Assembly: GCA_016214955.1 (NCBI GenBank)
Contig: JACRMN010000024.1
Coordinates: forward strand, 124,001 to 188,000
Direction: 5' to 3'
Length of the DNA: 64,000 nucleotides
Origin: Deltaproteobacteria bacterium
GTDB lineage: Bacteria; Myxococcota; Myxococcia; Myxococcales; Anaeromyxobacteraceae
In this document: in pieces, positions 1 to 64,000 of the stretch
How the letters are laid out: each line of letters opens with the position of its first letter
How positions within the stretch are numbered: position 1 is the stretch's first letter
Notes under the pieces: generated by a model
What the model saw: only the letters and a program-made list of their open reading frames with translations
What the model was told of the DNA's origin: nothing
The model's database searches: none
Program-made: the position numbers and the translations under genes

Positions 1-1388
1 TGGCGGAGGCCGTCGCCCACGCCCACGCCCAGGGGGTGGTCCACCGCGACCTCAAGCCGGCCAACGTCTTCCTCTGCGACACCGGCGAGGTGAAGGTGCT
101 CGACTTCGGACTGGCCCACGCCTTCGGCCACCGGCGCGTGGGCGGCGGCACGCCGGCCTACATGGCCCCGGAGCAGTGGCGCGGCGCGCCCGAGGACGAG
201 CGGACCGACGTCTTCGCGCTCGGCGTGATGCTGTACCGGATGCTGGCCGGCGCCCTGCCGTTCCCCGGCGAGCGGGGGAGCGCCGGCCCGGGCGCCTGCC
301 CGGCGCCGGAGCTGGAAGTGCCCGGCGCGCCGGAGCTCGGCCGGCTGGTGGCGCTCCTGATCGAGGAGGACCCGGTCCGGCGCCCCCGCGACGGCGAGGC
401 GGTGGTGGCGCCGCTGGCCCGGTGCCTCGCCGAGCTCGAGCGCGCGCCCGAGTCGGCGGTGCGGCAGCGACCGCGCGGGGCGGCGGAGACGGCGCCGCCC
501 ACGGCAGGGCAGGCCCAGGCGGAGGAGTACTGCGTGCGCGGCCGGCAGTTCCTCCGCGAGGTCCGCAAGGCCAGCCTGCTCTTCGCCCGCGAAATGTTCG
601 CCCGCGCCATCCGCGTGGACCCTGGCTCGGCGCTGGCCCAGGCGGGCTACGCCGAGGCCATCGCCCTCCTGCACCTCTACTACCCGCCCGACCAGGCGCA
701 GCTCGCCGAGGCCGACCGGGCCAGCCTGCGCGCCATGGCGCTCGCCCCGGACCTGGCGGCCGCCCACGTGGCCCGGGGCCTGACCCTCTTTCGCCTCCGG
801 CGCGGCGCCGAGGCCCGGGAGGCCCTGGAGCGGGCCATGGCCATGGACCCGTCGCTCTCCGAGGCCTACTACTACGCCGCGCGCACCGCCTTCGAGGACG
901 GGCGGATCGCGGACGCGGCAGCGCTCTTCGCCAGCGCCGCCCGGGTCCGGGAGAGCTACCCGGCGAGCTTCTTCGCCGCCCAGGCGCTGGAGGCCCTGGG
1001 GCGCCGGGAGGAGGCGCGGGCGGCATACGCCGAGGCGCTACGGGTGGTGGAGCGCCACATGGACCTCAACCCCGACGATCCCCGGGCGGCCACCATGCGG
1101 GCGGTGGCCCTGTGCCGCCTCGCCCGGCCCGACGAAGGGCTGCACTGGGCCGAGCAGGCGCTGGCCATCGATCCGCAGGACGCGGGCGTCCGCTACAACG
1201 TGGCCTGCCTCTACGCCCTGGAGGGCCGGACGGAGGAGGCCTTCGCCCGCCTGGCGGAGGTGGTGAAGGTGGGCTTCGGCTCGGCCGACTGGTTCCGGCG
1301 CGACCCCGACCTGGCCTCGCTCCGCGGCGACCCGCGCTTCGAGCGGCTCATGGCCGAGTCCGCCGCGGCCTCGCGGAACGGCCCCTAG
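1..1388 (+). CDS. Ser/Thr protein kinase with C-terminal TPR repeats (5' end outside window)
   Basis: The gene is open from the first bases of the window (frame starts at base 3) and has no start inside it, so the N-lobe of the kinase is missing. What remains starts just before the catalytic loop HRDLKPANV (bases 42-68), followed by the DFG metal-binding motif (about 106-114) and the activation-segment end MAPE (about 162-173). The kinase C-lobe ends near base 430. After a linker, bases 515-1370 encode several TPR-like helical pairs. No membrane segment is visible. Family knowledge: such Hanks-type kinases phosphorylate Ser/Thr on protein targets and are abundant in myxobacteria; the TPR part probably recruits a partner. 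The stop overlaps the stop of the convergent CoA-transferase gene. Confidence 0.9.
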
Positions 1389-3115
1389 CCTGCCCGCTGG
1401 CGCGGCGTGCGGGGGTGCTCGCCGGACCAGGCGAGCCGGAAGCCCTCGCCCGTCATCACCGGCCGCGGCACCTCGAGCGGCGCGCCCTGCTCGGGCAGCA
1501 CCACGCCCGCCGGGCTCCGCAGCAGCGCCGCCACGTCGGCGCCCGGGACCACCTCCGCGAGCTCGAGCCCGCGCGGCGTGAGGCGCAGCGTGCCATCGGT
1601 GGTCGCGTACCAGACCTGCTGCCCGCGCCGCAGCGCCTCCTCGCCGCGGAAGGTGATCTCGTCCACCCGCTCCACCAGCTTGGGCTTCCCGGCCCGCAGG
1701 AGGCGGATGCGCCCGTCCTCCAGCGCCACCCGGGCGCCGGCCGCCGAGGCCCCCACGAAGATCACGGTCCGCGCGGCGCTGGAGACGTCGATGAAGCCGC
1801 CCGGCCCGACGTAGTCGGCGGCCCGCGGTCCGCGCCGCGAGACGTTGACGTCGCCGCCGCGCCCCACCTGGAGGAACCCGAGGACCGCCACGTCCAGCTC
1901 CTCGCGCATGAAGCGGAACATCTGCACCGAGGAGAGGTGGCGCTCGGGCCGGATGGCCGCGCCGAAGAAGACCCCGGGCACCGGCAGGCCGCCGAAGGCG
2001 CCAGTCTCGACGAGGAAGGTCACCTCATCGAAGAGCCCGCCGCGCTGGATGAGCCGGCCCACCTCCTCCGGCAGGCCGATGCCGATGTTCACCCGCGCGC
2101 CGGGCCCGGCCGCGCGGGCCAGGATGGCGGCGGCCTGGCGGGCCAGCGCCTGCTCGGCCGGCCCGCGCCGCGGGGTGATGCCGAGGACGTGGTTGACGAA
2201 GTCGAAACGGTCGGCGGCGGCGCGCACGTCCACCTCGGCGCCGGGCAGGAGCATGGCCGCCGGATGGCGCTGCGGGTAGGAGGTGGTCTGCTCGTTGCGG
2301 GGGTTGACCACGATGGCGTCCACCTCGGCGGCGGGGAGGAAGATCCGGCCCGGCTGCTCCGGGACCAGGGCCGCCACGCTGGCGATCACCTTGCCTCCGT
2401 TGCGGCGGGCGGCGCGGGCCGCCTCGCGGCTCTCGGTGATGGTGGTGGCGCCGTCCATGTAGAGGTTGCCCCGGAGGTCGGCGCCGGTGGCCAGGAAGAG
2501 GGCCACCTGGACCCGCGGCACGCGGTAGCGGAGCAGGTCCCCCTCCACCGCCACCAGGCCCGGCTTCCCGTCCGGGGTGACCGCCGTCCCCGTTCCCACC
2601 CGCGGGTCCACGAAGGTGCCGACGCCCACGCGGGTGAGGACGCTCTCCTCGCCGCGCCCCTGCGCCTCGATGGCCTCGGCCACCACGCCCTGCGGCATGG
2701 TATGGAGCTCGCACCGGCCCGCGTCGGCCAGCGCCAGGAAGGACTTCACCGTCTCGAGGTGGCCGCTGACCAGCCGCGTGACCAGGCCGTCGCGCCCCAC
2801 CTCCTCCAGCGTCCCCGGCACCCGCCCGCGCCCGCCCAGGCCGCCGACCGCCACCCAGGTGAGGCCGCGCGGGTGGCCGGCGCGCTCGAACTCCTCGCGC
2901 ACCGCCCAGTAGAGGATGGAGGGGCGCATGTTCCCGCCCATGCCGGTGGAGGCCACGCAGGCGCCGTCGGGGATGAGCCGCACCGCCTCGCGGGCGGTCA
3001 CGAAGCGCCCGCCCCGGGGGAGGCCGGGGGCGCGGTGATCGATGTCGTGCTTCGCCCAGGTGAGCCGCCAGTGGATGACGTGGGCCAGGAGGCCGGCCTG
3101 GTCGATGGCGCGCAT
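1385..3115 (-). CDS. Acyl-CoA:acetate CoA-transferase, class I (YdiF/propionate CoA-transferase type)
   Basis: A 576-residue protein with the two fused class I CoA-transferase halves seen in YdiF and propionate CoA-transferase. The N-terminal half holds GMGGNMRPS; the C-terminal half holds [11 protein letters not shown] and then LVETGAFGG, where the Glu is expected to form the glutamyl-CoA thioester. The family moves CoA between short-chain acids such as acetate, propionate and acetoacetate; the substrate here cannot be read from sequence. I chose ATG at 3115 because a GGAGGAGGT ribosome site lies a few bases upstream; the frame is open farther upstream but there is no better start. The gene stands alone, converging on the kinase gene. 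Confidence 0.88.
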
Positions 3116-3344
3116 GCGCACCTCCTCCCGGCGCGGAAGCCCTGCGGGGTGGCCGGGCTGTCCCTCAGGATGGACCTCCCCGCCGGCGGGGGTGCGGGGT
3201 GTTTTGGCGCGGGCAGGTCCGCAGCCGCCGTGAAGTCTTCCTTCATGGCCCATCCGCGTTCCGGCTGTTTTCCGCAGGGTCGCCCGGGCCTATCCTTCGC
3301 CGCACTCACCCCGGAGAGCGCTACCCCTCTCCCCCGGAGACACC

Positions 3345-4400
3345 ATGTACGAGGCCAAGGCCTGCGCCGTCGCCAGCCCCACTTCCCCCTTCCGGAGCGT
3401 CACCATCGAGCGGCGGGACCCGACCCCGCACGACGTCCAGATCGAGATCCTCTACTGCGGCATCTGCCACTCCGACCTCCACCAGGCGCGCAACGAGTGG
3501 AGCGCCATGCCCACCGTCTATCCGTGCGTGCCCGGCCACGAGATCGTGGGCCGCGTCACCCGCGTGGGCTCGGCGGTGAAGGACTTCGAGGCCGGCGACC
3601 TGGCCGGTGTGGGCTGCCTGGTGGACTCGGACGGCACCTGCCCCGAGTGCCAGACGCACCACGAGCAGTTCTGCCCGAAGGCCGTGTACACGTACAACTC
3701 GCCCGACCGGCACACCGGGAAGGTGACCTACGGCGGCTACTCCGACAGCATCGTGGTGGACCAGCGCTTCGCCCTGCGCATCCCCGCCAACCTCGACCTC
3801 GCCGGCGTCGCTCCGCTGCTCTGCGCCGGCATCACCACCTGGGCGCCACTCCGCCGCCAGAACGTGGGCAAGGGCCAGAAGGTCGGCATCGTCGGCCTGG
3901 GCGGCCTGGGCCACATGGGCGTGAAGTTCGCCCGCGCGCTCGGCGCCCGGGTCGCGGTCTTCACCACCACCCCCGGCAAGGCCGAGGACGCGCTCCGCCT
4001 CGGCGCCCACGAGGTGGTGATCTCGCGCGACGCCGGCCAGATGGCGAAGCAGGCCGGGAGCCTCGACATGATCCTCGACACCGTCTCGGCCGTGCACGAC
4101 CTGCACCCCTACCTGGCCTGCCTGAAGCGCGACGGCAACCTCACGCTGGTGGGTGCCCCGGACCAACCGCACGGGGTCTCGGCCTTCGGCCTCATCTTCG
4201 GAAACAAGAGCCTCTCTGGCTCGCTCATCGGCGGCATCCAGCCCACCCAGGAGATGCTCGACTTCTGCGGCGAGCACGGCATCACCTCCGACGTCGAGGT
4301 CATCCCGGTCCAGAGGCTCGACGAGGCCTACGAGCGGCTGCTCCGGTCCGACGTCAAGTACCGCTTCTCCATCGACATGTCCTCGCTGCGGTCCGCGTAG
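3345..4400 (+). CDS. Zinc-dependent NAD(P) alcohol dehydrogenase (YahK/AdhC-like)
   Basis: A 351-residue medium-chain dehydrogenase. The catalytic-zinc motifs are GICHSDLHQARNEW (Cys about 40) and VPGHEIVG (His and Glu about 65). The Rossmann glycine motif GLGGLGHMGVK lies near residues 184-194. Overall it matches the YahK/cinnamyl-alcohol dehydrogenase branch that reduces aldehydes with NADPH. The structural-zinc lobe reads VDSDGTCPEC with a further Cys in EQFC, so the first of the four usual Cys ligands is Asp. The start has GGAG 5 bases upstream (CCGGAGACACC then ATG). A LysR gene follows after 57 bp in the same direction and may regulate it. Confidence 0.9.
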   Translation: MYEAKACAVASPTSPFRSVTIERRDPTPHDVQIEILYCGICHSDLHQARNEWSAMPTVYPCVPGHEIVGRVTRVGSAVKDFEAGDLAGVGCLVDSDGTCPECQTHHEQFCPKAVYTYNSPDRHTGKVTYGGYSDSIVVDQRFALRIPANLDLAGVAPLLCAGITTWAPLRRQNVGKGQKVGIVGLGGLGHMGVKFARALGARVAVFTTTPGKAEDALRLGAHEVVISRDAGQMAKQAGSLDMILDTVSAVHDLHPYLACLKRDGNLTLVGAPDQPHGVSAFGLIFGNKSLSGSLIGGIQPTQEMLDFCGEHGITSDVEVIPVQRLDEAYERLLRSDVKYRFSIDMSSLRSA

Positions 4401-4457
4401 CGTCCGAGCCGGGACCGCCTGGCACCCGGGCGCCGGCTCGTGTAGGAAACCTTCACG

Positions 4458-5375
4458 ATGGCCTTCACGCCGCTCAACGCCCTCAACGCCTTCATCGCCG
4501 TGGCGCGCCACCGCGGCTTCGCGGCGGCGGCGCGCCACCTCGGCGTCTCCACCTCGGCCCTCAGCCAGTCGGTGCGCCAGCTCGAGGCCCGGCTCGGCGT
4601 CTCCCTGCTCACCCGCACCTCCCGGACCGTGGCGCTCACCGACGCCGGCCAGCGGCTGCTCGAACACTCCGGCGCCGCCGTGGACCAGGCGCTCGAGGCG
4701 CTGAAGACGGTGACGGCGCGGCCCGGCGAGGTCACCGGCCGGGTCCGCCTCTCCGTTCCCACGCTGGCCGTGCCCCTCATCCTCGACCGGCTCCTCCCCC
4801 GCTTCGCGGAGCGACATCCGCGCGTCGAGGTGGACCTGCAGGTGGAGAACCGCTTCGTGAACATGGTCGCCGAGGGGCTCGACGCCGGCATCCGGCTCTC
4901 CGAGGCCATCGAGCGGGACATGGTGCAGGTGCGGCTCACGCCACCGGGCCGCTTCGTCGTGGCCGCGGCACCCTCCTACCTGAAGCGCCACGGCGTGCCG
5001 CAGACGCCCGAGGACCTGCTCCAGCACGACTGCATCGGCATCCGCGGCGCCACCGGCGCGGCGCCCTACGCGTGGGAGCTGGAGCGGGGCAAGAAGGCAT
5101 GGCGCGTCCCGGTGCGAGGGCGCATGGCCACCAACGACCCCGAGCTCATGCTCCGGCTGGCGCTGGCCGGGGTGGGCCTGACCTACGCCTTCGAGCCCCA
5201 GATCGAGCGCGAGCTGGGGAGCCGGCGGCTGCGCCTGGTGCTCGAGCCGTACGCGGCGGCGGTCCCCGGGTTCTTCCTCTACTTCCCGAGCCGCGCCCAG
5301 GTGTCGCCGGCGCTGCGGGCCTTCGTGGACGTGGCGCGGGAGCAGGCCGCCCGGACGAAGATGCGGGAGGGGTGA
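4458..5375 (+). CDS. LysR-family transcriptional regulator
   Basis: 305 residues, normal length for LysR. The N-terminal winged helix-turn-helix covers about residues 5-65 (LNAFIAVARHRGFAAAARHL, then SALSQSVRQLEARLGVSLLTR). The C-terminal two-lobe effector domain runs from about 92 to 295. The effector is unknown. It follows the alcohol dehydrogenase on the same strand, so control of that gene is possible, although most LysR proteins regulate divergent genes. No clear ribosome site is seen in front of the ATG. Confidence 0.92.
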   Translation: MAFTPLNALNAFIAVARHRGFAAAARHLGVSTSALSQSVRQLEARLGVSLLTRTSRTVALTDAGQRLLEHSGAAVDQALEALKTVTARPGEVTGRVRLSVPTLAVPLILDRLLPRFAERHPRVEVDLQVENRFVNMVAEGLDAGIRLSEAIERDMVQVRLTPPGRFVVAAAPSYLKRHGVPQTPEDLLQHDCIGIRGATGAAPYAWELERGKKAWRVPVRGRMATNDPELMLRLALAGVGLTYAFEPQIERELGSRRLRLVLEPYAAAVPGFFLYFPSRAQVSPALRAFVDVAREQAARTKMREG

Positions 5376-5392
5376 GGCGGCAGCCCTGAGGC

Positions 5393-5734
5393 TCAGGCCA
5401 GGGGAGGCGCGCCGCGAGCGTCGTCTCGCGGCTCGGTCTCTGCATCCGGCGCCGGCCCACCGGGCGGCTCCGCCGAGCCCTCGCCGCGGGCTGCCTTGCC
5501 CACGAGGAGCGACGGGACTCCGTGCGGCGGGAGGATGGGAACCTCCTCGCCGTAGATCTCCACCAGGATCCAGGTGGCCACCACGGCCGCCGCGGGGAGC
5601 GCTGCCCAGAGCACGCGGGCGGTGTCCCAGGCAGCGCGGGGGATCACGTATGCCGCTGCCAGCACCGCCGGGCCGGCGGCCAGGGCCAGGACCCCGATGA
5701 CGGCCCAGCGTGCGCGCGGTGTACCCGGCCTCAC
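5393..5734 (-). CDS. Small membrane protein, unknown function
   Basis: 113 residues from a GTG at 5734. Two hydrophobic segments (about residues 10-31 and 40-58) are followed by a polar, Pro/Glu-rich tail. I recognise no family. There is no convincing ribosome site, so the start and even the gene are moderately uncertain; the hydrophobic helices and sensible codon use are the main support. It is divergent from the ArsR gene and converges on the LysR gene. Confidence 0.45.
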   Translation of the reverse strand: MRPGTPRARWAVIGVLALAAGPAVLAAAYVIPRAAWDTARVLWAALPAAAVVATWILVEIYGEEVPILPPHGVPSLLVGKAARGEGSAEPPGGPAPDAETEPRDDARGAPPLA

Positions 5735-5806
5735 GGTGGAAGCGTGCCAGGAGGCTCGCGGGAGGGCAATCGAACGCCCCCTCGGGCGCTCGGCCCATTA
5801 CATGGC

Positions 5807-5822
5807 TTGACAGATATATATC
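5807..5822 (+). promoter_or_regulatory. TTGACA element and AT-rich palindrome upstream of the ArsR gene
   Basis: TTGACA at 5807-5812 is followed directly by the 10-bp perfect palindrome GATATATATC (5813-5822), an exceptionally AT-rich island in this GC-rich DNA. It lies about 20 bp before the ArsR start. The position suggests a promoter -35 region with an overlapping operator for autoregulation; no good -10 at normal spacing is visible, so this is an inference. Confidence 0.35.
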
Positions 5823-5842
5823 CCCCGTGGCATCTCTTCTTC

Positions 5843-6172
5843 ATGATGATCGCGAGGACGATGAGCGCACTCGCCGAGCCCCACCGCCTCCGGATGCTCG
5901 AGCGCCTCCGCAGCGGGCCCCAGCCGGTCGGGGTGCTGGCGTCGGCGGCGCGGCTGGAGCAGCCCCAGGCGTCGAAGCACCTGCGCGTGCTCCGCGACGC
6001 AGGCCTCGTCGCGGTCACGCCCGACGGGCAGCGTCGCCTCTACGCGCTCCGGGGAGCGCCCATGCAGGAGCTCGACACGTGGCTTCAGCGCTTCCGCGCC
6101 AACTGGGATGCACGCTTCGAACGGCTCGACCAGCTGCTTGCCGACAACGAGGAGGATGACCGTGAGGACTGA
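5843..6172 (+). CDS. ArsR-family winged-helix repressor
   Basis: 109 residues with a compact winged helix: MSALAEPHRLRMLERLRSG, then AARLEQPQASKHLRVLRDAGLV as the recognition helix region and a wing RRLYAL. No Cys-rich metal site is present. It belongs to the ArsR subgroup encoded next to SRPBCC/AHSA1 proteins, which do not sense arsenic. The start is the first of two adjacent ATG codons; there is no strong ribosome site. The 3' end overlaps the SRPBCC start, so the two are translationally coupled. Confidence 0.88.
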   Translation: MMIARTMSALAEPHRLRMLERLRSGPQPVGVLASAARLEQPQASKHLRVLRDAGLVAVTPDGQRRLYALRGAPMQELDTWLQRFRANWDARFERLDQLLADNEEDDRED

Positions 6173-6659
6173 CCTGTCGCAGAAGACGAAGGTGGAGCTG
6201 ACCTCCGACACCAGCCTGGTGCTGACCCGGAGGTTCGCCGCACCGGCCCAGCGGGTGTTCCGCGCCATGACCGATCCCGGGCTGGTCCCGAGGTGGTACG
6301 GGCTCGCGTCGCTGCGCATGGAGGTCTGCGAGATCGACCTCCGCGTGGGCGGCAGGTGGCGGTTCGTGCTCTCGGCGCCGGAGGCCGGCACCCACGCCTT
6401 CTCCGGCGTGTACCGCGAGATCCTCCCGGGGCAGCGGCTCGTCCACACCGAGAACTACGAGCCCCTCGGCGACGGGCACGAGATCCTGGTGACGTCGACG
6501 TTCGAGGAGCGGGACGGTTCGACGCTGTTCCGCAGCACCCTCCTCTACCGGTCGAAGGCCGACCGCGATGGCCACATCGAGTCGGGGATGGAGGCCGGGG
6601 CGAGCGAGTCGCACGACCGCCTGGCGGGTGTCCTCTCCGCGATGGGTCTGGCGAGGTGA
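6162..6659 (+). CDS. SRPBCC/AHSA1-domain protein
   Basis: 165 residues with the activator-of-Hsp90-like START fold: RRFAAPAQRVFRAMTDP at the N-terminus, then the PRWYG and DLRVGGRWRF motifs typical of the family and a C-terminal helix. The family binds hydrophobic ligands in a helix-grip cavity; no specific ligand can be inferred. GAGGAGG (6149-6155) abuts an ATG at 6156 but stands 6 bases before GTG 6162, so I prefer the GTG; the alternative adds two residues. It overlaps the ArsR gene by 11 bp, the usual pairing for this family. Confidence 0.85.
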   Translation: MRTDLSQKTKVELTSDTSLVLTRRFAAPAQRVFRAMTDPGLVPRWYGLASLRMEVCEIDLRVGGRWRFVLSAPEAGTHAFSGVYREILPGQRLVHTENYEPLGDGHEILVTSTFEERDGSTLFRSTLLYRSKADRDGHIESGMEAGASESHDRLAGVLSAMGLAR

Positions 6660-6693
6660 TGGAGCGGAGGACCACGCGCGCAGGAGCCACACG

Positions 6694-7368
6694 ATGACCT
6701 CGTCTGCCGCAGCAACGCCGGCCGCTACCCTGCCCCCCGATCTCATGGCCCGGATGGCCGTGTGGTGTTCCGCCGGCCTCTTCCTGTCCCTGGTGCTGGT
6801 CCACGCCCTGCGTCCCGACCTCGACGCCAGCTGGCGCCCGATCAGCGAGTACGCGCTCGGGGCTCATGGATGGTTGATGACGCTGGCCTTCGCCTGCTGG
6901 GGGCTCGGCCCGATCGCGCTGGCGCTCTCCCTCCGGGGCCTGGCGCCCACGCGCAGCGCGAAGATCGCCATCGCCCTGCTCGTCCTCGGCGGCGTCGGTC
7001 CCCTGCTCGCGGCCCTGTTCCCGATGGACCCGCTCTCCACGTCTCCGGGGGCGATGACGTGGTCGGGCAGGCTCCACGCCTCTGGGGCCGTTCTCGGAGA
7101 CCTCATCCCCGTCGCCGCGCTCATCCTCAGCTTCGCGCTCACCCGCCCGAATGGCAGGTGGGCCGCCTACGGTGCTGCGGTGCGCGCCAGCGCAACGGTG
7201 GCCTTCGGCCTCCTGGTTGCCGCCACCGCCGCCATGGCCGCCATGATGCCGGAGAGCGGGCAACTCGGTTCCGAGGTGAAGGTCGGCTGGCTCATGCGCG
7301 CCTTCGTCGTCGCCTGCAACGCGTGGGTGGCCGCGGGGGCCTGGGCGACGCTCCGAGCCAGGGCCTAG
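6694..7368 (+). CDS. DUF998-like multi-pass membrane protein
   Basis: 224 residues with about six hydrophobic segments (near residues 22-40, 57-77, 90-110, 130-148, 163-185 and 200-220). The arrangement, including PISEYALGAHGWLM after the first helix, resembles the DUF998 family. Function is unknown. CAGGAG stands 7 bases before the ATG. It is the third gene of the ArsR/SRPBCC group, 34 bp downstream, and probably shares its control. Confidence 0.75.
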   Translation: MTSSAAATPAATLPPDLMARMAVWCSAGLFLSLVLVHALRPDLDASWRPISEYALGAHGWLMTLAFACWGLGPIALALSLRGLAPTRSAKIAIALLVLGGVGPLLAALFPMDPLSTSPGAMTWSGRLHASGAVLGDLIPVAALILSFALTRPNGRWAAYGAAVRASATVAFGLLVAATAAMAAMMPESGQLGSEVKVGWLMRAFVVACNAWVAAGAWATLRARA

Positions 7369-7406
7369 GCCAGGCTCGCGGGCCCGCCGTTCGACCGACG
7401 GGGCCT

Positions 7407-7423
7407 CCGGGTGGGCACCCCGG
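7407..7423. terminator. Possible bidirectional hairpin between convergent genes
   Basis: CCGGGTG pairs with CACCCCGG with one bulged base around a 2-base loop. It lies between the ends of the convergent DUF998-like and MazF-like genes. There is no T-run, so the terminator reading is weak. Confidence 0.22.
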
Positions 7424-7464
7424 TGGCGTGGGTGGGCAGCGGACCCGATGGGCGCCCTGGCCGG

Positions 7465-7806
7465 CTACCGCCCCAGGACGAGGTCCAGCCCCGCGAACAC
7501 CAGGTCGAGCTGCTTCTTGGAGATGCGGCCCACCCGCTCCGTGAGGAGGCCGCGGTCGAGGGTGACGATTTGCGATACGTTCGCGACGGAGTCCTTGGCG
7601 AGCCCGGTGCTGCGCGCCGGCAGGTGGACGTTCCCTGGCGCCTCGGCCCACTTGAGGTTGCTGGTCAGCGGGACGCAGACGACCGTCCCCACGCGGCTCC
7701 GGTTGAAGGCGTCGCCCTGCACCACCAGGACCGGCCTCCGGAAGCCCGGACCCGATCCCACGAGGTCGGGGAGATCGGCCCAGCACACGTCTCCCCGGGC
7801 GATCAC
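7465..7806 (-). CDS. MazF/PemK-type endoribonuclease toxin
   Basis: 113 residues with the MazF fold signatures: ARGDVCWADL at the start, RRPVLVVQGDAFN, then VGTVVCVPLTSN and the C-terminal VSQIVTLDRGLLTERVG. The family cleaves mRNA at short sequence motifs. GTG 7806 overlaps the antitoxin stop as GTGA, which I prefer; a GTG at 7818 would add four residues. The antitoxin lies immediately upstream, the standard order. Confidence 0.88.
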   Translation of the reverse strand: MIARGDVCWADLPDLVGSGPGFRRPVLVVQGDAFNRSRVGTVVCVPLTSNLKWAEAPGNVHLPARSTGLAKDSVANVSQIVTLDRGLLTERVGRISKKQLDLVFAGLDLVLGR

Positions 7807-8039
7807 CACTCCGAGCACTCCAGCACGCGCCGCGCCGCCGCGGATGTGAACCCGTCCGACCGGGTGCCGAGCTTCTTCGCCAGCTGGTCCAGGGCCTCGG
7901 TGACGGCCTCCGGCTCGTGGCGGGCGAGGTACTCCTCCACCGCCTCCTTGTAGAGCTCGCTGCGGGACTTCTTGAGGCGCTTCGCCAACCGGTCCGCGTC
8001 GCGGAAGACGGCGTCGGGGAGCGAGATGGCCGTTTTCAT
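7803..8039 (-). CDS. Ribbon-helix-helix (CopG/MazE-like) antitoxin
   Basis: 78 residues. The first 45 residues form a ribbon-helix-helix (KTAISLPDAVF strand, then DADRLAKRLKKSRSELYKEAVEEYL); the tail should bind and neutralise the MazF-like toxin. The ATG has no ribosome site: the promoter described at 8047-8074 would place the transcript start at or one base from the ATG, so the mRNA may be leaderless. A 13-bp palindrome covers the start codon and -10 region, as expected for autorepression by the complex. Confidence 0.88.
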   Translation of the reverse strand: MKTAISLPDAVFRDADRLAKRLKKSRSELYKEAVEEYLARHEPEAVTEALDQLAKKLGTRSDGFTSAAARRVLECSEW

Positions 8040-8050
8040 ACCGGAGGTAT
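8038..8050. promoter_or_regulatory. Palindromic operator of the toxin-antitoxin operon
   Basis: ATACC-GGA-GGTAT is a perfect inverted repeat with a 3-base centre. It overlaps the antitoxin start codon and the -10 element on the minus strand, the expected site for a ribbon-helix-helix autorepressor. Assignment is by position and symmetry only. Confidence 0.5.
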
Positions 8051-8074
8051 AACCCGCACCGGAAGGCGTCGCAA
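8047..8074 (-). promoter_or_regulatory. Sigma70-type promoter of the toxin-antitoxin operon
   Basis: On the minus strand TTGCGA (8074-8069), a 16-base spacer and TTATAC (8052-8047). Transcription should start around 8040, one base from the ATG at 8039. Confidence 0.5.
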
Positions 8075-8118
8075 CCGGGGCCAGCTCTTCGACGGGGAGG
8101 TGTTCAACTGAAGCACGA

Positions 8119-8148
8119 AGCCCCCGCCGGCAGGTGCTGGCGAGGGCT
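8119..8148 (-). terminator. Displaced copy of the hairpin downstream of tRNA-fMet
   Basis: AGCCCCCGCC pairs with GGCGAGGGCT (one mismatch) around a 10-base loop. It lies in a 43-bp stretch (8110-8152) that matches 14717-14759 with one difference. It is probably the original host tRNA terminator, separated from its tRNA by the insertion. Confidence 0.45.
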
Positions 8149-8156
8149 CCGGATAC

Positions 8157-8201
<45 letters not shown>

Positions 8202-8408
8202 TCCTTACCCACAGTGCGGGCAGACGGGCGACGTTGTTCTGATCTTGCTGGGAGACAGTGGTTCGGAGTGGAGGGCGAGCTCACGTGAGTGGACAGGAAA
8301 CGACCTGATACGCCTCCAGAATGGTCTCGGTTTGGGCGCGGTTCGGTGGGTCATGAACCCGAGGGGCGGCCGCCTGACCGGCGGAGACCTTCACGCGGCG
8401 AGCTGCAG

Positions 8409-8651
8409 TCACTTCTTGGCATCCCACTCCCTCAACTCGCGGGGCGGCTCGATGGTGTCCGAGTCCTCCCTGTTCAGCGCCGCGAGGAGCCGAGCCCGGT
8501 GTCCCTGGCAGAGCCGCAGCGTCACGTCGACGGTGACGCGCGAGATGCCCTCTCCCTCAGGCCCGACCTCGATCCAGTGGTCCTCCAGGCGGTCCGCCGT
8601 GCAGAGCTCGCAGCGGCCGTCGGGGCGGGGGAGGTCAACCTGGGGTGTCAT
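8409..8651 (-). CDS. Small putative zinc-binding protein, unknown
   Basis: 80 residues. A CELC pair near residue 14 and a C-x2-H in LCQGHRARL near residue 48 could together form a treble-clef-like zinc site; acidic stretches lie between them. I do not recognise a family. No ribosome site is visible before the ATG. It is the first gene inside the element's left end. Confidence 0.5.
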   Translation of the reverse strand: MTPQVDLPRPDGRCELCTADRLEDHWIEVGPEGEGISRVTVDVTLRLCQGHRARLLAALNREDSDTIEPPRELREWDAKK

Positions 8652-8738
8652 GGCGGTAGCCTACGCCCACCGGGGCGCGGTCGGGGAGGCCTCTGCCTTG
8701 AGTCCCGCGCCCGGCTATACTGCCCTTCGAGGCCCGCC

Positions 8739-8990
8739 ATGGACGAGAAGGCCCTGCTCGAACGAATCACCTACAACCCGCAGATCTTCGGCGGGAAGCC
8801 GATCATCCGCGGGCACCGGCTCGCCGTGGAGCACGTCCTCGGCATGCTCGCCGCCGGCGACTCCACGGAGACCATCGTCTCCGGCTATCCGTGGATGGAG
8901 CGGGAGGACGTCCTCGCCTGCCTGGCCTACGCGCGGCGAGTCGTCGGCCATGAGCGCGTCGAGCCCCTGCTCGTTCCGACCGGAACGTGA
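8739..8990 (+). CDS. DUF433-family antitoxin
   Basis: 83 residues with the hallmark DUF433 pattern: RITYNPQIFGGKPIIRGHRLAVEHVL, then GYPWMEREDVLACLAYARR. The family is a winged/homeodomain-like antitoxin paired with PIN-like DUF5615 toxins. Its stop overlaps the toxin start by 4 bp. A TATACT hexamer (8716-8721) lies 17 bp before the ATG and may be the -10 element, with no good -35. Confidence 0.88.
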   Translation: MDEKALLERITYNPQIFGGKPIIRGHRLAVEHVLGMLAAGDSTETIVSGYPWMEREDVLACLAYARRVVGHERVEPLLVPTGT

Positions 8991-9337
8991 AGCTCCTCCT
9001 CGACTCGTGCGTGTGGGGCGGCGCCGTCGGCCGCCTGCGGGCGGCCGGCCACGACGTGGTCTGGTCGGGGGACTGGCCTACCGACCCCGGCGACGAGGAG
9101 ATCCTGGCCCGCGCTCTCGCCGAGAGTCGCGTTCTCATCACGCTCGACAAGGACTTCGGCGAGCTCGCCATCCTCCGCGGGCTGCCCCACGCGGGCATCC
9201 TGAGGCTGGTCGGGCTGTCTGCGCTGCAACAGGCCGAGGTGAGCCTCCAGGTCGTCGAGGCGCACGGCGCCGACCTGGCGGCAGGCGCGATCATCACGGC
9301 GGAGGCCGGGCGGCTGCGGATGCGGTCTCCTGGGTAG
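8987..9337 (+). CDS. DUF5615 PIN-like toxin
   Basis: 116 residues starting at GTG (GTGA overlap with the antitoxin stop). The first strand KLLLDSCVWGG carries the conserved acidic residue. VLITLDKDFGELAI holds the second acidic cluster, as in the PIN-like Mut7-C/DUF5615 nucleases. The expected action is RNA cleavage, restrained by the DUF433 partner. It probably stabilises the element. Confidence 0.85.
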   Translation: MKLLLDSCVWGGAVGRLRAAGHDVVWSGDWPTDPGDEEILARALAESRVLITLDKDFGELAILRGLPHAGILRLVGLSALQQAEVSLQVVEAHGADLAAGAIITAEAGRLRMRSPG

Positions 9338-9381
9338 GATGGGCCCCGGCTTCCTAGCTCCGAACCGGCGAAATCCGGCCC

Positions 9382-10437
9382 TCACTTCCCCGCCAGGCTG
9401 AGCAAGAAGTGAAGGCCGCTTCGCTTGATTTCCCGCGCCTTGGCTCTCTGGGCCACCGCTTCCGCACCCAGGGGGATAAGGAGCGCGGCAAGAGTCTTGG
9501 CGATCATGTCGGGAAGACTCGAGGAACCAGAAAGGAGGATGGTAGCTGGGCCCGCGAGGTCGATGAACCGCTGCGTCCAATGACGGCTAGGGTCCCGCAG
9601 CCTGTTGCGCAGTTCCTCCATCGCCGGTTCCACCTGGGTCTTGGCCACGAACTGGGCCGCCTTCACAACCTCCTCCATGTTCGATTCAGAGGAGATCGCA
9701 CTGTTTACGTCCTTCGTGAACTTGAGCATTGCCTGCCGAAAGGGCTTGACGTCGTCTCTGGTGCGCTCGCGTAGTTCATGAACCTCCTCAGCGGAGGTGA
9801 GCGGCTTCACGGATGGAAGAGCGAGCCTGACACACTCGACCGCGAGAATGGTCGATAGGAGCTTCGGGTCATCCTTCGCGGACACTTCCCGCGGCCCCAG
9901 CATCGGCAGGCGCGGGTTGTCGTTGAGGTACGGCAGCCCGTGCCGGGCGGCGTACAGGAACGCATTGGCCGGATAGCAGAGCCAGCTTGGGGCGTTGATC
10001 CCAGCGTCCTCCGCCCCAGGCAGCCCTTTTGCGAATCCGGCGCTCGGTGTCGGCATGAAGCCTGGTGGCGGCGGCCCGAAATACAGTGATTCAAGCTCCA
10101 TCATCAGCTTCTCGGCCCCGGGCTCTAGAGTCCCGCACACACCGAACGCGCCCGGGAAGATGCAGAACTCGCCGAGATACTTGTGTTGCGTGGCGACGAC
10201 CATGAGGTTCAGCATTTGCCGGCCGTCTTCGTCCATCCGACCTGACGCGCCGGAGCGAATGCGTGCGATCTCGTGCAGGGTGCCCGCTTCATCGATCCGG
10301 CTTGTCCCTACGTAGACACCAGGGAAGTGGATCCTGTCGAAGACGAGCCCAAGCGTCGCAAGCGACTGCCACGAAGTTGGGGTGGGCGCTGTGTAGTAGA
10401 CCACGTCGAGCGTTTCATCCACGGAGACATCCTCCAT
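9382..10437 (-). CDS. Unrecognised 351-residue protein, low-GC cargo of the element
   Basis: I do not recognise this protein. It starts MEDVSVDETLDVVYYTAP (ATG 10437), contains a Pro-rich loop FGPPPPGFMPTPS near residue 128, a long charged helical region (about 215-285) and a hydrophobic C-terminal stretch (about 300-335) that could sit in or on a membrane. Base composition is clearly lower than the surroundings (65% and 48% GC in two 60-base lines I counted, against more than 70% nearby), which points to recent acquisition. An in-frame extension to 10494 exists but has no better start. It is transcribed alone, opposite to the toxin pair. Confidence 0.7.
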   Translation of the reverse strand: MEDVSVDETLDVVYYTAPTPTSWQSLATLGLVFDRIHFPGVYVGTSRIDEAGTLHEIARIRSGASGRMDEDGRQMLNLMVVATQHKYLGEFCIFPGAFGVCGTLEPGAEKLMMELESLYFGPPPPGFMPTPSAGFAKGLPGAEDAGINAPSWLCYPANAFLYAARHGLPYLNDNPRLPMLGPREVSAKDDPKLLSTILAVECVRLALPSVKPLTSAEEVHELRERTRDDVKPFRQAMLKFTKDVNSAISSESNMEEVVKAAQFVAKTQVEPAMEELRNRLRDPSRHWTQRFIDLAGPATILLSGSSSLPDMIAKTLAALLIPLGAEAVAQRAKAREIKRSGLHFLLSLAGK

Positions 10438-10551
10438 GTCACTGACTGTAGCACTCGGGCCCGATGCGCACCGGAGGGCCGCGGTCGAGGTCACTCGAGG
10501 CGAGTAGGTCAGCGTTCTCGTCGAGTCAGCGGCGGTCCTTAGTCCTCGCCA

Positions 10552-11286
10552 TCACAGTCGGGCCGGTGCGACCTCCGAGAAGTCAACATGGAAGTGCTCA
10601 TCGTGCCTCACCCACGCCGGGCCGCGCGAGAGCACGTCGGCGAGCTTGCCGAGTTGCCGCCCGGTCGACGTCGCGAGCAGGAGCGGCACGTACTCGGGCG
10701 CGATGATGACCTTCTGGACCCCGAGGCCTCTGGACGCCGCCTCCGCCTGCAAGTCCCGGAGAAACGCTGCCAGAGCGTCGAAGTCGATGCGAAGGTCTCC
10801 AAGGCGCCCCTCGGCGTCGAACTCCATGCCGTAGCCGAGCTTGTTCCAGGGCCACGTCGACGGAATGGCCGGGGCGCCGGTGCCATCGACGAGCGGCATG
10901 AACACGTCCACGCTCAGACCGTTCTGGTGCGTCCGGTGGGGCCGGAAGCGACCGCCACCGGGCCAGCCCGTCTCTCCGAGGACGAAGGTGCGCCGCGGCT
11001 CCCGCCTTGCGCTCGCGGCACACGCGGCCTCGACCGCATCGCGCACTGCCGCGTGGACGTACTGCCTGCCCAGGGCGGTCCCCAGAAACGAGTAGGTGGC
11101 GTACCCCTGCCCCCAGGGCCGGAGCGGCCTCCCGTGCTCCAGCCGGCCCTTGGCGACCGTGCCGGTGCTCCTGGAAGGCTCCTTGTCCGCGATGGCCACC
11201 CTTAGCCAGGCCGCCCCGACCGTCGCTCCCCAGGCCGCGCCCAGGCCTCCCACGACCATCGCCACTAGCCTTGCTCGCACGGCCAC
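10552..11286 (-). CDS. M74 (MepA-like) murein endopeptidase, exported or membrane-anchored
   Basis: 244 residues. A hydrophobic segment at residues 7-32 is a signal peptide or anchor. The metal-site motif reads HRTHQNGLSVD (His120 and Asp127 aligning with the MepA zinc ligands) and the C-terminal HDEHFHVDF supplies the HxH. MepA cleaves D-Ala-meso-DAP cross-links in peptidoglycan in the periplasm. Start at GTG 11286; TTG/ATG alternatives are poorer. Inside a small integrative element its role might be wall opening during transfer or an anti-competitor function; this is inference. Confidence 0.8.
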   Translation of the reverse strand: MAVRARLVAMVVGGLGAAWGATVGAAWLRVAIADKEPSRSTGTVAKGRLEHGRPLRPWGQGYATYSFLGTALGRQYVHAAVRDAVEAACAASARREPRRTFVLGETGWPGGGRFRPHRTHQNGLSVDVFMPLVDGTGAPAIPSTWPWNKLGYGMEFDAEGRLGDLRIDFDALAAFLRDLQAEAASRGLGVQKVIIAPEYVPLLLATSTGRQLGKLADVLSRGPAWVRHDEHFHVDFSEVAPARL

Positions 11287-11487
11287 AGTCTCTCACGCTT
11301 CGTCCTAGCCCTGTAATCGCCCGCTTGCCTACCGCTGTTCCGACTGCCCGGCCACCACTTCACACCCCTCCTCAATGCAGAACTCCAGAACCCTCACCTC
11401 CTCGAACCGATCCCGGTTGGGGATCATGCTCCTCTCGAAGAACTCCACTCGCCCCGCCGCCCATCGCTCTCCAACTCCCAGGGTGAC

Positions 11488-11539
11488 AGCTGACCGACCC
11501 CTCCTCCCATGTGGTTGAGGGAGGAGGGGTCGGTCGGCT
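11488..11539. repeat. Long inverted repeat (21-bp stem, 10-base loop)
   Basis: Left arm 11488-11508 and right arm 11519-11539 are complementary at 20 of 21 positions (the arms contain CCGACCCCTCCTCCC and its complement). The loop is ATGTGGTTGA. No T-run follows on either strand. Possible roles are a bidirectional terminator, a replication origin or a nicking/transfer site for the element. Confidence 0.8.
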
Positions 11540-11773
11540 GGCGCCCGGCATGGACCGGATCACTTCCCGGTGGGCGGCGGGGCGGCGGCGCCTCGGATCG
11601 CGGGCTTGCGAGCCGATGCCCGTCACGCGCCCCGCACGAATCCCGTCTCGATTCCCGTCAACACGCCAGGACGACTCCCGTTGACGGGGGTCACCGCGCT
11701 CGCAGCGCCTCGCTGGCGCGGCGGACCGACCGCGTGCCAGGACGCCGCCGACGTGGTCAGGAGTCATTTGCAG

Positions 11774-11802
11774 TTGACATGCTTGCGTCTGACGCTTATC
11801 AG
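11774..11802 (+). promoter_or_regulatory. Promoter with internal operator for the replication/integration operon
   Basis: TTGACA (11774-11779), 17-base spacer, TATCAG (11797-11802). The spacer contains the perfect palindrome GCGTC-T-GACGC (11785-11795), a likely operator. The first downstream gene is a small DNA-binding-like protein, so autoregulation is plausible. Confidence 0.55.
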
Positions 11803-11818
11803 CCCCACGGGAGCCACC

Positions 11819-12160
11819 ATGCCCTACCGTCCCAAGTCGAAGGGCCCATCGGATCCGTTCAGCTCGACGGAGAAGCTGATGCAGACCTTCCGCCTGCCCC
11901 GAGAGCTGGTCACCTTCCTCAAGGCCGAGGCGGACCGCGGCGGCCGCGACCTCACCGCCCACGTCACCGTCTGGCTGGAGGGCCTCCGCACCTGGTTCGG
12001 GCTCCCCGCGGCCGCGACGGCTCTCCTGGAGGCCGACCGCGAGGCGCTCGGCATGAACCGCTTCGACTACGTCCTCCACACGTTCTTCCAGCGGAGCCTG
12101 GAGCTCCGCGAGAAAGGCCCGGGCTTCGACGCGCCGAGCGGCGCCCGGAAGCGCCGCTGA
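11819..12160 (+). CDS. Small putative ribbon-helix-helix-like DNA-binding protein
   Basis: 113 residues. Residues 18-55 (TEKLMQTFRLPRELVTFLKAEADRGGRDLTAHVTVWL) look like a short strand followed by two helices, as in ribbon-helix-helix proteins. The Arg/Lys-rich tail fits nucleic-acid binding. GGGAG stands 5 bases before the ATG. It is the first gene of the operon with the replication-relaxation-like, excisionase and integrase genes; a regulator or accessory protein for that module is likely. Confidence 0.65.
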   Translation: MPYRPKSKGPSDPFSSTEKLMQTFRLPRELVTFLKAEADRGGRDLTAHVTVWLEGLRTWFGLPAAATALLEADREALGMNRFDYVLHTFFQRSLELREKGPGFDAPSGARKRR

Positions 12161-12178
12161 CGGGGATGGAGGCGTGTC

Positions 12179-13354
12179 GTGCCGCGGCAAAAGGGCATGG
12201 TCCTCACGGAGCGCGACCGGGCGCTCCTCGGCTACCTCGGCGTGGCGCGCTACGTCACCGCCGCCCAGGCCCACCGCCTCCTCGCCCCGGGCCACGACAA
12301 GGCCGTCACCTCCCGCCGCCTCGCGCGACTCTGCGAGGACGGCCCGACCCCCGGCGACGGCGCCTACCTGTGCCGCCTGGAGTACCGGAGGGCCAACTCC
12401 CTCCCCTACCCGGTCTGGACGCTCACGCCCCACGGCCGCACTGTGGCCGAGCCGGTGGCGCCTGGGCCCGTGGCGGCGGTCCAGGCCGGCGTCACCATGG
12501 CCTTCATCTCGCGCGTCCTAGCGATGAACGAGCTGCTCATCGCGCTCGTGGTTGCCGGCCGCCGCTCCGAGGCCGCGCCGCTCACCGACCTCCCCTTCCG
12601 GTGGCGCGTCGGCGACGAACCGCTCCGGTTCGAGGTCTACGACCGCGTCCAGTACGGCGTCCGCCCGGCCATCCTCCGGCCGGCCGCCGTCATCGACCTC
12701 ACCGCCGCCCGGCGCCGCATCTTCCTCGAGCCGGAACTGGGCACGGCCAGCCTCGCCCCCACCGACCCGCGCCAGGGGCACGTGCGGCGGCGCCTGGAGC
12801 GGTACTCGACCTACTTCATCAGCTTCGCCGACAGGGACATGAAGCGGACCTGGTACACCGCGGCCTTCCCGGACGGCTTCGCGCCTGAGGTCCTGGTGGT
12901 CGCCACCACCGAGGCGAGGCGGGCCAAGGTGGAGGCCTACCTCCGCGAGCATCACAAGGGCGCGGAAGATCGGTACGGGGCCCGCTCCCTGACGCTGGCC
13001 GGCGCGGTGGCGGCGCTGGCGCGGCTGGTGGCTCCGGCGGCCCAGCCCGCTCGGCCGCCACCTCAGCCGATCGCCCCCGCGCCCTCGCCGGCGCAGCTGC
13101 CCCCGCCCTTGCCTCCCCGCGGCCGCACGGTCGTCATCGACGAGGCCATGGCGGCCCGGATCAAGCGGGGGCTGTCCGTCTTCGTCGAGACCTACAACTC
13201 GATCCGGCGGGAGACCTCGGCCCACTCCAAGACCTGTCCCACCCACTTCAAGCCCGCTCCCGGACCGGTGGGCGAGCTCAACGCCTTCAACGACCTGGTC
13301 TGGGATGTCATCCTCGGCAGTCCGCGCAGCCACTCCGGGGAGCGGAAGTCGTGA
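12179..13354 (+). CDS. Replication-relaxation-like protein
   Basis: 391 residues. The N-terminus is a winged-helix-like segment (LTERDRALLGYLGVARYVTAAQAHRLL, residues 9-35), then a region with RLEYRRANSLPYPVWTLTPHG. The middle contains FEVYDRVQYGVRPAILRPAAVIDL and FLEPELGTA, as in the replication-relaxation/plasmid-mobilisation family. A Pro-rich linker (about 280-310) leads to a helical tail. GGAGG lies 6 bases before GTG 12179. Exact biochemical role is unknown; the family is common on small integrative elements and plasmids. Confidence 0.65.
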   Translation: MPRQKGMVLTERDRALLGYLGVARYVTAAQAHRLLAPGHDKAVTSRRLARLCEDGPTPGDGAYLCRLEYRRANSLPYPVWTLTPHGRTVAEPVAPGPVAAVQAGVTMAFISRVLAMNELLIALVVAGRRSEAAPLTDLPFRWRVGDEPLRFEVYDRVQYGVRPAILRPAAVIDLTAARRRIFLEPELGTASLAPTDPRQGHVRRRLERYSTYFISFADRDMKRTWYTAAFPDGFAPEVLVVATTEARRAKVEAYLREHHKGAEDRYGARSLTLAGAVAALARLVAPAAQPARPPPQPIAPAPSPAQLPPPLPPRGRTVVIDEAMAARIKRGLSVFVETYNSIRRETSAHSKTCPTHFKPAPGPVGELNAFNDLVWDVILGSPRSHSGERKS

Positions 13355-13572
13355 CCGCCGCCCGCGACGACGCCTGGATGACCGCCGACGAGGCCGCCGC
13401 CTACCTGGGCTACCGGACCCGCGCTGCCCTCTACCAGGCCGTCCGGCGCGGCATCGTCCCGGCCCACCGGCTCGGCGCCCGCCGCCTCCGCTTCCGCCGC
13501 TCCGAGCTCGACGCCGAGCTGGCGCAGCACCCGTCGCGCCTGTCCGATCCCGCCACTACATTCCCCGGATGA
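13351..13572 (+). CDS. Excisionase-like helix-turn-helix protein
   Basis: 73 residues with a MerR/HTH_17-type fold: WMTADEAAAYLGYRTRAALYQAVRRG, then PAHRLGARRLRFRRSEL as the wing. Such proteins bend att-site DNA and direct the integrase towards excision. GTG overlaps the upstream stop (GTGA); the integrase starts 41 bp downstream. Confidence 0.85.
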   Translation: MTAARDDAWMTADEAAAYLGYRTRAALYQAVRRGIVPAHRLGARRLRFRRSELDAELAQHPSRLSDPATTFPG

Positions 13573-13613
13573 CAACCACGACGCCCGTCTGCCCGCGTGA
13601 AAGGAGGAACACG

Positions 13614-14711
13614 ATGGGCGTCTCGAAGTACGTGGCACGCAAGAAGACCTGGTGGCGCGTGGACTCCTACGCCACGCTCCCCGACGGCAGCACCAAGCGT
13701 ATCCGGTGCGGGCACATCCCGACCCGGCAGCAAGCCGAGGCCATGGAGCACAAGCTCCTGGCCGAGGCCTACGAGGGCCGGTTCTTCGACCGGCAGAAGG
13801 AGCCGACCGCCACCGTGCGGCAGCTCTGGGCCGAGTACGAACCGATCACGAGGCGCGACAACGACTCCTGGCAGTCCGACGTCGGCCGGGCGGCGCACGT
13901 GATGCGCCTCCTGGGCGATTGCCGTGCCTCACGCCTCACCCGCGGCGACGTCGAGGCGTACCGGACGAAGCGGCAGGCCGAGACCACCCGGCGCGGCGGA
14001 GCCCCGTCCCCGGGCACGCTGGACCGCGAGGTGGAGCTCCTGAAGCGCCTCCTCAACTACGCCGCCGCCTGCGGCCGCCTCACACAGAACCCCATCGCCC
14101 ACGTGAAGCTCCTCCGGGTGCCGAACGTGCGGCGGGTGGTCCTCGACGAGGAGGCCTTCCAGCGCCTCCACGCGAAGGCCGAGGCATGGGTCAGGCCGAT
14201 CCTGCTCACCGCCTTCGACACCGGCATGCGCAAGAGCGAGGTCCTCAACCTCCGCTGGTCCCAGCTCGACCTCAAGGCCGGCGCCGTCCGGCTGGAGGCC
14301 GAGGACACCAAGACCGACGAGCCGCGAGTGGTCTACCTGACCGAGCGGGTGCTCGAGGCCATCGCCGCCCAGCCGCGCCTCCTCCACGCCGAGTTCGTCT
14401 TCGTGAACCCGGCGACCGGTCGACCCTGGCAAGACCTGCAGGGCGCCCTTGAGCGGGCCCGGAAGGCGGCCGGCCTGGACGGGGTCTGGGTCCACGACCT
14501 GCGTCGCTCCTTCGTAACCCTGGCGCGGCGCAGCGGCCTCCCGGAGTCTGTGGTGGCCCGCTTCTCCGGCCACCGGACCGCGGCGGTCTTCAAGCGCTAC
14601 AACATCGTCGAGGAGCAGGACCTGAAGGCGGCCGTCCAGGTGCTGAACCGGACCCGGAAGGCCGCCGAAGAGCAGTCAGGACAAGATTTGGACACGGTTG
14701 ACCAGAAGTGA
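13614..14711 (+). CDS. Tyrosine recombinase (integrase)
   Basis: 365 residues: N-terminal arm-binding domain (1-60), SAM-like core-binding domain (65-160), and catalytic domain (170-345). All key residues are present: Arg206 in TGMRKSEVLNL, His294 and Arg297 in HDLRRSF, His320 in SGHRT and the Tyr329 nucleophile in FKRYN. AAGGAGG lies 6 bases before the ATG. It ends 54 bp from the tRNA-fMet 3' end and would recombine the tRNA-derived repeat sequences flanking the element. Confidence 0.95.
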   Translation: MGVSKYVARKKTWWRVDSYATLPDGSTKRIRCGHIPTRQQAEAMEHKLLAEAYEGRFFDRQKEPTATVRQLWAEYEPITRRDNDSWQSDVGRAAHVMRLLGDCRASRLTRGDVEAYRTKRQAETTRRGGAPSPGTLDREVELLKRLLNYAAACGRLTQNPIAHVKLLRVPNVRRVVLDEEAFQRLHAKAEAWVRPILLTAFDTGMRKSEVLNLRWSQLDLKAGAVRLEAEDTKTDEPRVVYLTERVLEAIAAQPRLLHAEFVFVNPATGRPWQDLQGALERARKAAGLDGVWVHDLRRSFVTLARRSGLPESVVARFSGHRTAAVFKRYNIVEEQDLKAAVQVLNRTRKAAEEQSGQDLDTVDQK

Positions 14712-14725
14712 GATCCGAAGCACGA

Positions 14726-14755
14726 AGCCCCCGCCGGCAAGTGCTGGCGAGGGCT
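14726..14755 (-). terminator. Hairpin downstream of tRNA-fMet
   Basis: AGCCCCCGCC (14726-14735) pairs with GGCGAGGGCT (14746-14755) around 10 bases, immediately beyond the tRNA 3' end in its direction of transcription. There is no clean T-run. A near-identical copy lies at 8119-8148, so the element brought its own copy of the host terminator. Confidence 0.5.
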
Positions 14756-14765
14756 CCGGTTTTTC

Positions 14766-14845
<80 letters not shown>

Positions 14846-14870
14846 GGTGGGAAAGGCGAAACGAGGCGGC

Positions 14871-14899
14871 TTTGTATCGGCCCGCCGGGCGCGGGTCAA
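14871..14899 (-). promoter_or_regulatory. Promoter of tRNA-fMet
   Basis: On the minus strand TTGACC (14899-14894), 17-base spacer, TACAAA (14876-14871). The start point would be about 20 bases before the tRNA 5' end. Confidence 0.6.
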
Positions 14900-14949
14900 G
14901 GGGGATCTGGCCGCAGCCGCGTCCCTCTCAGGCCCGGGTCGGGCGCCGC

Positions 14950-15789
14950 CTACCCGCGGCCGCGCAGCGCTGCCCCGGGCAGCACCAGCAGGGCCGCCAG
15001 CGCCACCATGGTGGCGCCGGTGGGCGTCTCGCCGAACCAGCTCGCCAGGTAGCCGCCCACCGCCGACAGCACCCCGAAGCCGCCCGCGGCCCAGAGCGCC
15101 GGCCCGAGCCGCAGCCGCCACAGCAGCGCCGCCGCCGCCGGCAGCGTGAGCAGCGCGAAGACCGGCAGCGCCCCGACCACGCGGGCCGCCGCCGGGATGG
15201 CGAGGCCGATGCTCAGCGAGAAGATCGCGTCCCAGAGCCACACCCGCATCCCCAGCGCCCGCGCCGTCTCCGGGTCGAAGGAGACGAAGCGCAGCTCCTT
15301 CCCGAAGGCGGCGTGCAGGGCCGCGCAGGCCAGGCCCACGCCCCCGATGAGCCACAGCTCCTCGGGCGGCACGGCCACGGCGTTGCCGAAAACCATGCCC
15401 GAGAGGTCGTGCGACACGTGCACCAGCCGCGCGATCCCCAGCACCACCAGCGCCGAGGCCACCACCCAGGCCGCGCCCACGCTGGCCTCGGCCGGCAGCC
15501 GCCGCGGCCGCCAGGCCCCGAGGAGCAGCGCCCCCACCACCGCGAAGCCCATGGCCATTCCGAGCTGGTGGTGGGCGTGCTCGGCCTCGATGTGCAGGCG
15601 CTCCTCGAGGAAGAGCCCCACCACCAGCCCCAGCGTCGAGACCTGCGTCAGCGCCGCCGAGACGAAGACGATGCGCCGGAGCACCACGTAGACGCCCAGG
15701 AAGCCCAGCATGGCCCCGGCGATGCCCGAGGCCAGGAGCGGCGCCTGCCACAGCTCGCGCGCCGCCCAGAAGCCGGCCAGCGCGCTCAC
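14950..15789 (-). CDS. Zinc/manganese-type ABC transporter permease
   Basis: 279 residues with about eight hydrophobic helices in the ABC-3 (ZnuB/TroC) family pattern: LGFLGVYVVLRRIVFVSAALTQVSTLG near the N-terminus and DPETARALGMR in the cytoplasmic loop. It forms the membrane channel for metal uptake with the ATPase encoded upstream. GTG start overlaps the ATPase stop by 4 bp. Confidence 0.9.
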   Translation of the reverse strand: MSALAGFWAARELWQAPLLASGIAGAMLGFLGVYVVLRRIVFVSAALTQVSTLGLVVGLFLEERLHIEAEHAHHQLGMAMGFAVVGALLLGAWRPRRLPAEASVGAAWVVASALVVLGIARLVHVSHDLSGMVFGNAVAVPPEELWLIGGVGLACAALHAAFGKELRFVSFDPETARALGMRVWLWDAIFSLSIGLAIPAAARVVGALPVFALLTLPAAAALLWRLRLGPALWAAGGFGVLSAVGGYLASWFGETPTGATMVALAALLVLPGAALRGRG

Positions 15790-16553
15790 GGGCCCCCTCC
15801 CCTCGCCGCCGGCAGCACCACCCGCCTGCCCGCTTCCTCCCGCACCTCCACCTCGCGGCCGTAGAGCTCGGCCAGGGCCCCGGGCCGCAGCATCTCCGCC
15901 GCCGGCCCCACCCGGAAGAGGGCGCGCTCCCGGTCCACGAATCCCAGGGTGACGGCGTGGGCCACCACCGCGTCGAGCCGGTGGGAGACCATCACCACCG
16001 CCAGCCCGCCGCCGTGCAGCGCCCGCAGCACCTCCATGGTCGAGAGCTCGGCCGCCGGGTCCATGCCGTTGGTGGGCTCGTCCACCGCCAGCAGCTCCGG
16101 CTCGGCCGCCAGCGCCCGGGCGATGAGGGTGCGCTGCCGCTGGCCGCCGGAGAGCTCGGCGTAGGGCCTGCCGCGCAGCTCGGCGATGCCCACCCGGTCG
16201 AGGGCCCGCTCCACCGCGGCGCGGTCGGCGGGCCCGGGGCGCCGCAGCGGCCCGAGCCCGGGGGTCCGGCCCATGGCTGCCACCTCACCCACGGTGAATG
16301 GCCAAACGGCATCCACGTGGTCGCGCTGGGGCACGTACCCCACCCGCACCGGCCGGGGCTGCTCCCGCGCGCCGCCGAGCAGCGGCAGCGCCCCCAGCAG
16401 GCTGCGCAGCACGGTGGTCTTGCCGCCGCCGTTCGGCCCCACCAGCGCCAGGAAGTCCCCGGGCCTCACCTGCACGTTCACCGCGCGGAGCAGGGGCCGC
16501 CGGCCGTAGCCGACGGCCGCGTCCCGCAGGGAGATGAGTGGCGTGGTGGTCAC
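15786..16553 (-). CDS. Zinc/manganese-type ABC transporter ATP-binding protein
   Basis: 255 residues. Walker A GPNGGGKTT, Q-loop in VGYVPQRDHVD, signature LSGGQRQR, Walker B LLAVDEPTNGMD and H-loop VSH are all intact. ZnuC/MntB-like. GTG 16553 overlaps the stop of the binding-protein gene (GTGA) and its own stop overlaps the permease start, so the three proteins are translationally coupled. Confidence 0.92.
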   Translation of the reverse strand: MTTTPLISLRDAAVGYGRRPLLRAVNVQVRPGDFLALVGPNGGGKTTVLRSLLGALPLLGGAREQPRPVRVGYVPQRDHVDAVWPFTVGEVAAMGRTPGLGPLRRPGPADRAAVERALDRVGIAELRGRPYAELSGGQRQRTLIARALAAEPELLAVDEPTNGMDPAAELSTMEVLRALHGGGLAVVMVSHRLDAVVAHAVTLGFVDRERALFRVGPAAEMLRPGALAELYGREVEVREEAGRRVVLPAARGGGP

Positions 16554-17470
16554 GGGCTGGCGCGCAGGGCGTCGAGGATGCGCCGGACGACGAGATCGAC
16601 GTAGCTCTCGTAGCTCTTCGCGGCCGGGTCGCCCCCCACGTCGCCCGGGATGCTCACCAGGCGCGCCCCGGTGAGCCGGGCCACCTGCTCGCCGGAGCGG
16701 GTGTCGTAGTAGCTCTCCACCACGATCACCTTCACGCCGTCCCGCTTCGCCACCTCCACCAGCCGCGCCAGGTGGGCGGGCGGCGGCGGCGTGCCGGGGC
16801 GCGGCTCCAGCTCGCCTCCATCCACCAGGCCGGTCCACTCGTGGAGGTAGCTGAGGGTCTTGTGCTGGCTGAAGAGCCGCTTCCCCTTGTAGGGGGCCAG
16901 CTCCGCCTGCCACCGGGCCAGGGCCGCCTCGAGCCGCTTCCCGAAGGCGGCGGCCCGCTCGGCGTAGCCGGCGGCGTGGGCCGGGTCCAGCTCGCCGAGC
17001 CGGGCGCCGATGGCCTTGGCCACCAGGGCGGCGCGCCGCGGGTCGGTGAGGAAGTGGGGGTTGCCTCCGGGGTGCAGGTCGCCCATGGAGCGGTCCACCG
17101 GGCCGGTGGGCACGTCGAGGACGGCGACCGCGCTGGCGGCGGTGAGGCGGCGCCGGCCGCCGGGCTGGATGTCCGGGTTGCGCGACTGGTTGACGAGCGG
17201 CGGCAGCCAGCCCACCTCCAGCTCCAGCCCCACGTCGACGAGCAGGTCGGCGGCGCGGAGCTTCAGGGCCAGCGTGGGGTTGGCGTCGACGAAGTGCGGG
17301 TCCTGGACGCCGCGGGAGAGGTGCTGCACCTCGGCGTCGGCGCCGCCCACCTCCCGGGCGATGGAGGCCAGCCCCTCGGTGGTGGTCACCACCTTGACGG
17401 CGGCCCGGGCCGGGCCCGGGAGCAGCGCGGCGAGCAACAGGGCGATGCGGGACAGCTCGCGGATGGTCAT
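16550..17470 (-). CDS. Periplasmic metal-binding protein of the ABC transporter (ZnuA/TroA family)
   Basis: 306 residues with a signal peptide ending at about residue 23 (GPARA). The four-ligand metal site of the family is visible as DPHFVDANP, GNPHFLTDP, LFSQHKTLSYLHEW and ESYYDTRSGEQVA. There is no His-rich loop of the classical ZnuA type, so zinc versus manganese remains open. It captures metal in the periplasm for the permease. Confidence 0.9.
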   Translation of the reverse strand: MTIRELSRIALLLAALLPGPARAAVKVVTTTEGLASIAREVGGADAEVQHLSRGVQDPHFVDANPTLALKLRAADLLVDVGLELEVGWLPPLVNQSRNPDIQPGGRRRLTAASAVAVLDVPTGPVDRSMGDLHPGGNPHFLTDPRRAALVAKAIGARLGELDPAHAAGYAERAAAFGKRLEAALARWQAELAPYKGKRLFSQHKTLSYLHEWTGLVDGGELEPRPGTPPPPAHLARLVEVAKRDGVKVIVVESYYDTRSGEQVARLTGARLVSIPGDVGGDPAAKSYESYVDLVVRRILDALRASP

Positions 17471-17481
17471 GGCCGTGGCTC

Positions 17482-18555
17482 CTAGAAGGGGTGGGCGCCG
17501 TGCACGCCGATGGAGAACTCGAGGGCCAGGAGCGCCTCCAGCCCCGCCTTGCCCCCGGGCAGCCGGTCGTACGACCCCTGCAGCCGCAGGCGCATGAACT
17601 CGCTCGTGTACCAGGAGGCCAGCGCCGTGAAGCGCTGCTCCGGCCCCGGGCGCCCGTCGGCCAGCGACGGCGCCGTCTCCCAGCGCCCGCCGACCGCCCA
17701 GTCCCTGCCGATCCGGTACACGGCCTGGGCGTAGCCGCCCAGCCGGGTGCCGTCGACGGCAGGGTCGCCGGTGCCGGAGAGCCTGCGGGCGTACAGCTCG
17801 GCCTGGAGCGCCAGGTAGGAGCGGGAGGTGGCCGGGCGGAGCTTCAGGTACAGGTCGGCTCCGTAGAGGTCGCGCCAGGCGCCGGCCCCGGGCTCGTCGA
17901 GCCGCGCCGCCGAGAGGCCGACGCCCAGCGTCGCTCCCTCGGCCAGGTCGGTGAACTGCGCCAGGCGCCCGACGAGGGTGCGCCGCCCCGGCTCGCCCTC
18001 GAGCGGCGTGGTCTCCTGGTAGGCCAGGTGCAGCTCGGCGAACCAGGGCAGGGGCGCGAGCCAGGCCACGTCGAGCCCGGGGCCGCCCAGCGCCTCGGCC
18101 GCCACCAGCCGGCTGGCGGCCAGCGGCGCGTCCACGAAGTCCCAGGCGTGCGGGTGCTGCTGGTTGAGCCGCCCCCAGGGCGAGTGCAGCGTGCCGGCCT
18201 TGATCTGCAGGCCGCCTGGCAGCGCCAGGGTGGTGACGTAGGCCTCCTCCACCCCGGCTCCCTCGGGCCCGAAGGTCAGGTAGACGTCGGCGCGGGCGAA
18301 GGGGTCGACCACCGCCTGCAGCGCCACCTCCAGCTCCTGGAACACCGGCGTCACCTTGCCCGCCGGACCGGAGGGGCCGCTGCGGGGCGAGAGCGCCTCC
18401 ACGTCGTCCCGGTTCCACACCAGCACCCCGCTGCCGATGGCCGAGATGTCGGGCAGGAGGCGCGGGGTCGCCCCCGGGCCCGTCCCGGCCTGCTGTGCCT
18501 GTGCCACGCTCCCCACGCCGGCGGCCAGGGCCGCGGCGAGCCAAATCCCCTTCAT
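17482..18555 (-). CDS. Outer-membrane beta-barrel protein linked to metal uptake
   Basis: 357 residues with a signal peptide (ending AQA near residue 21) and alternating amphipathic strands finishing with an aromatic C-terminus (AHPF), as in outer-membrane barrels. It begins with LPDISAIGSGVLVWNRDD. Located 11 bp upstream of the binding-protein gene, it is probably the outer-membrane entry or storage component of the metal system. AGGAGAGG precedes the ATG. A palindrome-like site lies about 40 bp upstream. Confidence 0.78.
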   Translation of the reverse strand: MKGIWLAAALAAGVGSVAQAQQAGTGPGATPRLLPDISAIGSGVLVWNRDDVEALSPRSGPSGPAGKVTPVFQELEVALQAVVDPFARADVYLTFGPEGAGVEEAYVTTLALPGGLQIKAGTLHSPWGRLNQQHPHAWDFVDAPLAASRLVAAEALGGPGLDVAWLAPLPWFAELHLAYQETTPLEGEPGRRTLVGRLAQFTDLAEGATLGVGLSAARLDEPGAGAWRDLYGADLYLKLRPATSRSYLALQAELYARRLSGTGDPAVDGTRLGGYAQAVYRIGRDWAVGGRWETAPSLADGRPGPEQRFTALASWYTSEFMRLRLQGSYDRLPGGKAGLEALLALEFSIGVHGAHPF

Positions 18556-18595
18556 GGACCTCTCCTCGCGCACCCCTCCGGGCGCGCACCAGCAT

Positions 18596-18608
18596 TCACT
18601 GTTCGTGA
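18596..18608. promoter_or_regulatory. Inverted repeat TCAC-TGTTC-GTGA upstream of the barrel gene
   Basis: A 13-bp site that matches 11 of 13 bases of the perfect palindrome at 43228-43240, which also lies upstream of an outer-membrane protein gene. It may be an operator for a shared regulator; only symmetry and position support it. Confidence 0.3.
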
Positions 18609-18634
18609 CGATGGATCCCTCGCGCCTGTTGCGG

Positions 18635-18892
18635 CTAGGCGCGGGGTGGAGACTGCCCGGGGATGGCCCCCAGCGGCGCGCCGGTGACCGGCGGCAGGCC
18701 AGGCGCGGCCACCACCGCCTCGACGACCACCGCGCGCGGGGTCAGGTCGGGGACGGCGCTGCGCGCCTCCTCTCCGGTGCGGGTGAGGCAGGCCTGGCAC
18801 TCCTGCGTGCCCTGCCCCGCGGCGTGGTGGTGCGGCGCCGCGGCCCCGAGGGCCACCAGCACCGCCGCCGCGATGGCGAGGAAGACGCGCAA
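18635..18892 (-). CDS. Small exported His/Cys protein at the head of the metal operon
   Basis: 85 residues from TTG 18892. A signal peptide (about 1-19) is followed by HHH and then ECQACLTRTGEE, giving clustered His and a CxxC pair that could bind a metal. The rest is a low-complexity Val/Ala/Pro tail. I do not recognise the family. It is the first gene before the metal-uptake genes on the same strand, suggesting a periplasmic metal role. Confidence 0.55.
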   Translation of the reverse strand: MRVFLAIAAAVLVALGAAAPHHHAAGQGTQECQACLTRTGEEARSAVPDLTPRAVVVEAVVAAPGLPPVTGAPLGAIPGQSPPRA

Positions 18893-18924
18893 GGTCCGGG
18901 GAGCATTGTCGCGGCCCCACTCCC

Positions 18925-18930
18925 TGTCAA
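18925..18930 (-). promoter_or_regulatory. Possible -35 element (TTGACA) of the metal-uptake operon
   Basis: TTGACA on the minus strand, 33 bases before the TTG start. The -10 at normal spacing is weak (around 18902-18907). Confidence 0.3.
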
Positions 18931-18964
18931 GCGAGAGGGCCGCCGCACCCCGTCCGGAGGAGGT

Positions 18965-20146
18965 TCAGCGCGCGCCCACCACGCCCGACTGGCGCAGCGC
19001 CGCGATCTCACCGGGCGCGAACCCGGCCCCGGCCAGCACCCGGTCGGTGTCGGCCCCCAGCTCGGGCGCCGGCGCCCGCGGGGCCTCCACGCCGGCCAGC
19101 CGCACCGGCGTGGCCAGCGAGGGCATCGCCCTGCCCTCCCACGGCGTGTCCACCGACAGGAAGAGGCCGCGGGCGCGGAGCTGCGGGTCGGAGCGCGGCT
19201 CGTCCCCCTCCAGCACCGGCGCCAGGCAGCAGTCGTGCTCCTCGCCGAAGCGGGTCCACTCCTCGCGGGTGCGGGTGAGGAAGATCGCCTCGACCTCCTC
19301 CACCGGTCCGCGGCCGCCGTCGTCGAACTGCCGCTCGGCGAGCTCGGGCCGGCCCGCGCCCCGGCAGAAGGCGGCGAAGAAGTGGGGCTCGAGGGCACCG
19401 AGCGCCACGTGGCGCCCGTCCCGGGTGCGGTAGACGCGGTAGCAGGCGCCGCCGCCGTTGAGCATCTCCCGCTCGCGGGCCAGCGGCGTGCCCCGGGCGT
19501 CGGCGCCGCCCTGCTGCAGCGCCAGCATCGCCAGCGCCCCGTCGGTCATGGAGACGTCGACGTGGGCCCCCTCGCCGGTGGCGGCGCGCCGCAGGAGGGC
19601 GGCCAGGATGCCGGCCACCGCCGGCCAGGAGCCGCCGGCCACGTCGGCCACCTGCACGCCGGGCGGCATCGGCCGCTCGGCGGGGCCGTTCACCGCCAGC
19701 AGCCCGGCGATGGCCACGTAGTCGAGGTCGTGGCCGGCCCGCTCGCGGTAGGGGCCGTCCTGGCCGTAGCCGCTGATGGAGCAGAGGACGATGCCGGGGT
19801 TGGCCCGGCGCAGCGCCGGGTAGCCGATGCCGAGCCGGTCCATCACCCCGGGCCGGAACGACTCCAGCACCACGTCGGCGCGGGCCGCGAGCCGTAGGAA
19901 GACCTCGGCCCCGCCCCGAGCCTTGAGGTCGAGGGCCAGGCTGCGCTTGTTGCGGTTGAGGGCGTGGAAGAAGCCCGACTGCTTGCCGGCCAGCGGCGGC
20001 ATCCAGCGCAGGTAGTCGCCGCCCTGCGGCTCCTCCACCTTCACCACCTCGGCCCCCAGGTCGGCGAGGACCAGGCTGGCGAAGGGGCCGGGGTAGAGCC
20101 GCGAGAGATCGAGCAGGCGGACGCCGGCCAGCGGGGGCGCGCCCAC
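18965..20146 (-). CDS. CaiB/BaiF family (class III) CoA-transferase or alpha-methylacyl-CoA racemase
   Basis: 393 residues. N-terminal GVRLLDLSRLYPGPFASLVLADLGAEVVKVEEP and the active-site motif GHDLDYVAIAGLL (catalytic Asp context) are typical of the family. RNKRSLALDLK marks the CoA-binding region. Members either transfer CoA between acids or epimerise 2-methylacyl-CoA; the racemase reading fits GHDLDY and the adjacent fatty-acyl genes. GTG start lies 6 bp after the SCP2 stop, so the two are likely co-transcribed. Confidence 0.88.
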   Translation of the reverse strand: MGAPPLAGVRLLDLSRLYPGPFASLVLADLGAEVVKVEEPQGGDYLRWMPPLAGKQSGFFHALNRNKRSLALDLKARGGAEVFLRLAARADVVLESFRPGVMDRLGIGYPALRRANPGIVLCSISGYGQDGPYRERAGHDLDYVAIAGLLAVNGPAERPMPPGVQVADVAGGSWPAVAGILAALLRRAATGEGAHVDVSMTDGALAMLALQQGGADARGTPLAREREMLNGGGACYRVYRTRDGRHVALGALEPHFFAAFCRGAGRPELAERQFDDGGRGPVEEVEAIFLTRTREEWTRFGEEHDCCLAPVLEGDEPRSDPQLRARGLFLSVDTPWEGRAMPSLATPVRLAGVEAPRAPAPELGADTDRVLAGAGFAPGEIAALRQSGVVGAR

Positions 20147-20152
20147 GGCGTG

Positions 20153-20488
20153 CTAGCCGAGGAGCTGGGCCAGCTTCAGCGCCAGCCCCATGTCGCCCTG
20201 GATCTTGAGCTTGCCCATCATGAAGGCCATCTGCGGGTTGAGCTTGCCGTTCACGATGGAGAGGAAGTCGGAGTCGGTGCAGGTGACGGTGCACTTGGCG
20301 GCGCCGGAGGTGCCGGCGGTCACCGCGCCGCCCGGGGTGGCGCAGTCCACCGCCCACTGTCCGCCGTCCTGGCCGTTGATGTTGAACTGGTAGACGGCGT
20401 TGATCTTGGTCACCAGATCGGGCTTGGACTTGAGCCGCTCCGGCATGTGCCGCTCGAAGACGTCCTTCACGCTCGCTGCCTCGGCCAT
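20153..20488 (-). CDS. SCP2 sterol-carrier-domain protein
   Basis: 111 residues forming a single SCP2 domain: VFERHMPERLKSKPDL, YQFNINGQDGGQWAVD, CTDSDFLSIVNGKLNPQMAFMMGKLKIQGDMGLALKL. The family binds fatty acyl-CoA or sterol-like lipids in a hydrophobic tunnel. GGAGG lies in the leader before the ATG. Its own promoter (20524-20553) separates it from fadD. Confidence 0.92.
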   Translation of the reverse strand: MAEAASVKDVFERHMPERLKSKPDLVTKINAVYQFNINGQDGGQWAVDCATPGGAVTAGTSGAAKCTVTCTDSDFLSIVNGKLNPQMAFMMGKLKIQGDMGLALKLAQLLG

Positions 20489-20523
20489 GGGTCCTAGCCT
20501 CCGTTGATTCGGGAATCGGTGGG

Positions 20524-20553
20524 AACCTAGTGGGCCGCCCTGCGACCTGTCAA
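20524..20553 (-). promoter_or_regulatory. Promoter of the SCP2/CoA-transferase operon
   Basis: On the minus strand TTGACA (20553-20548), 18-base spacer, TAGGTT (20529-20524). The leader contains GATTC-GG-GAATC (20507-20518 region), a possible operator. The same TTGACA-N18-TAGG architecture is seen in front of the FrzS-like gene. Confidence 0.5.
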
Positions 20554-20590
20554 GGCGCGCCCACGCCCGGAGCGGGGCGCGCCGGGCCGG

Positions 20591-22390
20591 CTACTCCGCG
20601 TAGAAGGCGTCGAGCACCGCCTTGTAGCGCTCGTTGACCACCTTGCGCTTCACCTTGAGCGTTGGGGTGAGCTCGCCGGTCTCCTGGGTGAAGTCCTTCT
20701 CCAGGAGCTCGAACTTCTTGATGCTGGAGTAGCTGGGCTGCTTCTCGTTGAGGGCGTCCACGGCCGCCTGGATGCGCTCGCGCACCAGCTTGTCCTGGTG
20801 GAGCTTCTGGGCCAGCGGGACGTTGTTCTCGGCGGCCCACTTGCGCACGTTCTCCTCGTTCACGGTGATGAGCGCCGAGAGGAACTTGCGCTTGTCGCCG
20901 TGGACCACCACCTGGGAGATGAAGGGGTTGGTCTTGAGCTCGTTCTCCAGGTTCTGCGGGGCCACGTTCTTGCCGCCGGCGGTGACGATGATGTCCTTCT
21001 TACGGTCGGTGATCCTGAGGCAGCCCTTCTCGTCGAGGTGGCCGATGTCGCCGGTGAGCAGCCAGCCGTCCTTGAGCACCTCGGCGGTGGCGGTGGGGTT
21101 CTTGTAGTACTCCTTCATCACCCCGGGGCCGCGGATCAGGATCTCGCCGTCCTCGGCGATCTTCACCTCGGTGCCGGGCACCGGCGGGCCCACCGTGCCG
21201 ATGCGGTTCTGGCCCGGCCGGTTGACGAAGGTGCCGGCGCTGGTCTCCGTGAGGCCGTAGCCCTCCAGGATCTCCAGCCCGCAGTGGTTGAAGAACCAGT
21301 TGATCTTGGGCGAGAGCGGCGCACCGCCGGAGATGAAGACCCGCATCCGCCCGCCGAAGCGCTCCTTGAGCGCCGCCGCCAGCTTGGGGAACACCAGCTT
21401 CTTGCCCAGCAGGTAGCCGAGCCCGCCCCCGGTGCGCCCCTGCTCCCGAGCCGCCACCCAGTCGTCGAGGCCGGCGAGCGCCATCTTGAAGAGCTTGCCC
21501 TTGAGGCCGGGCGAGGCCGTGCCCTTGGCCACCACCGCGTTGTAGGCCTTCTCGAAGATGCGCGGCACCGACGGCATGGCGGTGGGCTTCACCTCGCCGG
21601 CGTTGTCGACGATCTTCTCCAGCGACTCCACGAAGGCCACGGTGCAGCCCACCTTGAACCAGACCGCGCCCATGACCTGGGCGAAGGAGTGGGCCATGGG
21701 CAGGAACAGCAGCACCACGTCGTCCCCCTCGATGAGGTGCAGCGTCTCCACCGAGGTGGCCTCGTAGACCCAGTTGGCGTGGGTCAGCACCACGCCCTTG
21801 GGGTTGCCGGTGGTCCCCGAGGTGTAGATGAAGCAGGCCGGATCCTCGGGCTGGACGGCCGCCACCCGGGCGGCGTGGGCGCCCTCGTTGGCCTTGCGCC
21901 ACTCGGTGCCGGCCTTCTCCAGGTCGGCGAGGGTGCGCTCATGGGCGGTGGCCGGCGCGCCCACGAAGCGGATCGACCCCTGGAGCGCCGGCAAGCTGGC
22001 CCGCGCCTCGCGCACCTTCTGGGCCTGGGCCTCCGAGTCGCAGAAGACGTAGCAGGCGCCCGAGTTCTCCAGGATGTACTGCACCTCGTGGGACTTGTTG
22101 GACTGGTAGATGGGCACGGTGATGGCGCCGGCCCCGAGCACGCCGAGGTGGGCCACGATCCAGTCGGTGGCGGTCTCGCCCAGGAGCGCCACCCGGTCGC
22201 CGCGCTTCACGCCCAGGGAGGCCAGGCCGTCGGCCACCGCCCGGGCGCGCCGGGCCATCTCCGCCCAGCTCGTGTCCACCCAGCGTCCGTCCCGCTTCTG
22301 CCTGGTGCAGGCGCGGTTGCCGGCCTTCTGGGCCATCTCCTCGAACATGCCGATGACGCTGCGCGGGCTGCTGGCTGCGGCTGCGCTCAT
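20591..22390 (-). CDS. fadD: Long-chain acyl-CoA synthetase (AMP-forming)
   Basis: 599 residues of the adenylate-forming family. The AMP-binding P-loop YTSGTTGNPKGVVLTH, the EGYGLTETSAG motif and WLLTGDIGHLDEKG with RKKDIIVTAGGKNVAP are all intact. It activates fatty acids to acyl-CoA at the cost of ATP. GGAGGGG precedes the ATG. The TPR gene 17 bp upstream may share its transcript. Length and motifs match the FadD15-like bacterial long-chain group. Confidence 0.92.
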   Translation of the reverse strand: MSAAAASSPRSVIGMFEEMAQKAGNRACTRQKRDGRWVDTSWAEMARRARAVADGLASLGVKRGDRVALLGETATDWIVAHLGVLGAGAITVPIYQSNKSHEVQYILENSGACYVFCDSEAQAQKVREARASLPALQGSIRFVGAPATAHERTLADLEKAGTEWRKANEGAHAARVAAVQPEDPACFIYTSGTTGNPKGVVLTHANWVYEATSVETLHLIEGDDVVLLFLPMAHSFAQVMGAVWFKVGCTVAFVESLEKIVDNAGEVKPTAMPSVPRIFEKAYNAVVAKGTASPGLKGKLFKMALAGLDDWVAAREQGRTGGGLGYLLGKKLVFPKLAAALKERFGGRMRVFISGGAPLSPKINWFFNHCGLEILEGYGLTETSAGTFVNRPGQNRIGTVGPPVPGTEVKIAEDGEILIRGPGVMKEYYKNPTATAEVLKDGWLLTGDIGHLDEKGCLRITDRKKDIIVTAGGKNVAPQNLENELKTNPFISQVVVHGDKRKFLSALITVNEENVRKWAAENNVPLAQKLHQDKLVRERIQAAVDALNEKQPSYSSIKKFELLEKDFTQETGELTPTLKVKRKVVNERYKAVLDAFYAE

Positions 22391-22407
22391 GGTCCCCTCC
22401 TCGTCCG

Positions 22408-23151
22408 TCAGGGTTTCTGGGCCAGCAGGGCGCGGGCCCGCGCCTGCCAGCGTCGCTCCTCGGGTGCGTCGTACGCTCCGGGCGGGCGGGCCACCGCGCT
22501 CTCCAGCAGGCGCCCCGCCTCCTCCGGCTTCCCTTCCTTGCGGAACAGCTCGGCCAGGTACACCAGCGCCCGCACGTTGCGCGGGTTGCGGCCCAGCGCG
22601 TCGCGGAGCCGCTGCTCGCTCCTGGCGGCGTCGTACTTGGGCCAGGGCAGCTCGTAGTAGAAGCGCCCCCAGGCGGTGGCGATGGCGCCCGACTGGAAGG
22701 CCGCGTCCAGCGCCTCGGCCTTGGCGAGCCGCTCCTTGAACTTGCCCTCGATGCCCTGGGTCAGCGCCTTCAGCACGCCGATGCCGAGGGCGTAGTTGCC
22801 CATGCAGCCGGCGGCGTAGAACCAGCCCTCCACCTTGCCGGGCTGGGCGCGGGCGGCCTCGTCGGCCACCTCCCAGCAGGCCTGGCCGAGCTTGCTCTTC
22901 TCCTCGGCGGGGAGCAGCGGGTCGTCGGAGATCCAGAACTGGAGCTGGGCGCGGCGCCAGAGCACGCCGTAGTCGGCCGGCGCGCGGCGCGCCGCCTCGC
23001 CGAGGAGCTTCTCCAGGTCGGCCCGGGCGCCTGGCTCGTCGCGGCGGGCGTAGAGGGCGTCGGCGCGAGAGAGCAGCGCCTCGAACGGCTCCGCCGCCGG
23101 CTCGGCCGGGGCCGCCAGGGCAGCTGCGAGGAGCGCGACGCAGAGGGACAC
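22408..23151 (-). CDS. Exported tetratricopeptide-like protein
   Basis: 247 residues starting at GTG 23151. A signal peptide (about 1-19, ending in PAEPAAEP) leads into helical repeats: FEALLSRADALYARRD, AARRAPADYGVLWRRAQL, AARAQPGKVEGWFYAAGCMGNYALG and RNPRNVRALVYLAELFRKEGKPEEA. It resembles the TRAP-transporter-associated TatT group of periplasmic TPR proteins, but no TRAP genes are near. It precedes fadD on the same strand. Confidence 0.75.
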   Translation of the reverse strand: MSLCVALLAAALAAPAEPAAEPFEALLSRADALYARRDEPGARADLEKLLGEAARRAPADYGVLWRRAQLQFWISDDPLLPAEEKSKLGQACWEVADEAARAQPGKVEGWFYAAGCMGNYALGIGVLKALTQGIEGKFKERLAKAEALDAAFQSGAIATAWGRFYYELPWPKYDAARSEQRLRDALGRNPRNVRALVYLAELFRKEGKPEEAGRLLESAVARPPGAYDAPEERRWQARARALLAQKP

Positions 23152-23217
23152 CAGACGTTCCGGAGGCGGGGGGAGCGGGGGCTGCTCCTCGTTCCTACGT
23201 CATCGGCGCTCGCCGCG

Positions 23218-24372
23218 CTAGCCCGCGCAGACGACCCTGATCTGGATGGAGTCCCCCGCGTGCAGGAGGCAGGCACCCTGGAAGGTGATCCGCGGCGGGC
23301 TCCCCGCCTGGGGCGCCTGGTAGATCACCTGGGCCTCCGAGGCGCCAGTGCCCGGAAGCCCGACGCTGCAGGCCGCCCGGGTGCCGTCGGCGCGGGTGAC
23401 CCCCACCTGCAGGAGGCGCCAGTCGGCCGGCTCGCCCGCGAGCGGCACCGTCTGGCCCGGGTCGAGGCTGGCGGCGATGGCCGAGAGCGTGGCGGCGAAG
23501 TCGGGCTGGCAGACGTCGGCCACCACCGCGTCGGCGCCGAAGGCGTCGGCGAGGAGGCGGTAGCGGTAGCCGGGGTAGCCGTCGCGGTTGCAGGAGGGCT
23601 GGACGGGCTGGCCGGTGGCGGCGTCGAGGCCCGCCAGGATGCCGAGCTTGACGGTGCGCACCTCGCCGCCGAGCGGCCCGCGCAGCGCGTCCACGTAGAC
23701 CTGCACCGGCGGCAGCCTGGCCTGCAGGGCGTCGCTGTGGCAGCTGTCCTGGAAGCGCGGGTAGACGACGCCGGGGGCGGTGGCCGAGTCGCTGCAGTCG
23801 TCCTCGTCGCTCACCAGCACCACCGCCAGGCGGGCCCCGGAGCGCAGGAAGCCGGCATTGCGGCCGTCGAGCGCCTGCTGCATGGCCCGGAACCCCTGCT
23901 CCTTGGAGGGGCCGAGGGTGCCGACCTGCACGTTGGCGATGAAGTCGTCCACCAGCGTGGGCGAGCCGGCCCGGAGGATGGCGGGCCTGCCGGCCGCGGC
24001 CACCAGCGCTCCGGCGGCGTAGGGCGTGCCGTCGTCGTAGCGGGTCCGCAGGCTGAAGGTGGTGCAGGCGCCAGTGCCGTCGTAGGCCTCGCAGACGGGC
24101 AGGTCCACGGCGGTGGTGGTGACGCCGATCTGGAAGTCGTTGGCCACCGCCGAGGTCGAGAGGGCGGCGATGAAGTCGCCGAAGGCGGTGGCCAGGCGCG
24201 ACTGCTCGGCGGCCATGGAGCCGGAGTCGTCCACCACGAAGAGGATGTCGGTCCTGACGTTCCCGGGGAGGATGGTCCCCTGGTCGCAGCGGGTCAGGGC
24301 GTCGGGCGGGACGGTGTCGCAGCCCAGGCAGCCGCCCAGCGCCAGGAGCGCGCCCAGGGCGGCGGTCTTCAG
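23218..24372 (-). CDS. von Willebrand (VWA) lipoprotein, probable CTG start
   Basis: 384 residues if translation starts at CTG 24372. That gives a lipoprotein signal (KTAALGALLALGGC) and then a VWA domain with the MIDAS motif ILFVVDDSGSM and a second acidic motif VVLVSDEDDCSD. The CTG overlaps the upstream stop as CTGA, mirroring the ATGA/GTGA overlaps used elsewhere here. No ATG, GTG or TTG lies between the upstream stop and the VWA core in this frame. Several Cys pairs suggest disulphides. Probably a surface or periplasmic adhesion/scaffold protein; function unknown. Confidence 0.8.
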   Translation of the reverse strand: MKTAALGALLALGGCLGCDTVPPDALTRCDQGTILPGNVRTDILFVVDDSGSMAAEQSRLATAFGDFIAALSTSAVANDFQIGVTTTAVDLPVCEAYDGTGACTTFSLRTRYDDGTPYAAGALVAAAGRPAILRAGSPTLVDDFIANVQVGTLGPSKEQGFRAMQQALDGRNAGFLRSGARLAVVLVSDEDDCSDSATAPGVVYPRFQDSCHSDALQARLPPVQVYVDALRGPLGGEVRTVKLGILAGLDAATGQPVQPSCNRDGYPGYRYRLLADAFGADAVVADVCQPDFAATLSAIAASLDPGQTVPLAGEPADWRLLQVGVTRADGTRAACSVGLPGTGASEAQVIYQAPQAGSPPRITFQGACLLHAGDSIQIRVVCAG

Positions 24373-25925
24373 GGCCGGGCGCAGAGGCAGGTCCCGGGGG
24401 TGGAAGTGGCGGCCACGGCGCCCTCGCAGAGCCAGTCCGCGGCGGTGCCGCCCAGCGCCGTGGCGCACTCGGTGGCGCTGGCGCAGCCGGCGGCTGGCAC
24501 CCGGCCCAGGTACTCGGCCTGGAGCGTCTGGCCCGGGCCCGGCTCGCAGGCGCTGCCGCCGCGGAGCTGGATGCAGGCGCTGGTGCCGGCGGCGAGCGGC
24601 GTGGGCGGGCTGACGTTGCAGTCCACGAACCACCACTCCTGCGCCGGATCCGGCCCCACGCAGACGTGCACCGTCTTGCCGTCGGAGCCCTGGACGCGGA
24701 GCTGGGTGACCACCTCGGAGGCGGGGGCCGACGGCAGGATGAGCCGATCGGGAGGGATGGCCAGGTTGGCGATGTCCTGGAGCGGGCCGGCGAAGGAGCC
24801 GCAGACCGAGGCGTCCACCACCCGGTTCCCCTGGGCCAGGATGAGGTCGCGCAGCGCCTTGAAGCGGGTGCCGTTGGAGTAGCCGGTGCAGGAGAGCCCG
24901 CCGGAGCAGTTGCAGCCCGAGTCGCCGGGCCGGATGAAGGCGGCGCCGAAGGGCCGGCCCAGGCTGGCGAAGAAGGCGGCGTACTCGGCCACCGGGGTGA
25001 GCCGCTCCGGGTGCTCGGTGCACATGTCGCTGCCCGGCGAGCCCAGGTAGGTCACCTGGGTGGAGGTGCTCTTCAGGTTGGAGCAGTCGTCCTCGTTGCC
25101 CACCCAGACCACGACCAGCTTCGACTTCTGGTGGGGCCACTCGCTGGCCTGCACGTCGGAGGGCTGGGAGAGGCCGTCCTGCCGCAGGGCCTTCTTCACC
25201 GCCAGCCGGGCGGCCTCGAGGTGCTGCTCCTCGGGCGAGCCGCAGACCCCGGTCTTCACGTTCTGCTGGAACTGGGCGATGAGCTGGCTGATGGGGTGAG
25301 CGGCGTTGCCCGCCGTCCAGCCCGCCCAGCAGTCGGCCGCGGTCCCGGTGCCGCAGGGGTTCTTGTCGAAGTGGATGACCTTGGAGCCGCCGGCCGGGGC
25401 CAGGAAGTTGCCCGAGGGGTACGGGTCGCCGTCGCGCGGGTCGGAGGCGCCGTTGGGCAGGCAGGTGAGCTGGTTGGCCGGCGTGCTGGGCGAGCCGATG
25501 CCGTAGTACTGGTCGCGGATGCCGACGCAGGAGGAGCCGGCGGCGCCGCAGGTGCTGGCCTGGTTGGCGGCCGGGTCGGTGGTGCAGGCGGCGGGCGCGC
25601 CGGTGCAGATCCCGGCGTTGGCCACGAAGATCGACGAGCTGGTGACCGCGATGTGGAAGTCGATGGGCTCCTTGCCGGCGGCCGCCCGGGTCGCCTGGGT
25701 GGAGACCAGCTGGGAGATGAAGGAATCGAAGTTGTTGGCCAGGGCCTGCTGGATCGGGTCCATCGACCCGGAGTCGTCGATGACGAAGAGGATGTCGGCG
25801 GTGGAGATGTCCTCCACCGACACCCGCGCCTGCCCTGGCTGGATCAGGCACTTGCCCACCGGGTTGAAGCGGTAGTCCTGGCAGGAGAGGAGCCCGGCGA
25901 GGAGGAGGAGCAGGGCGCGGCGCAT
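24369..25925 (-). CDS. Cys-rich von Willebrand (VWA) lipoprotein
   Basis: 518 residues. Lipoprotein signal with lipobox LLSC (Cys about 15). The VWA domain starts near residue 42 with ADILFVIDDSGSMDPIQQ (MIDAS) and continues through VVVWVGNEDDCSN. More than 20 Cys residues in the mature part point to an oxidised, exported protein. It is paired with a second, smaller VWA lipoprotein whose start overlaps its stop. Such pairs are common in myxobacterial genomes; their ligands are unknown. Confidence 0.85.
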   Translation of the reverse strand: MRRALLLLLAGLLSCQDYRFNPVGKCLIQPGQARVSVEDISTADILFVIDDSGSMDPIQQALANNFDSFISQLVSTQATRAAAGKEPIDFHIAVTSSSIFVANAGICTGAPAACTTDPAANQASTCGAAGSSCVGIRDQYYGIGSPSTPANQLTCLPNGASDPRDGDPYPSGNFLAPAGGSKVIHFDKNPCGTGTAADCWAGWTAGNAAHPISQLIAQFQQNVKTGVCGSPEEQHLEAARLAVKKALRQDGLSQPSDVQASEWPHQKSKLVVVWVGNEDDCSNLKSTSTQVTYLGSPGSDMCTEHPERLTPVAEYAAFFASLGRPFGAAFIRPGDSGCNCSGGLSCTGYSNGTRFKALRDLILAQGNRVVDASVCGSFAGPLQDIANLAIPPDRLILPSAPASEVVTQLRVQGSDGKTVHVCVGPDPAQEWWFVDCNVSPPTPLAAGTSACIQLRGGSACEPGPGQTLQAEYLGRVPAAGCASATECATALGGTAADWLCEGAVAATSTPGTCLCARP

Positions 25926-25985
25926 GGCCGGGATTCTACTCCACCCCGCACGGCCCGGAAGAAGCTGGACCGCGGCAGGTAGGCG

Positions 25986-27542
25986 CTACTCCCACTCGAT
26001 GGTGGCCGGGGGCTTGGAGGAGACGTCGTAGACCACGCGGTTGATGCCGCGCACCTCGTTGATGATGCGCGACGAGATGCGCGCCAGCAGGTCGTACGGC
26101 AGCCGGGCCCAGTCGCCGGTCATGCCGTCGGTGGACTCCACGGCCCGGATGGCGCAGGTGGACTCGTAGGTGCGCTCGTCGCCCATGACCCCCACCGAGC
26201 GGACCGGCAGCAGCACCGCGAAGGACTGCCACAGCTTCTCGTAGAGGCCCGCCTTGCGGACCTCCTCCTGGACCACCAGGTCGGCCCGGCGCAGAACCGC
26301 CAGGCGCTCCTCGGTGACCTCGCCCAGGACCCGGATGGCCAGGCCGGGCCCGGGGAAGGGCTGGCGCTGGATGCTCTCCCGGGGCAGCCCCAGCTCCGCG
26401 CCCAGGCGCCGCACCTCGTCCTTGAAGAGCTCGCGCAGCGGCTCCACCAGGGCCAGCTTCATCACCTCGGGCAGCCCGCCGACGTTGTGGTGGCTCTTGA
26501 TGGTGGCCGACGGGCCCTTGAAGGAGACCGACTCGATGACGTCGGGGTAGAGGGTGCCCTGCACCAGGAACTGGGCCCGCTCGCCCTGCCCGGCCAGGCG
26601 CTCGACCTCCTCCTCGAAGACGGCGATGAACTCCCGGCCGATGATCTTGCGCTTCTTCTCGGGGTCGGTGACGCCGGCCAGCTTGCCGAGAAAGCGCTCC
26701 CGGGCGTCGACGGTGACGAGCGGCAGGTGGAACATCCGCCCGAAGACCTCCTCCACCTGCTCCCGCTCGCCGGCCCGCAGCACGCCGTTGTCCACGAAGA
26801 TGCAGCGCAGCCTGTCGCCGATGGCCCGGTGGACGAGCACCGCCGCCACCGCCGAGTCCACCCCGCCGGAGAGGGCGCAGATGGCGTGGCCGTCCTTCAC
26901 CTGGGCCCGGATCTGCTCCACCGCCGTCTCCACGTACCCCTTCATGGACCAGGAGCCGGAGCAGCCGCAGATGCCCATGGCGAAGTTGCGGAGCAGCTCG
27001 GCGCCGCGGGGCGTGTGCACCACCTCGGGGTGGAACTGCACCGCCCAGATGCGGCGGCCGCGGTGCTCCACCGCCGCGAAGGGGGCGTTGGAGGTCGAGG
27101 CGATGGGCTCGAAGCCGGGCGGGATGGCCTCCACCCGGTCGCCGTGGCTCATCCAGACGTCGAGCTTCCGGGGCAGGTCGGCGAAGAGCGGCGAGCCGCC
27201 GCGCACGTCGACGGTGGCAGGGCCGAACTCGCGGTGGGCCGAGTTGTCCACTCGCCCGCCCTGCTCGTGGGCCAGGAGCTGGAGGCCGTAGCAGATGCCC
27301 AGCACCGGCACCCCGGCTTCCCAGACGAGCGGGTCGGGGCGCGGGCTGCCGGCGGCCAGCACCGAGGCCGGGCCGCCGGAGAGCACGATGCCCCGGGGCT
27401 GGAAGGCCTTGATCTGGGCGGCCGGGATGGGGCCGGGGTGGATCTCGCAGTAGACGCCCAGCTCGCGCAGCCGCCGCGCGATGAGCTGCGTGTACTGCGA
27501 CCCGAAGTCGAGGATGAGGATCTTCTCGGAATGGATGTCCAC
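25986..27542 (-). CDS. guaA: GMP synthase (glutamine-hydrolysing)
   Basis: 518 residues, normal length. The class I glutamine amidotransferase domain (1-190) shows GICYGLQLL with the nucleophile Cys and the FHPEV His/Glu. The ATP-pyrophosphatase P-loop [12 protein letters not shown] follows near residue 225, and the C-terminal dimerisation domain ends with PPATIEWE. It converts XMP to GMP in the cytoplasm. Starts at GTG 27542, 22 bp after guaB, with which it forms a purine operon. Confidence 0.97.
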
Positions 27543-27564
27543 GCCCTGCCCTCTCCCGCTGCGG

Positions 27565-29065
<1,501 letters not shown>

Positions 29066-29107
29066 GGCGCCCGAGCCCTGCGGGAAAACCGCTGCCAGCA
29101 GCGCTTT

Positions 29108-29779
29108 TCAGGCCCGCGGCGGCGCCGCCGCCCGCTCCTGCCGCCGCTTCCACCAGAAGCGCCCGCCGAGGAGCAGCAGCACCGCCGCCAGGCCCAGCAG
29201 GACGTAGTTGGAGAAGCGGGCCGCCACCCGGGCCGCCTGCTGGATGTCGTCGCCGAACCAGAAGCCCAGGCACACCCAGGCCGGCGCCGAGACCAGCGCC
29301 GCCAGCCCGTCGTAGACCAGGAACTTCCAGTAGGCGAAGCGGCTGTGGCCCACGGTGAAGTAGGTCGGGGCCCGCAGGCCGGGCAGGAAGCGGGCGATCA
29401 TCACCACCACGTTGCCCTGCTGCCGGAGCCGGCGCTCCACCTTCTCCAGCTTGTCGGGCGTGACCATGTGGCGCAGCAGGCGGAACTCGGCCACCCGCCG
29501 CCCCAGCTTGCGCCCGGCCCAGAAGATCACCGAGTCGCCGGCCAGGATGCCGAGGAGCCCGGTCAGCACCATGAGCAGCAGCCCCTCGTCGCGGATCATC
29601 CCCGCGAAGCTGGGCTCCTCCAGCGGGGAGGCCATCCAGGCAAGCACGCCGCCGGTGACGAGGATGATGTCCTCGGGCATGGGCAGCCCGAAGCCGCAGA
29701 GGAGCAGCACGCCGAAGACGAAGACGAAGCCCACCCCCAGGGAGTGGCTTTCGAGGAGCACCACCAGGCGTTCGAGCAT
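29108..29779 (-). CDS. DedA-family membrane protein
   Basis: 223 residues with the DedA core: [22 protein letters not shown], a re-entrant region [15 protein letters not shown], and [15 protein letters not shown]. The family includes lipid scramblases/flippases affecting undecaprenyl-phosphate or phospholipid recycling. The last helix is followed by a basic tail. It lies 24 bp after the cNMP-binding protein gene in a minus-strand directon. Confidence 0.9.
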
Positions 29780-29803
29780 CGAGAGGTCCGGGGGGCCGGC
29801 GGC

Positions 29804-30277
29804 TCAGGGCGCCGCGGTGCGGGCCAGGGTCTCGCGCAGGAGGTCGCGGCTCTCGCCCAGGCGGCGGGCCAGCACGGCGGCGATGGCGGTGGCCAGCTTG
29901 AGGCAGGCCTGGGGCTTCTGAGGGGCCAGGGCCAGGAAGTCGCGCTGGCCGATCTCGAGGACCACGGTCTCGGCGGCGGCCACCGCCGACACCAGCCGCA
30001 CCGTGGGGGAGAGCACCGCCAGCTCGCCCAGCACCTCGCCGGCGCCCACCTGCCCGGCCTCGCGCTCGCCCCCCTCGGGCCGCTTCTGGGAGAGCCGGAC
30101 GCCGCCCGAGACCACCACGAAGAGCGACTCGCCCACCATGTTCTCGGCGAAGAGCGGGGCCCCGGCGGGGATGCGCTTCTCCTGCGCGACGCTGGCGAAG
30201 ATCCGCTTGCCGGTGTCGGTGAAGTCGGTGAACAGGGGGGTGGCGCCGAGCGCCTCCATCTTCTCCTCGACGGTCAT
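29804..30277 (-). CDS. Stand-alone cyclic-nucleotide-binding domain protein
   Basis: 157 residues: a single cNMP-binding beta-roll (residues 12-130) with [25 protein letters not shown] and [23 protein letters not shown] as the phosphate-binding cassette region. There is no DNA-binding domain. The canonical Arg that contacts the cyclic phosphate is in TVRLVSA. It probably acts as a sensor or regulatory subunit. ATG overlaps the carbonic-anhydrase stop. Confidence 0.85.
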
Positions 30278-30804
30278 CGAGCCGACCAGCCCTCGGCGCG
30301 ATAGCGGGCCGCGTAGGAGGCGTAGCTCTGGGCCGACTTGCGGAAGTAGGCGATCTCCTCGGCGGTGAGCTCGCGCTTCACCTTGGCCGGGGAGCCCACC
30401 ACCAGCGTCCCGGGCGGCACCACCATGCCGGGCGGCACCAGGGCGCCGGCGCCCACCATGGCGTCGGGGCCGACGACCGCGCCGTCCATCACGATGGCGC
30501 CGATACCGACGAGGCAGCGGTCCAGGATGGTGCAGCCGTGCAGCACCACCCGGTGACCCACGGTGACGTCGTCGCCCACGCGGGTGGGGTGGGTGCCGCC
30601 GGTGACGTGGATGACGGTCAGGTCCTGGATGTTGGTGCGGGCGCCGATGCGGACGCTGTTGACGTCGCCGCGAACCACGGCGCCGAACCAGATGGACGAG
30701 GACTCGCCCAGCTCCACGTCGCCGACCACCAGCGCGGTCTCGGCCACGAAGGCGCTCTCGGGAATCCGGGGGGCGGTGTTTCCGTGCGGACGGATGATGG
30801 CCAT
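30274..30804 (-). CDS. Gamma-class carbonic anhydrase-like protein
   Basis: 176 residues of left-handed beta-helix hexapeptide repeats. The three zinc-ligand His positions are present in LTVIHV and [10 protein letters not shown]. The C-terminal helix ([20 protein letters not shown]) closes the trimer. Members hydrate CO2 or act as acyltransferase-like YrdA/PaaY proteins; activity is uncertain. ATG 30804 chosen over the much longer open frame because it begins the canonical fold. Confidence 0.88.
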
Positions 30805-30872
30805 GGCGGCTCGGGTGGCGGGACGATAGCCCGCGCTCCTCCGCTGCCGCAAGGACGCGGCCGTGGGACGCG

Positions 30873-32255
30873 CTATCGCAGCTCGCCCGAGAGGCTGCTG
30901 CCGCCGGCGCGGGTGACCCGCACCGGGAGCAGGGCCCCGGCAGGCGCCCGGGCCTCGCTGGCGGCGAAGTGGACCAGGTGGTTGTGCGGGGTGCGGCCGC
31001 GCCGCCAGCCCTCCTCGTCGCCCGGCCCCTCCACCAGCACCTCCACGTCGGAGCCCAGGCGCGAGGCGAGCGCCTCGGCCGAGAGGCGGCGCTGCACCGC
31101 CTGCAGCCGCTCGAGCCGCGCCACCGCGACCTCCCGGGGCACCTCGGCCCACTCCGGCGCCGAGCCCAGGCGGCGCACCGCGCCGGTGTGCGGCCGCGGG
31201 CTGTAGACGAAGGAGAAGGAGTTGTCGAAGCGGGCCCGCGCGAGCAGCCGCACCGAGGCCTCGAAGTCCTCCTCGGTCTCGCCGGGGAAGCCGGCGATGA
31301 AGTCGGTGGTGATGGCGATGCCGGGCCGCGCCGCCAGCAGCCTGTCGAAGCGCTCCAGGTACCCGGCCACGGTGTAGTCGCGCCGCATCCGGGCCAGCAC
31401 CGGGTCGGAGCCCGACTGCACCGGCAGGTGGAAGTGGGGCATCACCTTGGGCTCGTCGCGGAAGGCCTCGACGAGCGCGTCGGAGAGGTCGTGGGGGTGG
31501 CTGGTGGTGAAGCGGATGCGGGCCACGCCCTCGAGGGCCGCCACCCGGCGCAGCAGGGTCGCGAAGTCGCAGCCGCCCCGGTAGGAGTTGACGTTCTGGC
31601 CGATGAGCGTCACCTCGCGCACGCCCACCTCGGCGAGCCGGCGGCACTCCTCCACCACCTCCGCCGCCGGGCGCGAGACCTCGCGGCCGCGGGTGTGGGG
31701 CACGATGCAGAAGGAGCAGACGTTGTCGCAGCCCTTCATGGCGGTGACGAAGGCGGTGGCGCGGCCGCGCGCCGCCTCGGGATCGGCGCGGGGGAAGAGG
31801 TACTCCTCCGAGTCCATCCAGCCGGTCTCGGCGAAGCGCTCGCGGGCGGCGCGCGCCACCATCCCGGGCAGCTCGGCCAGGTGGTCCGGGCCGAAGACGA
31901 AGTCCACGTAGGGGACCCGCTTCAGCAGCCGCTCCTTCTCGGCCTGGGCCACGCAGCCGGCCACGGCGATGACGGTGCCCCGGCGCGCCTTGTGCTCGCG
32001 GTAGCGCCCCAGCGCCGAGAGCAGCTTCTGCTCCGCCTTCTCGCGCACCGCGCAGGTGTTCACCAGGATGAGGTCGGCCTCCTCGGGCAGCGAGACGGGC
32101 GACCAGGCCGCCTGGCCCAGCAGCTCGACCATGCGCTGGCTGTCCGACTCGTTCATCTGGCAGCCGAAGGTGTGGACGAAGACCGTGCGCCGCGGCCCGG
32201 CGTTCGCGGGTGCGGCGGCGGGCGGCTTCGGCCCCAGGCTGACGAGCTCCGGCAT
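30873..32255 (-). CDS. miaB: tRNA-2-methylthio-N6-dimethylallyladenosine synthase
   Basis: 460 residues in the standard order: UPF0004 domain with cluster Cys (TFGCQMN, NTCAVR, AGCVAQ), radical SAM motif CDNVCSFCIVPHTRG, and a C-terminal TRAM domain. It methylthiolates i6A37 in tRNAs reading U-starting codons. The N-terminal 22 residues before RRTVFVHTFGC are an extra Pro/Ala-rich extension; ATG 32255 is the best start. Confidence 0.96.
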   Translation of the reverse strand: MPELVSLGPKPPAAAPANAGPRRTVFVHTFGCQMNESDSQRMVELLGQAAWSPVSLPEEADLILVNTCAVREKAEQKLLSALGRYREHKARRGTVIAVAGCVAQAEKERLLKRVPYVDFVFGPDHLAELPGMVARAARERFAETGWMDSEEYLFPRADPEAARGRATAFVTAMKGCDNVCSFCIVPHTRGREVSRPAAEVVEECRRLAEVGVREVTLIGQNVNSYRGGCDFATLLRRVAALEGVARIRFTTSHPHDLSDALVEAFRDEPKVMPHFHLPVQSGSDPVLARMRRDYTVAGYLERFDRLLAARPGIAITTDFIAGFPGETEEDFEASVRLLARARFDNSFSFVYSPRPHTGAVRRLGSAPEWAEVPREVAVARLERLQAVQRRLSAEALASRLGSDVEVLVEGPGDEEGWRRGRTPHNHLVHFAASEARAPAGALLPVRVTRAGGSSLSGELR

Positions 32256-32299
32256 GCGGCGGGTTCTAGGGCGCGGGAGGGCCCGGGTCAACCGCTCCC

Positions 32300-33715
32300 C
32301 TACCCCCCCTTCCCCTCCCTCGGCACCAGGTGGTCCGCCACGGCCTCCAGGTCGGCGAGCGTCGTCACCGTGGCCACCCGGTCCACCTCGCGGGCGTAGG
32401 CCGGCATCTCCGAGTCTCCGCTCCCCCAGGCCCAGCGCTCCTCGGGGCAGATCCAGATCACGCGCCGCGCCTTGCGCTGCACCTCGCGCAGCACCCAGGC
32501 CTCCGGCGGGAAGTAGTTGGTCCGGCCGTCGCCGATGACGATGACGGTGGTGCGCCGCCCCACTGCCCCCAGGTGCCGCTCGTGGAACAGGCGCAGCGCC
32601 TTGCCGTAGTTGGAGTTGCCCGCCAGGCTCACCACCTTGCCGGCGGTAGCCAGGTCGGCGGCCCGGGCCGGGTCGCGCTCCTCGCGGAAGACCTCGGTCA
32701 CCTCGCCCACCTCGGAGACGAAGACGAAGCTGCGCACGCGCTGGAAGATCTCCTGCAGCGTGTAGAGGAAGAGCAGCATCAGCCGCGAGACGTTGCGCAC
32801 CGAGTCGGACACGTCGCAGAGCACCACCACGTCGGGCCGCTCCCGCTGCTTCTTGCGGAACACCAGCGTGGCCGGCAGGCCGCCCAGCCCCATGTTGCGC
32901 CGCAGGGTGCGCCGAACGTGCAGCGCCCCGCGCCGGCGGGAGCGCTCGCGCCGCTGCAGGCGGGCCTTGAGCCGCTCGGCCAGGCGGCGCACCGCGGTCT
33001 CGACCCGCTCCCTGTCGGCCTGGGAGATGGGCGTGGCCGCCAGCGGCGGCCCGGCGCGGCGGCGCCCGATGGCCCGGGCCCGCGCCTCCAGCTCCACCCA
33101 GCGGCGCGCCGCCTCCTCGATGCGGTCGAGCGCCTCGCCCACCCGCGCCGTCACCAGGGCCAGCCCCCGCGGCGTGAGCCCGGCGGTGCGCAGCGCCTGG
33201 TCCAGGTCGGCCCGGTCGTGCTGCAGGGTGCCGCCGCCGGCCGCCGAGAGCAGCCGCCGGGCGTAGAAGCTCACCTGCGCCGCCATCACCAGCCCCGAGA
33301 AGTCGAGCTCCAGGGCCGCCCGCTGGAAGAGGCGGGCCAGCGTCCCCTGGTCGCCGGCCAGCGCCGCCCGGGCCAGCGGCGAGATCCGGTGCAGCGCCGC
33401 CGAGAGCGCCTCGAGGGCCCTCTCCAGGTCCTCTCCCTCCAGCAGCCGCGAGCGCTCGATCTCGTCGAGCAAGGCCTGGTCCACCGCCTCCAGCGCCCGG
33501 CCCAGCGCCGAGAAGTACAGGTCGAAGAGCTGGTCGAAGACCGGGACGTCGAGGGCGCGCTTCACCAGCGTGGAGCGCAGCGCCGCCCGGAAAGCGCTCC
33601 GCTCCCCCACCCCCACCAGCGCCGCCGCCCGGGCCGCCTCGGTGAGCTCGGCAGCCGAGGCCCGCACCCCGCTCCCGCGGAGCAACCGCACGAACTCGAC
33701 GAGGCGCGCTTCCAT
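32300..33715 (-). CDS. CoxE-like von Willebrand domain protein
   Basis: 471 residues. The N-terminal two-thirds is helical. The C-terminal VWA domain has a degenerate MIDAS (VVLCDVSDSVRNVSRLML) and RTTVIVIGDGRTNYFPPEAW. The CoxE group usually works with an adjacent MoxR AAA+ ATPase as a metal-centre chaperone; no MoxR gene is present in this window. Start ATG 33715. It heads the directon with miaB. Confidence 0.88.
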   Translation of the reverse strand: MEARLVEFVRLLRGSGVRASAAELTEAARAAALVGVGERSAFRAALRSTLVKRALDVPVFDQLFDLYFSALGRALEAVDQALLDEIERSRLLEGEDLERALEALSAALHRISPLARAALAGDQGTLARLFQRAALELDFSGLVMAAQVSFYARRLLSAAGGGTLQHDRADLDQALRTAGLTPRGLALVTARVGEALDRIEEAARRWVELEARARAIGRRRAGPPLAATPISQADRERVETAVRRLAERLKARLQRRERSRRRGALHVRRTLRRNMGLGGLPATLVFRKKQRERPDVVVLCDVSDSVRNVSRLMLLFLYTLQEIFQRVRSFVFVSEVGEVTEVFREERDPARAADLATAGKVVSLAGNSNYGKALRLFHERHLGAVGRRTTVIVIGDGRTNYFPPEAWVLREVQRKARRVIWICPEERWAWGSGDSEMPAYAREVDRVATVTTLADLEAVADHLVPREGKGG

Positions 33716-33740
33716 CCGGGAATTGTAATATGGATGGACC

Positions 33741-35294
33741 TTGCCCCTCGTCACCCTCGATCGCGTCGACGTCCGCCTCTCGGGCGTCGAGGTCCTCTCC
33801 CGGGTCTCGCTGGCGCTCCGGGAGGGCGAGAGCTGGGCCGTCCTCGGGGGCAACGGCGCCGGCAAGTCCACGCTCCTGCGCCTCCTGCGTGGCGACGAGC
33901 AGCCCACCCCGGAGACCCGCGCCGGCCGCCGCTACCGCATCGGCGGGCAGTCCACCGAGAGCCCCATCGGAGCCCGGGAGCGCATCGCGCTGGTATCCCC
34001 GGAGCAGCAGGACACCTACCGGCGGCGCGAGTGGGACATGCCCGCGGAGCAGGCCATCCGCTCCGGCTTCGGCGGCGAGGTCTGGAGCGACGGCGCGCTC
34101 TCGGCCGCGGAGGAGCGGCGGGTGGAGGAGCTGTGCGAGCAGCTGGAGATCGCCCACCTCCGCCCGCGCAGCGTGGTCACCCTCTCCAACGGCGAGCTGC
34201 GGCGGGTGCTGCTGGCCCGGGCCCTGGTCTCGCGCCCGGCGCTCCTGCTCCTCGACGAGCCCTGCGACGGGCTCGACGCCGACTCCCGCGCCGCCTTCCT
34301 GCGGACGCTGTCGCGCCTGGCCCACCGCGGGCCGCCGCTGGTGCTGGCCACCCACCGGTACGAGGAGATCGTCCCCGCCATCGACAGGGTGGCGCTGCTG
34401 CACGCCGGCTCGGTCGTCGCCCAGGGGGAGCGGGAGGAGATGTTCGCGCTGCTCTCCTCGCCCATGTGGAAGGCGGAGGGGGATCCGGCGGCGGTGGAGC
34501 TCCAGGGGAAGCGGACCGCGCCTCGGGCCGCGACCCCGACCTCGACCCCGACCGCGACCGGGATTCCGACCCCGGCCGGGAGGAAGGCGCGCGCCGTGCA
34601 GCGCACGGGCGGGCGCACGGTGGTGGAGCTGCAGGGCGTGGAGGTGCGGCTCGACGGGAACCCGGTGCTGCGCGACGTCGGCTGGACGGTCCGGCGCGGC
34701 GAGCACTGGGCGGTCGTGGGGCCGAACGGCGCCGGCAAGTCCACGCTGCTGCGGCTGGTGGCCGGCGACGAGCAGGCCATGCCGGGCGGCAGGGTGCTGC
34801 GGCTGGGCCTCGAGCCCTCGGCCGGCGTCGACCCGCTGCGGGCCCGCGTGGCCATGGTCTCGCCGGAGCTGCAGGCCCGCTTCCGCGCCGACATCCCCGC
34901 CGAGGAGGTGGTGCTTTCCGGCTTCACCGGCAGCATCGGCATCGACTTCGCGCCCCGACCGCCGCAGCTGCGCGAGGCCCGCCGGGCCATGCAGCGCTTC
35001 GAGGCCGAGGGGCTGTGGGGGCGCGGCTTCCTCACCTGCTCCTACGGCGAGCAGCGGCGGCTCCTCTTCGCGCGCGCCCTGGTGCGCCGGCCCCGGCTGC
35101 TGCTCCTCGACGAGCCGCTCAACGGGCTCGACCCCGGTGCCCGCGGCACCGTGGCCCGGGCGCTGGTGGCCCTGGCTCGCGAGGGCGTGACGCTGCTCAT
35201 GGCCACCCACCACCGGGCCGAGCTCCCGCCGGTGGTGAGCCACGAGCTGGAGCTGCGGGGCGGGCGCGTGGCGTACGCGGGGTCGCCGAGGTAG
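33741..35294 (+). CDS. Twin ATP-binding-cassette ATPase (ModF-like)
   Basis: 517 residues with two ABC domains. Domain 1: Walker A GGNGAGKST, signature-like LSNGELRR, Walker B LLLLDEP. Domain 2: GPNGAGKST, a signature that reads CSYGEQRR, and LLLLDEPLNGLD. No membrane domain is present, and the partner permease is unknown; ModF-type proteins are cytoplasmic. A Thr/Pro linker (about residues 260-285) is encoded by GACCCC/GACCTC-type repeats. TTG 33741 is the best start; the intergenic region has TAATAT at 33726-33731. Confidence 0.85.
   Translation: MPLVTLDRVDVRLSGVEVLSRVSLALREGESWAVLGGNGAGKSTLLRLLRGDEQPTPETRAGRRYRIGGQSTESPIGARERIALVSPEQQDTYRRREWDMPAEQAIRSGFGGEVWSDGALSAAEERRVEELCEQLEIAHLRPRSVVTLSNGELRRVLLARALVSRPALLLLDEPCDGLDADSRAAFLRTLSRLAHRGPPLVLATHRYEEIVPAIDRVALLHAGSVVAQGEREEMFALLSSPMWKAEGDPAAVELQGKRTAPRAATPTSTPTATGIPTPAGRKARAVQRTGGRTVVELQGVEVRLDGNPVLRDVGWTVRRGEHWAVVGPNGAGKSTLLRLVAGDEQAMPGGRVLRLGLEPSAGVDPLRARVAMVSPELQARFRADIPAEEVVLSGFTGSIGIDFAPRPPQLREARRAMQRFEAEGLWGRGFLTCSYGEQRRLLFARALVRRPRLLLLDEPLNGLDPGARGTVARALVALAREGVTLLMATHHRAELPPVVSHELELRGGRVAYAGSPR
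34531..34573. repeat. GACCCC/GACCTC repeat within the ABC linker
   Basis: Short degenerate hexamer repeats (CGACCCCGACCTCGACCC and similar) encode the Thr/Pro linker. The same hexamers on the other strand occur at 47761-47784 and 49310-49430. Confidence 0.6.
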
Positions 35295-35307
35295 GGGAGC
35301 GGCCACC

Positions 35308-36603
35308 CTGGAAACCCTGGTCCTCGCCACCTTCCTCACCCTCTTCGTCCTCGCCCGCGCGGTGGAGTGGGGGCTGCTGCTCCTGGAGGCTCGGCGCGTG
35401 AGCCGGTCCACCGGACCTCCCCCGGCGCTGGCGGGCGCGGTGGACGGGCCCCGCGCGGCCCGCACCCGCGACTACGCCCTGGCCCGCGCCCGCCTTGCGC
35501 TTGCCCACGGCGCCTTCTCCGCCGGCTTCACCCTGGCGCTGCTCCTCTCCGGTGCCCTTCCCCTCCTCGACGGTGCCCTCGGCTCGCTGGGGCTCGCGGG
35601 GGCGCACCGCTTCACCGCCTTCCTGGTGGCGCTGGCGATCCTGGGGAGCGCCGTGGAGCTGCCCTTCGGGCTGCTCTCCACCTTCGGCGTCGAGGCCCGC
35701 TTCGGCTTCAACCGCACCACACCGGCGCTGTGGCTGCGCGATCGCCTCCAGGGGCTGGCCCTCTCGGCGGCCATCGGCCTCCCGCTCCTCTACGCCGCCC
35801 ACGCCTTCTTCGACCGCGCCGGCCCCTCCTGGTGGCTGTGGCTCTTCGGCTTCCTGGTGCTGGTGCAGCTCCTCCTCGCCTGGGCCGTCCCCGCCCTCAT
35901 CGCCCCGCTCTTCAACCGCTACACGCCGCTGCCGGAGGGGCCGCTCCGCACCCGGCTCGAGGCGCTGTGCCGCGACACCGGATTCCGCACCCGCGGCCTC
36001 TTCGTGGTGGACGGCTCGCGCCGCTCCGGCCACTCCAACGCCTACTTCACCGGCCTGTGGCGGCCGCGGATCGTGCTCTACGACACCCTGGTGGCGCAGA
36101 GCCCGCCCGAGGAGCTGGCGGCGGTGCTGGCCCATGAGATCGGCCACTACCTCCGGCGCCACGTGTGGAAGGGGCTGCTGCTGGCCTTCGCCGGCCAGGC
36201 CCTCTCCCTCTGGCTGCTCTCGGGCCTCGCCGCGTGGCCACCCGCCTTCCGGGCCTTCGGCTTCGCCGGGCCCTCCTTCCACGCCGCCCTGGCGCTGGCA
36301 GGACTGGCGGGCGGCGCCTTCACCTTCTGGCTCGGGCCCATCGCCGCCTGGCTCTCCCGGCGCCACGAGCGCGAGGCCGATCGCTTCGCCGCCCGCGAGG
36401 CCGGGCTGGGACCGGCGCTGGGCGCGGCGCTCCTGCGGCTCGCGGCCGAGAACCTGTCGGTGCCGGATCCGCACCCCTGGTACGCCGCCTGGCATCACGG
36501 TCACCCGACGCTGGCCGAGCGGCTGACTGCGCTGGGCGCGCAGGCGCGGCCGTATCCGCGCAGCGGCGCGCCGTGCGACCGGATGCCTCTACCTGGAGCG
36601 TAA
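35308..36603 (+). CDS. M48 (Ste24/CAAX-type) membrane metalloprotease, probable CTG start
   Basis: 431 residues from CTG 35308. The zinc motif HEIGH lies in LAHEIGHYLRRH and the third ligand in RHEREADRFAA. The helices near residues 5-25, 60-80, 90-115, 150-200 and 285-345 fit the Ste24 barrel. A GTG at 35362 would delete most of the first membrane helix. AGGGGAG (35293-35299) stands 8 bases before the CTG, and no ATG, GTG or TTG is in frame upstream before the previous gene. The family cleaves prenylated or misfolded membrane proteins. Confidence 0.85.
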   Translation: METLVLATFLTLFVLARAVEWGLLLLEARRVSRSTGPPPALAGAVDGPRAARTRDYALARARLALAHGAFSAGFTLALLLSGALPLLDGALGSLGLAGAHRFTAFLVALAILGSAVELPFGLLSTFGVEARFGFNRTTPALWLRDRLQGLALSAAIGLPLLYAAHAFFDRAGPSWWLWLFGFLVLVQLLLAWAVPALIAPLFNRYTPLPEGPLRTRLEALCRDTGFRTRGLFVVDGSRRSGHSNAYFTGLWRPRIVLYDTLVAQSPPEELAAVLAHEIGHYLRRHVWKGLLLAFAGQALSLWLLSGLAAWPPAFRAFGFAGPSFHAALALAGLAGGAFTFWLGPIAAWLSRRHEREADRFAAREAGLGPALGAALLRLAAENLSVPDPHPWYAAWHHGHPTLAERLTALGAQARPYPRSGAPCDRMPLPGA

Positions 36604-36719
36604 GCGGGCATTACCACTGACCTCCATGGGACCGCCCCATTCCGGCCCATCTGGCCCCTCGCACGGTGACGGTGCGACATGGCAGGATGCGCACACACAA
36701 CTCGTTCCATTCCAGCGAA

Positions 36720-36741
36720 CCCCGGGAGACATCGCCCGGGG
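36720..36741. promoter_or_regulatory. Inverted repeat CCCCGGG-N8-CCCGGGG before the lipoprotein gene
   Basis: Seven-base arms around 8 bases, ending 21 bases before the start. It may be an operator or leader hairpin; nothing else supports a role. Confidence 0.25.
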
Positions 36742-36762
36742 TCGCCAAGCGTGAGGCCGGTC

Positions 36763-37080
36763 ATGAGACTGTCCATCCTCGCCGCGCTGTTGCTTTCGGC
36801 GTGCGCCACCCAGTCCGCCTCCGTCCGCCCGGCATCGAGCGAGAACACCCCGCGCGGCCTGGCGGTGGCCGGCGCTCCGCCGGGCAGCATGCTGTTCGTC
36901 GACGGCAAGAACACCGGCGTGGCGATGGCCTACGACCCGGCGCCCAAGAACCGCGCGCCGCTGGTGCTCCGCGTGGCCCCCGGCGCCCACGAGGTCGAGA
37001 TCATCGACCCCACCGGCCGCACCCTCCACAAGCAGCGCGTGGTGGCCGAGGCCGACGTCACCACCATCCGCGTGCAGTGA
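36763..37080 (+). CDS. PEGA-domain lipoprotein
   Basis: 105 residues. Lipoprotein signal MRLSILAALLLSAC with the lipid-bearing Cys at about 14, then one PEGA-like beta domain: AGAPPGSMLFVDGKNTGVA, APLVLRVAPGAHEVEIIDPTGR. Such domains are structural and typical of surface lipoproteins. An ATG at 36679 would destroy the signal peptide. Confidence 0.75.
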   Translation: MRLSILAALLLSACATQSASVRPASSENTPRGLAVAGAPPGSMLFVDGKNTGVAMAYDPAPKNRAPLVLRVAPGAHEVEIIDPTGRTLHKQRVVAEADVTTIRVQ

Positions 37081-37108
37081 GCCGCCCGGCGGCCGAGACG
37101 CCGCCCGG

Positions 37109-38395
37109 TCAGGCCCGCACCAGCAGCGCCACGCCCTCGACGTGGTGCGTCTGCGGGAACATGTCCACCGGCTGCACCGCGGCCACCCGGTAGCCGGCGG
37201 CGGTGCAGGCCTCGAGGTCGCGCGCCAGCGTCGCCGGATCGCAGGAGACGTAGACAGCGCGCGGGACCTGAAGCTCCCGCAGCAGCGGGCCGATCCCCCT
37301 GGCCCCCTCGCGCGGCGGGTCGAGCAGCACGCCCCCGAAGCGCCGCCCCTCCCGCGCCAGGGCGTGCCCCAGCTTCAGGGCGTCACCGGCGAAGAAGCGC
37401 AGCCCCGGCCGCGGAGCCTCGGCGGCGTCGGCCCGCGCCAGCTCCAGCGCCGGCCCCTGCACCTCGACGGCCGAGAGAGAGCGGGCCCGGGCGGCGAGGG
37501 GCCCGGTGAAGTTGCCGGCCCCGCAGAAGAGCTCCAGCACCTCCTCGCCCTCGGGCGCGAGGAGCGACAGCGCCACCCGCACCAGCAGCGCGTTGGCGCG
37601 CCGGTTGGCCTGCTGGAAGACGTCGGGACGCGAGCGGCAGCGCCCGGCGGCCGGGTCGCCCGGGTCGCGCCGGTGGCGCAGGACCGGCTGGCCCGCCGTC
37701 GCCAGCGGCCCTCCCTCGGCCTCGAGCACCAGGCCCGAGAGCGATGGCAGGGCCCGGAGCAGCGCCTCGGCGCGCCGCCGGGTCTCGGCCGAGAGGGCCG
37801 GCAGGCGCAGCAGCGCGCTCCCCCGCCCCTCCTCCGTCGACCACTCCAGGGCGACCTCCCGCGGCTCCAGGCGCGCGGCGGCGATGGCGGGCCCCAGCGC
37901 CTCGCGGAGCCCGTCGAGCGGCTCCTCCAGCAGGTGGCACTCTGCCAGGGGCACCGGCAGGTGCGACCTCCTGCGGAAGAAGGCCAGCCGGCCGCTCTGC
38001 CGGTCGTGGTGGAGCTTGGCCCGCGTCCGGTAGCGGAGCGGCTGCGGCGAGGCCAGGATGGGCCGGGCCTCGACCCGCTCCAGGTCCAGGCCGCCGAGCT
38101 TTCGCAGGCGCTCCCAGAAGGCGCGCTCCTTGGCGCGGAGCTGCTCCGGGTAGGCCACGTGGAGCCACTCGCAGCCGCCGCAGGTGCCGAAGTGGCCGCA
38201 GGGCGGCTCCACCCGCGACGTCCCCGGCACCAGCACCCGCAGCAGGCCGGCGTGGGCGGGCCCTTCGCCGGCCGGGACCTCGACCTCCACCCTGTCGCCC
38301 GGGGCGGTGCCGGCCACGAAGAGGGTGCGTCCCCCGGCCCGCCCCACGCCCTCGCCACCGGGCGCCAGCCCGTCGATGGTGAAGGCCAGGCGCAT
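37109..38395 (-). CDS. rlmD: RNA uracil-C5 methyltransferase (RlmD/RumA-like)
   Basis: 428 residues. N-terminal TRAM-like domain (1-60), 4Fe-4S motif CGHFGTCGGC with a further Cys near LAECH, and a C-terminal SAM methyltransferase with VLELFCGAGNFTGPL, DPPREGARG and the catalytic Cys in SCDPATLARD. HHVEGVALL closes the protein. The family methylates U1939 of 23S rRNA, though RlmC or TrmA-like targets are not excluded. Last gene of the thiolase directon. Confidence 0.85.
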   Translation of the reverse strand: MRLAFTIDGLAPGGEGVGRAGGRTLFVAGTAPGDRVEVEVPAGEGPAHAGLLRVLVPGTSRVEPPCGHFGTCGGCEWLHVAYPEQLRAKERAFWERLRKLGGLDLERVEARPILASPQPLRYRTRAKLHHDRQSGRLAFFRRRSHLPVPLAECHLLEEPLDGLREALGPAIAAARLEPREVALEWSTEEGRGSALLRLPALSAETRRRAEALLRALPSLSGLVLEAEGGPLATAGQPVLRHRRDPGDPAAGRCRSRPDVFQQANRRANALLVRVALSLLAPEGEEVLELFCGAGNFTGPLAARARSLSAVEVQGPALELARADAAEAPRPGLRFFAGDALKLGHALAREGRRFGGVLLDPPREGARGIGPLLRELQVPRAVYVSCDPATLARDLEACTAAGYRVAAVQPVDMFPQTHHVEGVALLVRA

Positions 38396-38406
38396 GGGAG
38401 GGATGG

Positions 38407-38766
38407 CTAGGAGGGCTCCAGGTCCTTGCGGAGCTTCTGAACGAACGACTCGATCTTCTCGCGCTTGGCGCGGTCCAGCTCGGTGAACTCCACCGCCATG
38501 CCCGGCGGCGAGCCCTTGCCCTTCCCCACCTCGTGGATGCGGTTCACCTTGCCGACGATGTCGAAGGGGAAGGCGGCGCCGGGGAGCTGGATGATGATCT
38601 TCACCTCGGTGCCCACGGCCAGGGGCTTGCGGGTGTTGATGAAGAGGCCGCCCTGGCTGATGTTGGTGGCCCAGTCGGTGAGGAAGCTGCCCACCGATCG
38701 GTAGGCCACGGGCAGCTCGTGGTGCAGGCGCGCCGACCGCCGCTGGTTCGAATTGGCCTTCGACAT
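38407..38766 (-). CDS. PilZ-domain protein
   Basis: 119 residues with a single PilZ domain. The c-di-GMP-binding motif RRSAR (residues 9-13) is followed by NISQGG (35-40), matching RxxxR and (D/N)xSxxG. Function: probably a c-di-GMP receiver, for example for motility or surface control, common in myxobacteria. Confidence 0.92.
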   Translation of the reverse strand: MSKANSNQRRSARLHHELPVAYRSVGSFLTDWATNISQGGLFINTRKPLAVGTEVKIIIQLPGAAFPFDIVGKVNRIHEVGKGKGSPPGMAVEFTELDRAKREKIESFVQKLRKDLEPS

Positions 38767-38788
38767 GTCACCCCCGGGATCCGGGAGT

Positions 38789-39607
38789 CTAGCAGGCGCG
38801 AGGCAGCGCCGGGAACGGCTCTCCGCCCGGGAGGCGGACGACCACCGGGAAGCCGCGCCCCGCGCCCAGCCGGGCCGCGGCGCTGCCCTCCCGGATCGAC
38901 AGCTCCAGCCGGCCCGAGCTGCCGAGGAGCGCCACCAGCTCCGCCGGCGCGGCCTCCCCGTAGGTCCGCACCGTGCGGATGTGCATCCCCCCCGCCTCCA
39001 CCAGCAGCGGCCCGGAGGGCAGGTGGCAGGCGCGGATGCTGGTGAGCAGGTTTCCGAACGGGTCGGCGGCCAGCACCTCGCCGGCGAGCCTGTCGGGGCC
39101 TGCCACCGGCTCGGGCCAGGGCAGCCGCACCGGGTCCTCCACCGGCGGCCCCAGCCGCTCCGGCAGCCCGCCCCCGGCCAGCCAGGCGGCCACCGGCGCG
39201 AAGAGGTCCCGCCCGTGGAAGGTGGCCGACTCCGGCGGCGGCGCGAGCAGCCTGTCGGCGAGGAGCCAGCAGCGGCTGCCGGGCCCGAGGAACGGGGTGA
39301 GGAGGCCGTTGTCCGGGCCCACCAGTCGCCGCCCGTCCCGGTCCTGCACGCAGAGGGGCCGCCTGTCGGTGCCCACGCCGGGATCGACGACGGCGCAGTG
39401 GACGGCGTGGGGCGGGAACCGCGGAACGCAGGCCTCGAGGAGCAGGGCCCCGGCCAGGAGGTCGAAGGGCGGGACCTCGTGAGACAGGTCGACGAGCTGG
39501 GCGGCGGGCAGCCGCGACAACACCGCCCCCTTCATCTGTGCCGGGTAGCCGGAGCCGGCCCCGAAGTCGGAGAGGAAGGTGACGATGGGCGCCTGCCCGG
39601 CGGGCAT
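38789..39607 (-). CDS. SAM hydroxide adenosyltransferase (SAM hydrolase, DUF62)
   Basis: 272 residues. The N-terminal domain shows VTFLSDFGAGSGYPAQMKG, LVDLSHEVPPFD and VVDPGVGTDRRPLCV; the C-terminal domain ADPFGNLLTSI. The family hydrolyses S-adenosylmethionine to adenosine and methionine; fluorinase is a relative, but the DUF62 pattern fits the hydrolase. It lies directly after scoB in the same directon, an unusual partner. Confidence 0.92.
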   Translation of the reverse strand: MPAGQAPIVTFLSDFGAGSGYPAQMKGAVLSRLPAAQLVDLSHEVPPFDLLAGALLLEACVPRFPPHAVHCAVVDPGVGTDRRPLCVQDRDGRRLVGPDNGLLTPFLGPGSRCWLLADRLLAPPPESATFHGRDLFAPVAAWLAGGGLPERLGPPVEDPVRLPWPEPVAGPDRLAGEVLAADPFGNLLTSIRACHLPSGPLLVEAGGMHIRTVRTYGEAAPAELVALLGSSGRLELSIREGSAAARLGAGRGFPVVVRLPGGEPFPALPRAC

Positions 39608-39613
39608 CGGCGG

Positions 39614-40270
39614 CTAGACCTTCATGGTCTTGAGGTCGGGCGCCACGATGAGCCTGGGCTCGGTGAGCTTCTGCACGCTCTCCACCGTGGCCCCCGGCGC
39701 CAGCTCGCGCAGGACCGGCCCGTCGGGCGAGATGTCGATCCAGGCCAGGTCGGTGCAGAGCGCCGAGACGCAGCGCTTGCCGGTGAGCGGGAGGGAGCAC
39801 TTCGTCACCAGCTTCGGCTTCCCCTCCTTGTTGGCGTGCTCCATGATCACGATCACGCGGCGGGCGCCGGCCACCAGGTCCATTCCGCCGCCCATGCCCT
39901 TCACCATCTTGCCGGGGATGACCCAGTTGGCCAGGTCCCCGTGCTCGGACACCTCGAGCGCCCCCAGGATGGCGAGGTGGATGTGGCCGCCGCGGATCAT
40001 CGCGAAGGACTCGGCCGAGGAGAAGTAGGCGGTCCCGGGGATCTCGGTGACCGTCTCCTTGCCGGCGTTGATGAGGTCGGGGTCGGCCTGGTCGTCGTAG
40101 GGATAGGGCCCGATGCCCAGCATCCCGTTCTCCGACTGCAGCACCACCTCCATGCCGGCGGGCACGTAGTTGGCCACCAGGGTGGGCATGCCGATGCCGA
40201 GGTTGACGTAGAAGCCGTCCCGCAGCTCCTGCGCCACACGCTGGGCGATCTGCTCGCGCGAGAGGGGCAT
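39614..40270 (-). CDS. scoB: 3-oxoacid CoA-transferase subunit B
   Basis: 218 residues. The catalytic Glu is in [12 protein letters not shown], with [11 protein letters not shown] upstream and [14 protein letters not shown] downstream. It forms the transferase with the ScoA subunit encoded 2 bp upstream, moving CoA between succinyl-CoA (or acetate) and acetoacetate. Confidence 0.94.
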
Positions 40271-40272
40271 GT

Positions 40273-40971
40273 TCAGGACCTCGGCCGCGTGGTGCGGCGC
40301 TCGATGGGCTTCTGGTAGTCCTTCCCCACCACCAGGCGGTTCACGTAGATGGAGGGGACGTGGATCTGGTCGGGGTCGAGCTTGCCCACCGGCACGATCT
40401 CCTCCACCTCGGCCACGGTGATCCGGGCTGCGCCGGCCATGGGGGCGTTGAAGTTGCGGGCGGTCTTGCGGAACACCAGGTTGCCCCAGGCGTCGGCCTT
40501 CCAGGCCTTGATGAGCGCGACGTCGCCCTTGATGGGCATCTCCAGCAGGTACTCGCGCCCGCCGATGACGCGCGTCTCCTTGCCCTCGGCCACCTGGGTG
40601 CCCACGCCGGTGGGCGTGTAGAAGCCGCCGATGCCGGCGGCCCCGGCACGGCAGCGCTCGGCCAGCGTGCCCTGGGGCACCAGCTCCACCTCGAGCTCGC
40701 CCGAGAGGTACTGGCGCTCGAATTCCTTGTTCTCGCCCACGTAGCTGGCCACCATCTTCCGCACCTGCCGGGACTTCAGCAGGATGCCCAGCCCCAGCTC
40801 GGTGGTGCCGCAGTTGTTGGAGACGATGGTCAGGCCGCGCACGCCCTTCGCGTGCACGGCGGCGATGAGCTTCTCGGGGTTGCCGCAGAGCCCGAAGCCG
40901 CCCACCACCAGCGTCGCGCCGTCCTGGAGGTCGGCGATCGCGGCCTCCGCCGAGTCGTAGATCTTCTTCAT
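40273..40971 (-). CDS. scoA: 3-oxoacid CoA-transferase subunit A
   Basis: 232 residues with the CoA-binding [15 protein letters not shown], then [11 protein letters not shown] and [18 protein letters not shown]. It pairs with ScoB. Located between the thiolase and scoB genes with gaps of 9 and 2 bp, so the operon probably makes or uses acetoacetyl-CoA. Confidence 0.95.
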
Positions 40972-40980
40972 CTGCGCCTC

Positions 40981-42162
40981 CTAGCGCTCCACCACCAGCG
41001 CCACCGCCTCGCCGCCGCCGATGCACAGCGACGCGCAGCCGCGCTTCTTGCCCTCGTCCTTCAGGGCGTGCAGCAGGGTCACCAGGATGCGGGCGCCGCT
41101 GGCGCCGATGGGGTGGCCCAGCGCCACCGCGCCGCCGCGGACGTTGACGTTCTTGCCGTCGAGCCCCAGCAGGCGGTTGTTGGCCACCGAGACCACCGCG
41201 AAGGCCTCGTTGATCTCCCACAGGTCCACCTGCGGGATCTGCAGGCCGGCCCGGGAGAGGGTGGCGCGGATGGCGTCGTTGGGGGCGATGGTGAACTCGC
41301 CCGGCTTGCGGGCGGCGTTGCCCCAGGCGGTGATGCGCGCCAGCACCGTCCGGCCGTCCTTCCGGGCGCGCTCGGCGCTCATCAGCACCACGGCCGCTCC
41401 GCCGTCGTTGATGCTGGAGGCGTTGGCGGCGGTGATGGTGCCGTCCTTCTTGAAGACCGGCTTCAGGGTGGGGATCTTCTCGGGCCGGGCGGTCCTGGGC
41501 CCCTCGTCGTCGGCCACCACCGTCTTCTCGCCCTTCTTGCCCTCGATCTCCACCGGCACGATCTCGGCGGCGAAGAGCCCCTTCTTCTGCGCCTCCTGGG
41601 CCCGGCGGGTGGACTCCATGGCGAACTCGTCCTGCTGGGCCCGGGAGATGCCCTGGGCCACCGCCGTCTCCTCGGCATGCTCGCCCATGTGGCGGCCGTC
41701 GTAGGCGTCGGTGAGGCCGTCGAAGACCATGCCGTCCACCAGCGTGACGTTGCCCATGCGCGAGCCGGTGCGGGCGCCGCGGTGCAGGTAGGGGGCGTTG
41801 GACATCGACTCCATGCCGCCGGCCACCACCACGTCGGCGTCGCCGAGGGCGATGGCCTGGGCCGCGCTCATCACCGCCTTGAGGCCGGAGCCGCAGACCT
41901 TGTGCATCGTCCAGCAGGGCGTCTTCTCCGGCAGGCCGGCGAAGAGGGCCGCCTGGCGGGCCGGGGCCTGGCCCACGCCGGCCTGGAGAACGTTGCCCAT
42001 GATGACCTCGTCCACCTGGGACGGGTCGACGCCGGAGCGCTGCAGCGCGGCGCGGATGGCGACCGCGCCCAGGCGCGGGGCCGGGACGGCGGCCAGCGTG
42101 CCGAGGAAGGAACCGATGGGCGTGCGCGCCGCGCCGACGATGACCACTTCGCGACCAGCCAT
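40981..42162 (-). CDS. Acetyl-CoA C-acetyltransferase (thiolase)
   Basis: 393 residues, tetrameric biosynthetic thiolase length. The nucleophilic Cys is in [12 protein letters not shown]; the active-site His in [13 protein letters not shown] and second Cys in [14 protein letters not shown]. It interconverts acetyl-CoA and acetoacetyl-CoA. First gene of the directon with scoAB; together they form a ketone-body type pathway. The promoter is described at 42213-42239. Confidence 0.95.
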
Positions 42163-42181
42163 GGCAACCTCTGGGTGGGTG

Positions 42182-42247
42182 CCCGGATCCGGGATGGACG
42201 GGGTGGACGAACATTAGAGGGGCCCGGTCCCGGTTTCAACGACCGGG
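42182..42247 (-). promoter_or_regulatory. Promoter and palindromes of the thiolase operon
   Basis: On the minus strand TTGAAA (42239-42234), 15-base spacer, TCTAAT (42218-42213). The perfect palindrome CCCGGATCCGGG (42182-42193) lies between the predicted start and the ATG, and CCCGGTC-N11-GACCGGG (42223-42247) overlaps the -35. Both could be operators; the factor is unknown. Confidence 0.45.
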
Positions 42248-42287
42248 TGCGGCTTGTTTCGCCCCCTCATGCTGTTAACTTCATGCC

Positions 42288-43196
42288 ATGTCCATCCCGG
42301 CGATCATCGTCCACGGCGGGGCAGGCCACCTCGGGCCCGACGATCCGGCCTCCTCCGGCGGCCCGGACGCCCCGCGGCTCGCGGGCGTGCGGCGCGCCGC
42401 GGCCGAGGCCCTGGCCCTGCTGCAGCGCGGCGGCGCGGCGCTCGACGCCGTGGAGCTCGCGGTCCGCATCCTCGAGGACGATCCCACCTACAACGCCGGC
42501 ACCGGCTCCTGCCTGACGGCGGACGGCGAGGTGGAGATGGACGCCTCGATCATGGAGGGCGAGGGGCTGCGGTGCGGGGCGGTGGCGGCGGTGAAGGACG
42601 TGCAGAACCCGGTCTCGCTGGCGCGCCTGGTGATGGAGCGCACCGAGCACGTCCTGCTCGTCGGCCCCGGGGCCTCGGCCCTGGCCCGCGCCGCCGGGGT
42701 CCCGGCGGTCTCCAACGAGCGGCTGGCGACGGCGGCGCAGCGGGCCCGCTTCGAGGCCGCCCGGGCCGGGGCCCCGGCCGCCGCGCCCGCCAAGCACGGC
42801 ACCGTGGGGGCGGCGGCCCGCGACCGGGCCGGCCACCTGGCCGCCGCCACCTCCACCGGGGGCACCTTCCTGAAGCGCCCCGGCCGCGTGGGCGACACCC
42901 CCATCATCGGGGCCGGCACCTACGCCGACGACATGCTGGCGGCGGTCTCGTGCACCGGCCAGGGCGAGCGCTTCATCCGCATGACCATGGCCCGGGCGGC
43001 CGCCGACCTGGTGGGCGCGGGGCACGCCCCGGCCGAGGCAGCGGCACAGGCGCTTCGGCGCATGACCGGGCGCGTGGGAGGCGACGGCGGCCTCATCGTG
43101 GTGGGGCCGGTCGGCGAGCCGGGCTTCGCCCACAACACCCCGGTGATGAGCCGGGCCTGGTCCCGAGCGGACGGCACCATCGAGGTGGGCCTGTGA
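42288..43196 (+). CDS. Isoaspartyl peptidase/L-asparaginase (Ntn hydrolase)
   Basis: 302 residues of the plant-type asparaginase family. The N-terminal VHGGAG and DPTYNAGTGSCLTADGEVEMDA are typical, and the autoprocessing site with catalytic Thr is GTVGAAARD (near residue 169). It removes beta-aspartyl residues from peptides. Divergent from the thiolase operon. Confidence 0.92.
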   Translation: MSIPAIIVHGGAGHLGPDDPASSGGPDAPRLAGVRRAAAEALALLQRGGAALDAVELAVRILEDDPTYNAGTGSCLTADGEVEMDASIMEGEGLRCGAVAAVKDVQNPVSLARLVMERTEHVLLVGPGASALARAAGVPAVSNERLATAAQRARFEAARAGAPAAAPAKHGTVGAAARDRAGHLAAATSTGGTFLKRPGRVGDTPIIGAGTYADDMLAAVSCTGQGERFIRMTMARAAADLVGAGHAPAEAAAQALRRMTGRVGGDGGLIVVGPVGEPGFAHNTPVMSRAWSRADGTIEVGL

Positions 43197-43227
43197 GGCC
43201 ACGTCCCCTGGGCGGGGGACCGGATTT

Positions 43228-43240
43228 TCACGATTCGTGA
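43228..43240. promoter_or_regulatory. Perfect 13-bp palindrome TCACGATTCGTGA
   Basis: Arms TCACGA and TCGTGA around one base, about 58 bp upstream of the beta-barrel gene start. 11 of 13 bases match 18596-18608. It is an operator candidate; the regulator is not identifiable. Confidence 0.4.
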
Positions 43241-43297
43241 TGTAGGGAATCCGCTTTCCTTGCCATCACAAACGGGCGGTGATTGACTCCACCGTCC

Positions 43298-44098
43298 ATG
43301 CGCCTCCCCCCCATGCTCCAAGGCTTCGTCCGCGCGGCTACCCTGGCTGCGCTCTGCTGCTCCCTCCTGCCTGCGCCGACGCTGGCCCAGTCGTCGGACG
43401 CGCCTCCGCCGAAGAAGAAGACCCAGAAGAAGTCGACCACCAAGCCGGCCACCAAGCCGGCCACCAAGCCGGTCGAGGCCCCGGCCGAGAAGCCCGCGGC
43501 CGCCCCGGCCCCCGCGCCCGCCCCGGCCCCGCGCGAGGATCCGCCGCCTCCTCCCCGCCCGCGCGCTGCCCGCGCCGCCCCGGTGGTCACCCCTGCCGAG
43601 GCAGGGGTCGGCAAGCTCGAGATCGAGGGCTCGCTGGGCCTCGCCATCCCCTTCAAGGACGGCTTCAACACCGGCTTCAAGCTCAACGCCGCCGGCTTCT
43701 ACGGCCTCATGCCGCTCGGCCCCACCATGCTGCTGCAGGTCGGCGGCAACCTGGGCTTCACCTACCACGGCGTGCCCTCGCCGCTCGACGGCTCCATCAT
43801 CTGGATCGACATCCTCCCCACCGCGCGCTTGCGCTTCACCATCAACGACAAGCTCTACGCGATGGCCGACGGCGGCCTGGGCCTGGCCATCGGCCGCTCC
43901 AGCATCTCGGTCCCCGGGGGGTTCATCCCCGACCAGACCTCCACCGACGTCGGCCTGCTCATCAAGCTCGGGGCCGGGATCGGCTACGACCTCAACGAGA
44001 AGCTCTCGCTGGTGGCGCTGCCGGCCATCAACATCTACATCAAGGATGGCTCGATGACGAACCTGACGCTGATGGTCGGCGCCAGCATGAAGCTCTAG
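43298..44098 (+). CDS. Outer-membrane beta-barrel protein with Lys/Pro-rich linker
   Basis: 266 residues. A signal peptide (ending TLAQ near residue 30) is followed by a Lys-rich stretch and TTKPATKPATKPVEAP, Pro/Ala repeats to about residue 95, then a beta-rich domain (LEIEGSLGLAIPFKDGF, DLNEKLSLVALPAINIYIKDG) ending with aliphatic strands. The linker may cross or bind the peptidoglycan. I chose ATG 43298 over an upstream TTG. Function unknown. Confidence 0.78.
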   Translation: MRLPPMLQGFVRAATLAALCCSLLPAPTLAQSSDAPPPKKKTQKKSTTKPATKPATKPVEAPAEKPAAAPAPAPAPAPREDPPPPPRPRAARAAPVVTPAEAGVGKLEIEGSLGLAIPFKDGFNTGFKLNAAGFYGLMPLGPTMLLQVGGNLGFTYHGVPSPLDGSIIWIDILPTARLRFTINDKLYAMADGGLGLAIGRSSISVPGGFIPDQTSTDVGLLIKLGAGIGYDLNEKLSLVALPAINIYIKDGSMTNLTLMVGASMKL

Positions 44099-44245
44099 CG
44101 GTCCGACCCGCTGCGGTCCGGCGCCGGCTGCCCTGGTGGGCGGCCGGCGTCGTCGTCTCGGGGGCTCACCGCGGCTCGTGGGCGACGATCACCTTGCCCC
44201 GGCGTGCCCCAGCTGGCGCCTGGCCTCGCGCCAGATCCGGCTCCC

Positions 44246-44971
44246 TCACGGGCGGTGGCTCACCGTGCCCGAGCCACTGGCCTGCAGCGAGCTCGTGGTG
44301 GCGCTGCCGTACCAGACGATGTCGCCCGAGCCGTTCACCTCGGCGCGGAGGTCGCCGCCGTCGAGGGTGGCGCTCACGTCGCCGGAGCCGTTGATGCTGA
44401 GCCGCGCGCTCTTCACGCGCAGCGCCTTGCCGCTGACGTCGCCCGAGCCATCGACCCGCGCCTCCAGCTCGCCGGCCTTCCCCTCCAGGGCCACGTTCCC
44501 CGAGCCCTCGATGCGCACCGCCACCTTCCCCGCCTGGCCCGACCAGGCGATGTCGCCCGAGCCGGAGATCTCCAGCTTCACGTCTCGGCCAGCCTCGGCC
44601 CCCCGCACCCGCGCGTCGCCCGAGCCCTCGATGGCCAGGCCGCGCAGCTCCGGCAGCGTCACCACCACCTCGCCCGGGCCGCGGAAGTGCATGCCCCGCT
44701 CGGTGTCCACCACCAGGGTGTCGCCCTTCACCTCGGTGGTCACCAGGGGCTGCAGGTTGTGGTCGATGGTCACCGCCACCGAGGGGGCCTGCCCCTCGGT
44801 CACCCGCACGTCGAGCGGGCCGCGCAGCTCGATGCGCAGGAAGGCCGGGACCTCCCGGCGCTGCGTCACCTTGGCGCCGTCGCCGGCGAGCGGAGCCTCG
44901 TGGGCGCGGGCGGCGGCGGGGGACGCGAGGGCGGCGGCGAGAAGCAGGGCGGCTGGGGTGCGCGTGCGCAT
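44246..44971 (-). CDS. GIN-domain (DUF2807) exported protein
   Basis: 241 residues. A signal peptide (1-23) is followed by a beta-helix-type GIN domain with repeated (S/N)GSGD/GSGN motifs: EGSGDARV, SGSGDIAW, EGSGNVAL, DGSGDVSG, NGSGDVSA, NGSGDIVW. Family role is a putative head-domain adhesin/auto-transporter-like structure; function unknown. Located 51 bp after the stomatin gene on the same strand. Confidence 0.85.
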   Translation of the reverse strand: MRTRTPAALLLAAALASPAAARAHEAPLAGDGAKVTQRREVPAFLRIELRGPLDVRVTEGQAPSVAVTIDHNLQPLVTTEVKGDTLVVDTERGMHFRGPGEVVVTLPELRGLAIEGSGDARVRGAEAGRDVKLEISGSGDIAWSGQAGKVAVRIEGSGNVALEGKAGELEARVDGSGDVSGKALRVKSARLSINGSGDVSATLDGGDLRAEVNGSGDIVWYGSATTSSLQASGSGTVSHRP

Positions 44972-45022
44972 GGGAGCTCCTCCGGGGACCGGCCCCTCCT
45001 ACGCAGCGCGCCCCTGCCTATT

Positions 45023-45772
45023 TCAGCCGCCCTTCCGGGTCAGCGAGGTGATGAGGTCGATGGGCAGCGGGAAGAGGATGGTGCTGGTCTTCTCGGTCGA
45101 GATCTCCACCAGGGTCTGCATGTAGCGGAGCTGCAGCGCCCCGGGGGAGGTGGCCAGCACCGTGGCGGCCTGGGAGAGCTTCTCCGAGGCCTGGAGCTCG
45201 CCCTCGGCGGCGATGATCTTGGAGCGGCGCTCGCGCTCCGCCTCGGCCTGCTTGGCCATGGCCCGGCGCATCTCCTCGGGCAGGTCCACCTGCTTCACCT
45301 CCACCGCCGTCACCTTCACGCCCCAGGGCTCGGTGTGGCGGTCGATGATCTCCTGGAGCTGGCGGTTGATCTTGTCGCGCTGGGAGAGCAGGTCGTCCAT
45401 GTCCACCTGGCCCAGCACCGAGCGCAGCGTGGTCTGGGCGAACTGCGAGGTGGCGAAGAGGAAGTCGGTCACCTGCAGGAAGGCCTTGTCGGCCTGGAGG
45501 ACGCGGAAGTAGATGACCGCGTTCACCTTCACCGAGACGTTGTCGCGGGTGATGACGTCCTGCGGCGGCACCTGCTCGGCGCTGATGCGCATGTCGATGA
45601 CGATCATCCTGTCGACGAAGGGGATGATCCATTGCAGGCCGGCGGTCTTCACGCCCACGAAGCGGCCCAGGCGCAGCACCACCCCCTGCTCGTACTCGTT
45701 GATGATCCGCAGGCCGAGCAGGACCCAGGCGGCCACCAGGCCGATGGGGACCAGGATTCCGATGACGGGCAT
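45023..45772 (-). CDS. SPFH/stomatin-like membrane protein
   Basis: 249 residues with a single N-terminal membrane helix (3-22), an SPFH/band-7 domain ([33 protein letters not shown]) and a coiled-coil helix ([32 protein letters not shown]). With NfeD, immediately upstream, it forms the conserved stomatin-NfeD membrane-quality pair. Confidence 0.93.
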
Positions 45773-45796
45773 GCTTCCCTCCGAGGGAAAGAGACG

Positions 45797-47152
45797 TCAG
45801 TGCTGCGGGGACTCCACCGGTTCCACCACCGCCACCAGCCCCTCCACCGCCACCACGCGGACCCGGGTGCCCCGGGCCACCGTCGCCGTCGAGCGGGCCT
45901 TCCAGTACTCGCCGTGCAGGAAGGCCTCGCCGCCCGCGGGCCCGAGGTCGGTGAGGGCCTCGCCGGTCTCGCCCACCAGGCCGGCCGACCCGGCGACCAG
46001 CCGCTCGCGTCGCGAGCGGACGATCTTCCAGGCCACGAACCCGAGGAGCGCCGCCAGCGCCAGCGGCGTGGGCCAGACCACCGCCGGGCTGAGCTGGAAG
46101 GCGGCGGGGTCGAAGGCGTAGTCGGGCGAGCTCCGGTCGATGAAGAGCAGCGTCCCCACCAGCATGCAGCCGGCGCCGGCCAGGCCGGCGATGCCGTGGG
46201 TGGTGACGTAGGCCTCGGCGACGATGAGCCCCACGCCCACCAGCAGCAGCAGAACCGCGCCGGCGTTGACCGGGATGACCCGCATCGCCAGGAAGGCGAG
46301 GAGGAGCGCGATGGCGCCGGCGGCGCCGGGGATGATGGAGCCCGGGTGGTAGAACTCGAGGGCGATCCCCAGGGTCCCGAGCAGGAAGAGGAGCGCCACC
46401 ACGTTGGGGTCGGCCAGGAAGCCGAGCGTGCGCTGCCGGACCGTCATCTCCAGCGGCTCGACGGCGGCGTCGCGGGTGCGGAGCGTCCTCGGCCCGGCGG
46501 CGAGCGCCACCTGGCGCCCGTCGGCCTGGGCCAGGAGCGCGGCCACGTCCGGGACCACCAGGTCCACCACCTTCTCCTTCAGGGCCTCGGCGGCGGTGAT
46601 CGAGACGCTCTCGCGCACCGCCTTCTCGGCCCAGGCGGCGTTGCGGCCGCGGGCGGCGGCGATGCTGCGGGCGAAGGCGGCGGTGTCGTTCTCCACCTTC
46701 TTCGCCATGTCCTTGCCCGCCTGCTCGGCCACGTCCTTGCCCCCGGAGAGGACCGGGTGGGCGGCGCCGATGTTGGAGGCCGGGTGCATGGCGGCCACGT
46801 GGGCGGCCATGGTGAGGAAGACGCCGGCCGAGCCGGCCCGCGCGCCGGCGGGCCCCACCCAGACGGCGATGGGCACCTCCGACGCCAGCATCGCCTGCAC
46901 GATCTCGCGGGTGGCATCGAGCGTGCCGCCCGGCGTGTCGAGGACGATGAGCAGGAGGTCCAGCCCGTCGGCCCGGGCCCGGGCGATGCCCGAGGCCACG
47001 TACTCGGCGGTGGCGGTGGTGATGGCCTGCTTGACGTCGAGCCGCAGCACCCGCTGCCGGCCCGGAGCCGCCTCGGGCGGCGCGGCGGCGGCCCACGCCA
47101 CGAGCCCCAGGAGCACCGGCGCGACCCAGCGTGACGCCCTCGTCCTCGGCAT
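45797..47152 (-). CDS. NfeD-family membrane serine protease
   Basis: 451 residues. A signal peptide is followed by a ClpP/S49-like protease domain with DTPGGTLDATREIVQAM and the catalytic Ser in ARAGSAGVFLT; a Lys-rich helix follows. Four or more membrane helices (about 265-370) and a C-terminal OB-fold NfeD domain (TGEALTDLGPAGGEAFLHGEYWKA) complete it. GGGAGG precedes the ATG. It cleaves stomatin or regulates membrane quality. The uracil-DNA glycosylase gene ends 3 bp upstream. Confidence 0.92.
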   Translation of the reverse strand: MPRTRASRWVAPVLLGLVAWAAAAPPEAAPGRQRVLRLDVKQAITTATAEYVASGIARARADGLDLLLIVLDTPGGTLDATREIVQAMLASEVPIAVWVGPAGARAGSAGVFLTMAAHVAAMHPASNIGAAHPVLSGGKDVAEQAGKDMAKKVENDTAAFARSIAAARGRNAAWAEKAVRESVSITAAEALKEKVVDLVVPDVAALLAQADGRQVALAAGPRTLRTRDAAVEPLEMTVRQRTLGFLADPNVVALLFLLGTLGIALEFYHPGSIIPGAAGAIALLLAFLAMRVIPVNAGAVLLLLVGVGLIVAEAYVTTHGIAGLAGAGCMLVGTLLFIDRSSPDYAFDPAAFQLSPAVVWPTPLALAALLGFVAWKIVRSRRERLVAGSAGLVGETGEALTDLGPAGGEAFLHGEYWKARSTATVARGTRVRVVAVEGLVAVVEPVESPQH

Positions 47153-47154
47153 GG

Positions 47155-47964
47155 TCACCTCCCCGGCGGCGTCTTGCCGAACTCCTTCATCACCAGCTTG
47201 AGGTCGTCCCAGGCCTTCCCCTTCTCGGCCGGGTTTCGCAGGAGGTAGGCCGGGTGGAAGGTGGGCATGCAGCGCACGCCCTGGTACTCCCGCCAGCGGC
47301 CGCGCTGGCGGCTGATGGGCGTGCCGTCGCGGAGCAGGGTCTGCACCGCGAATCGGCCCAGCGCCACGATCACCCGGGGGCCGATGGCGGCGATCTGAGC
47401 CTTGAGGAAGGGCTCGCAGGCCTCGATCTCGTCGGGCTCGGGGTCGCGGTTGCCGGGCGGCCGGCACTTCACCACGTTGGCGATGTGCACCTCCTCGCGC
47501 CGGAAGCCCATCGCCTCGATCATCCGGGTGAGGAGCTGGCCCGCCTTCCCCACGAAGGGCTCGCCCTGCAGGTCCTCGTCCGCCCCCGGCCCCTCCCCCA
47601 CGAAGAGCAGCTCTGCCTTCGGGCTGCCGACGCCGAAGACGAGCCGGGTGCGTCCCGCGTGCAGCTTGCAGCGCGTGCACTCCCCCAGCTCCTGCCGGAC
47701 GGCCAGCAACCCCTCGCTCCCGCACCCTTTGTCGGAGAGCGAGTAGGCCGCCGCGGGCCTCGAGGTCGAGGTCGAGGTCGGGGGCGTGGACGGGGTCGCT
47801 GCCGGAGCCACGGTCCGGGGCGATGGCGCGCTCGCCGGCCTCACCCGCGTCTCCGCGGGCGGCACCTCCAGCACGCCGGCGTCGCGGAGCGCCTCCAGGT
47901 GGCGGAGCGCGTCGGCGGCCACTGCCGCGGCTTCCGGCGGAAGGCGCTTCGGGGCTCGGTTCAC
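47155..47964 (-). CDS. Type-4 uracil-DNA glycosylase (4Fe-4S)
   Basis: 269 residues. Motif [21 protein letters not shown], the Cys cluster CTRCKLH with further Cys in [22 protein letters not shown], and HPAYLLRNP identify the family. It removes uracil from DNA. A Thr/Ser-rich spacer near residue 60, encoded by GGTCGA repeats, separates an N-terminal extension from the catalytic domain. I chose GTG 47964 (AGAGG 6 bases upstream); the open frame runs farther but has no signal. Confidence 0.9.
47761..47784. repeat. GGTCGA repeat in the glycosylase linker
   Basis: Four tandem GGTCGA/GGTCGG hexamers inside the coding region, encoding the Thr/Ser spacer. The same unit occurs at 34531-34573 and 49310-49430. 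Confidence 0.7.
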
Positions 47965-48005
47965 GTTGGCCTCTTCATGCGCCGGAGGGACCCGGCGCGC
48001 AAGGA

Positions 48006-49223
48006 CTACCGGGGGCGCCGCGAGTCGAGGAGCTCCACGGCCCAGTCGAGGATGGCCTCCGCCACCTCCTCCTTGGTCCCTTCCACGTTGGCCCGCTCTC
48101 CGGGGCCCACCAGCACCACCCGGTTGCGATCGCCCGAGAAGCCGGCGCCGGGCCGCCCCACCTTGTTGGCCACCACCAGGTCGCACTTCTTGGCCTGGAG
48201 CTTCTTCTTGGCGTTCTCGAGCAGCCCCTCGGTCTCGGCGGCGAAGCCGACGATCACCGGAGCGCCGGCGCGACCGGAGTGGCGCTTCCCCACGCCGGCC
48301 AGGATGTCGGGCGTGCGGGTGAGGACCAGGGCCTCGTCCTCGTCCCCCTTCTTCTTCTTCTGGCTGACGCTGTCGCGGGGCCGGTAGTCGGAGACCGCGG
48401 CGGCGGCCACGAACAGGTCCAGGTCGTTGGCCTCCTCCTCCACCGCAGCGGCCATCTCCTCGGCCGTGCCCACCCGCACCACCTTCACCTTGGGCGGGTC
48501 GTGCAGCTCCACCGGACCCGAGACCAGCACCACCCGGGCGCCGCGGCGAGCGGCCACCTTGGCCACCGCGAAGCCCATCTTCCCCGACGAGGGGTTGGAG
48601 ATGAAGCGGACCGGGTCGATGGGCTCGCGGGTCGGGCCCGCGGTCACCACCACCTTGCGGCCGGTGAGATCGCGCGGCCCGAGGAGCCGCGCCGCGGCGG
48701 CGGCGATCTCCTCCGGATCGGCCAGCCGCCCCGGACCGATGTCACCGTCGGCCAGCGCACCCGACGAGGGGCCGACCACGTGCCAGCCCCGCTTCTCCAG
48801 CATCGCCACGTTGTCGCGCACCGCCGGGTTGGCCCACATGCGGGTGTTCATGGCCGGCGCCAGCAGCACCGGGCAATCGCAGGCCAGCGCCACCGTTGTC
48901 ACGGCGTCGTTCGCCAGGCCCATGCGGAGCCGGGCGATGAGGTCGGCGGTGGCTGGCGCCACCACCAGCAGGTCGGCGGCTCGCCCCAGCTCCAGGTGGC
49001 CGTACGTGCGGTCCTGCGCCGCATCGAGGACGTCGGTGAGCGGTGCGGCGCCGGTGAGGGCCTGGAAGGTGAGCGGCCCGACGAAGCGGGTCGCCGCCTC
49101 GGTCATGGCCACCCGCACCGCCCCTCCCCCCTTCACGAACAGTCTCGCCACCTCGCAGGCCTTGTAGGCCGCGATACCGCCGCCCACGCCGAGGACGATC
49201 GTTCGCCCTGTGAAATCGCTCAT
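48006..49223 (-). CDS. coaBC: Bifunctional phosphopantothenoylcysteine decarboxylase/synthetase (CoaBC)
   Basis: 405 residues. The CoaC flavin domain (1-190) has [16 protein letters not shown], the active-site His in YGHLELG, and PAMNTRMW. The CoaB synthetase domain (195-400) has [24 protein letters not shown] and AAAVSDYRP. It makes phosphopantetheine precursors for CoA. In the flavin domain the position of the E. coli catalytic Cys158 (ACGDIGPGRM) reads [10 protein letters not shown], so that Cys is replaced by Asp. A TAGACT hexamer at 49230-49235 may be a -10 of a leaderless promoter. Confidence 0.94.
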
Positions 49224-49579
49224 GGCGTCAGTCTACCCCGGGTCCGCCCAGGAAGGTGGCGACTGGACGCTGGTGACGAGGCCATGCTGGCGCGGTCGGG
49301 GGCGGCGCCGAGGTCGCGGTCGAGGTCGGGGTCGAGGTCGGGGTCGAGGTCGGGGTCGAGGTCGGGGTCGAGGTCGGGGCCGAGGTCGAGGGTCGGGGTC
49401 GGGGGTCGGGGGTCGGGGTCGAGATCGCGGTTGCCTCCTCCGCACCGACTCCGCATCGATTCCACGCGTGAGTGTTTCCGTCCCGTCCCGCTGCCATTTC
49501 CGCACAGAGGCGTGATGCACCTGTGCCCGTTTGCCAGATGGCAACACGCCGCCCGTGGGGCGTACCTTGGTTGCCGGGT
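49224..49579. other. 356-bp gene-free region with GGTCGG-type tandem repeat
   Basis: No gene is supportable. It contains the tandem repeat 49310-49430, then about 150 bp up to the kinase gene without other visible structure. Arg/Gly-rich open frames here are artefacts of the repeat. Confidence 0.6.
49310..49430. repeat. 12-bp tandem repeat GAGGTCGGGGTC
   Basis: Six full units at 49310-49381 (the middle four identical), then degenerate GGTCGGGG-type copies to about 49430. It is too short and lacks unique spacers for a CRISPR. Similar hexamers occur in two coding regions of this window. Confidence 0.9.
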
Positions 49580-51571
49580 ATGTCGATTTCGGAAGGATCC
49601 ACCGAAGAGTCGCGGACGCCGCCATCGCTGGCGCGCGCCGGCGAGGATCAGGTCACCGCCTTCGCCGATCTCTTCCCCCTCATCTTCGCCAACGCCAACG
49701 AGGGAATCCTCCTCGCCACCACCGACGGCTCCATCTTCGCCGCCAACCCCGAGGCCTGCCGCATCCTCGGCCGCACCGAGGCCCAGGTGTGCGAGGCGGG
49801 CCGCACCGGGATCTTCGACGCCGGCCCCGCCCTCTCACGCGCCCTCGCCGAGCGGGAGCGCACCGGCCGCCTGCGGGCCGACCTGACGGCCATCCGGCCC
49901 GATGGCGCGCGCATCCCGATCGAGGTGAGCTCGGTGCTGCTCGGCGACTCGGGCCCGCCCGGCGCCACGGTCATCTTCTTCCGCGACGTCAGCGAGCGGG
50001 CGACGGCCGAGGAGGCGCTGGAGGCGAAGCGCCAGCTCCTCGATCGCGTCTTCTCCGTGCTCGAGGACGCGGTCTTCGTCATCGACTACCGCAGCGGCCT
50101 CGTCATCCGGGCGAACAGCGCTGCCGAGGAGATGTTCGGCATTCCCATGGACGAGCTGGTGGGGCACGACACCTCCTTCGCCCACGCCGACCCGGAACGG
50201 CACGCCGCCTATCGCCGCCTGGCCGAGGAGGCCTGGGGCAAGGGCGGGGCCTTCGCCGGCGAGACGGTGATGCGCCGGGCCAACGGCCAGTTCTTCCCGG
50301 TGCGCCACTTCTCGCGTCCGGTGCGGGAGGGCGACCTCTCGGTGGTGGTGGAGGTGGTGCGCGACCTCTCGGAGCAGAAGCGGGCCGCCGCCGACCGCGC
50401 CCGGCTCGAGTCGGCCCTGCTCCAGGCGCAGAAGATGGAGAGCCTCTCCGCGCTGGCCGGCGGCCTGGCTCTCGACTTCAACAACCTCATGGGCGTGGTG
50501 CTGGCCAACGCCGGCAACGTGGCGGCGCAGATGGCCGAGGGCTCGCCGGCCCGCCAGGCCCTCGACGACATCGCCGCGGCGGCGCGCCAGGGCTCGGCGC
50601 TGGGCCGCCAGGTGCTGGCCTACGCCGGGCGGGCCCGGGTGGCCTCGGCGCCCCTCGACCTGGCCCACGTGGTCGACGACGTGCTGCACCTGGTGCGGGC
50701 CTCGGTGCCCAAGAAGGTGGCGGTTGACCTGCGCTGCGCCGAGCGGGCGCCGCTGGTGGGCGATCGCGGGCAGCTGGGACAGGTACTCCTCAACCTCGTC
50801 CAGAACGCCGGCGAGGCCATCGGCGATCGCGAGGGGCGCATCGCCATCTCCACCGGCGTGGAGGTGTGCGAGCCGGGCCATCCGGCCCTGGCCTGGCAGG
50901 AGCCGCCCCTGGAGCCGGGGCCCTACGCCTGGCTGGAGGTTGCCGACGACGGCCCCGGCATGTCGCAGGAGGTGGCCGACAGGGCCTTCGACCCGTTCTT
51001 CAGCACGCGGGCGGTGGGGCGCGGCCTGGGCCTGGCGGCGGTGTCGGGCGTCGTGCGGGGCCACCGCGGCGCGGTGGAGGTGGACACCGCGCCGGGCCGG
51101 GGCTGCCGCATCCGCATCTGGCTGCCGGTGGGCGGGCCCGTGGAGGAGGCGCGGCGCGAGCAGGCGCGGCCGGCGCCGGCCGAGGGAGGCCGCGGGACGG
51201 TGCTGGTGGTGGACGACGAGCCGCTGGTGCGGCGGGTGGCCCGGCGCATCCTCGAGACCGGCGGCTTCCACGTCATCGAGGCCAGCGACGGCCTCGAGGC
51301 CTCGGAGCGGTTCCGCGACGACCCCGGGTCCATCGACCTGGTGCTGCTCGACTTCGACATGCCGCGCATGAACGGCGCCGAGGCGCTCGACGCGCTCCAG
51401 CTCGTCGACCCGGCCGTCCGGGTGCTGCTCTCCACCGGCTTCGGCGACGAGCGCTGGATGCAGCTCTTCCGGGGCAAGAAGCTCTCGGGCGTGATCGAGA
51501 AGCCCTACGCCGCCGCGGCGCTCCTGTCGGCGGTGAAGGGCGCCATGCCCGGCCGGGCGCGCGCCAGCTGA
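49580..51571 (+). CDS. PAS-containing hybrid histidine kinase with missing phospho-accepting His
   Basis: 663 residues: two PAS domains (about 25-145 and 150-265), a HisKA-like dimerisation helix (280-345), HATPase domain (385-530) and a C-terminal receiver (540-650). The ATPase N-box LLNLVQNAGEAI and G-box DDGPGM are intact; the receiver phospho-accepting Asp is Asp591 in LLDFDMPRMNG. In the HisKA motif AGG(IL)AHDFNN the His is Leu298 (AGGLALDFNN; codon CTC at 50471-50473). Start ATG 49580; the upstream open frame lacks a start signal. The protein may signal without autophosphorylation or act as a phosphatase. Confidence 0.9.
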   Translation: MSISEGSTEESRTPPSLARAGEDQVTAFADLFPLIFANANEGILLATTDGSIFAANPEACRILGRTEAQVCEAGRTGIFDAGPALSRALAERERTGRLRADLTAIRPDGARIPIEVSSVLLGDSGPPGATVIFFRDVSERATAEEALEAKRQLLDRVFSVLEDAVFVIDYRSGLVIRANSAAEEMFGIPMDELVGHDTSFAHADPERHAAYRRLAEEAWGKGGAFAGETVMRRANGQFFPVRHFSRPVREGDLSVVVEVVRDLSEQKRAAADRARLESALLQAQKMESLSALAGGLALDFNNLMGVVLANAGNVAAQMAEGSPARQALDDIAAAARQGSALGRQVLAYAGRARVASAPLDLAHVVDDVLHLVRASVPKKVAVDLRCAERAPLVGDRGQLGQVLLNLVQNAGEAIGDREGRIAISTGVEVCEPGHPALAWQEPPLEPGPYAWLEVADDGPGMSQEVADRAFDPFFSTRAVGRGLGLAAVSGVVRGHRGAVEVDTAPGRGCRIRIWLPVGGPVEEARREQARPAPAEGGRGTVLVVDDEPLVRRVARRILETGGFHVIEASDGLEASERFRDDPGSIDLVLLDFDMPRMNGAEALDALQLVDPAVRVLLSTGFGDERWMQLFRGKKLSGVIEKPYAAAALLSAVKGAMPGRARAS

Positions 51572-51572
51572 C

Positions 51573-52745
51573 TCAGCGGCAGCGGGCCGCCGCGTCGGAG
51601 GGATCCCCGAGGGCGTGGCAGCGGGCGCAGGCCCGCTGGTTCCTGCGCAGCAGGCTGCGGCAGCCGGAGGCGAAGCCCGGCGGGTGGGGCCGGGCCCCGC
51701 CGCTCGTGGCCGCGTGGCAGCCGAGGCACTGCTCCTCGCGGTGGCAGGAGACGCAGCTCCCCATGTTGCGTGCCGCCTGGAGCGCGTGGTGGCCGCTCCC
51801 CGGCGTGAGCCAGCCCGGCGGGTGGACGCGGGCCGAGGGGTCCTGGAAGGCCGGGTCGGCGTTGCGCCCCACGCCGGTGCGCTCGTGGCAGGCGATGCAG
51901 AAGCTCTGGCGGCGGTGGCAGGCGTCGCACCGCTCCGCCTGCTGCCGCGCCGGCACCATGTGGGTGGAGAGGAAGTCGCCGGGGTGCACCGCCTGGGGGC
52001 GGACGAGCGCGTCGTGGCACCGGGCGCAGGAGGGCTCGTCGTGGCAGGCGAGGCAGCGGGCCCGCTGGCCGGCGCCGGCGAGGGCGTGGCTGCGCTCCCA
52101 GCGCGGGCCGTGGTCGAGGCCGAAGGGGTTCCCGGGGCCGGGGACGAGCTTGCCCGAGGGGTACCCGGTCTCGAGGCGCGCGCCGCGGGCCCGCAGCGAG
52201 GTGGGGTGGCAGGTGGCGCAGGCCGAGGGGGCGCGGGCACCGTCGTGGCAGCCCAGGCAGGTGGCCATGCGCGGCAGGTCGGCGCGAGTGGCCAGGTCCA
52301 CCCGGGAGAGGTCGCCGTGGCAGTCGGCGCAGCCGGCGCCGCGGGCCAGGTGGCGGGCGTGGGAGAAGTGCAGGTTGGGGGGCGGGAAGCGCGAGGCGCG
52401 AGGCGCCCGCTGCACCGTCCAGTCGAACCCGGGGTGGCAGTCCTGGCAGGCGGAGGGGGGCGACACGGGCATGCCGGCCCGGGCCTCCTCGATGGCGTGG
52501 CAGGGGGCGCAGCGTGCCTCCGCGGGGAGGTTGCGGTCGCTGGCCGACTCGCTGCGGGCGACGGCGTCGTGGCAGGCGTCGCAACCGATCTGCCGCCGCA
52601 GGTGGGCGCCGTGGTTCACCCGCAGCGCGATCTGCTGCTCCGGGTAGACGGCGGGCGAGCGCGCCTCGCCCGCGGTCTCGGCCGGCGCGCGCCCCTGGGC
52701 GAGGGCCAGGGCGGGGAGGAGCAGCGCGGCGGCGGCGATCCTCAT
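51573..52745 (-). CDS. Periplasmic 13-haem c-type cytochrome
   Basis: 390 residues with a signal peptide (1-17) and 13 CxxCH haem motifs spaced along the whole chain, for example CDACH, CAPCH, CQDCH, CADCH, CLGCH and CATCH. Additional His residues could be distal ligands (for example HFSHARH). Such proteins carry electrons through the periplasm. The next gene upstream on the same strand encodes a beta-barrel and overlaps it by 4 bp (ATGA), suggesting a two-protein conduit. Not a recognised MtrA or OmcA in length or haem number. Confidence 0.93.
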   Translation of the reverse strand: MRIAAAALLLPALALAQGRAPAETAGEARSPAVYPEQQIALRVNHGAHLRRQIGCDACHDAVARSESASDRNLPAEARCAPCHAIEEARAGMPVSPPSACQDCHPGFDWTVQRAPRASRFPPPNLHFSHARHLARGAGCADCHGDLSRVDLATRADLPRMATCLGCHDGARAPSACATCHPTSLRARGARLETGYPSGKLVPGPGNPFGLDHGPRWERSHALAGAGQRARCLACHDEPSCARCHDALVRPQAVHPGDFLSTHMVPARQQAERCDACHRRQSFCIACHERTGVGRNADPAFQDPSARVHPPGWLTPGSGHHALQAARNMGSCVSCHREEQCLGCHAATSGGARPHPPGFASGCRSLLRRNQRACARCHALGDPSDAAARCR

Positions 52746-54241
52746 CGGGCCATCCTCGTGTCCCAGTCGGCGCCCAGCGCGGCCAGCGCGAAGAGCCGCA
52801 CGTCGTTGCGCGCCCAGCGCGGCGCCGAGTCCTCGAGGAGCAGCGAGATGCGGGCGCTGCGCTCCAGCCGCCCGGAGAGGAGCAGCGCCAGCGCCGGGAA
52901 GGTGCCGCCGTTCTTGGGTGCCACCCGGTCCTCGATGCGGGCCAGCGTGGCCCGGCACTCCACCGTGATCCAGCCGCGGAGAGCGCGGCGCGCCACCGCC
53001 GAGAGCCAGGCCTGCGAGCCGTCGGGGCCGGCGCGCACCGTCAGGTCGGCGAGGAGCTCGCCCGGGGTCCCGGCGAGCGCGCCACCCAGCGCCCCCGAGG
53101 GCTCCCAGCCGGCCTGGCGCGGCAGGTCGGCGGCGGAGAAGGCGGGCGCGGCGAGGTGGCGGATCCCGGCGGCGGCCCAGAGCCGGCCCGGCCCGCCGGG
53201 CGGCGCCCAGTCGGCGCGCAGGCGCACCTCGCGGCTCGGCGCGGTGGTGAAGAGGCTCCAGATGGAGTCGGCGGAGAAGGAGGGATGAACGTGCAGACCC
53301 TCGAGCGCCAGGTCGAGATCGCGGTGGGCCGCCCAGGTGAGCCCGGCGCGGAGCGCGGTGAGGCGGCGCAGGTACAGGTCCCACTCGGCGGCGGCGTCGG
53401 CGCCGAGCCGCCCGCCGCGCCAGCGAGCGCCGGCGGAGAGCTTCTCCTCCAGCACCGACCCGGCCCGCTGCGTGCGCCGCCAGGCCAGCTCGGCGCCGCC
53501 GGCCTGGCCCCCCGGGAGGCGGGTCGTCGCCACCCGCGCGCCGAAGGCTGGCGCCTGGTCGTCGAGCGTCTCGTCGGCGCAGAGGCGCGAGGGGGCCGCC
53601 GGGCAGGGGTAGAGCGGCAGGCCGGCGGCGATGCGGCGCCTGTCGGAGTCGCGGGTACCGTCGGGCGCCAGCGTGGGCGAGGCCATCCAGGAGGCGCCGG
53701 TGACCTGGAGCCCGCCGAAGCCGGTGAGCGCCAGCCAGGGGAGCGGGCGGAACGTCGCCTGGCCGCCGTCGAGCCGCCAGGCGCCGAGGGCGTCGGCCAT
53801 GGTCAGGCGGCCGCCGGCCAGGTCGAGCCGCCCGCCCAGCAGCCCGTTCCAGTGGAGCCGGCCGCCGAGGAGCTGGAGCCTGTCGCGGGCCGCGCCGTCG
53901 AGGGCACCGAGCTCGCGATCGGCGAGCGCGAAGTCGGCGTCGAAGCGCAGCTGGAGCGAGAGGCCGGCGTCCTCTCCCGGCACCACCTCGAAGCCGGCCA
54001 GATCGAGCGTCTGCACCAGCCGGCGGCGCGTCAGGCTCCGCCCCGAGTCGGGGTTGCGGGCGGCGACCGTGTCGGCCAGCGCCTCGCTGCGGGCCTCCAC
54101 GTCGTAGGCGGCGGCCGCCGCCGGCTCGGCGCGCCAGAGGAGCAGGACGAGGAGCGCCAGGCCGTGCGCGCGCCGAGCCTGCGCCCGGCGGGTCGCTGCC
54201 GGCCCGCCCCCTCCCCGCTCCCGCGCTCCGTCGCCATCCAC
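52742..54241 (-). CDS. Outer-membrane beta-barrel protein coupled to the 13-haem cytochrome
   Basis: 499 residues from GTG 54241 (ATG 54259 is possible). A long basic n-region and hydrophobic segment (about residues 34-48) lead to a signal cleavage site near AAAA/YDVEARSEAL. The mature part is rich in alternating strands with Gly/Leu/Arg patterns (GRLHWNGLLGGRLDLAGGRL, LAWRRTQRAG, SREVRLRADW), like an outer-membrane barrel. Its stop overlaps the cytochrome start. No MtrB motif is recognised; the porin-cytochrome role is inferred from the pairing. Confidence 0.75.
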   Translation of the reverse strand: MDGDGARERGGGGPAATRRAQARRAHGLALLVLLLWRAEPAAAAAYDVEARSEALADTVAARNPDSGRSLTRRRLVQTLDLAGFEVVPGEDAGLSLQLRFDADFALADRELGALDGAARDRLQLLGGRLHWNGLLGGRLDLAGGRLTMADALGAWRLDGGQATFRPLPWLALTGFGGLQVTGASWMASPTLAPDGTRDSDRRRIAAGLPLYPCPAAPSRLCADETLDDQAPAFGARVATTRLPGGQAGGAELAWRRTQRAGSVLEEKLSAGARWRGGRLGADAAAEWDLYLRRLTALRAGLTWAAHRDLDLALEGLHVHPSFSADSIWSLFTTAPSREVRLRADWAPPGGPGRLWAAAGIRHLAAPAFSAADLPRQAGWEPSGALGGALAGTPGELLADLTVRAGPDGSQAWLSAVARRALRGWITVECRATLARIEDRVAPKNGGTFPALALLLSGRLERSARISLLLEDSAPRWARNDVRLFALAALGADWDTRMAR

Positions 54242-54272
54242 GCCGGGGCAGCCTATCATCGCCGCCCGCGCC

Positions 54273-55247
54273 ATGGACCCGAGCCCCACCGACTCCCCGC
54301 TCCCCGAGGGCCCTGCGGCGCCCGCGCCATCGCCGCCGGCGCCGCCCCGGGCCGGCGCCAGCCTCTTCTTCCTCGTGGTGCTGCTGCTGCACGCAGTGGC
54401 CGGCGGCGCGGCCCAGGCCGTGGCCCTCCTGCCCGGCCTCCTCTGGAGCCAGCTCTTCGCCTTCTTGCTCCCCGGCTTCGCCGCCGCCGCCGGCGCCAAC
54501 CTCGACCCGCGCCGCTTCCTGCTGCTCCGGCGCCCCCCGGTCCCGGCGCAGCTCTGGCTGGGCGCCCTGGCCGGCCTCGCCGCCTTCGCCACCGCCGCGC
54601 CCCTGGCCGGGCTCTGGTCGCTCCTGCTCCCCGACGCCTGGCTCCGCAGCTTCGACCTCGCACCCCTCTTCCAGGGCGGCCTGGCCGAGCGGGCGGCGCT
54701 GGTGGTGCTCACCTCGCTCGCGGCCCCCGTCTGCGAGGAGGTGGCCTTCCGCGGCTACCTGCTCTCGGCGCTGCGGCTCCGGCTGCGCGACGGCGCGGCG
54801 CTGTGGGTCGGAACGCTGCTCTTCGCCGCCATGCACCTCGACCCGGTCCGGCTCCCGGCGCTGCTGGTGCAGGGGGCGGTCTTCGCCTGGCTGGCGCTGC
54901 GCTCCGGCTCGCTCTGGCCGGCGGTGGCCGCGCACGCCGCCAACAACCTGGCCGCGTCGCTGCTGGCGGCCGCCGACCTGGAGGCGGGCCCCGCCTCGCG
55001 CCCGGAGCCGCTGCCGGCGCTGGCCCTGCTCCTCTTCGGCTGCGCCGCGCTGGCCGCGGTGGCCGCCGCCTGGCGCCGCGCCACCCCGGCTCCACCGCCG
55101 GCCGAGGAGCGGCTGGCTCCGCTCGACCCGGCGCGCCCCTACCTGCGCTTCTCCCTCGACCACCTGCCGCCGCGCTACCTCGGGGCGGTGGCCCTGGGCT
55201 TCGCCGCCCTGGCGGCGCTCGCCGGCTGGGGCACGCTGCGGCGGTGA
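54273..55247 (+). CDS. CPBP-family intramembrane metalloprotease (CAAX protease)
   Basis: 324 residues. The family motifs are EExxxR in CEEVAFRGYLL (near residue 154), the His in FAAMHLDP and the HAANNL motif. A Pro-rich N-terminus precedes about seven membrane helices. Members cleave prenylated proteins or act in bacteriocin immunity; the substrate is unknown. Divergent from the barrel gene, 31 bp apart. Confidence 0.9.
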   Translation: MDPSPTDSPLPEGPAAPAPSPPAPPRAGASLFFLVVLLLHAVAGGAAQAVALLPGLLWSQLFAFLLPGFAAAAGANLDPRRFLLLRRPPVPAQLWLGALAGLAAFATAAPLAGLWSLLLPDAWLRSFDLAPLFQGGLAERAALVVLTSLAAPVCEEVAFRGYLLSALRLRLRDGAALWVGTLLFAAMHLDPVRLPALLVQGAVFAWLALRSGSLWPAVAAHAANNLAASLLAAADLEAGPASRPEPLPALALLLFGCAALAAVAAAWRRATPAPPPAEERLAPLDPARPYLRFSLDHLPPRYLGAVALGFAALAALAGWGTLRR

Positions 55248-55254
55248 GCGGCCG

Positions 55255-55857
55255 TCAGCCGCCGGCCGCCAGGAAGGCCACCGCCCTCCGCGCCGCCTGC
55301 GAGAGGCCGGCCTGGAAGCGGGCGTCGGCCCCGGCGAGCCGCTCCACCTCGGCCCCGGGCAGCGTCGCCAGCACCGCCGCCTCGTCGAGCGCCGCGCCCG
55401 CCTCCGGCAGGAGCGCCAGCACGCGGGCTGCCACCGGCTCGCCGGCGGGCAGCGCGGAGGGCGCCAGCAGCGCCGCGCCGCGAAGCTCCGGGTGGCCGCG
55501 CAGGAGCGCCAGCGCGGTCTCGCAGCCGCTCCACAGGCCGCAGACGGCCAGCGGCCCGGGCGCGGTCCCGGCCAGGTGCTCGAGCGCCGCCTCGGCGTCG
55601 GCGAGGGCCTGCGCCGGATCGGGCTCACCGCCGGAGGCGCCCCGCCCCCGGTGCTGGAAGCGCAGCGAGGCGTGGCCGGCCCGCGCCGATGCCCAGGCGA
55701 GCTCGGCGAGCGGCGGGGCGTCCATCCCGCTCTCGTCCACCGGCGGGCACAGCAGCAGGGCCGGCGCCCGCCGCCCGCGGTGGTAGAGCCCCTCCAGCGT
55801 GAGCTCCCCGCAGGGGATGAGCGCGGGGCGCTCCAGGAACTGTCCGGCGAGGACCAT
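55255..55857 (-). CDS. Small alpha/beta hydrolase-like protein
   Basis: 200 residues. The nucleophile-elbow-like GLWSGCETAL (Ser near residue 108), LLLCPPVDESGMDA as the oxyanion region and SLRFQHRGRGASGG fit the alpha/beta-hydrolase fold. A clear catalytic Asp and His are not assigned and the chain is short. It might be an inactive or shortened relative. It ends 8 bp from the convergent CPBP gene. Confidence 0.68.
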   Translation of the reverse strand: MVLAGQFLERPALIPCGELTLEGLYHRGRRAPALLLCPPVDESGMDAPPLAELAWASARAGHASLRFQHRGRGASGGEPDPAQALADAEAALEHLAGTAPGPLAVCGLWSGCETALALLRGHPELRGAALLAPSALPAGEPVAARVLALLPEAGAALDEAAVLATLPGAEVERLAGADARFQAGLSQAARRAVAFLAAGG

Positions 55858-56026
55858 GGCGGCGGAAGCCTAGCGCAGCCGGCGGCGGGCCGCCGGGGGG
55901 CAGGCGGGCGGCCGCCCGCTCGCCCGGGCGGGGCGAGAGAGCTGCGCCTCCCCGCAAGGCGGCACCCCCTCCCCCGGCGCCCTCTTGCCACACGTCCGTC
56001 CGCGCCGCCGTGCTAGAGGGAAGGCG

Positions 56027-56947
56027 ATGCCGTCATCCGCGCCGCCCTCCCTCACCCGCTTCGCCTGGCTCTCCATCGGCGCCGCGCTCGTCACCATCGC
56101 GCTCAAGACGGTGGCCTGGCGGCTCACCGGCTCGGTGGGCCTCCTCTCCGACGCGCTCGAGTCGCTCGTCAACCTGGTGGCCGCGGCGATGACGCTCTCC
56201 ATGCTGGTGGTGGCCCAGAAGCCGCCCACCGAGGCGCACGCCTACGGCTTCGGCAAGGCCGAGTACTTCTCGAGCGGCGTCGAGGGTGCGCTCATCCTGC
56301 TGGCGGCGGTGGCCATCGGCTGGACGGCGGTGAGCCGGCTCCTCCACCCGGCGCCCATCGAGCAGGTCGGCCTCGGCCTCGCCGTCTCGGTCGCCGCCTC
56401 CCTCGTCAACCTGGCCGTGGCCCGGGTGCTGCTCCGCGCCGGCAAGCGCCACCGCTCCATCGCCCTCGAGGCCGACGCCCACCACCTCATGACCGACGTC
56501 TGGACCTCGGCGGGCGTGGTGGTCGGCGTCGGCGCGGTGGCCGTCACCGGCTGGCAGCGGCTCGACCCCATCATCGCCATCCTGGTGGCGCTCAACATCG
56601 TCTGGACCGGCGTGGGCATCATGCGCCGCTCCGCCCTGGGCCTGCTGGACCGGGCGCTGCCCGAGGAGGACCAGGCCCTCATCCGCGACACGCTCGGGCG
56701 CGTCGCCCCGCCCCCGGTGCAGTTCCACGCCCTGCGCACGCGCCAGGCCGGCTCCCGCCGCTTCGTCTCCCTCCACGTGCTGGTGCCGGGCGACTGGAGC
56801 GTGCAGCGCGGCCACGAGCTCCTGGAGCGCATCGAGGCGGAGCTGCGCACGGCGCTCCCTCACGCCGCCGTCTTCACCCATCTGGAGCCGCTGGAGGACC
56901 CCTCCTCCTTCGCCGACGTGACGCTGGACCGCGGCGTCGGCGTCTGA
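56027..56947 (+). CDS. Cation diffusion facilitator (CDF) metal exporter
   Basis: 306 residues with six membrane helices and the CDF metal sites: SDALESLVN in helix 2 and [11 protein letters not shown] (HxxxD) in helix 5. A cytoplasmic C-terminal ferredoxin-like domain has [24 protein letters not shown]. Exports Zn, Fe, Mn or Co by proton antiport; the metal is not readable. AGAGGGAAGG precedes the ATG. Confidence 0.93.
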
Positions 56948-56960
56948 GGTCTCCCCGGCG

Positions 56961-58160
56961 CTACTTCACGCGCCGGTACACCAGGCACTTCAGGTAGCGC
57001 CCCTCGCGGAACTGGGGGGAGACCGGGTGGTCGGGAGGCTGGCGCCGCTCCTCCACGAGCTGCAGGTCCACCCGGACCTTGAAGGCCGCCTCCTTGACCG
57101 CGTCGTAGAACTGCTCGGCGCTCACCCGGGCGCTGCAGCTCGCCGTCACCAGCAGGCCGCCGGGCGCCAGCACCGACAGCGCCGCCCGGTTGAGCGAGGC
57201 ATAGCCGGCCACCGCCGCCTCGACCGCCTTCTGCGACTTGGCGAAGGCCGGCGGGTCGCAGACCACCAGGTCGAAGCGCCTCCCCTCCCGCTTGTAACGG
57301 GCCAGCAGCTCGAAGGCGTCCTCGGTGGCGAAGGCGTGATCGGCGGGGTCGAGCCCGTTCTCGCGGAAGTTCTCGCGGGCCAGCGCGATGGCCTCCGGGT
57401 CCACGTCCACGCTCACCACGTGGGTGGAGCCGCCCAGCGCCGCGGCCACCGAGAAGCCCCCGGTGTAGCTGAAGCAGTTGAGGGCCTCGGCCCGCCCCGC
57501 CGCCAGCTCCCGCACCAGCCGGCGGTTCTCGCGCTGGTCGAGGAAGAGACCGGTCTTCTGCCCGCGCCGCACGTCCACCAGGAGCCTCATGCCGTGCTCC
57601 TCGATGGCGATCCGCTCCGGCGGCTCCTCGCCGGCCAGCACCCGGCCCAGCGGCGCCGCCTCCTCGTCCTCCTCGTCGTGCGGGATCTCGTCGCGCCCGT
57701 AGACGCCGCGCAGCCCGGGGGCCGCCGCCTGCACCGCCTCGACGATGGCGGCGCGGTGCGGGGTGAGGCCGGCAGAGTAGAGCTTCAGCACCGCGAAGCC
57801 TGCGTAGCGGTCGACCACCACGCCCGGCAGGCCGTCCGACTCGCCGTGCACCAGGCGGTAGCCGCTCGTGCCCCGCACCAGCTCGGCGCGCAGGGCCGCG
57901 GCCCGCGCCAGCCTCCGGTGCCAGAAGGCGCCGTCGATGGCCTCGGCCGGCTCGCGGGTGAGGATGCGGACGCTGATGGCCGAGTGCGGGTCGTAGTATC
58001 CGCGGGCCACGAAGCGGCCCTGCTCCTCGACGTCCACGATGGTGCCGGCGGCCAGCCCCCTGGGCGCCCGCGCCAGCGCCTTGCGGAAGACCCAGGGATG
58101 GCCCGCCCGCAGGTGCCGCGCCAGGTCCTTCTGGAGCTCCAGCGAGACCTCGGACTTCAC
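56961..58160 (-). CDS. rlmI: rRNA large-subunit cytosine methyltransferase (RlmI-like)
   Basis: 399 residues. N-terminal PUA domain (HPWVFRKALAR ... VARGYYDPHSAISVRIL), central domain with HGESDGLPGVVVDRY, and a SAM-dependent methyltransferase with NCFSYTGGFSVAAALGG and CDPPAFAKSQK. RlmI forms m5C1962 in 23S rRNA. GTG 58160 overlaps the upstream radical-SAM stop by 4 bp (GTGA). Confidence 0.88.
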   Translation of the reverse strand: MKSEVSLELQKDLARHLRAGHPWVFRKALARAPRGLAAGTIVDVEEQGRFVARGYYDPHSAISVRILTREPAEAIDGAFWHRRLARAAALRAELVRGTSGYRLVHGESDGLPGVVVDRYAGFAVLKLYSAGLTPHRAAIVEAVQAAAPGLRGVYGRDEIPHDEEDEEAAPLGRVLAGEEPPERIAIEEHGMRLLVDVRRGQKTGLFLDQRENRRLVRELAAGRAEALNCFSYTGGFSVAAALGGSTHVVSVDVDPEAIALARENFRENGLDPADHAFATEDAFELLARYKREGRRFDLVVCDPPAFAKSQKAVEAAVAGYASLNRAALSVLAPGGLLVTASCSARVSAEQFYDAVKEAAFKVRVDLQLVEERRQPPDHPVSPQFREGRYLKCLVYRRVK

Positions 58161-59467
58161 GAGGCCGCCTTGGCGGTCCCACGCTCGCCGCGGGCGCGGG
58201 CGAAGTTGCCCACCACCAGCCCCGGCCGCGCCGCCTGCAGCGCCTCGATGAGCCCGCGGATGCCCACGGCCCGGCCCGGCGCCCCGCGGCCGCGCGCCAG
58301 ATCCATGTACAGGTCGGGGTCGATGGCCAGCGGCCGGGTCTGGACCTGGTCCACGCCCACCTCGGCCACCAGCCGGCAGAGCCGCTCCACCTCGCCCTGG
58401 CGGTCGGTGACGCCCGGAAAGGTGAGCAGGTTGAGCGCCAGGTAGGCCCCCTTGTCCTTGGCCACGCGCATCGAGGCGATGACCTCGCCGAGCACGTAGC
58501 CGTGAGGCTTGTAGTAGGCGGTGTAGAGGTCCTCGGAGGCGCTGTTGAGCGAGATGCGGCAGGCGTCGAGCCCGGCGTCGCAGAGGGCCGCCAGCGCCCG
58601 CGGAGAGCTGCCGTTGGTGTTGACGTTGATGCTGCCGGCCGAGGTCTGGCCGCGCGCCAGCCGGATGGCCTTGGCGATCTCCTTCCACCGCAGCAGCGGC
58701 TCCCCCTCGCACCCCTGGCCGAAGGAGATCATCACCCGGCCGCTGGCCTTCGCCAGGTGCTCGGCGGCCACCTCGGCCATCTCCTCGGCGGTGGGCGGCC
58801 GGAGGATGCGCTGGTGGGAGGCCGGCGGGCGGCCGGCGGGCTGGTCGGAGAGGCAGCCCAGGCAGGAGGCGTTGCAGGCGCTCGACGACGGGATGGCCCC
58901 CTCGTCGCGCTGGAGGAAGGTGTTCTGGGCGGTGAAGCAGCTCCACTCCAGCGCGCAGCGGGAGAGCTGCTGGTAGATGGGGTTGTGGCTCTTCGCCAGC
59001 CGCCGCTCCACCCGCCGGCGCAGGTCGGCGCCGGAGCGGCCCCGCGGATCCCAGTGGGTGCGCTTGTCGGTGTGGAGCGCCCAGACCACCGGGCCGCGCG
59101 GGCCGAGCCCTGCCGCGGTGTAGGCCCACTGCGGCAGCACCGGGGCGCGGGTGGGGGCGCGGACGCCGGCAGGCAGGAGCGCGCGCGTCCAGCCGGGCGG
59201 CAGCGTGGCACCCACGGCGTGAGGCGCGAAGGTGCGGCCCTCCACCGTCACCTCGGGCAGCGTCACCGTCTCGCCCGTGGCCGGGTCCACGCCGACGGGC
59301 CTGCGGCCGGGCAGCATGCAGAGCGCCCCGCCCTCGGGGAGCGGGGCGGGCCGCTCCTCGGGCCGGAACTGGTCGTCGCCGCTGCGCGCCGCCGCCAGGA
59401 GCCGGGGATGGTCGTAGACCACGCCCTTGTCGTCGGCGAAGAGGAGGCGCGGTCCCTTGGTGGCCAC
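58157..59467 (-). CDS. Radical SAM protein of unknown function
   Basis: 436 residues. The iron-sulphur motif CNASCLGC (Cys198, 202, 205) lies unusually far from the N-terminus; further Cys at about 171 and 177 precede it. SINVNTNGSSPRAL and DACRISLNSAS match the radical SAM barrel. The first 170 residues contain no domain I recognise. Its stop overlaps the rlmI start, so the two products may act together. Start GTG 59467 with GGAAGGGG before it. Confidence 0.82.
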   Translation of the reverse strand: MATKGPRLLFADDKGVVYDHPRLLAAARSGDDQFRPEERPAPLPEGGALCMLPGRRPVGVDPATGETVTLPEVTVEGRTFAPHAVGATLPPGWTRALLPAGVRAPTRAPVLPQWAYTAAGLGPRGPVVWALHTDKRTHWDPRGRSGADLRRRVERRLAKSHNPIYQQLSRCALEWSCFTAQNTFLQRDEGAIPSSSACNASCLGCLSDQPAGRPPASHQRILRPPTAEEMAEVAAEHLAKASGRVMISFGQGCEGEPLLRWKEIAKAIRLARGQTSAGSINVNTNGSSPRALAALCDAGLDACRISLNSASEDLYTAYYKPHGYVLGEVIASMRVAKDKGAYLALNLLTFPGVTDRQGEVERLCRLVAEVGVDQVQTRPLAIDPDLYMDLARGRGAPGRAVGIRGLIEALQAARPGLVVGNFARARGERGTAKAAS

Positions 59468-59663
59468 GCCCCTTCCATAGCACGGTCCTTTTCCCTCGTC
59501 CTTCCGAACCCTTGCCTTCGGGGGGCCTCGGAGGGGCCGAGGCGGGAATGCCTGGGGCCCACCCCTCGTTTTCACGTGGAAATTCGCCGGGGAGCGCGCC
59601 AGCGGCGGGAAGAGGCATTAGACTCCCCGGGCGCACCGGACGGCGGGGCGGAGAGCGGAGCGG

Positions 59664-60296
59664 ATGATCGACCTGAGGCGCCACAGCGACCGGACCCGAG
59701 CCGAGTTCGAGGGACTCCTCGAAGGGCAGCTCGACGCGCTGTACGCAGCGGCGATGCGGCTCACCCGCAACGCCCGCGACGCCGAGGACCTGGTGCAGGA
59801 CGCGGTGCTGCGGGCCTACCGCTTCTTCGACCGCTTCGAGCGCGGCACCCACTTCCGCGCCTGGATCTTCCGCATCCTCACCAACACCTTCATCAACCGG
59901 TACCGCCGCTCGGTGAAGGAGCGGACGCTGGTGGACGGCCCGGAGCGCGAGTCGGTCACCGAGCAGCTCGTCTCCCGCGATGCCGCCGACCAGGCCGGCG
60001 ACCCGGAGCGCCACTTCTTCGGCCGGCTGGTCTCGGACGACGTGGTACGCGCCGTGGACGCCCTGCCCATCGACTTCCGGATGGTGGTGATCCTGGCCGA
60101 CCTCCAGGAGTTCTCCTACAAGGAGATCGCCGACATCCTCGACATCCCGGTGGGCACGGTGATGAGCCGCCTCTTCCGCGGCCGCCGCCTGCTGGAGAAG
60201 TCGCTCCTCGACTACGCCGCCGAGACCGGCCACGTCCCCACCCGCGAGGACGGCAGCATCGACCTCCAGTCCTTCCGCAGCCGCAAGTCCAGGTAG
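59664..60296 (+). CDS. ECF-type RNA polymerase sigma factor
   Basis: 210 residues. Sigma-2 region RDAEDLVQDAVLRAYRFFDRFERGTHFRAWIFRILTNTFINRYRR and sigma-4 region FSYKEIADILDIPVGTVMSRLFRGRRLLEKSL are both complete. A 25-residue tail follows. The anti-sigma gene starts 5 bp downstream. No clear autoregulated promoter of ECF type is visible. Confidence 0.93.
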   Translation: MIDLRRHSDRTRAEFEGLLEGQLDALYAAAMRLTRNARDAEDLVQDAVLRAYRFFDRFERGTHFRAWIFRILTNTFINRYRRSVKERTLVDGPERESVTEQLVSRDAADQAGDPERHFFGRLVSDDVVRAVDALPIDFRMVVILADLQEFSYKEIADILDIPVGTVMSRLFRGRRLLEKSLLDYAAETGHVPTREDGSIDLQSFRSRKSR

Positions 60297-60300
60297 CCCC

Positions 60301-61125
60301 GTGCCGTACGAGCCCGACAGCCGCCCCGCCATCGACTGCGCCGAGCTCGGCCGCACCGCCGAGACGCTGGTGGACGGCGAGCTCCTGGAGCGAGAGCAGG
60401 CAGAGGCCGAGGCCCATCTGGCCTGCTGCGAGAGCTGCCGCCGCACCGTCGAGGCGCTGCGGCGCACGCGCGCCGCCGTGCGCCAGCGGCTCCGCGAGGC
60501 GCTCGGCCCCGCCTCCCCGCACGGCCGCGCCCCGGCCGCGCTGCGCAGCCGCATCCACCTGGCGCTGGCCCACGAGCGCCGCCCCTGGTGGCGCCGGGCG
60601 CTCTCGCCGCTCCCCCTGGCCGCCGCGGCCGCCTGCGCCGCGGGCGCGCTGCTGGTGCTCTACACCCACGCCGACGGCGACCCGCTGGCCGACGAGGCCG
60701 TGGCCCGCCACAGCCGCGATCTGCCGCTGGAGGTGACCACCGCCTCGGTGGGGCCGGAGTCGGTGGCCGGCTGGTTCAAGGGCAAGGTCGACTTCGCCAC
60801 CCGCCCACCGGTGTTCCGCAAGGGCGACGTCCGCCTGGTCGGCGGCCGCATCTCGCACATCAAGGACCGGCCGGCGGCCTACATGCGCTACCAGCTCCCC
60901 CACGGCCAGCTCGGGCTCTTCATCGTCGAGGACCCGGAGCGGCGCCTGGGCGGCGGGGGGCGGCCGCTGCAGCTGGGCCCGGCCACGGTGCGGATGATGA
61001 ACTCCCACGGCTACAACGTGGCCGTGTGGCGCGACGACCGGATCGTCTACTCCCTGGTGTCGGACCTCGACGAGCCGGCGCTCGAGCGGCTGGTGGAAGC
61101 GGCCCTCACCGTCCCGCACCCGTAG
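60301..61125 (+). CDS. Zinc-finger anti-sigma factor (membrane-bound)
   Basis: 274 residues from GTG. N-terminal anti-sigma ZAS domain with Cys13 and His39-x3-Cys43-x2-Cys46, one membrane helix (about 98-118), and a C-terminal periplasmic domain with SVAGWFKGKVDFA and SHGYNVAVWRDDRIVYSLVSDL, a DUF-like sensor found in other anti-sigma proteins. It should hold the ECF factor until a signal at the membrane releases it. The stimulus is unknown. Confidence 0.88.
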   Translation: MPYEPDSRPAIDCAELGRTAETLVDGELLEREQAEAEAHLACCESCRRTVEALRRTRAAVRQRLREALGPASPHGRAPAALRSRIHLALAHERRPWWRRALSPLPLAAAAACAAGALLVLYTHADGDPLADEAVARHSRDLPLEVTTASVGPESVAGWFKGKVDFATRPPVFRKGDVRLVGGRISHIKDRPAAYMRYQLPHGQLGLFIVEDPERRLGGGGRPLQLGPATVRMMNSHGYNVAVWRDDRIVYSLVSDLDEPALERLVEAALTVPHP

Positions 61126-61176
61126 CGCGGGCAGGGGGCGGTGCCGAGGGGCCCCGCCGGGCCAGGGACCCATTCT

Positions 61177-61206
61177 TTGACAGCACTTCCTGCTCACCGC
61201 TAGGAT
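61177..61206 (+). promoter_or_regulatory. Promoter of the FrzS-like gene
   Basis: TTGACA (61177-61182), 18-base spacer, TAGGAT (61201-61206), the same architecture as the SCP2 promoter. The leader to the ATG is about 45 bases. Confidence 0.65.
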
Positions 61207-61258
61207 TCCCCTGACTTTTCGCCGCAATTGGCCGTCGCCCCCGCGGGCCGGGAATCCC

Positions 61259-63181
61259 ATGTCCAAGACGATCCTCCTCATCGAGAACGACGCGGCCTTC
61301 GCGTCGACCCTCGCCCGAGCGCTCGAGGCCCGCGGCCTCGCGGTCCGGGTGACGGGGGACGGCAAGGAGGGGCTGGACCTGGCCCGCGACAGCCGGCCCG
61401 ACGCGGTGGTGCTGTGCGTCGAGCTTCCCAGGATGTCGGGCTACTCGGTGTGCCAGAAGCTCCGCAAGGACGACGAACTGAAGGGCATCCCGCTGGTGCT
61501 CACCAGCGCCGAGGCCACCGAGGAGACCTTCGAGGCCCACCGCAAGCTCAAGGCCCGCGCCGACGACTACCTCATCAAGCCCTTCACCGCGGCGGCGCTG
61601 CTCGAGAAGCTCTCGCTGCTGGTGGCCCTGCCGCCCGCCCCCGGCGAGGGCGAGGAGCTCGTGACCCTCGACGACGTCGAGGAGCTCTCCGGCGAGATCC
61701 CGCTCATCCCCGAGGGCGAGGTGGTCCGGCCGCAGGATGCCCTGCCGGAGCCGGACGAGGACCTGAAGCTCCTCGACGACGCCTTCGACAGCATCGCCGG
61801 CGAGCCGGCCCTGGTGCGGGAGGCCACGCCGCCGCTCGGCCGCCCGCTGGCCGACGAGGCCCCCATCTCCCACGGCGAGCTGCAGGGCGCGGCCGGCCTC
61901 CTGCCCGCCGACGACGAGGTGGCCCCCAGCGTCGAGATCGACAGGCTGGGCGAGGAGGCCGACAGGGCCCTCGACGCGCTGGGCGCCGAGGAGCCGCCGC
62001 CGCTGGAGCCGGAGCCGCAGCACGCCGCCGAGCTGCTCGACGAGCCCGCGCCGATCCTGGACGAGCCGCCGCCCGCGCCCGCCCCCCTGCTGACCACGCC
62101 GGCGCCGGCGCCCATGCCGCTGCACACCTCGCCCGCGCCCTTCGCGGCCCCCAACTACGCGGCGATGGCCGCCGCGGCCCCGCTGCGCGCCACCCCGGTC
62201 CCGGGCTTCGCGCCCGAGGTCACCGCGGGGGCGGGCGCGGCTGCAGCGCTGACGGCGGCGCTGACCGAGAAGGACGCCGAGATCCAGCGGCTGCAGGACC
62301 GGGTGTCGGAGCTGCTCATCGAGGTGGCCCGCGCCAAGGACCACCTCGACCGGCGCGACGCCGAGACGGCCCAGCTGCGCGCGGCAACCCAGGACCTGGA
62401 GGCGCGCGCCCGCGGCCTCGAGTCCGACCTCGCCGCCCGCGAGGCCGAGCTGCAGCGCCAGGCCGACGAGGCGCGGCAGGGGCTGGAGCGGGAGCTGGCG
62501 GCGGCGCGGGAGGAGTCCCGTCGCGAGGCCGAGGCCCGGGCCGAGGCCGAGCAGCGGGCGCACCAGGGCGAGGAGGCGCTGCGCCAGCACCAGCAGCAGG
62601 CGCAGGACGCCGCCCGCCAGGCGGAGGAGGCGCTGCGCCAGGCCGAGACCCAGCGCGCCCAGGACCAGCAGGCCAGGGACGAGGCCGAGGAGCAGGCCCG
62701 CCGCATCGGTGAGCGGGCCGGGCACCTCGAGGCGGAGGTGGCGTCGCTGCGGCTCAAGGTGGAGGAGACCGAGCAGACAGCCAGCCTCAAGGCGGCCCAG
62801 CTCGCCGACGCCCTGGCCCAGCGCGATGCCCTGGGCCAGAAGGCCGGCAGCCTGGAGACCGAGCTGCAGGCGGCACTGGCGCTCCGCGGCCAGGTCGACA
62901 CCATGCGCGCCGACCTCGACGCGGCCCAGGTGGCCCACGAGGGAACCCGCGCCGAGGCGGACCGGCGCTCCGCCGAGCTGCAGAAGCGCATCTCGGAGCT
63001 GGAGGCGGTCAACGCCAAGCACGAGGAGCGGGTCGTCAAGGCCTACCAGAAGATCAAGAGCGACGAGAAGATCCGCGAGAAGACCCGCAAGGCCCTGGCC
63101 ATCGCGCTGCAGCTCCTCGACGAGCGCATCGCCGGCACCGCGCCCAAGGACCCCTCGGAGCCCGCCCCGCGACGGGAGTAG
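61259..63181 (+). CDS. frzS: FrzS-like gliding-motility protein with pseudo-receiver and coiled coil
   Basis: 640 residues. Residues 1-125 are a receiver fold closely similar to Myxococcus FrzS (HRKLKARADDYLIKPF). The phospho-accepting Asp position is Cys53 (VVLCVELP), so it is a pseudo-receiver. Residues 130-330 are acidic and Pro-rich; about 330-620 is a long coiled coil (heptads of Ala, Glu, Arg, Gln). FrzS localises to cell poles and promotes type IV pilus-driven movement. Longer than the M. xanthus protein because of the linker. Confidence 0.82.
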   Translation: MSKTILLIENDAAFASTLARALEARGLAVRVTGDGKEGLDLARDSRPDAVVLCVELPRMSGYSVCQKLRKDDELKGIPLVLTSAEATEETFEAHRKLKARADDYLIKPFTAAALLEKLSLLVALPPAPGEGEELVTLDDVEELSGEIPLIPEGEVVRPQDALPEPDEDLKLLDDAFDSIAGEPALVREATPPLGRPLADEAPISHGELQGAAGLLPADDEVAPSVEIDRLGEEADRALDALGAEEPPPLEPEPQHAAELLDEPAPILDEPPPAPAPLLTTPAPAPMPLHTSPAPFAAPNYAAMAAAAPLRATPVPGFAPEVTAGAGAAAALTAALTEKDAEIQRLQDRVSELLIEVARAKDHLDRRDAETAQLRAATQDLEARARGLESDLAAREAELQRQADEARQGLERELAAAREESRREAEARAEAEQRAHQGEEALRQHQQQAQDAARQAEEALRQAETQRAQDQQARDEAEEQARRIGERAGHLEAEVASLRLKVEETEQTASLKAAQLADALAQRDALGQKAGSLETELQAALALRGQVDTMRADLDAAQVAHEGTRAEADRRSAELQKRISELEAVNAKHEERVVKAYQKIKSDEKIREKTRKALAIALQLLDERIAGTAPKDPSEPAPRRE

Positions 63182-63183
63182 CC

Positions 63184-64000
63184 CTACCCGCCCCTGCGCC
63201 GCCGCAGCGCGCCCAGCAGGTCCCCGAGCTCCTCGATCCCCAGGAGCCGCGCCGCCGCGAAGTAGGCCGCGGCGCCGGCGGCGATGGGGCCGAAGCAGAG
63301 CAGCGCCTGCCGGCCGAGGCCGGCGGCAGGCGCCACCGGCAGGAGCGCCCGGTGCACGCCCCAGGCGGCCATGGCCAGGGCCGCGGTCCCGAGCAGCACC
63401 CGGGCGAGCTGCGGCAGCAGCCCGCGCTCGCCGAAGCCGCCGTGGCGTCGCTGCCAGGCCACCGCCAGCACGCCGAAGTTGGCGGCGGCGGCGAGCGAGG
63501 TGCCGAGCGCCACCCCCCGGAAGCCCAGCAGCGGGTGGAGCGCCAGGTTGAGCCCCACGTTGGAGACCATGCCCAGGACGCTGCCCCACAGCGGGATGCG
63601 GGCCTGGCCCAGGGCGTAGAAGGCCGGGGCCAGCACCTTGACCCCCGAGTAGCAGTACAGGCCGAGCGCGTAGAAGAGCAGCGCCTGCGCGGTTCCGGCG
63701 GTGTCCTCGGCGCCGAAGCGGCCGTGCTCGAAGATGACGGCGATGATGGGCGAGGCCAGGACCGCCAGCCCCGCGGCCGAGGGCACGTTGAGGAAGGCCA
63801 CCAGCCGCAGCCCCTGCCCCACCGTCTCCCGCACCGCCGGCATGTCGCGCGCCGCCGCCTTCTGGGCCACGCCGGCGCCGGCCACGGTGGCCACGGCCAC
63901 CCCGAAGACGCCGAGGGGAAACTGCATGAGCCGGAAGGCGAAGTTGAGCCAGGTGACGGCGCGGGCCTCCTGCGAGGCGAAGATGGTGTTGACGACGATG
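63184..64000 (-). CDS. murJ: Lipid II flippase MurJ (5' end outside window)
   Basis: The C-terminal half of a MurJ/MviN family membrane protein, with its start beyond the window end. Signature segments are NFAFRLMQFPLGVFGVAVATVAG, VIFEHGRFGAEDT and SGVKVLAPAFYALGQARIPLWGSV. It flips lipid II across the inner membrane for peptidoglycan synthesis. The stop converges on the FrzS-like gene, 2 bp apart. Confidence 0.95.
   Translation of the reverse strand, partial: IVVNTIFASQEARAVTWLNFAFRLMQFPLGVFGVAVATVAGAGVAQKAAARDMPAVRETVGQGLRLVAFLNVPSAAGLAVLASPIIAVIFEHGRFGAEDTAGTAQALLFYALGLYCYSGVKVLAPAFYALGQARIPLWGSVLGMVSNVGLNLALHPLLGFRGVALGTSLAAAANFGVLAVAWQRRHGGFGERGLLPQLARVLLGTAALAMAAWGVHRALLPVAPAAGLGRQALLCFGPIAAGAAAYFAAARLLGIEELGDLLGALRRRRGG

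Follow-up and report, generated by a model that had tools for sequence, protein, structure and literature searches.

A hybrid histidine kinase gene with leucine at the phospho-acceptor position in a single Anaeromyxobacteraceae genome

Introduction

What becomes of a hybrid histidine kinase whose phospho-accepting histidine has been replaced by a residue that cannot take its place? The question is raised by a gene at positions 49580–51571 of the forward strand of the window, the whole 64,000-nucleotide stretch of an Anaeromyxobacteraceae genome that was analysed here. By its sequence the product is a pseudo-histidine kinase, of a known kind exemplified by DivL and seen here in a single genome. 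Pseudo-histidine kinases are known, and few have been characterised. As this one lies a single base from a standard hybrid kinase, it would allow a clean test of the usefulness of such a protein without autophosphorylation, as a phosphatase, a sink or a partner. If the allele is dead or the base is an error, the case would have little import beyond annotation, where the label of an active histidine kinase would be unwarranted.

Gene and domain organization

The open reading frame extends over 49472–51571 on the forward strand, and the ATG at 49580 is its most likely start, giving a product of 663 residues with the layout PAS-PAS-DHp-HATPase_c-REC, based on the open frame, its translation and Pfam. 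GC content by codon position (0.77/0.51/0.94) was of the coding type, as in a normal gene. Pfam identified two PAS_9 domains, HATPase_c at residues 394–517 (PF02518, E=4.8e-17) and Response_reg at residues 541–653 (PF00072, E=4.1e-20). The PAS domains, also visible as an alternation of sheets and helices in an AlphaFold2 model, cover approximately residues 28–140 and 147–266 (49661–50377); no transmembrane segment was evident, and this part is predicted to be a cytoplasmic sensor in a soluble protein. The DHp helical hairpin at residues 264–316 and 323–348 (50369–50623) was delimited from two long helices in the model and from alignment with the DHp domain of CckA (5idj). It is followed by the HATPase_c (CA) domain (50642–51130) and the receiver domain (51200–51538), both assigned from Pfam and a check of individual residues, and all of these features lie on the forward strand.

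In the AlphaFold2 model (mean pLDDT 74.7), two PAS folds, a CA domain and a receiver are formed, and the DHp hairpin is unbroken. By sequence, the best solved relative was the DHp-CA part of CckA (5idj, E=4e-31). By fold, NifL and FixL-type kinases, which share the PAS-PAS-DHp-CA arrangement, ranked first against the model with low whole-length TM-scores, the top match being NifL bound to NifA, itself at a low TM-score.

Lost and retained catalytic residues

The motif AGGLALDFNN is encoded at 50456–50485 in the frame of the kinase. Codon 298 (50471–50473) is CTC, specifying leucine at the phospho-acceptor position, which is occupied by histidine in all homologues according to translation, alignment and a motif census. 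The middle base of the codon is T at 50472, and the change from histidine to leucine is a one-base difference, as CAC would give histidine. The initial annotation had the residue, the codon and the numbering right; the span that it gave for the feature, 50464–50484, includes the residue and has approximate edges, beginning one base before a codon boundary, so that it reads PGSRLQQ from its own first base. The DHp domain therefore has leucine where a hybrid histidine kinase has its phospho-accepting histidine. No substitute histidine was found in residues 266–350, which take in both DHp helices, and thus there is no displaced acceptor.

The remaining catalytic residues were all present, in agreement with the earlier description of the ATPase and receiver (Asp591) motifs as intact. 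Asp299 (50474–50476), the acidic neighbour of the phospho-acceptor position, and Asn302 (50483–50485), the +4 residue that serves phosphatase activity in HisKA proteins, are retained, their roles being taken from E372 and N375 of CrdS (PMC3510030). In the HATPase_c domain the ATP-site residues N405, N409, D456, G458, G460, G482 and G484 of the N, G1 and G2 boxes are kept, and in the C-terminal receiver the acidic pocket (D545, D546), the phospho-accepting D591 and K641. With the histidine lost and these residues kept, the prior suggestion that the protein is kinase-dead appears sound. The protein would accordingly owe the name of hybrid kinase to its descent and layout and not to its activity.

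Among 50 columns at least 90 % conserved in 51 homologues, the kinase departed at five (G290S, H298L, T475S, K477R and S503T); the departures other than H298L seem mostly mild but leave room for drift. Close to Leu298, S290 is unusual and L296 stands where aligned relatives mostly have I or V. With position 298 ignored, the identity of the DHp domain to 49 relatives was at the level that the CA and receiver domains predict for it (z = -0.10, rank 25 of 50). Relaxed constraint on the DHp domain, indicated by a lower identity to 11 clade members, vanished when 50 sequences were used and overall divergence was corrected for. Beyond residue 298, nothing in the gene suggests a pseudogene, a state as compatible with a functional protein as with a very recent change or with a base error.

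Distribution of the substitution

For the census, 145 genomes of the order were scanned for GGxA-X-DFNN as an exact motif, with the CBN codon class also sought in 195 genomes of the phylum; its counts refer to kinases with that exact motif and provide no rate for histidine kinases in general. Histidine (CAY) occupied X at 405 sites in the order (summed from the table), 18 of these in the host genome. A CBN codon occurred at one site in the 145 genomes, the Leu298 gene, which remained the unique case among the 195 genomes of the phylum. Glutamine (CAR) was found at zero sites in the order, and a codon starting with A, G or T at one site. This site, an apparent tryptophan variant (G113, L062), was discarded as a match by chance, its 85-aa frame not being that of a kinase.

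All homologues with an alignment across the motif, whether from the same genome, the family, the order or other phyla, have histidine. Histidine in orthologues, named as a refutation in the initial annotation, leaves the observation standing but takes away such support as conservation might have lent to its interpretation. A conserved His-less subfamily was rejected, with no second case in the 145 order genomes, the 195 phylum genomes or the homologue sets. The protein is a pseudo-histidine kinase in the sense of a kept kinase fold with a replaced phospho-acceptor, and not in the sense of a replacement conserved among orthologues. On this distribution, Leu298 is a single lineage-specific loss, a singleton and not a family-wide pseudokinase. 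As there is no conserved His-less orthologue group, there is no argument from conservation for a selected function.

Two other kinds of variant were seen among the relatives. Two Holophagaceae hybrid kinases of the same tree group (L040, L042) keep the histidine and read AHHFNN, a second histidine replacing the acidic residue after it. As this acidic residue is needed for kinase activity in CrdS, they are possibly a conserved kinase-altered subgroup. In two proteins from Myxococcota and Deltaproteobacteria metagenome-assembled genomes (L053, L059) the His-DFNN motif is kept and the ATPase N/D/G-box residues corresponding to N405, N409, D456 and G460 are replaced, with DFNNLMGVVIGE conserved between the two. 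These resemble DHp proteins that would take up phosphate but not generate it, a lesion opposite to that of Leu298.

Relatives and genomic context

A tree of 50 sequences placed the kinase, on a long branch of its own (1.27 changes per column), in a fully supported group that joins hybrid kinases of its own order and family with a few from other phyla. The best relatives outside the host genome were 36–44 % identical, and no close orthologue was found, the top identity being about 44 %. Plasmid relatives were all below 60 % identity (about 29–35 % among the best listed) and no source of the gene was identified among them; no exact DNA match was found in viral contigs.

The gene is flanked by coaBC and a multiheme cytochrome gene, and no response regulator, HPt or kinase gene adjoins it as a partner. 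At the matching site of a sister species, where coaBC is 84 % identical, the multiheme cytochrome comes directly after coaBC, with no kinase gene between them; this comparison draws on one readable sister genome, as the other genome of the genus breaks off inside coaBC. The more distant family members that were examined do not have the cytochrome beside coaBC. Insertion in the present species was rejected as a conclusion, since the sister lacks the kinase but its cytochrome has also lost the ancestral 13th heme motif, which is present in two more distant orthologues. Because this motif is also gone, a deletion in the sister may have removed the kinase as well, and such a deletion is at least as likely as an insertion in the host species.

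The cytochrome frame (51576–52745, reverse strand) has thirteen CxxCH motifs and a signal-peptide-like start, and adjoins a likely outer-membrane barrel frame with no Pfam match (52742–54712); the two are a probable porin-cytochrome pair. Between coaBC and the kinase gene, a 12-base GC-rich tandem repeat, GGTCGAGGTCGG, occurs in 11 copies (49294–49431). A perfect palindrome, TTGCCAGATGGCAA, lies 35 bases before the kinase ATG (49531–49544); in the form TTGCCANNTGGCAA this was the single site in the host genome, and a regulon defined by the palindrome was therefore rejected. Elsewhere in the window, a gene at 61259–63181 (forward strand), adjoining a zf-HC2 protein, encodes a receiver domain and a long C-terminal region in which Pfam finds no domain. 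It also lies near murJ in most family members, with gene order kept across the family, and its product may be akin to FrzS-type proteins.

Predicted role and alternative explanations

The reading that we prefer, tentatively and with rather less than even confidence, is that of a soluble PAS-PAS hybrid kinase in which the phospho-accepting histidine is the sole loss and which is kinase-dead, maybe still acting as a phosphatase or phosphoryl acceptor. We infer that the protein cannot autophosphorylate or move phosphate from its own DHp domain to its own receiver. Folding, dimerization and ATP binding are probably preserved. If the protein has a role, its Asp591 would receive phosphate from a different kinase of the cell or from an HPt protein, for which the host genome has candidates in its many hybrid kinases, 18 His-bearing kinases of the same motif and six HPt matches. 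In Myxococcus, EspA charges the receiver of EspC, so the receiver of a hybrid kinase can be charged by another hybrid kinase (PMC4320627), and the authors who described the His-less Caulobacter hybrid CCNA_03265 proposed an HPt protein, heterodimerization or a displaced histidine (PMC11481889). The DHp domain with N302 would offer a phosphatase or docking surface controlled by the PAS domains. In that case the protein would not be a source of signal; it would take up phosphate as a sink, act as a decoy or modulate a partner hybrid kinase.

The residues present would permit a role as phosphatase, scaffold or receiver only, the first because N302, on which the phosphatase activity of HisKA kinases depends, is retained. 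In the Myxococcus HisKA kinase CrdS, H371A abolished kinase activity and reduced phosphatase activity only modestly, with E372 needed for the former activity and N375 for the latter (PMC3510030). Mapping H371, E372 and N375 to L298, D299 and N302 predicts, with real doubt, a kinase-minus protein that may be phosphatase-plus. Phosphatase activity is not to be taken for granted, because PleC-H610A lost both activities, as cited in PMC3510030, and DivL is without kinase and phosphatase activity (PMC4211667). It is rather unlikely that the gene encodes a working, natural kinase-minus/phosphatase-plus hybrid kinase or a receiver-only sink, a single base having made a phosphorelay modulator from an ordinary sensor kinase; if true, the protein would parallel in nature the engineered CrdS-H371A.

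A recently inactivated allele or an assembly base error is nearly as likely as a kinase-dead functional hybrid kinase. There is no sign of selection for the His-less form, because the loss is not common to any orthologue, and the absence of the kinase from the matching sister-species site and the lack of an adjoining partner gene also count against a functional reading. The foremost alternative, itself somewhat unlikely, is that a sensor kinase which is dispensable and sparsely distributed has recently undergone a loss-of-function substitution and is drifting without a present role. The singleton status of Leu298 in the census is consistent with this, as is the empty sister site, where a deletion also cost the adjacent cytochrome its final heme motif, and about 115 kinase/receiver matches to the protein in the host genome make redundancy likely. 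A full-length open frame of normal coding composition, the retention of all other catalytic residues and a DHp domain without excess divergence argue against it. An inactivated kinase is not always inert, as shown by a corynebacterial ChrS pseudokinase allele from laboratory evolution that gave a gain of function through the paralogue HrrS (PMC9491836).

It is improbable that the T at 50472 is an assembly error or a minor strain variant and that the real cell has CAC and an ordinary kinase. One base would restore agreement with homologues that all have histidine, and the remainder of the kinase looks normal; however, the gene has no frameshift or stop hinting at a poor consensus, and since S290 and L296 are also unusual, the motif is not merely the standard one with a single wrong base. 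Single-base transversion errors are uncommon in draft assemblies, which also counts against an error.

Quite improbable is an allosteric sensor of the DivL type, without kinase or phosphatase activity, whose DHp domain would bind a phosphorylated receiver and control another kinase. NifL acts by binding, and NifL bound to NifA is the best structural match of the model, but this match reflects a common PAS-PAS-DHp-CA layout at a low TM-score. With DivL (PMC4211667) the Leu298 protein shares the PAS-DHp-CA order and a non-phosphorylatable residue at the same position, and in both the H, N, G1, F and G2 boxes are intact apart from this residue. Against this, the DivL tyrosine is conserved across its orthologue group and Leu298 is not, and DivL as described has no fused receiver (PMC4211667), whereas the receiver here is intact. 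An active kinase using another acceptor residue would suit the intact ATP site but is very improbable in a DHp domain devoid of histidine, leucine not being phosphorylatable.

Comparison with known systems

The closest parallels to the kinase-dead hybrid kinase that we prefer each differ from it in some respect. Caulobacter CCNA_03265 (PMC11481889) is likewise a hybrid kinase without the conserved histidine that retains the receiver aspartate, but it has a candidate replacement histidine (H151) on the same helix, whereas the Leu298 protein has none, and it has a phenotype in motility and adhesion screens. DivL (PMC4211667) shares the PAS, DHp and CA domains and a replaced phospho-acceptor with the other boxes kept. 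Its tyrosine (alanine in one species) is conserved across an orthologue group, in contrast to a lone leucine in one species, and it has known binding partners and is not fused to a receiver, unlike the Leu298 protein. CckA-like hybrid kinases (5idj) have the same PAS-DHp-CA-receiver layout, but CckA is a bifunctional kinase that has the histidine (AGGVAHDFNN in 5idj). Identity with CckA was rejected: the curated CckA models each have a cut-off of 1000 bits, and the Leu298 protein, at 231.6 and 207.8 bits, stayed far below it. CrdS-H371A (PMC3510030) lacks histidine at the same HisKA position and keeps the acidic residue and the +4 asparagine, as does the Leu298 protein; the former is an engineered alanine mutant with a known partner, whereas the latter has a natural leucine in a hybrid kinase.
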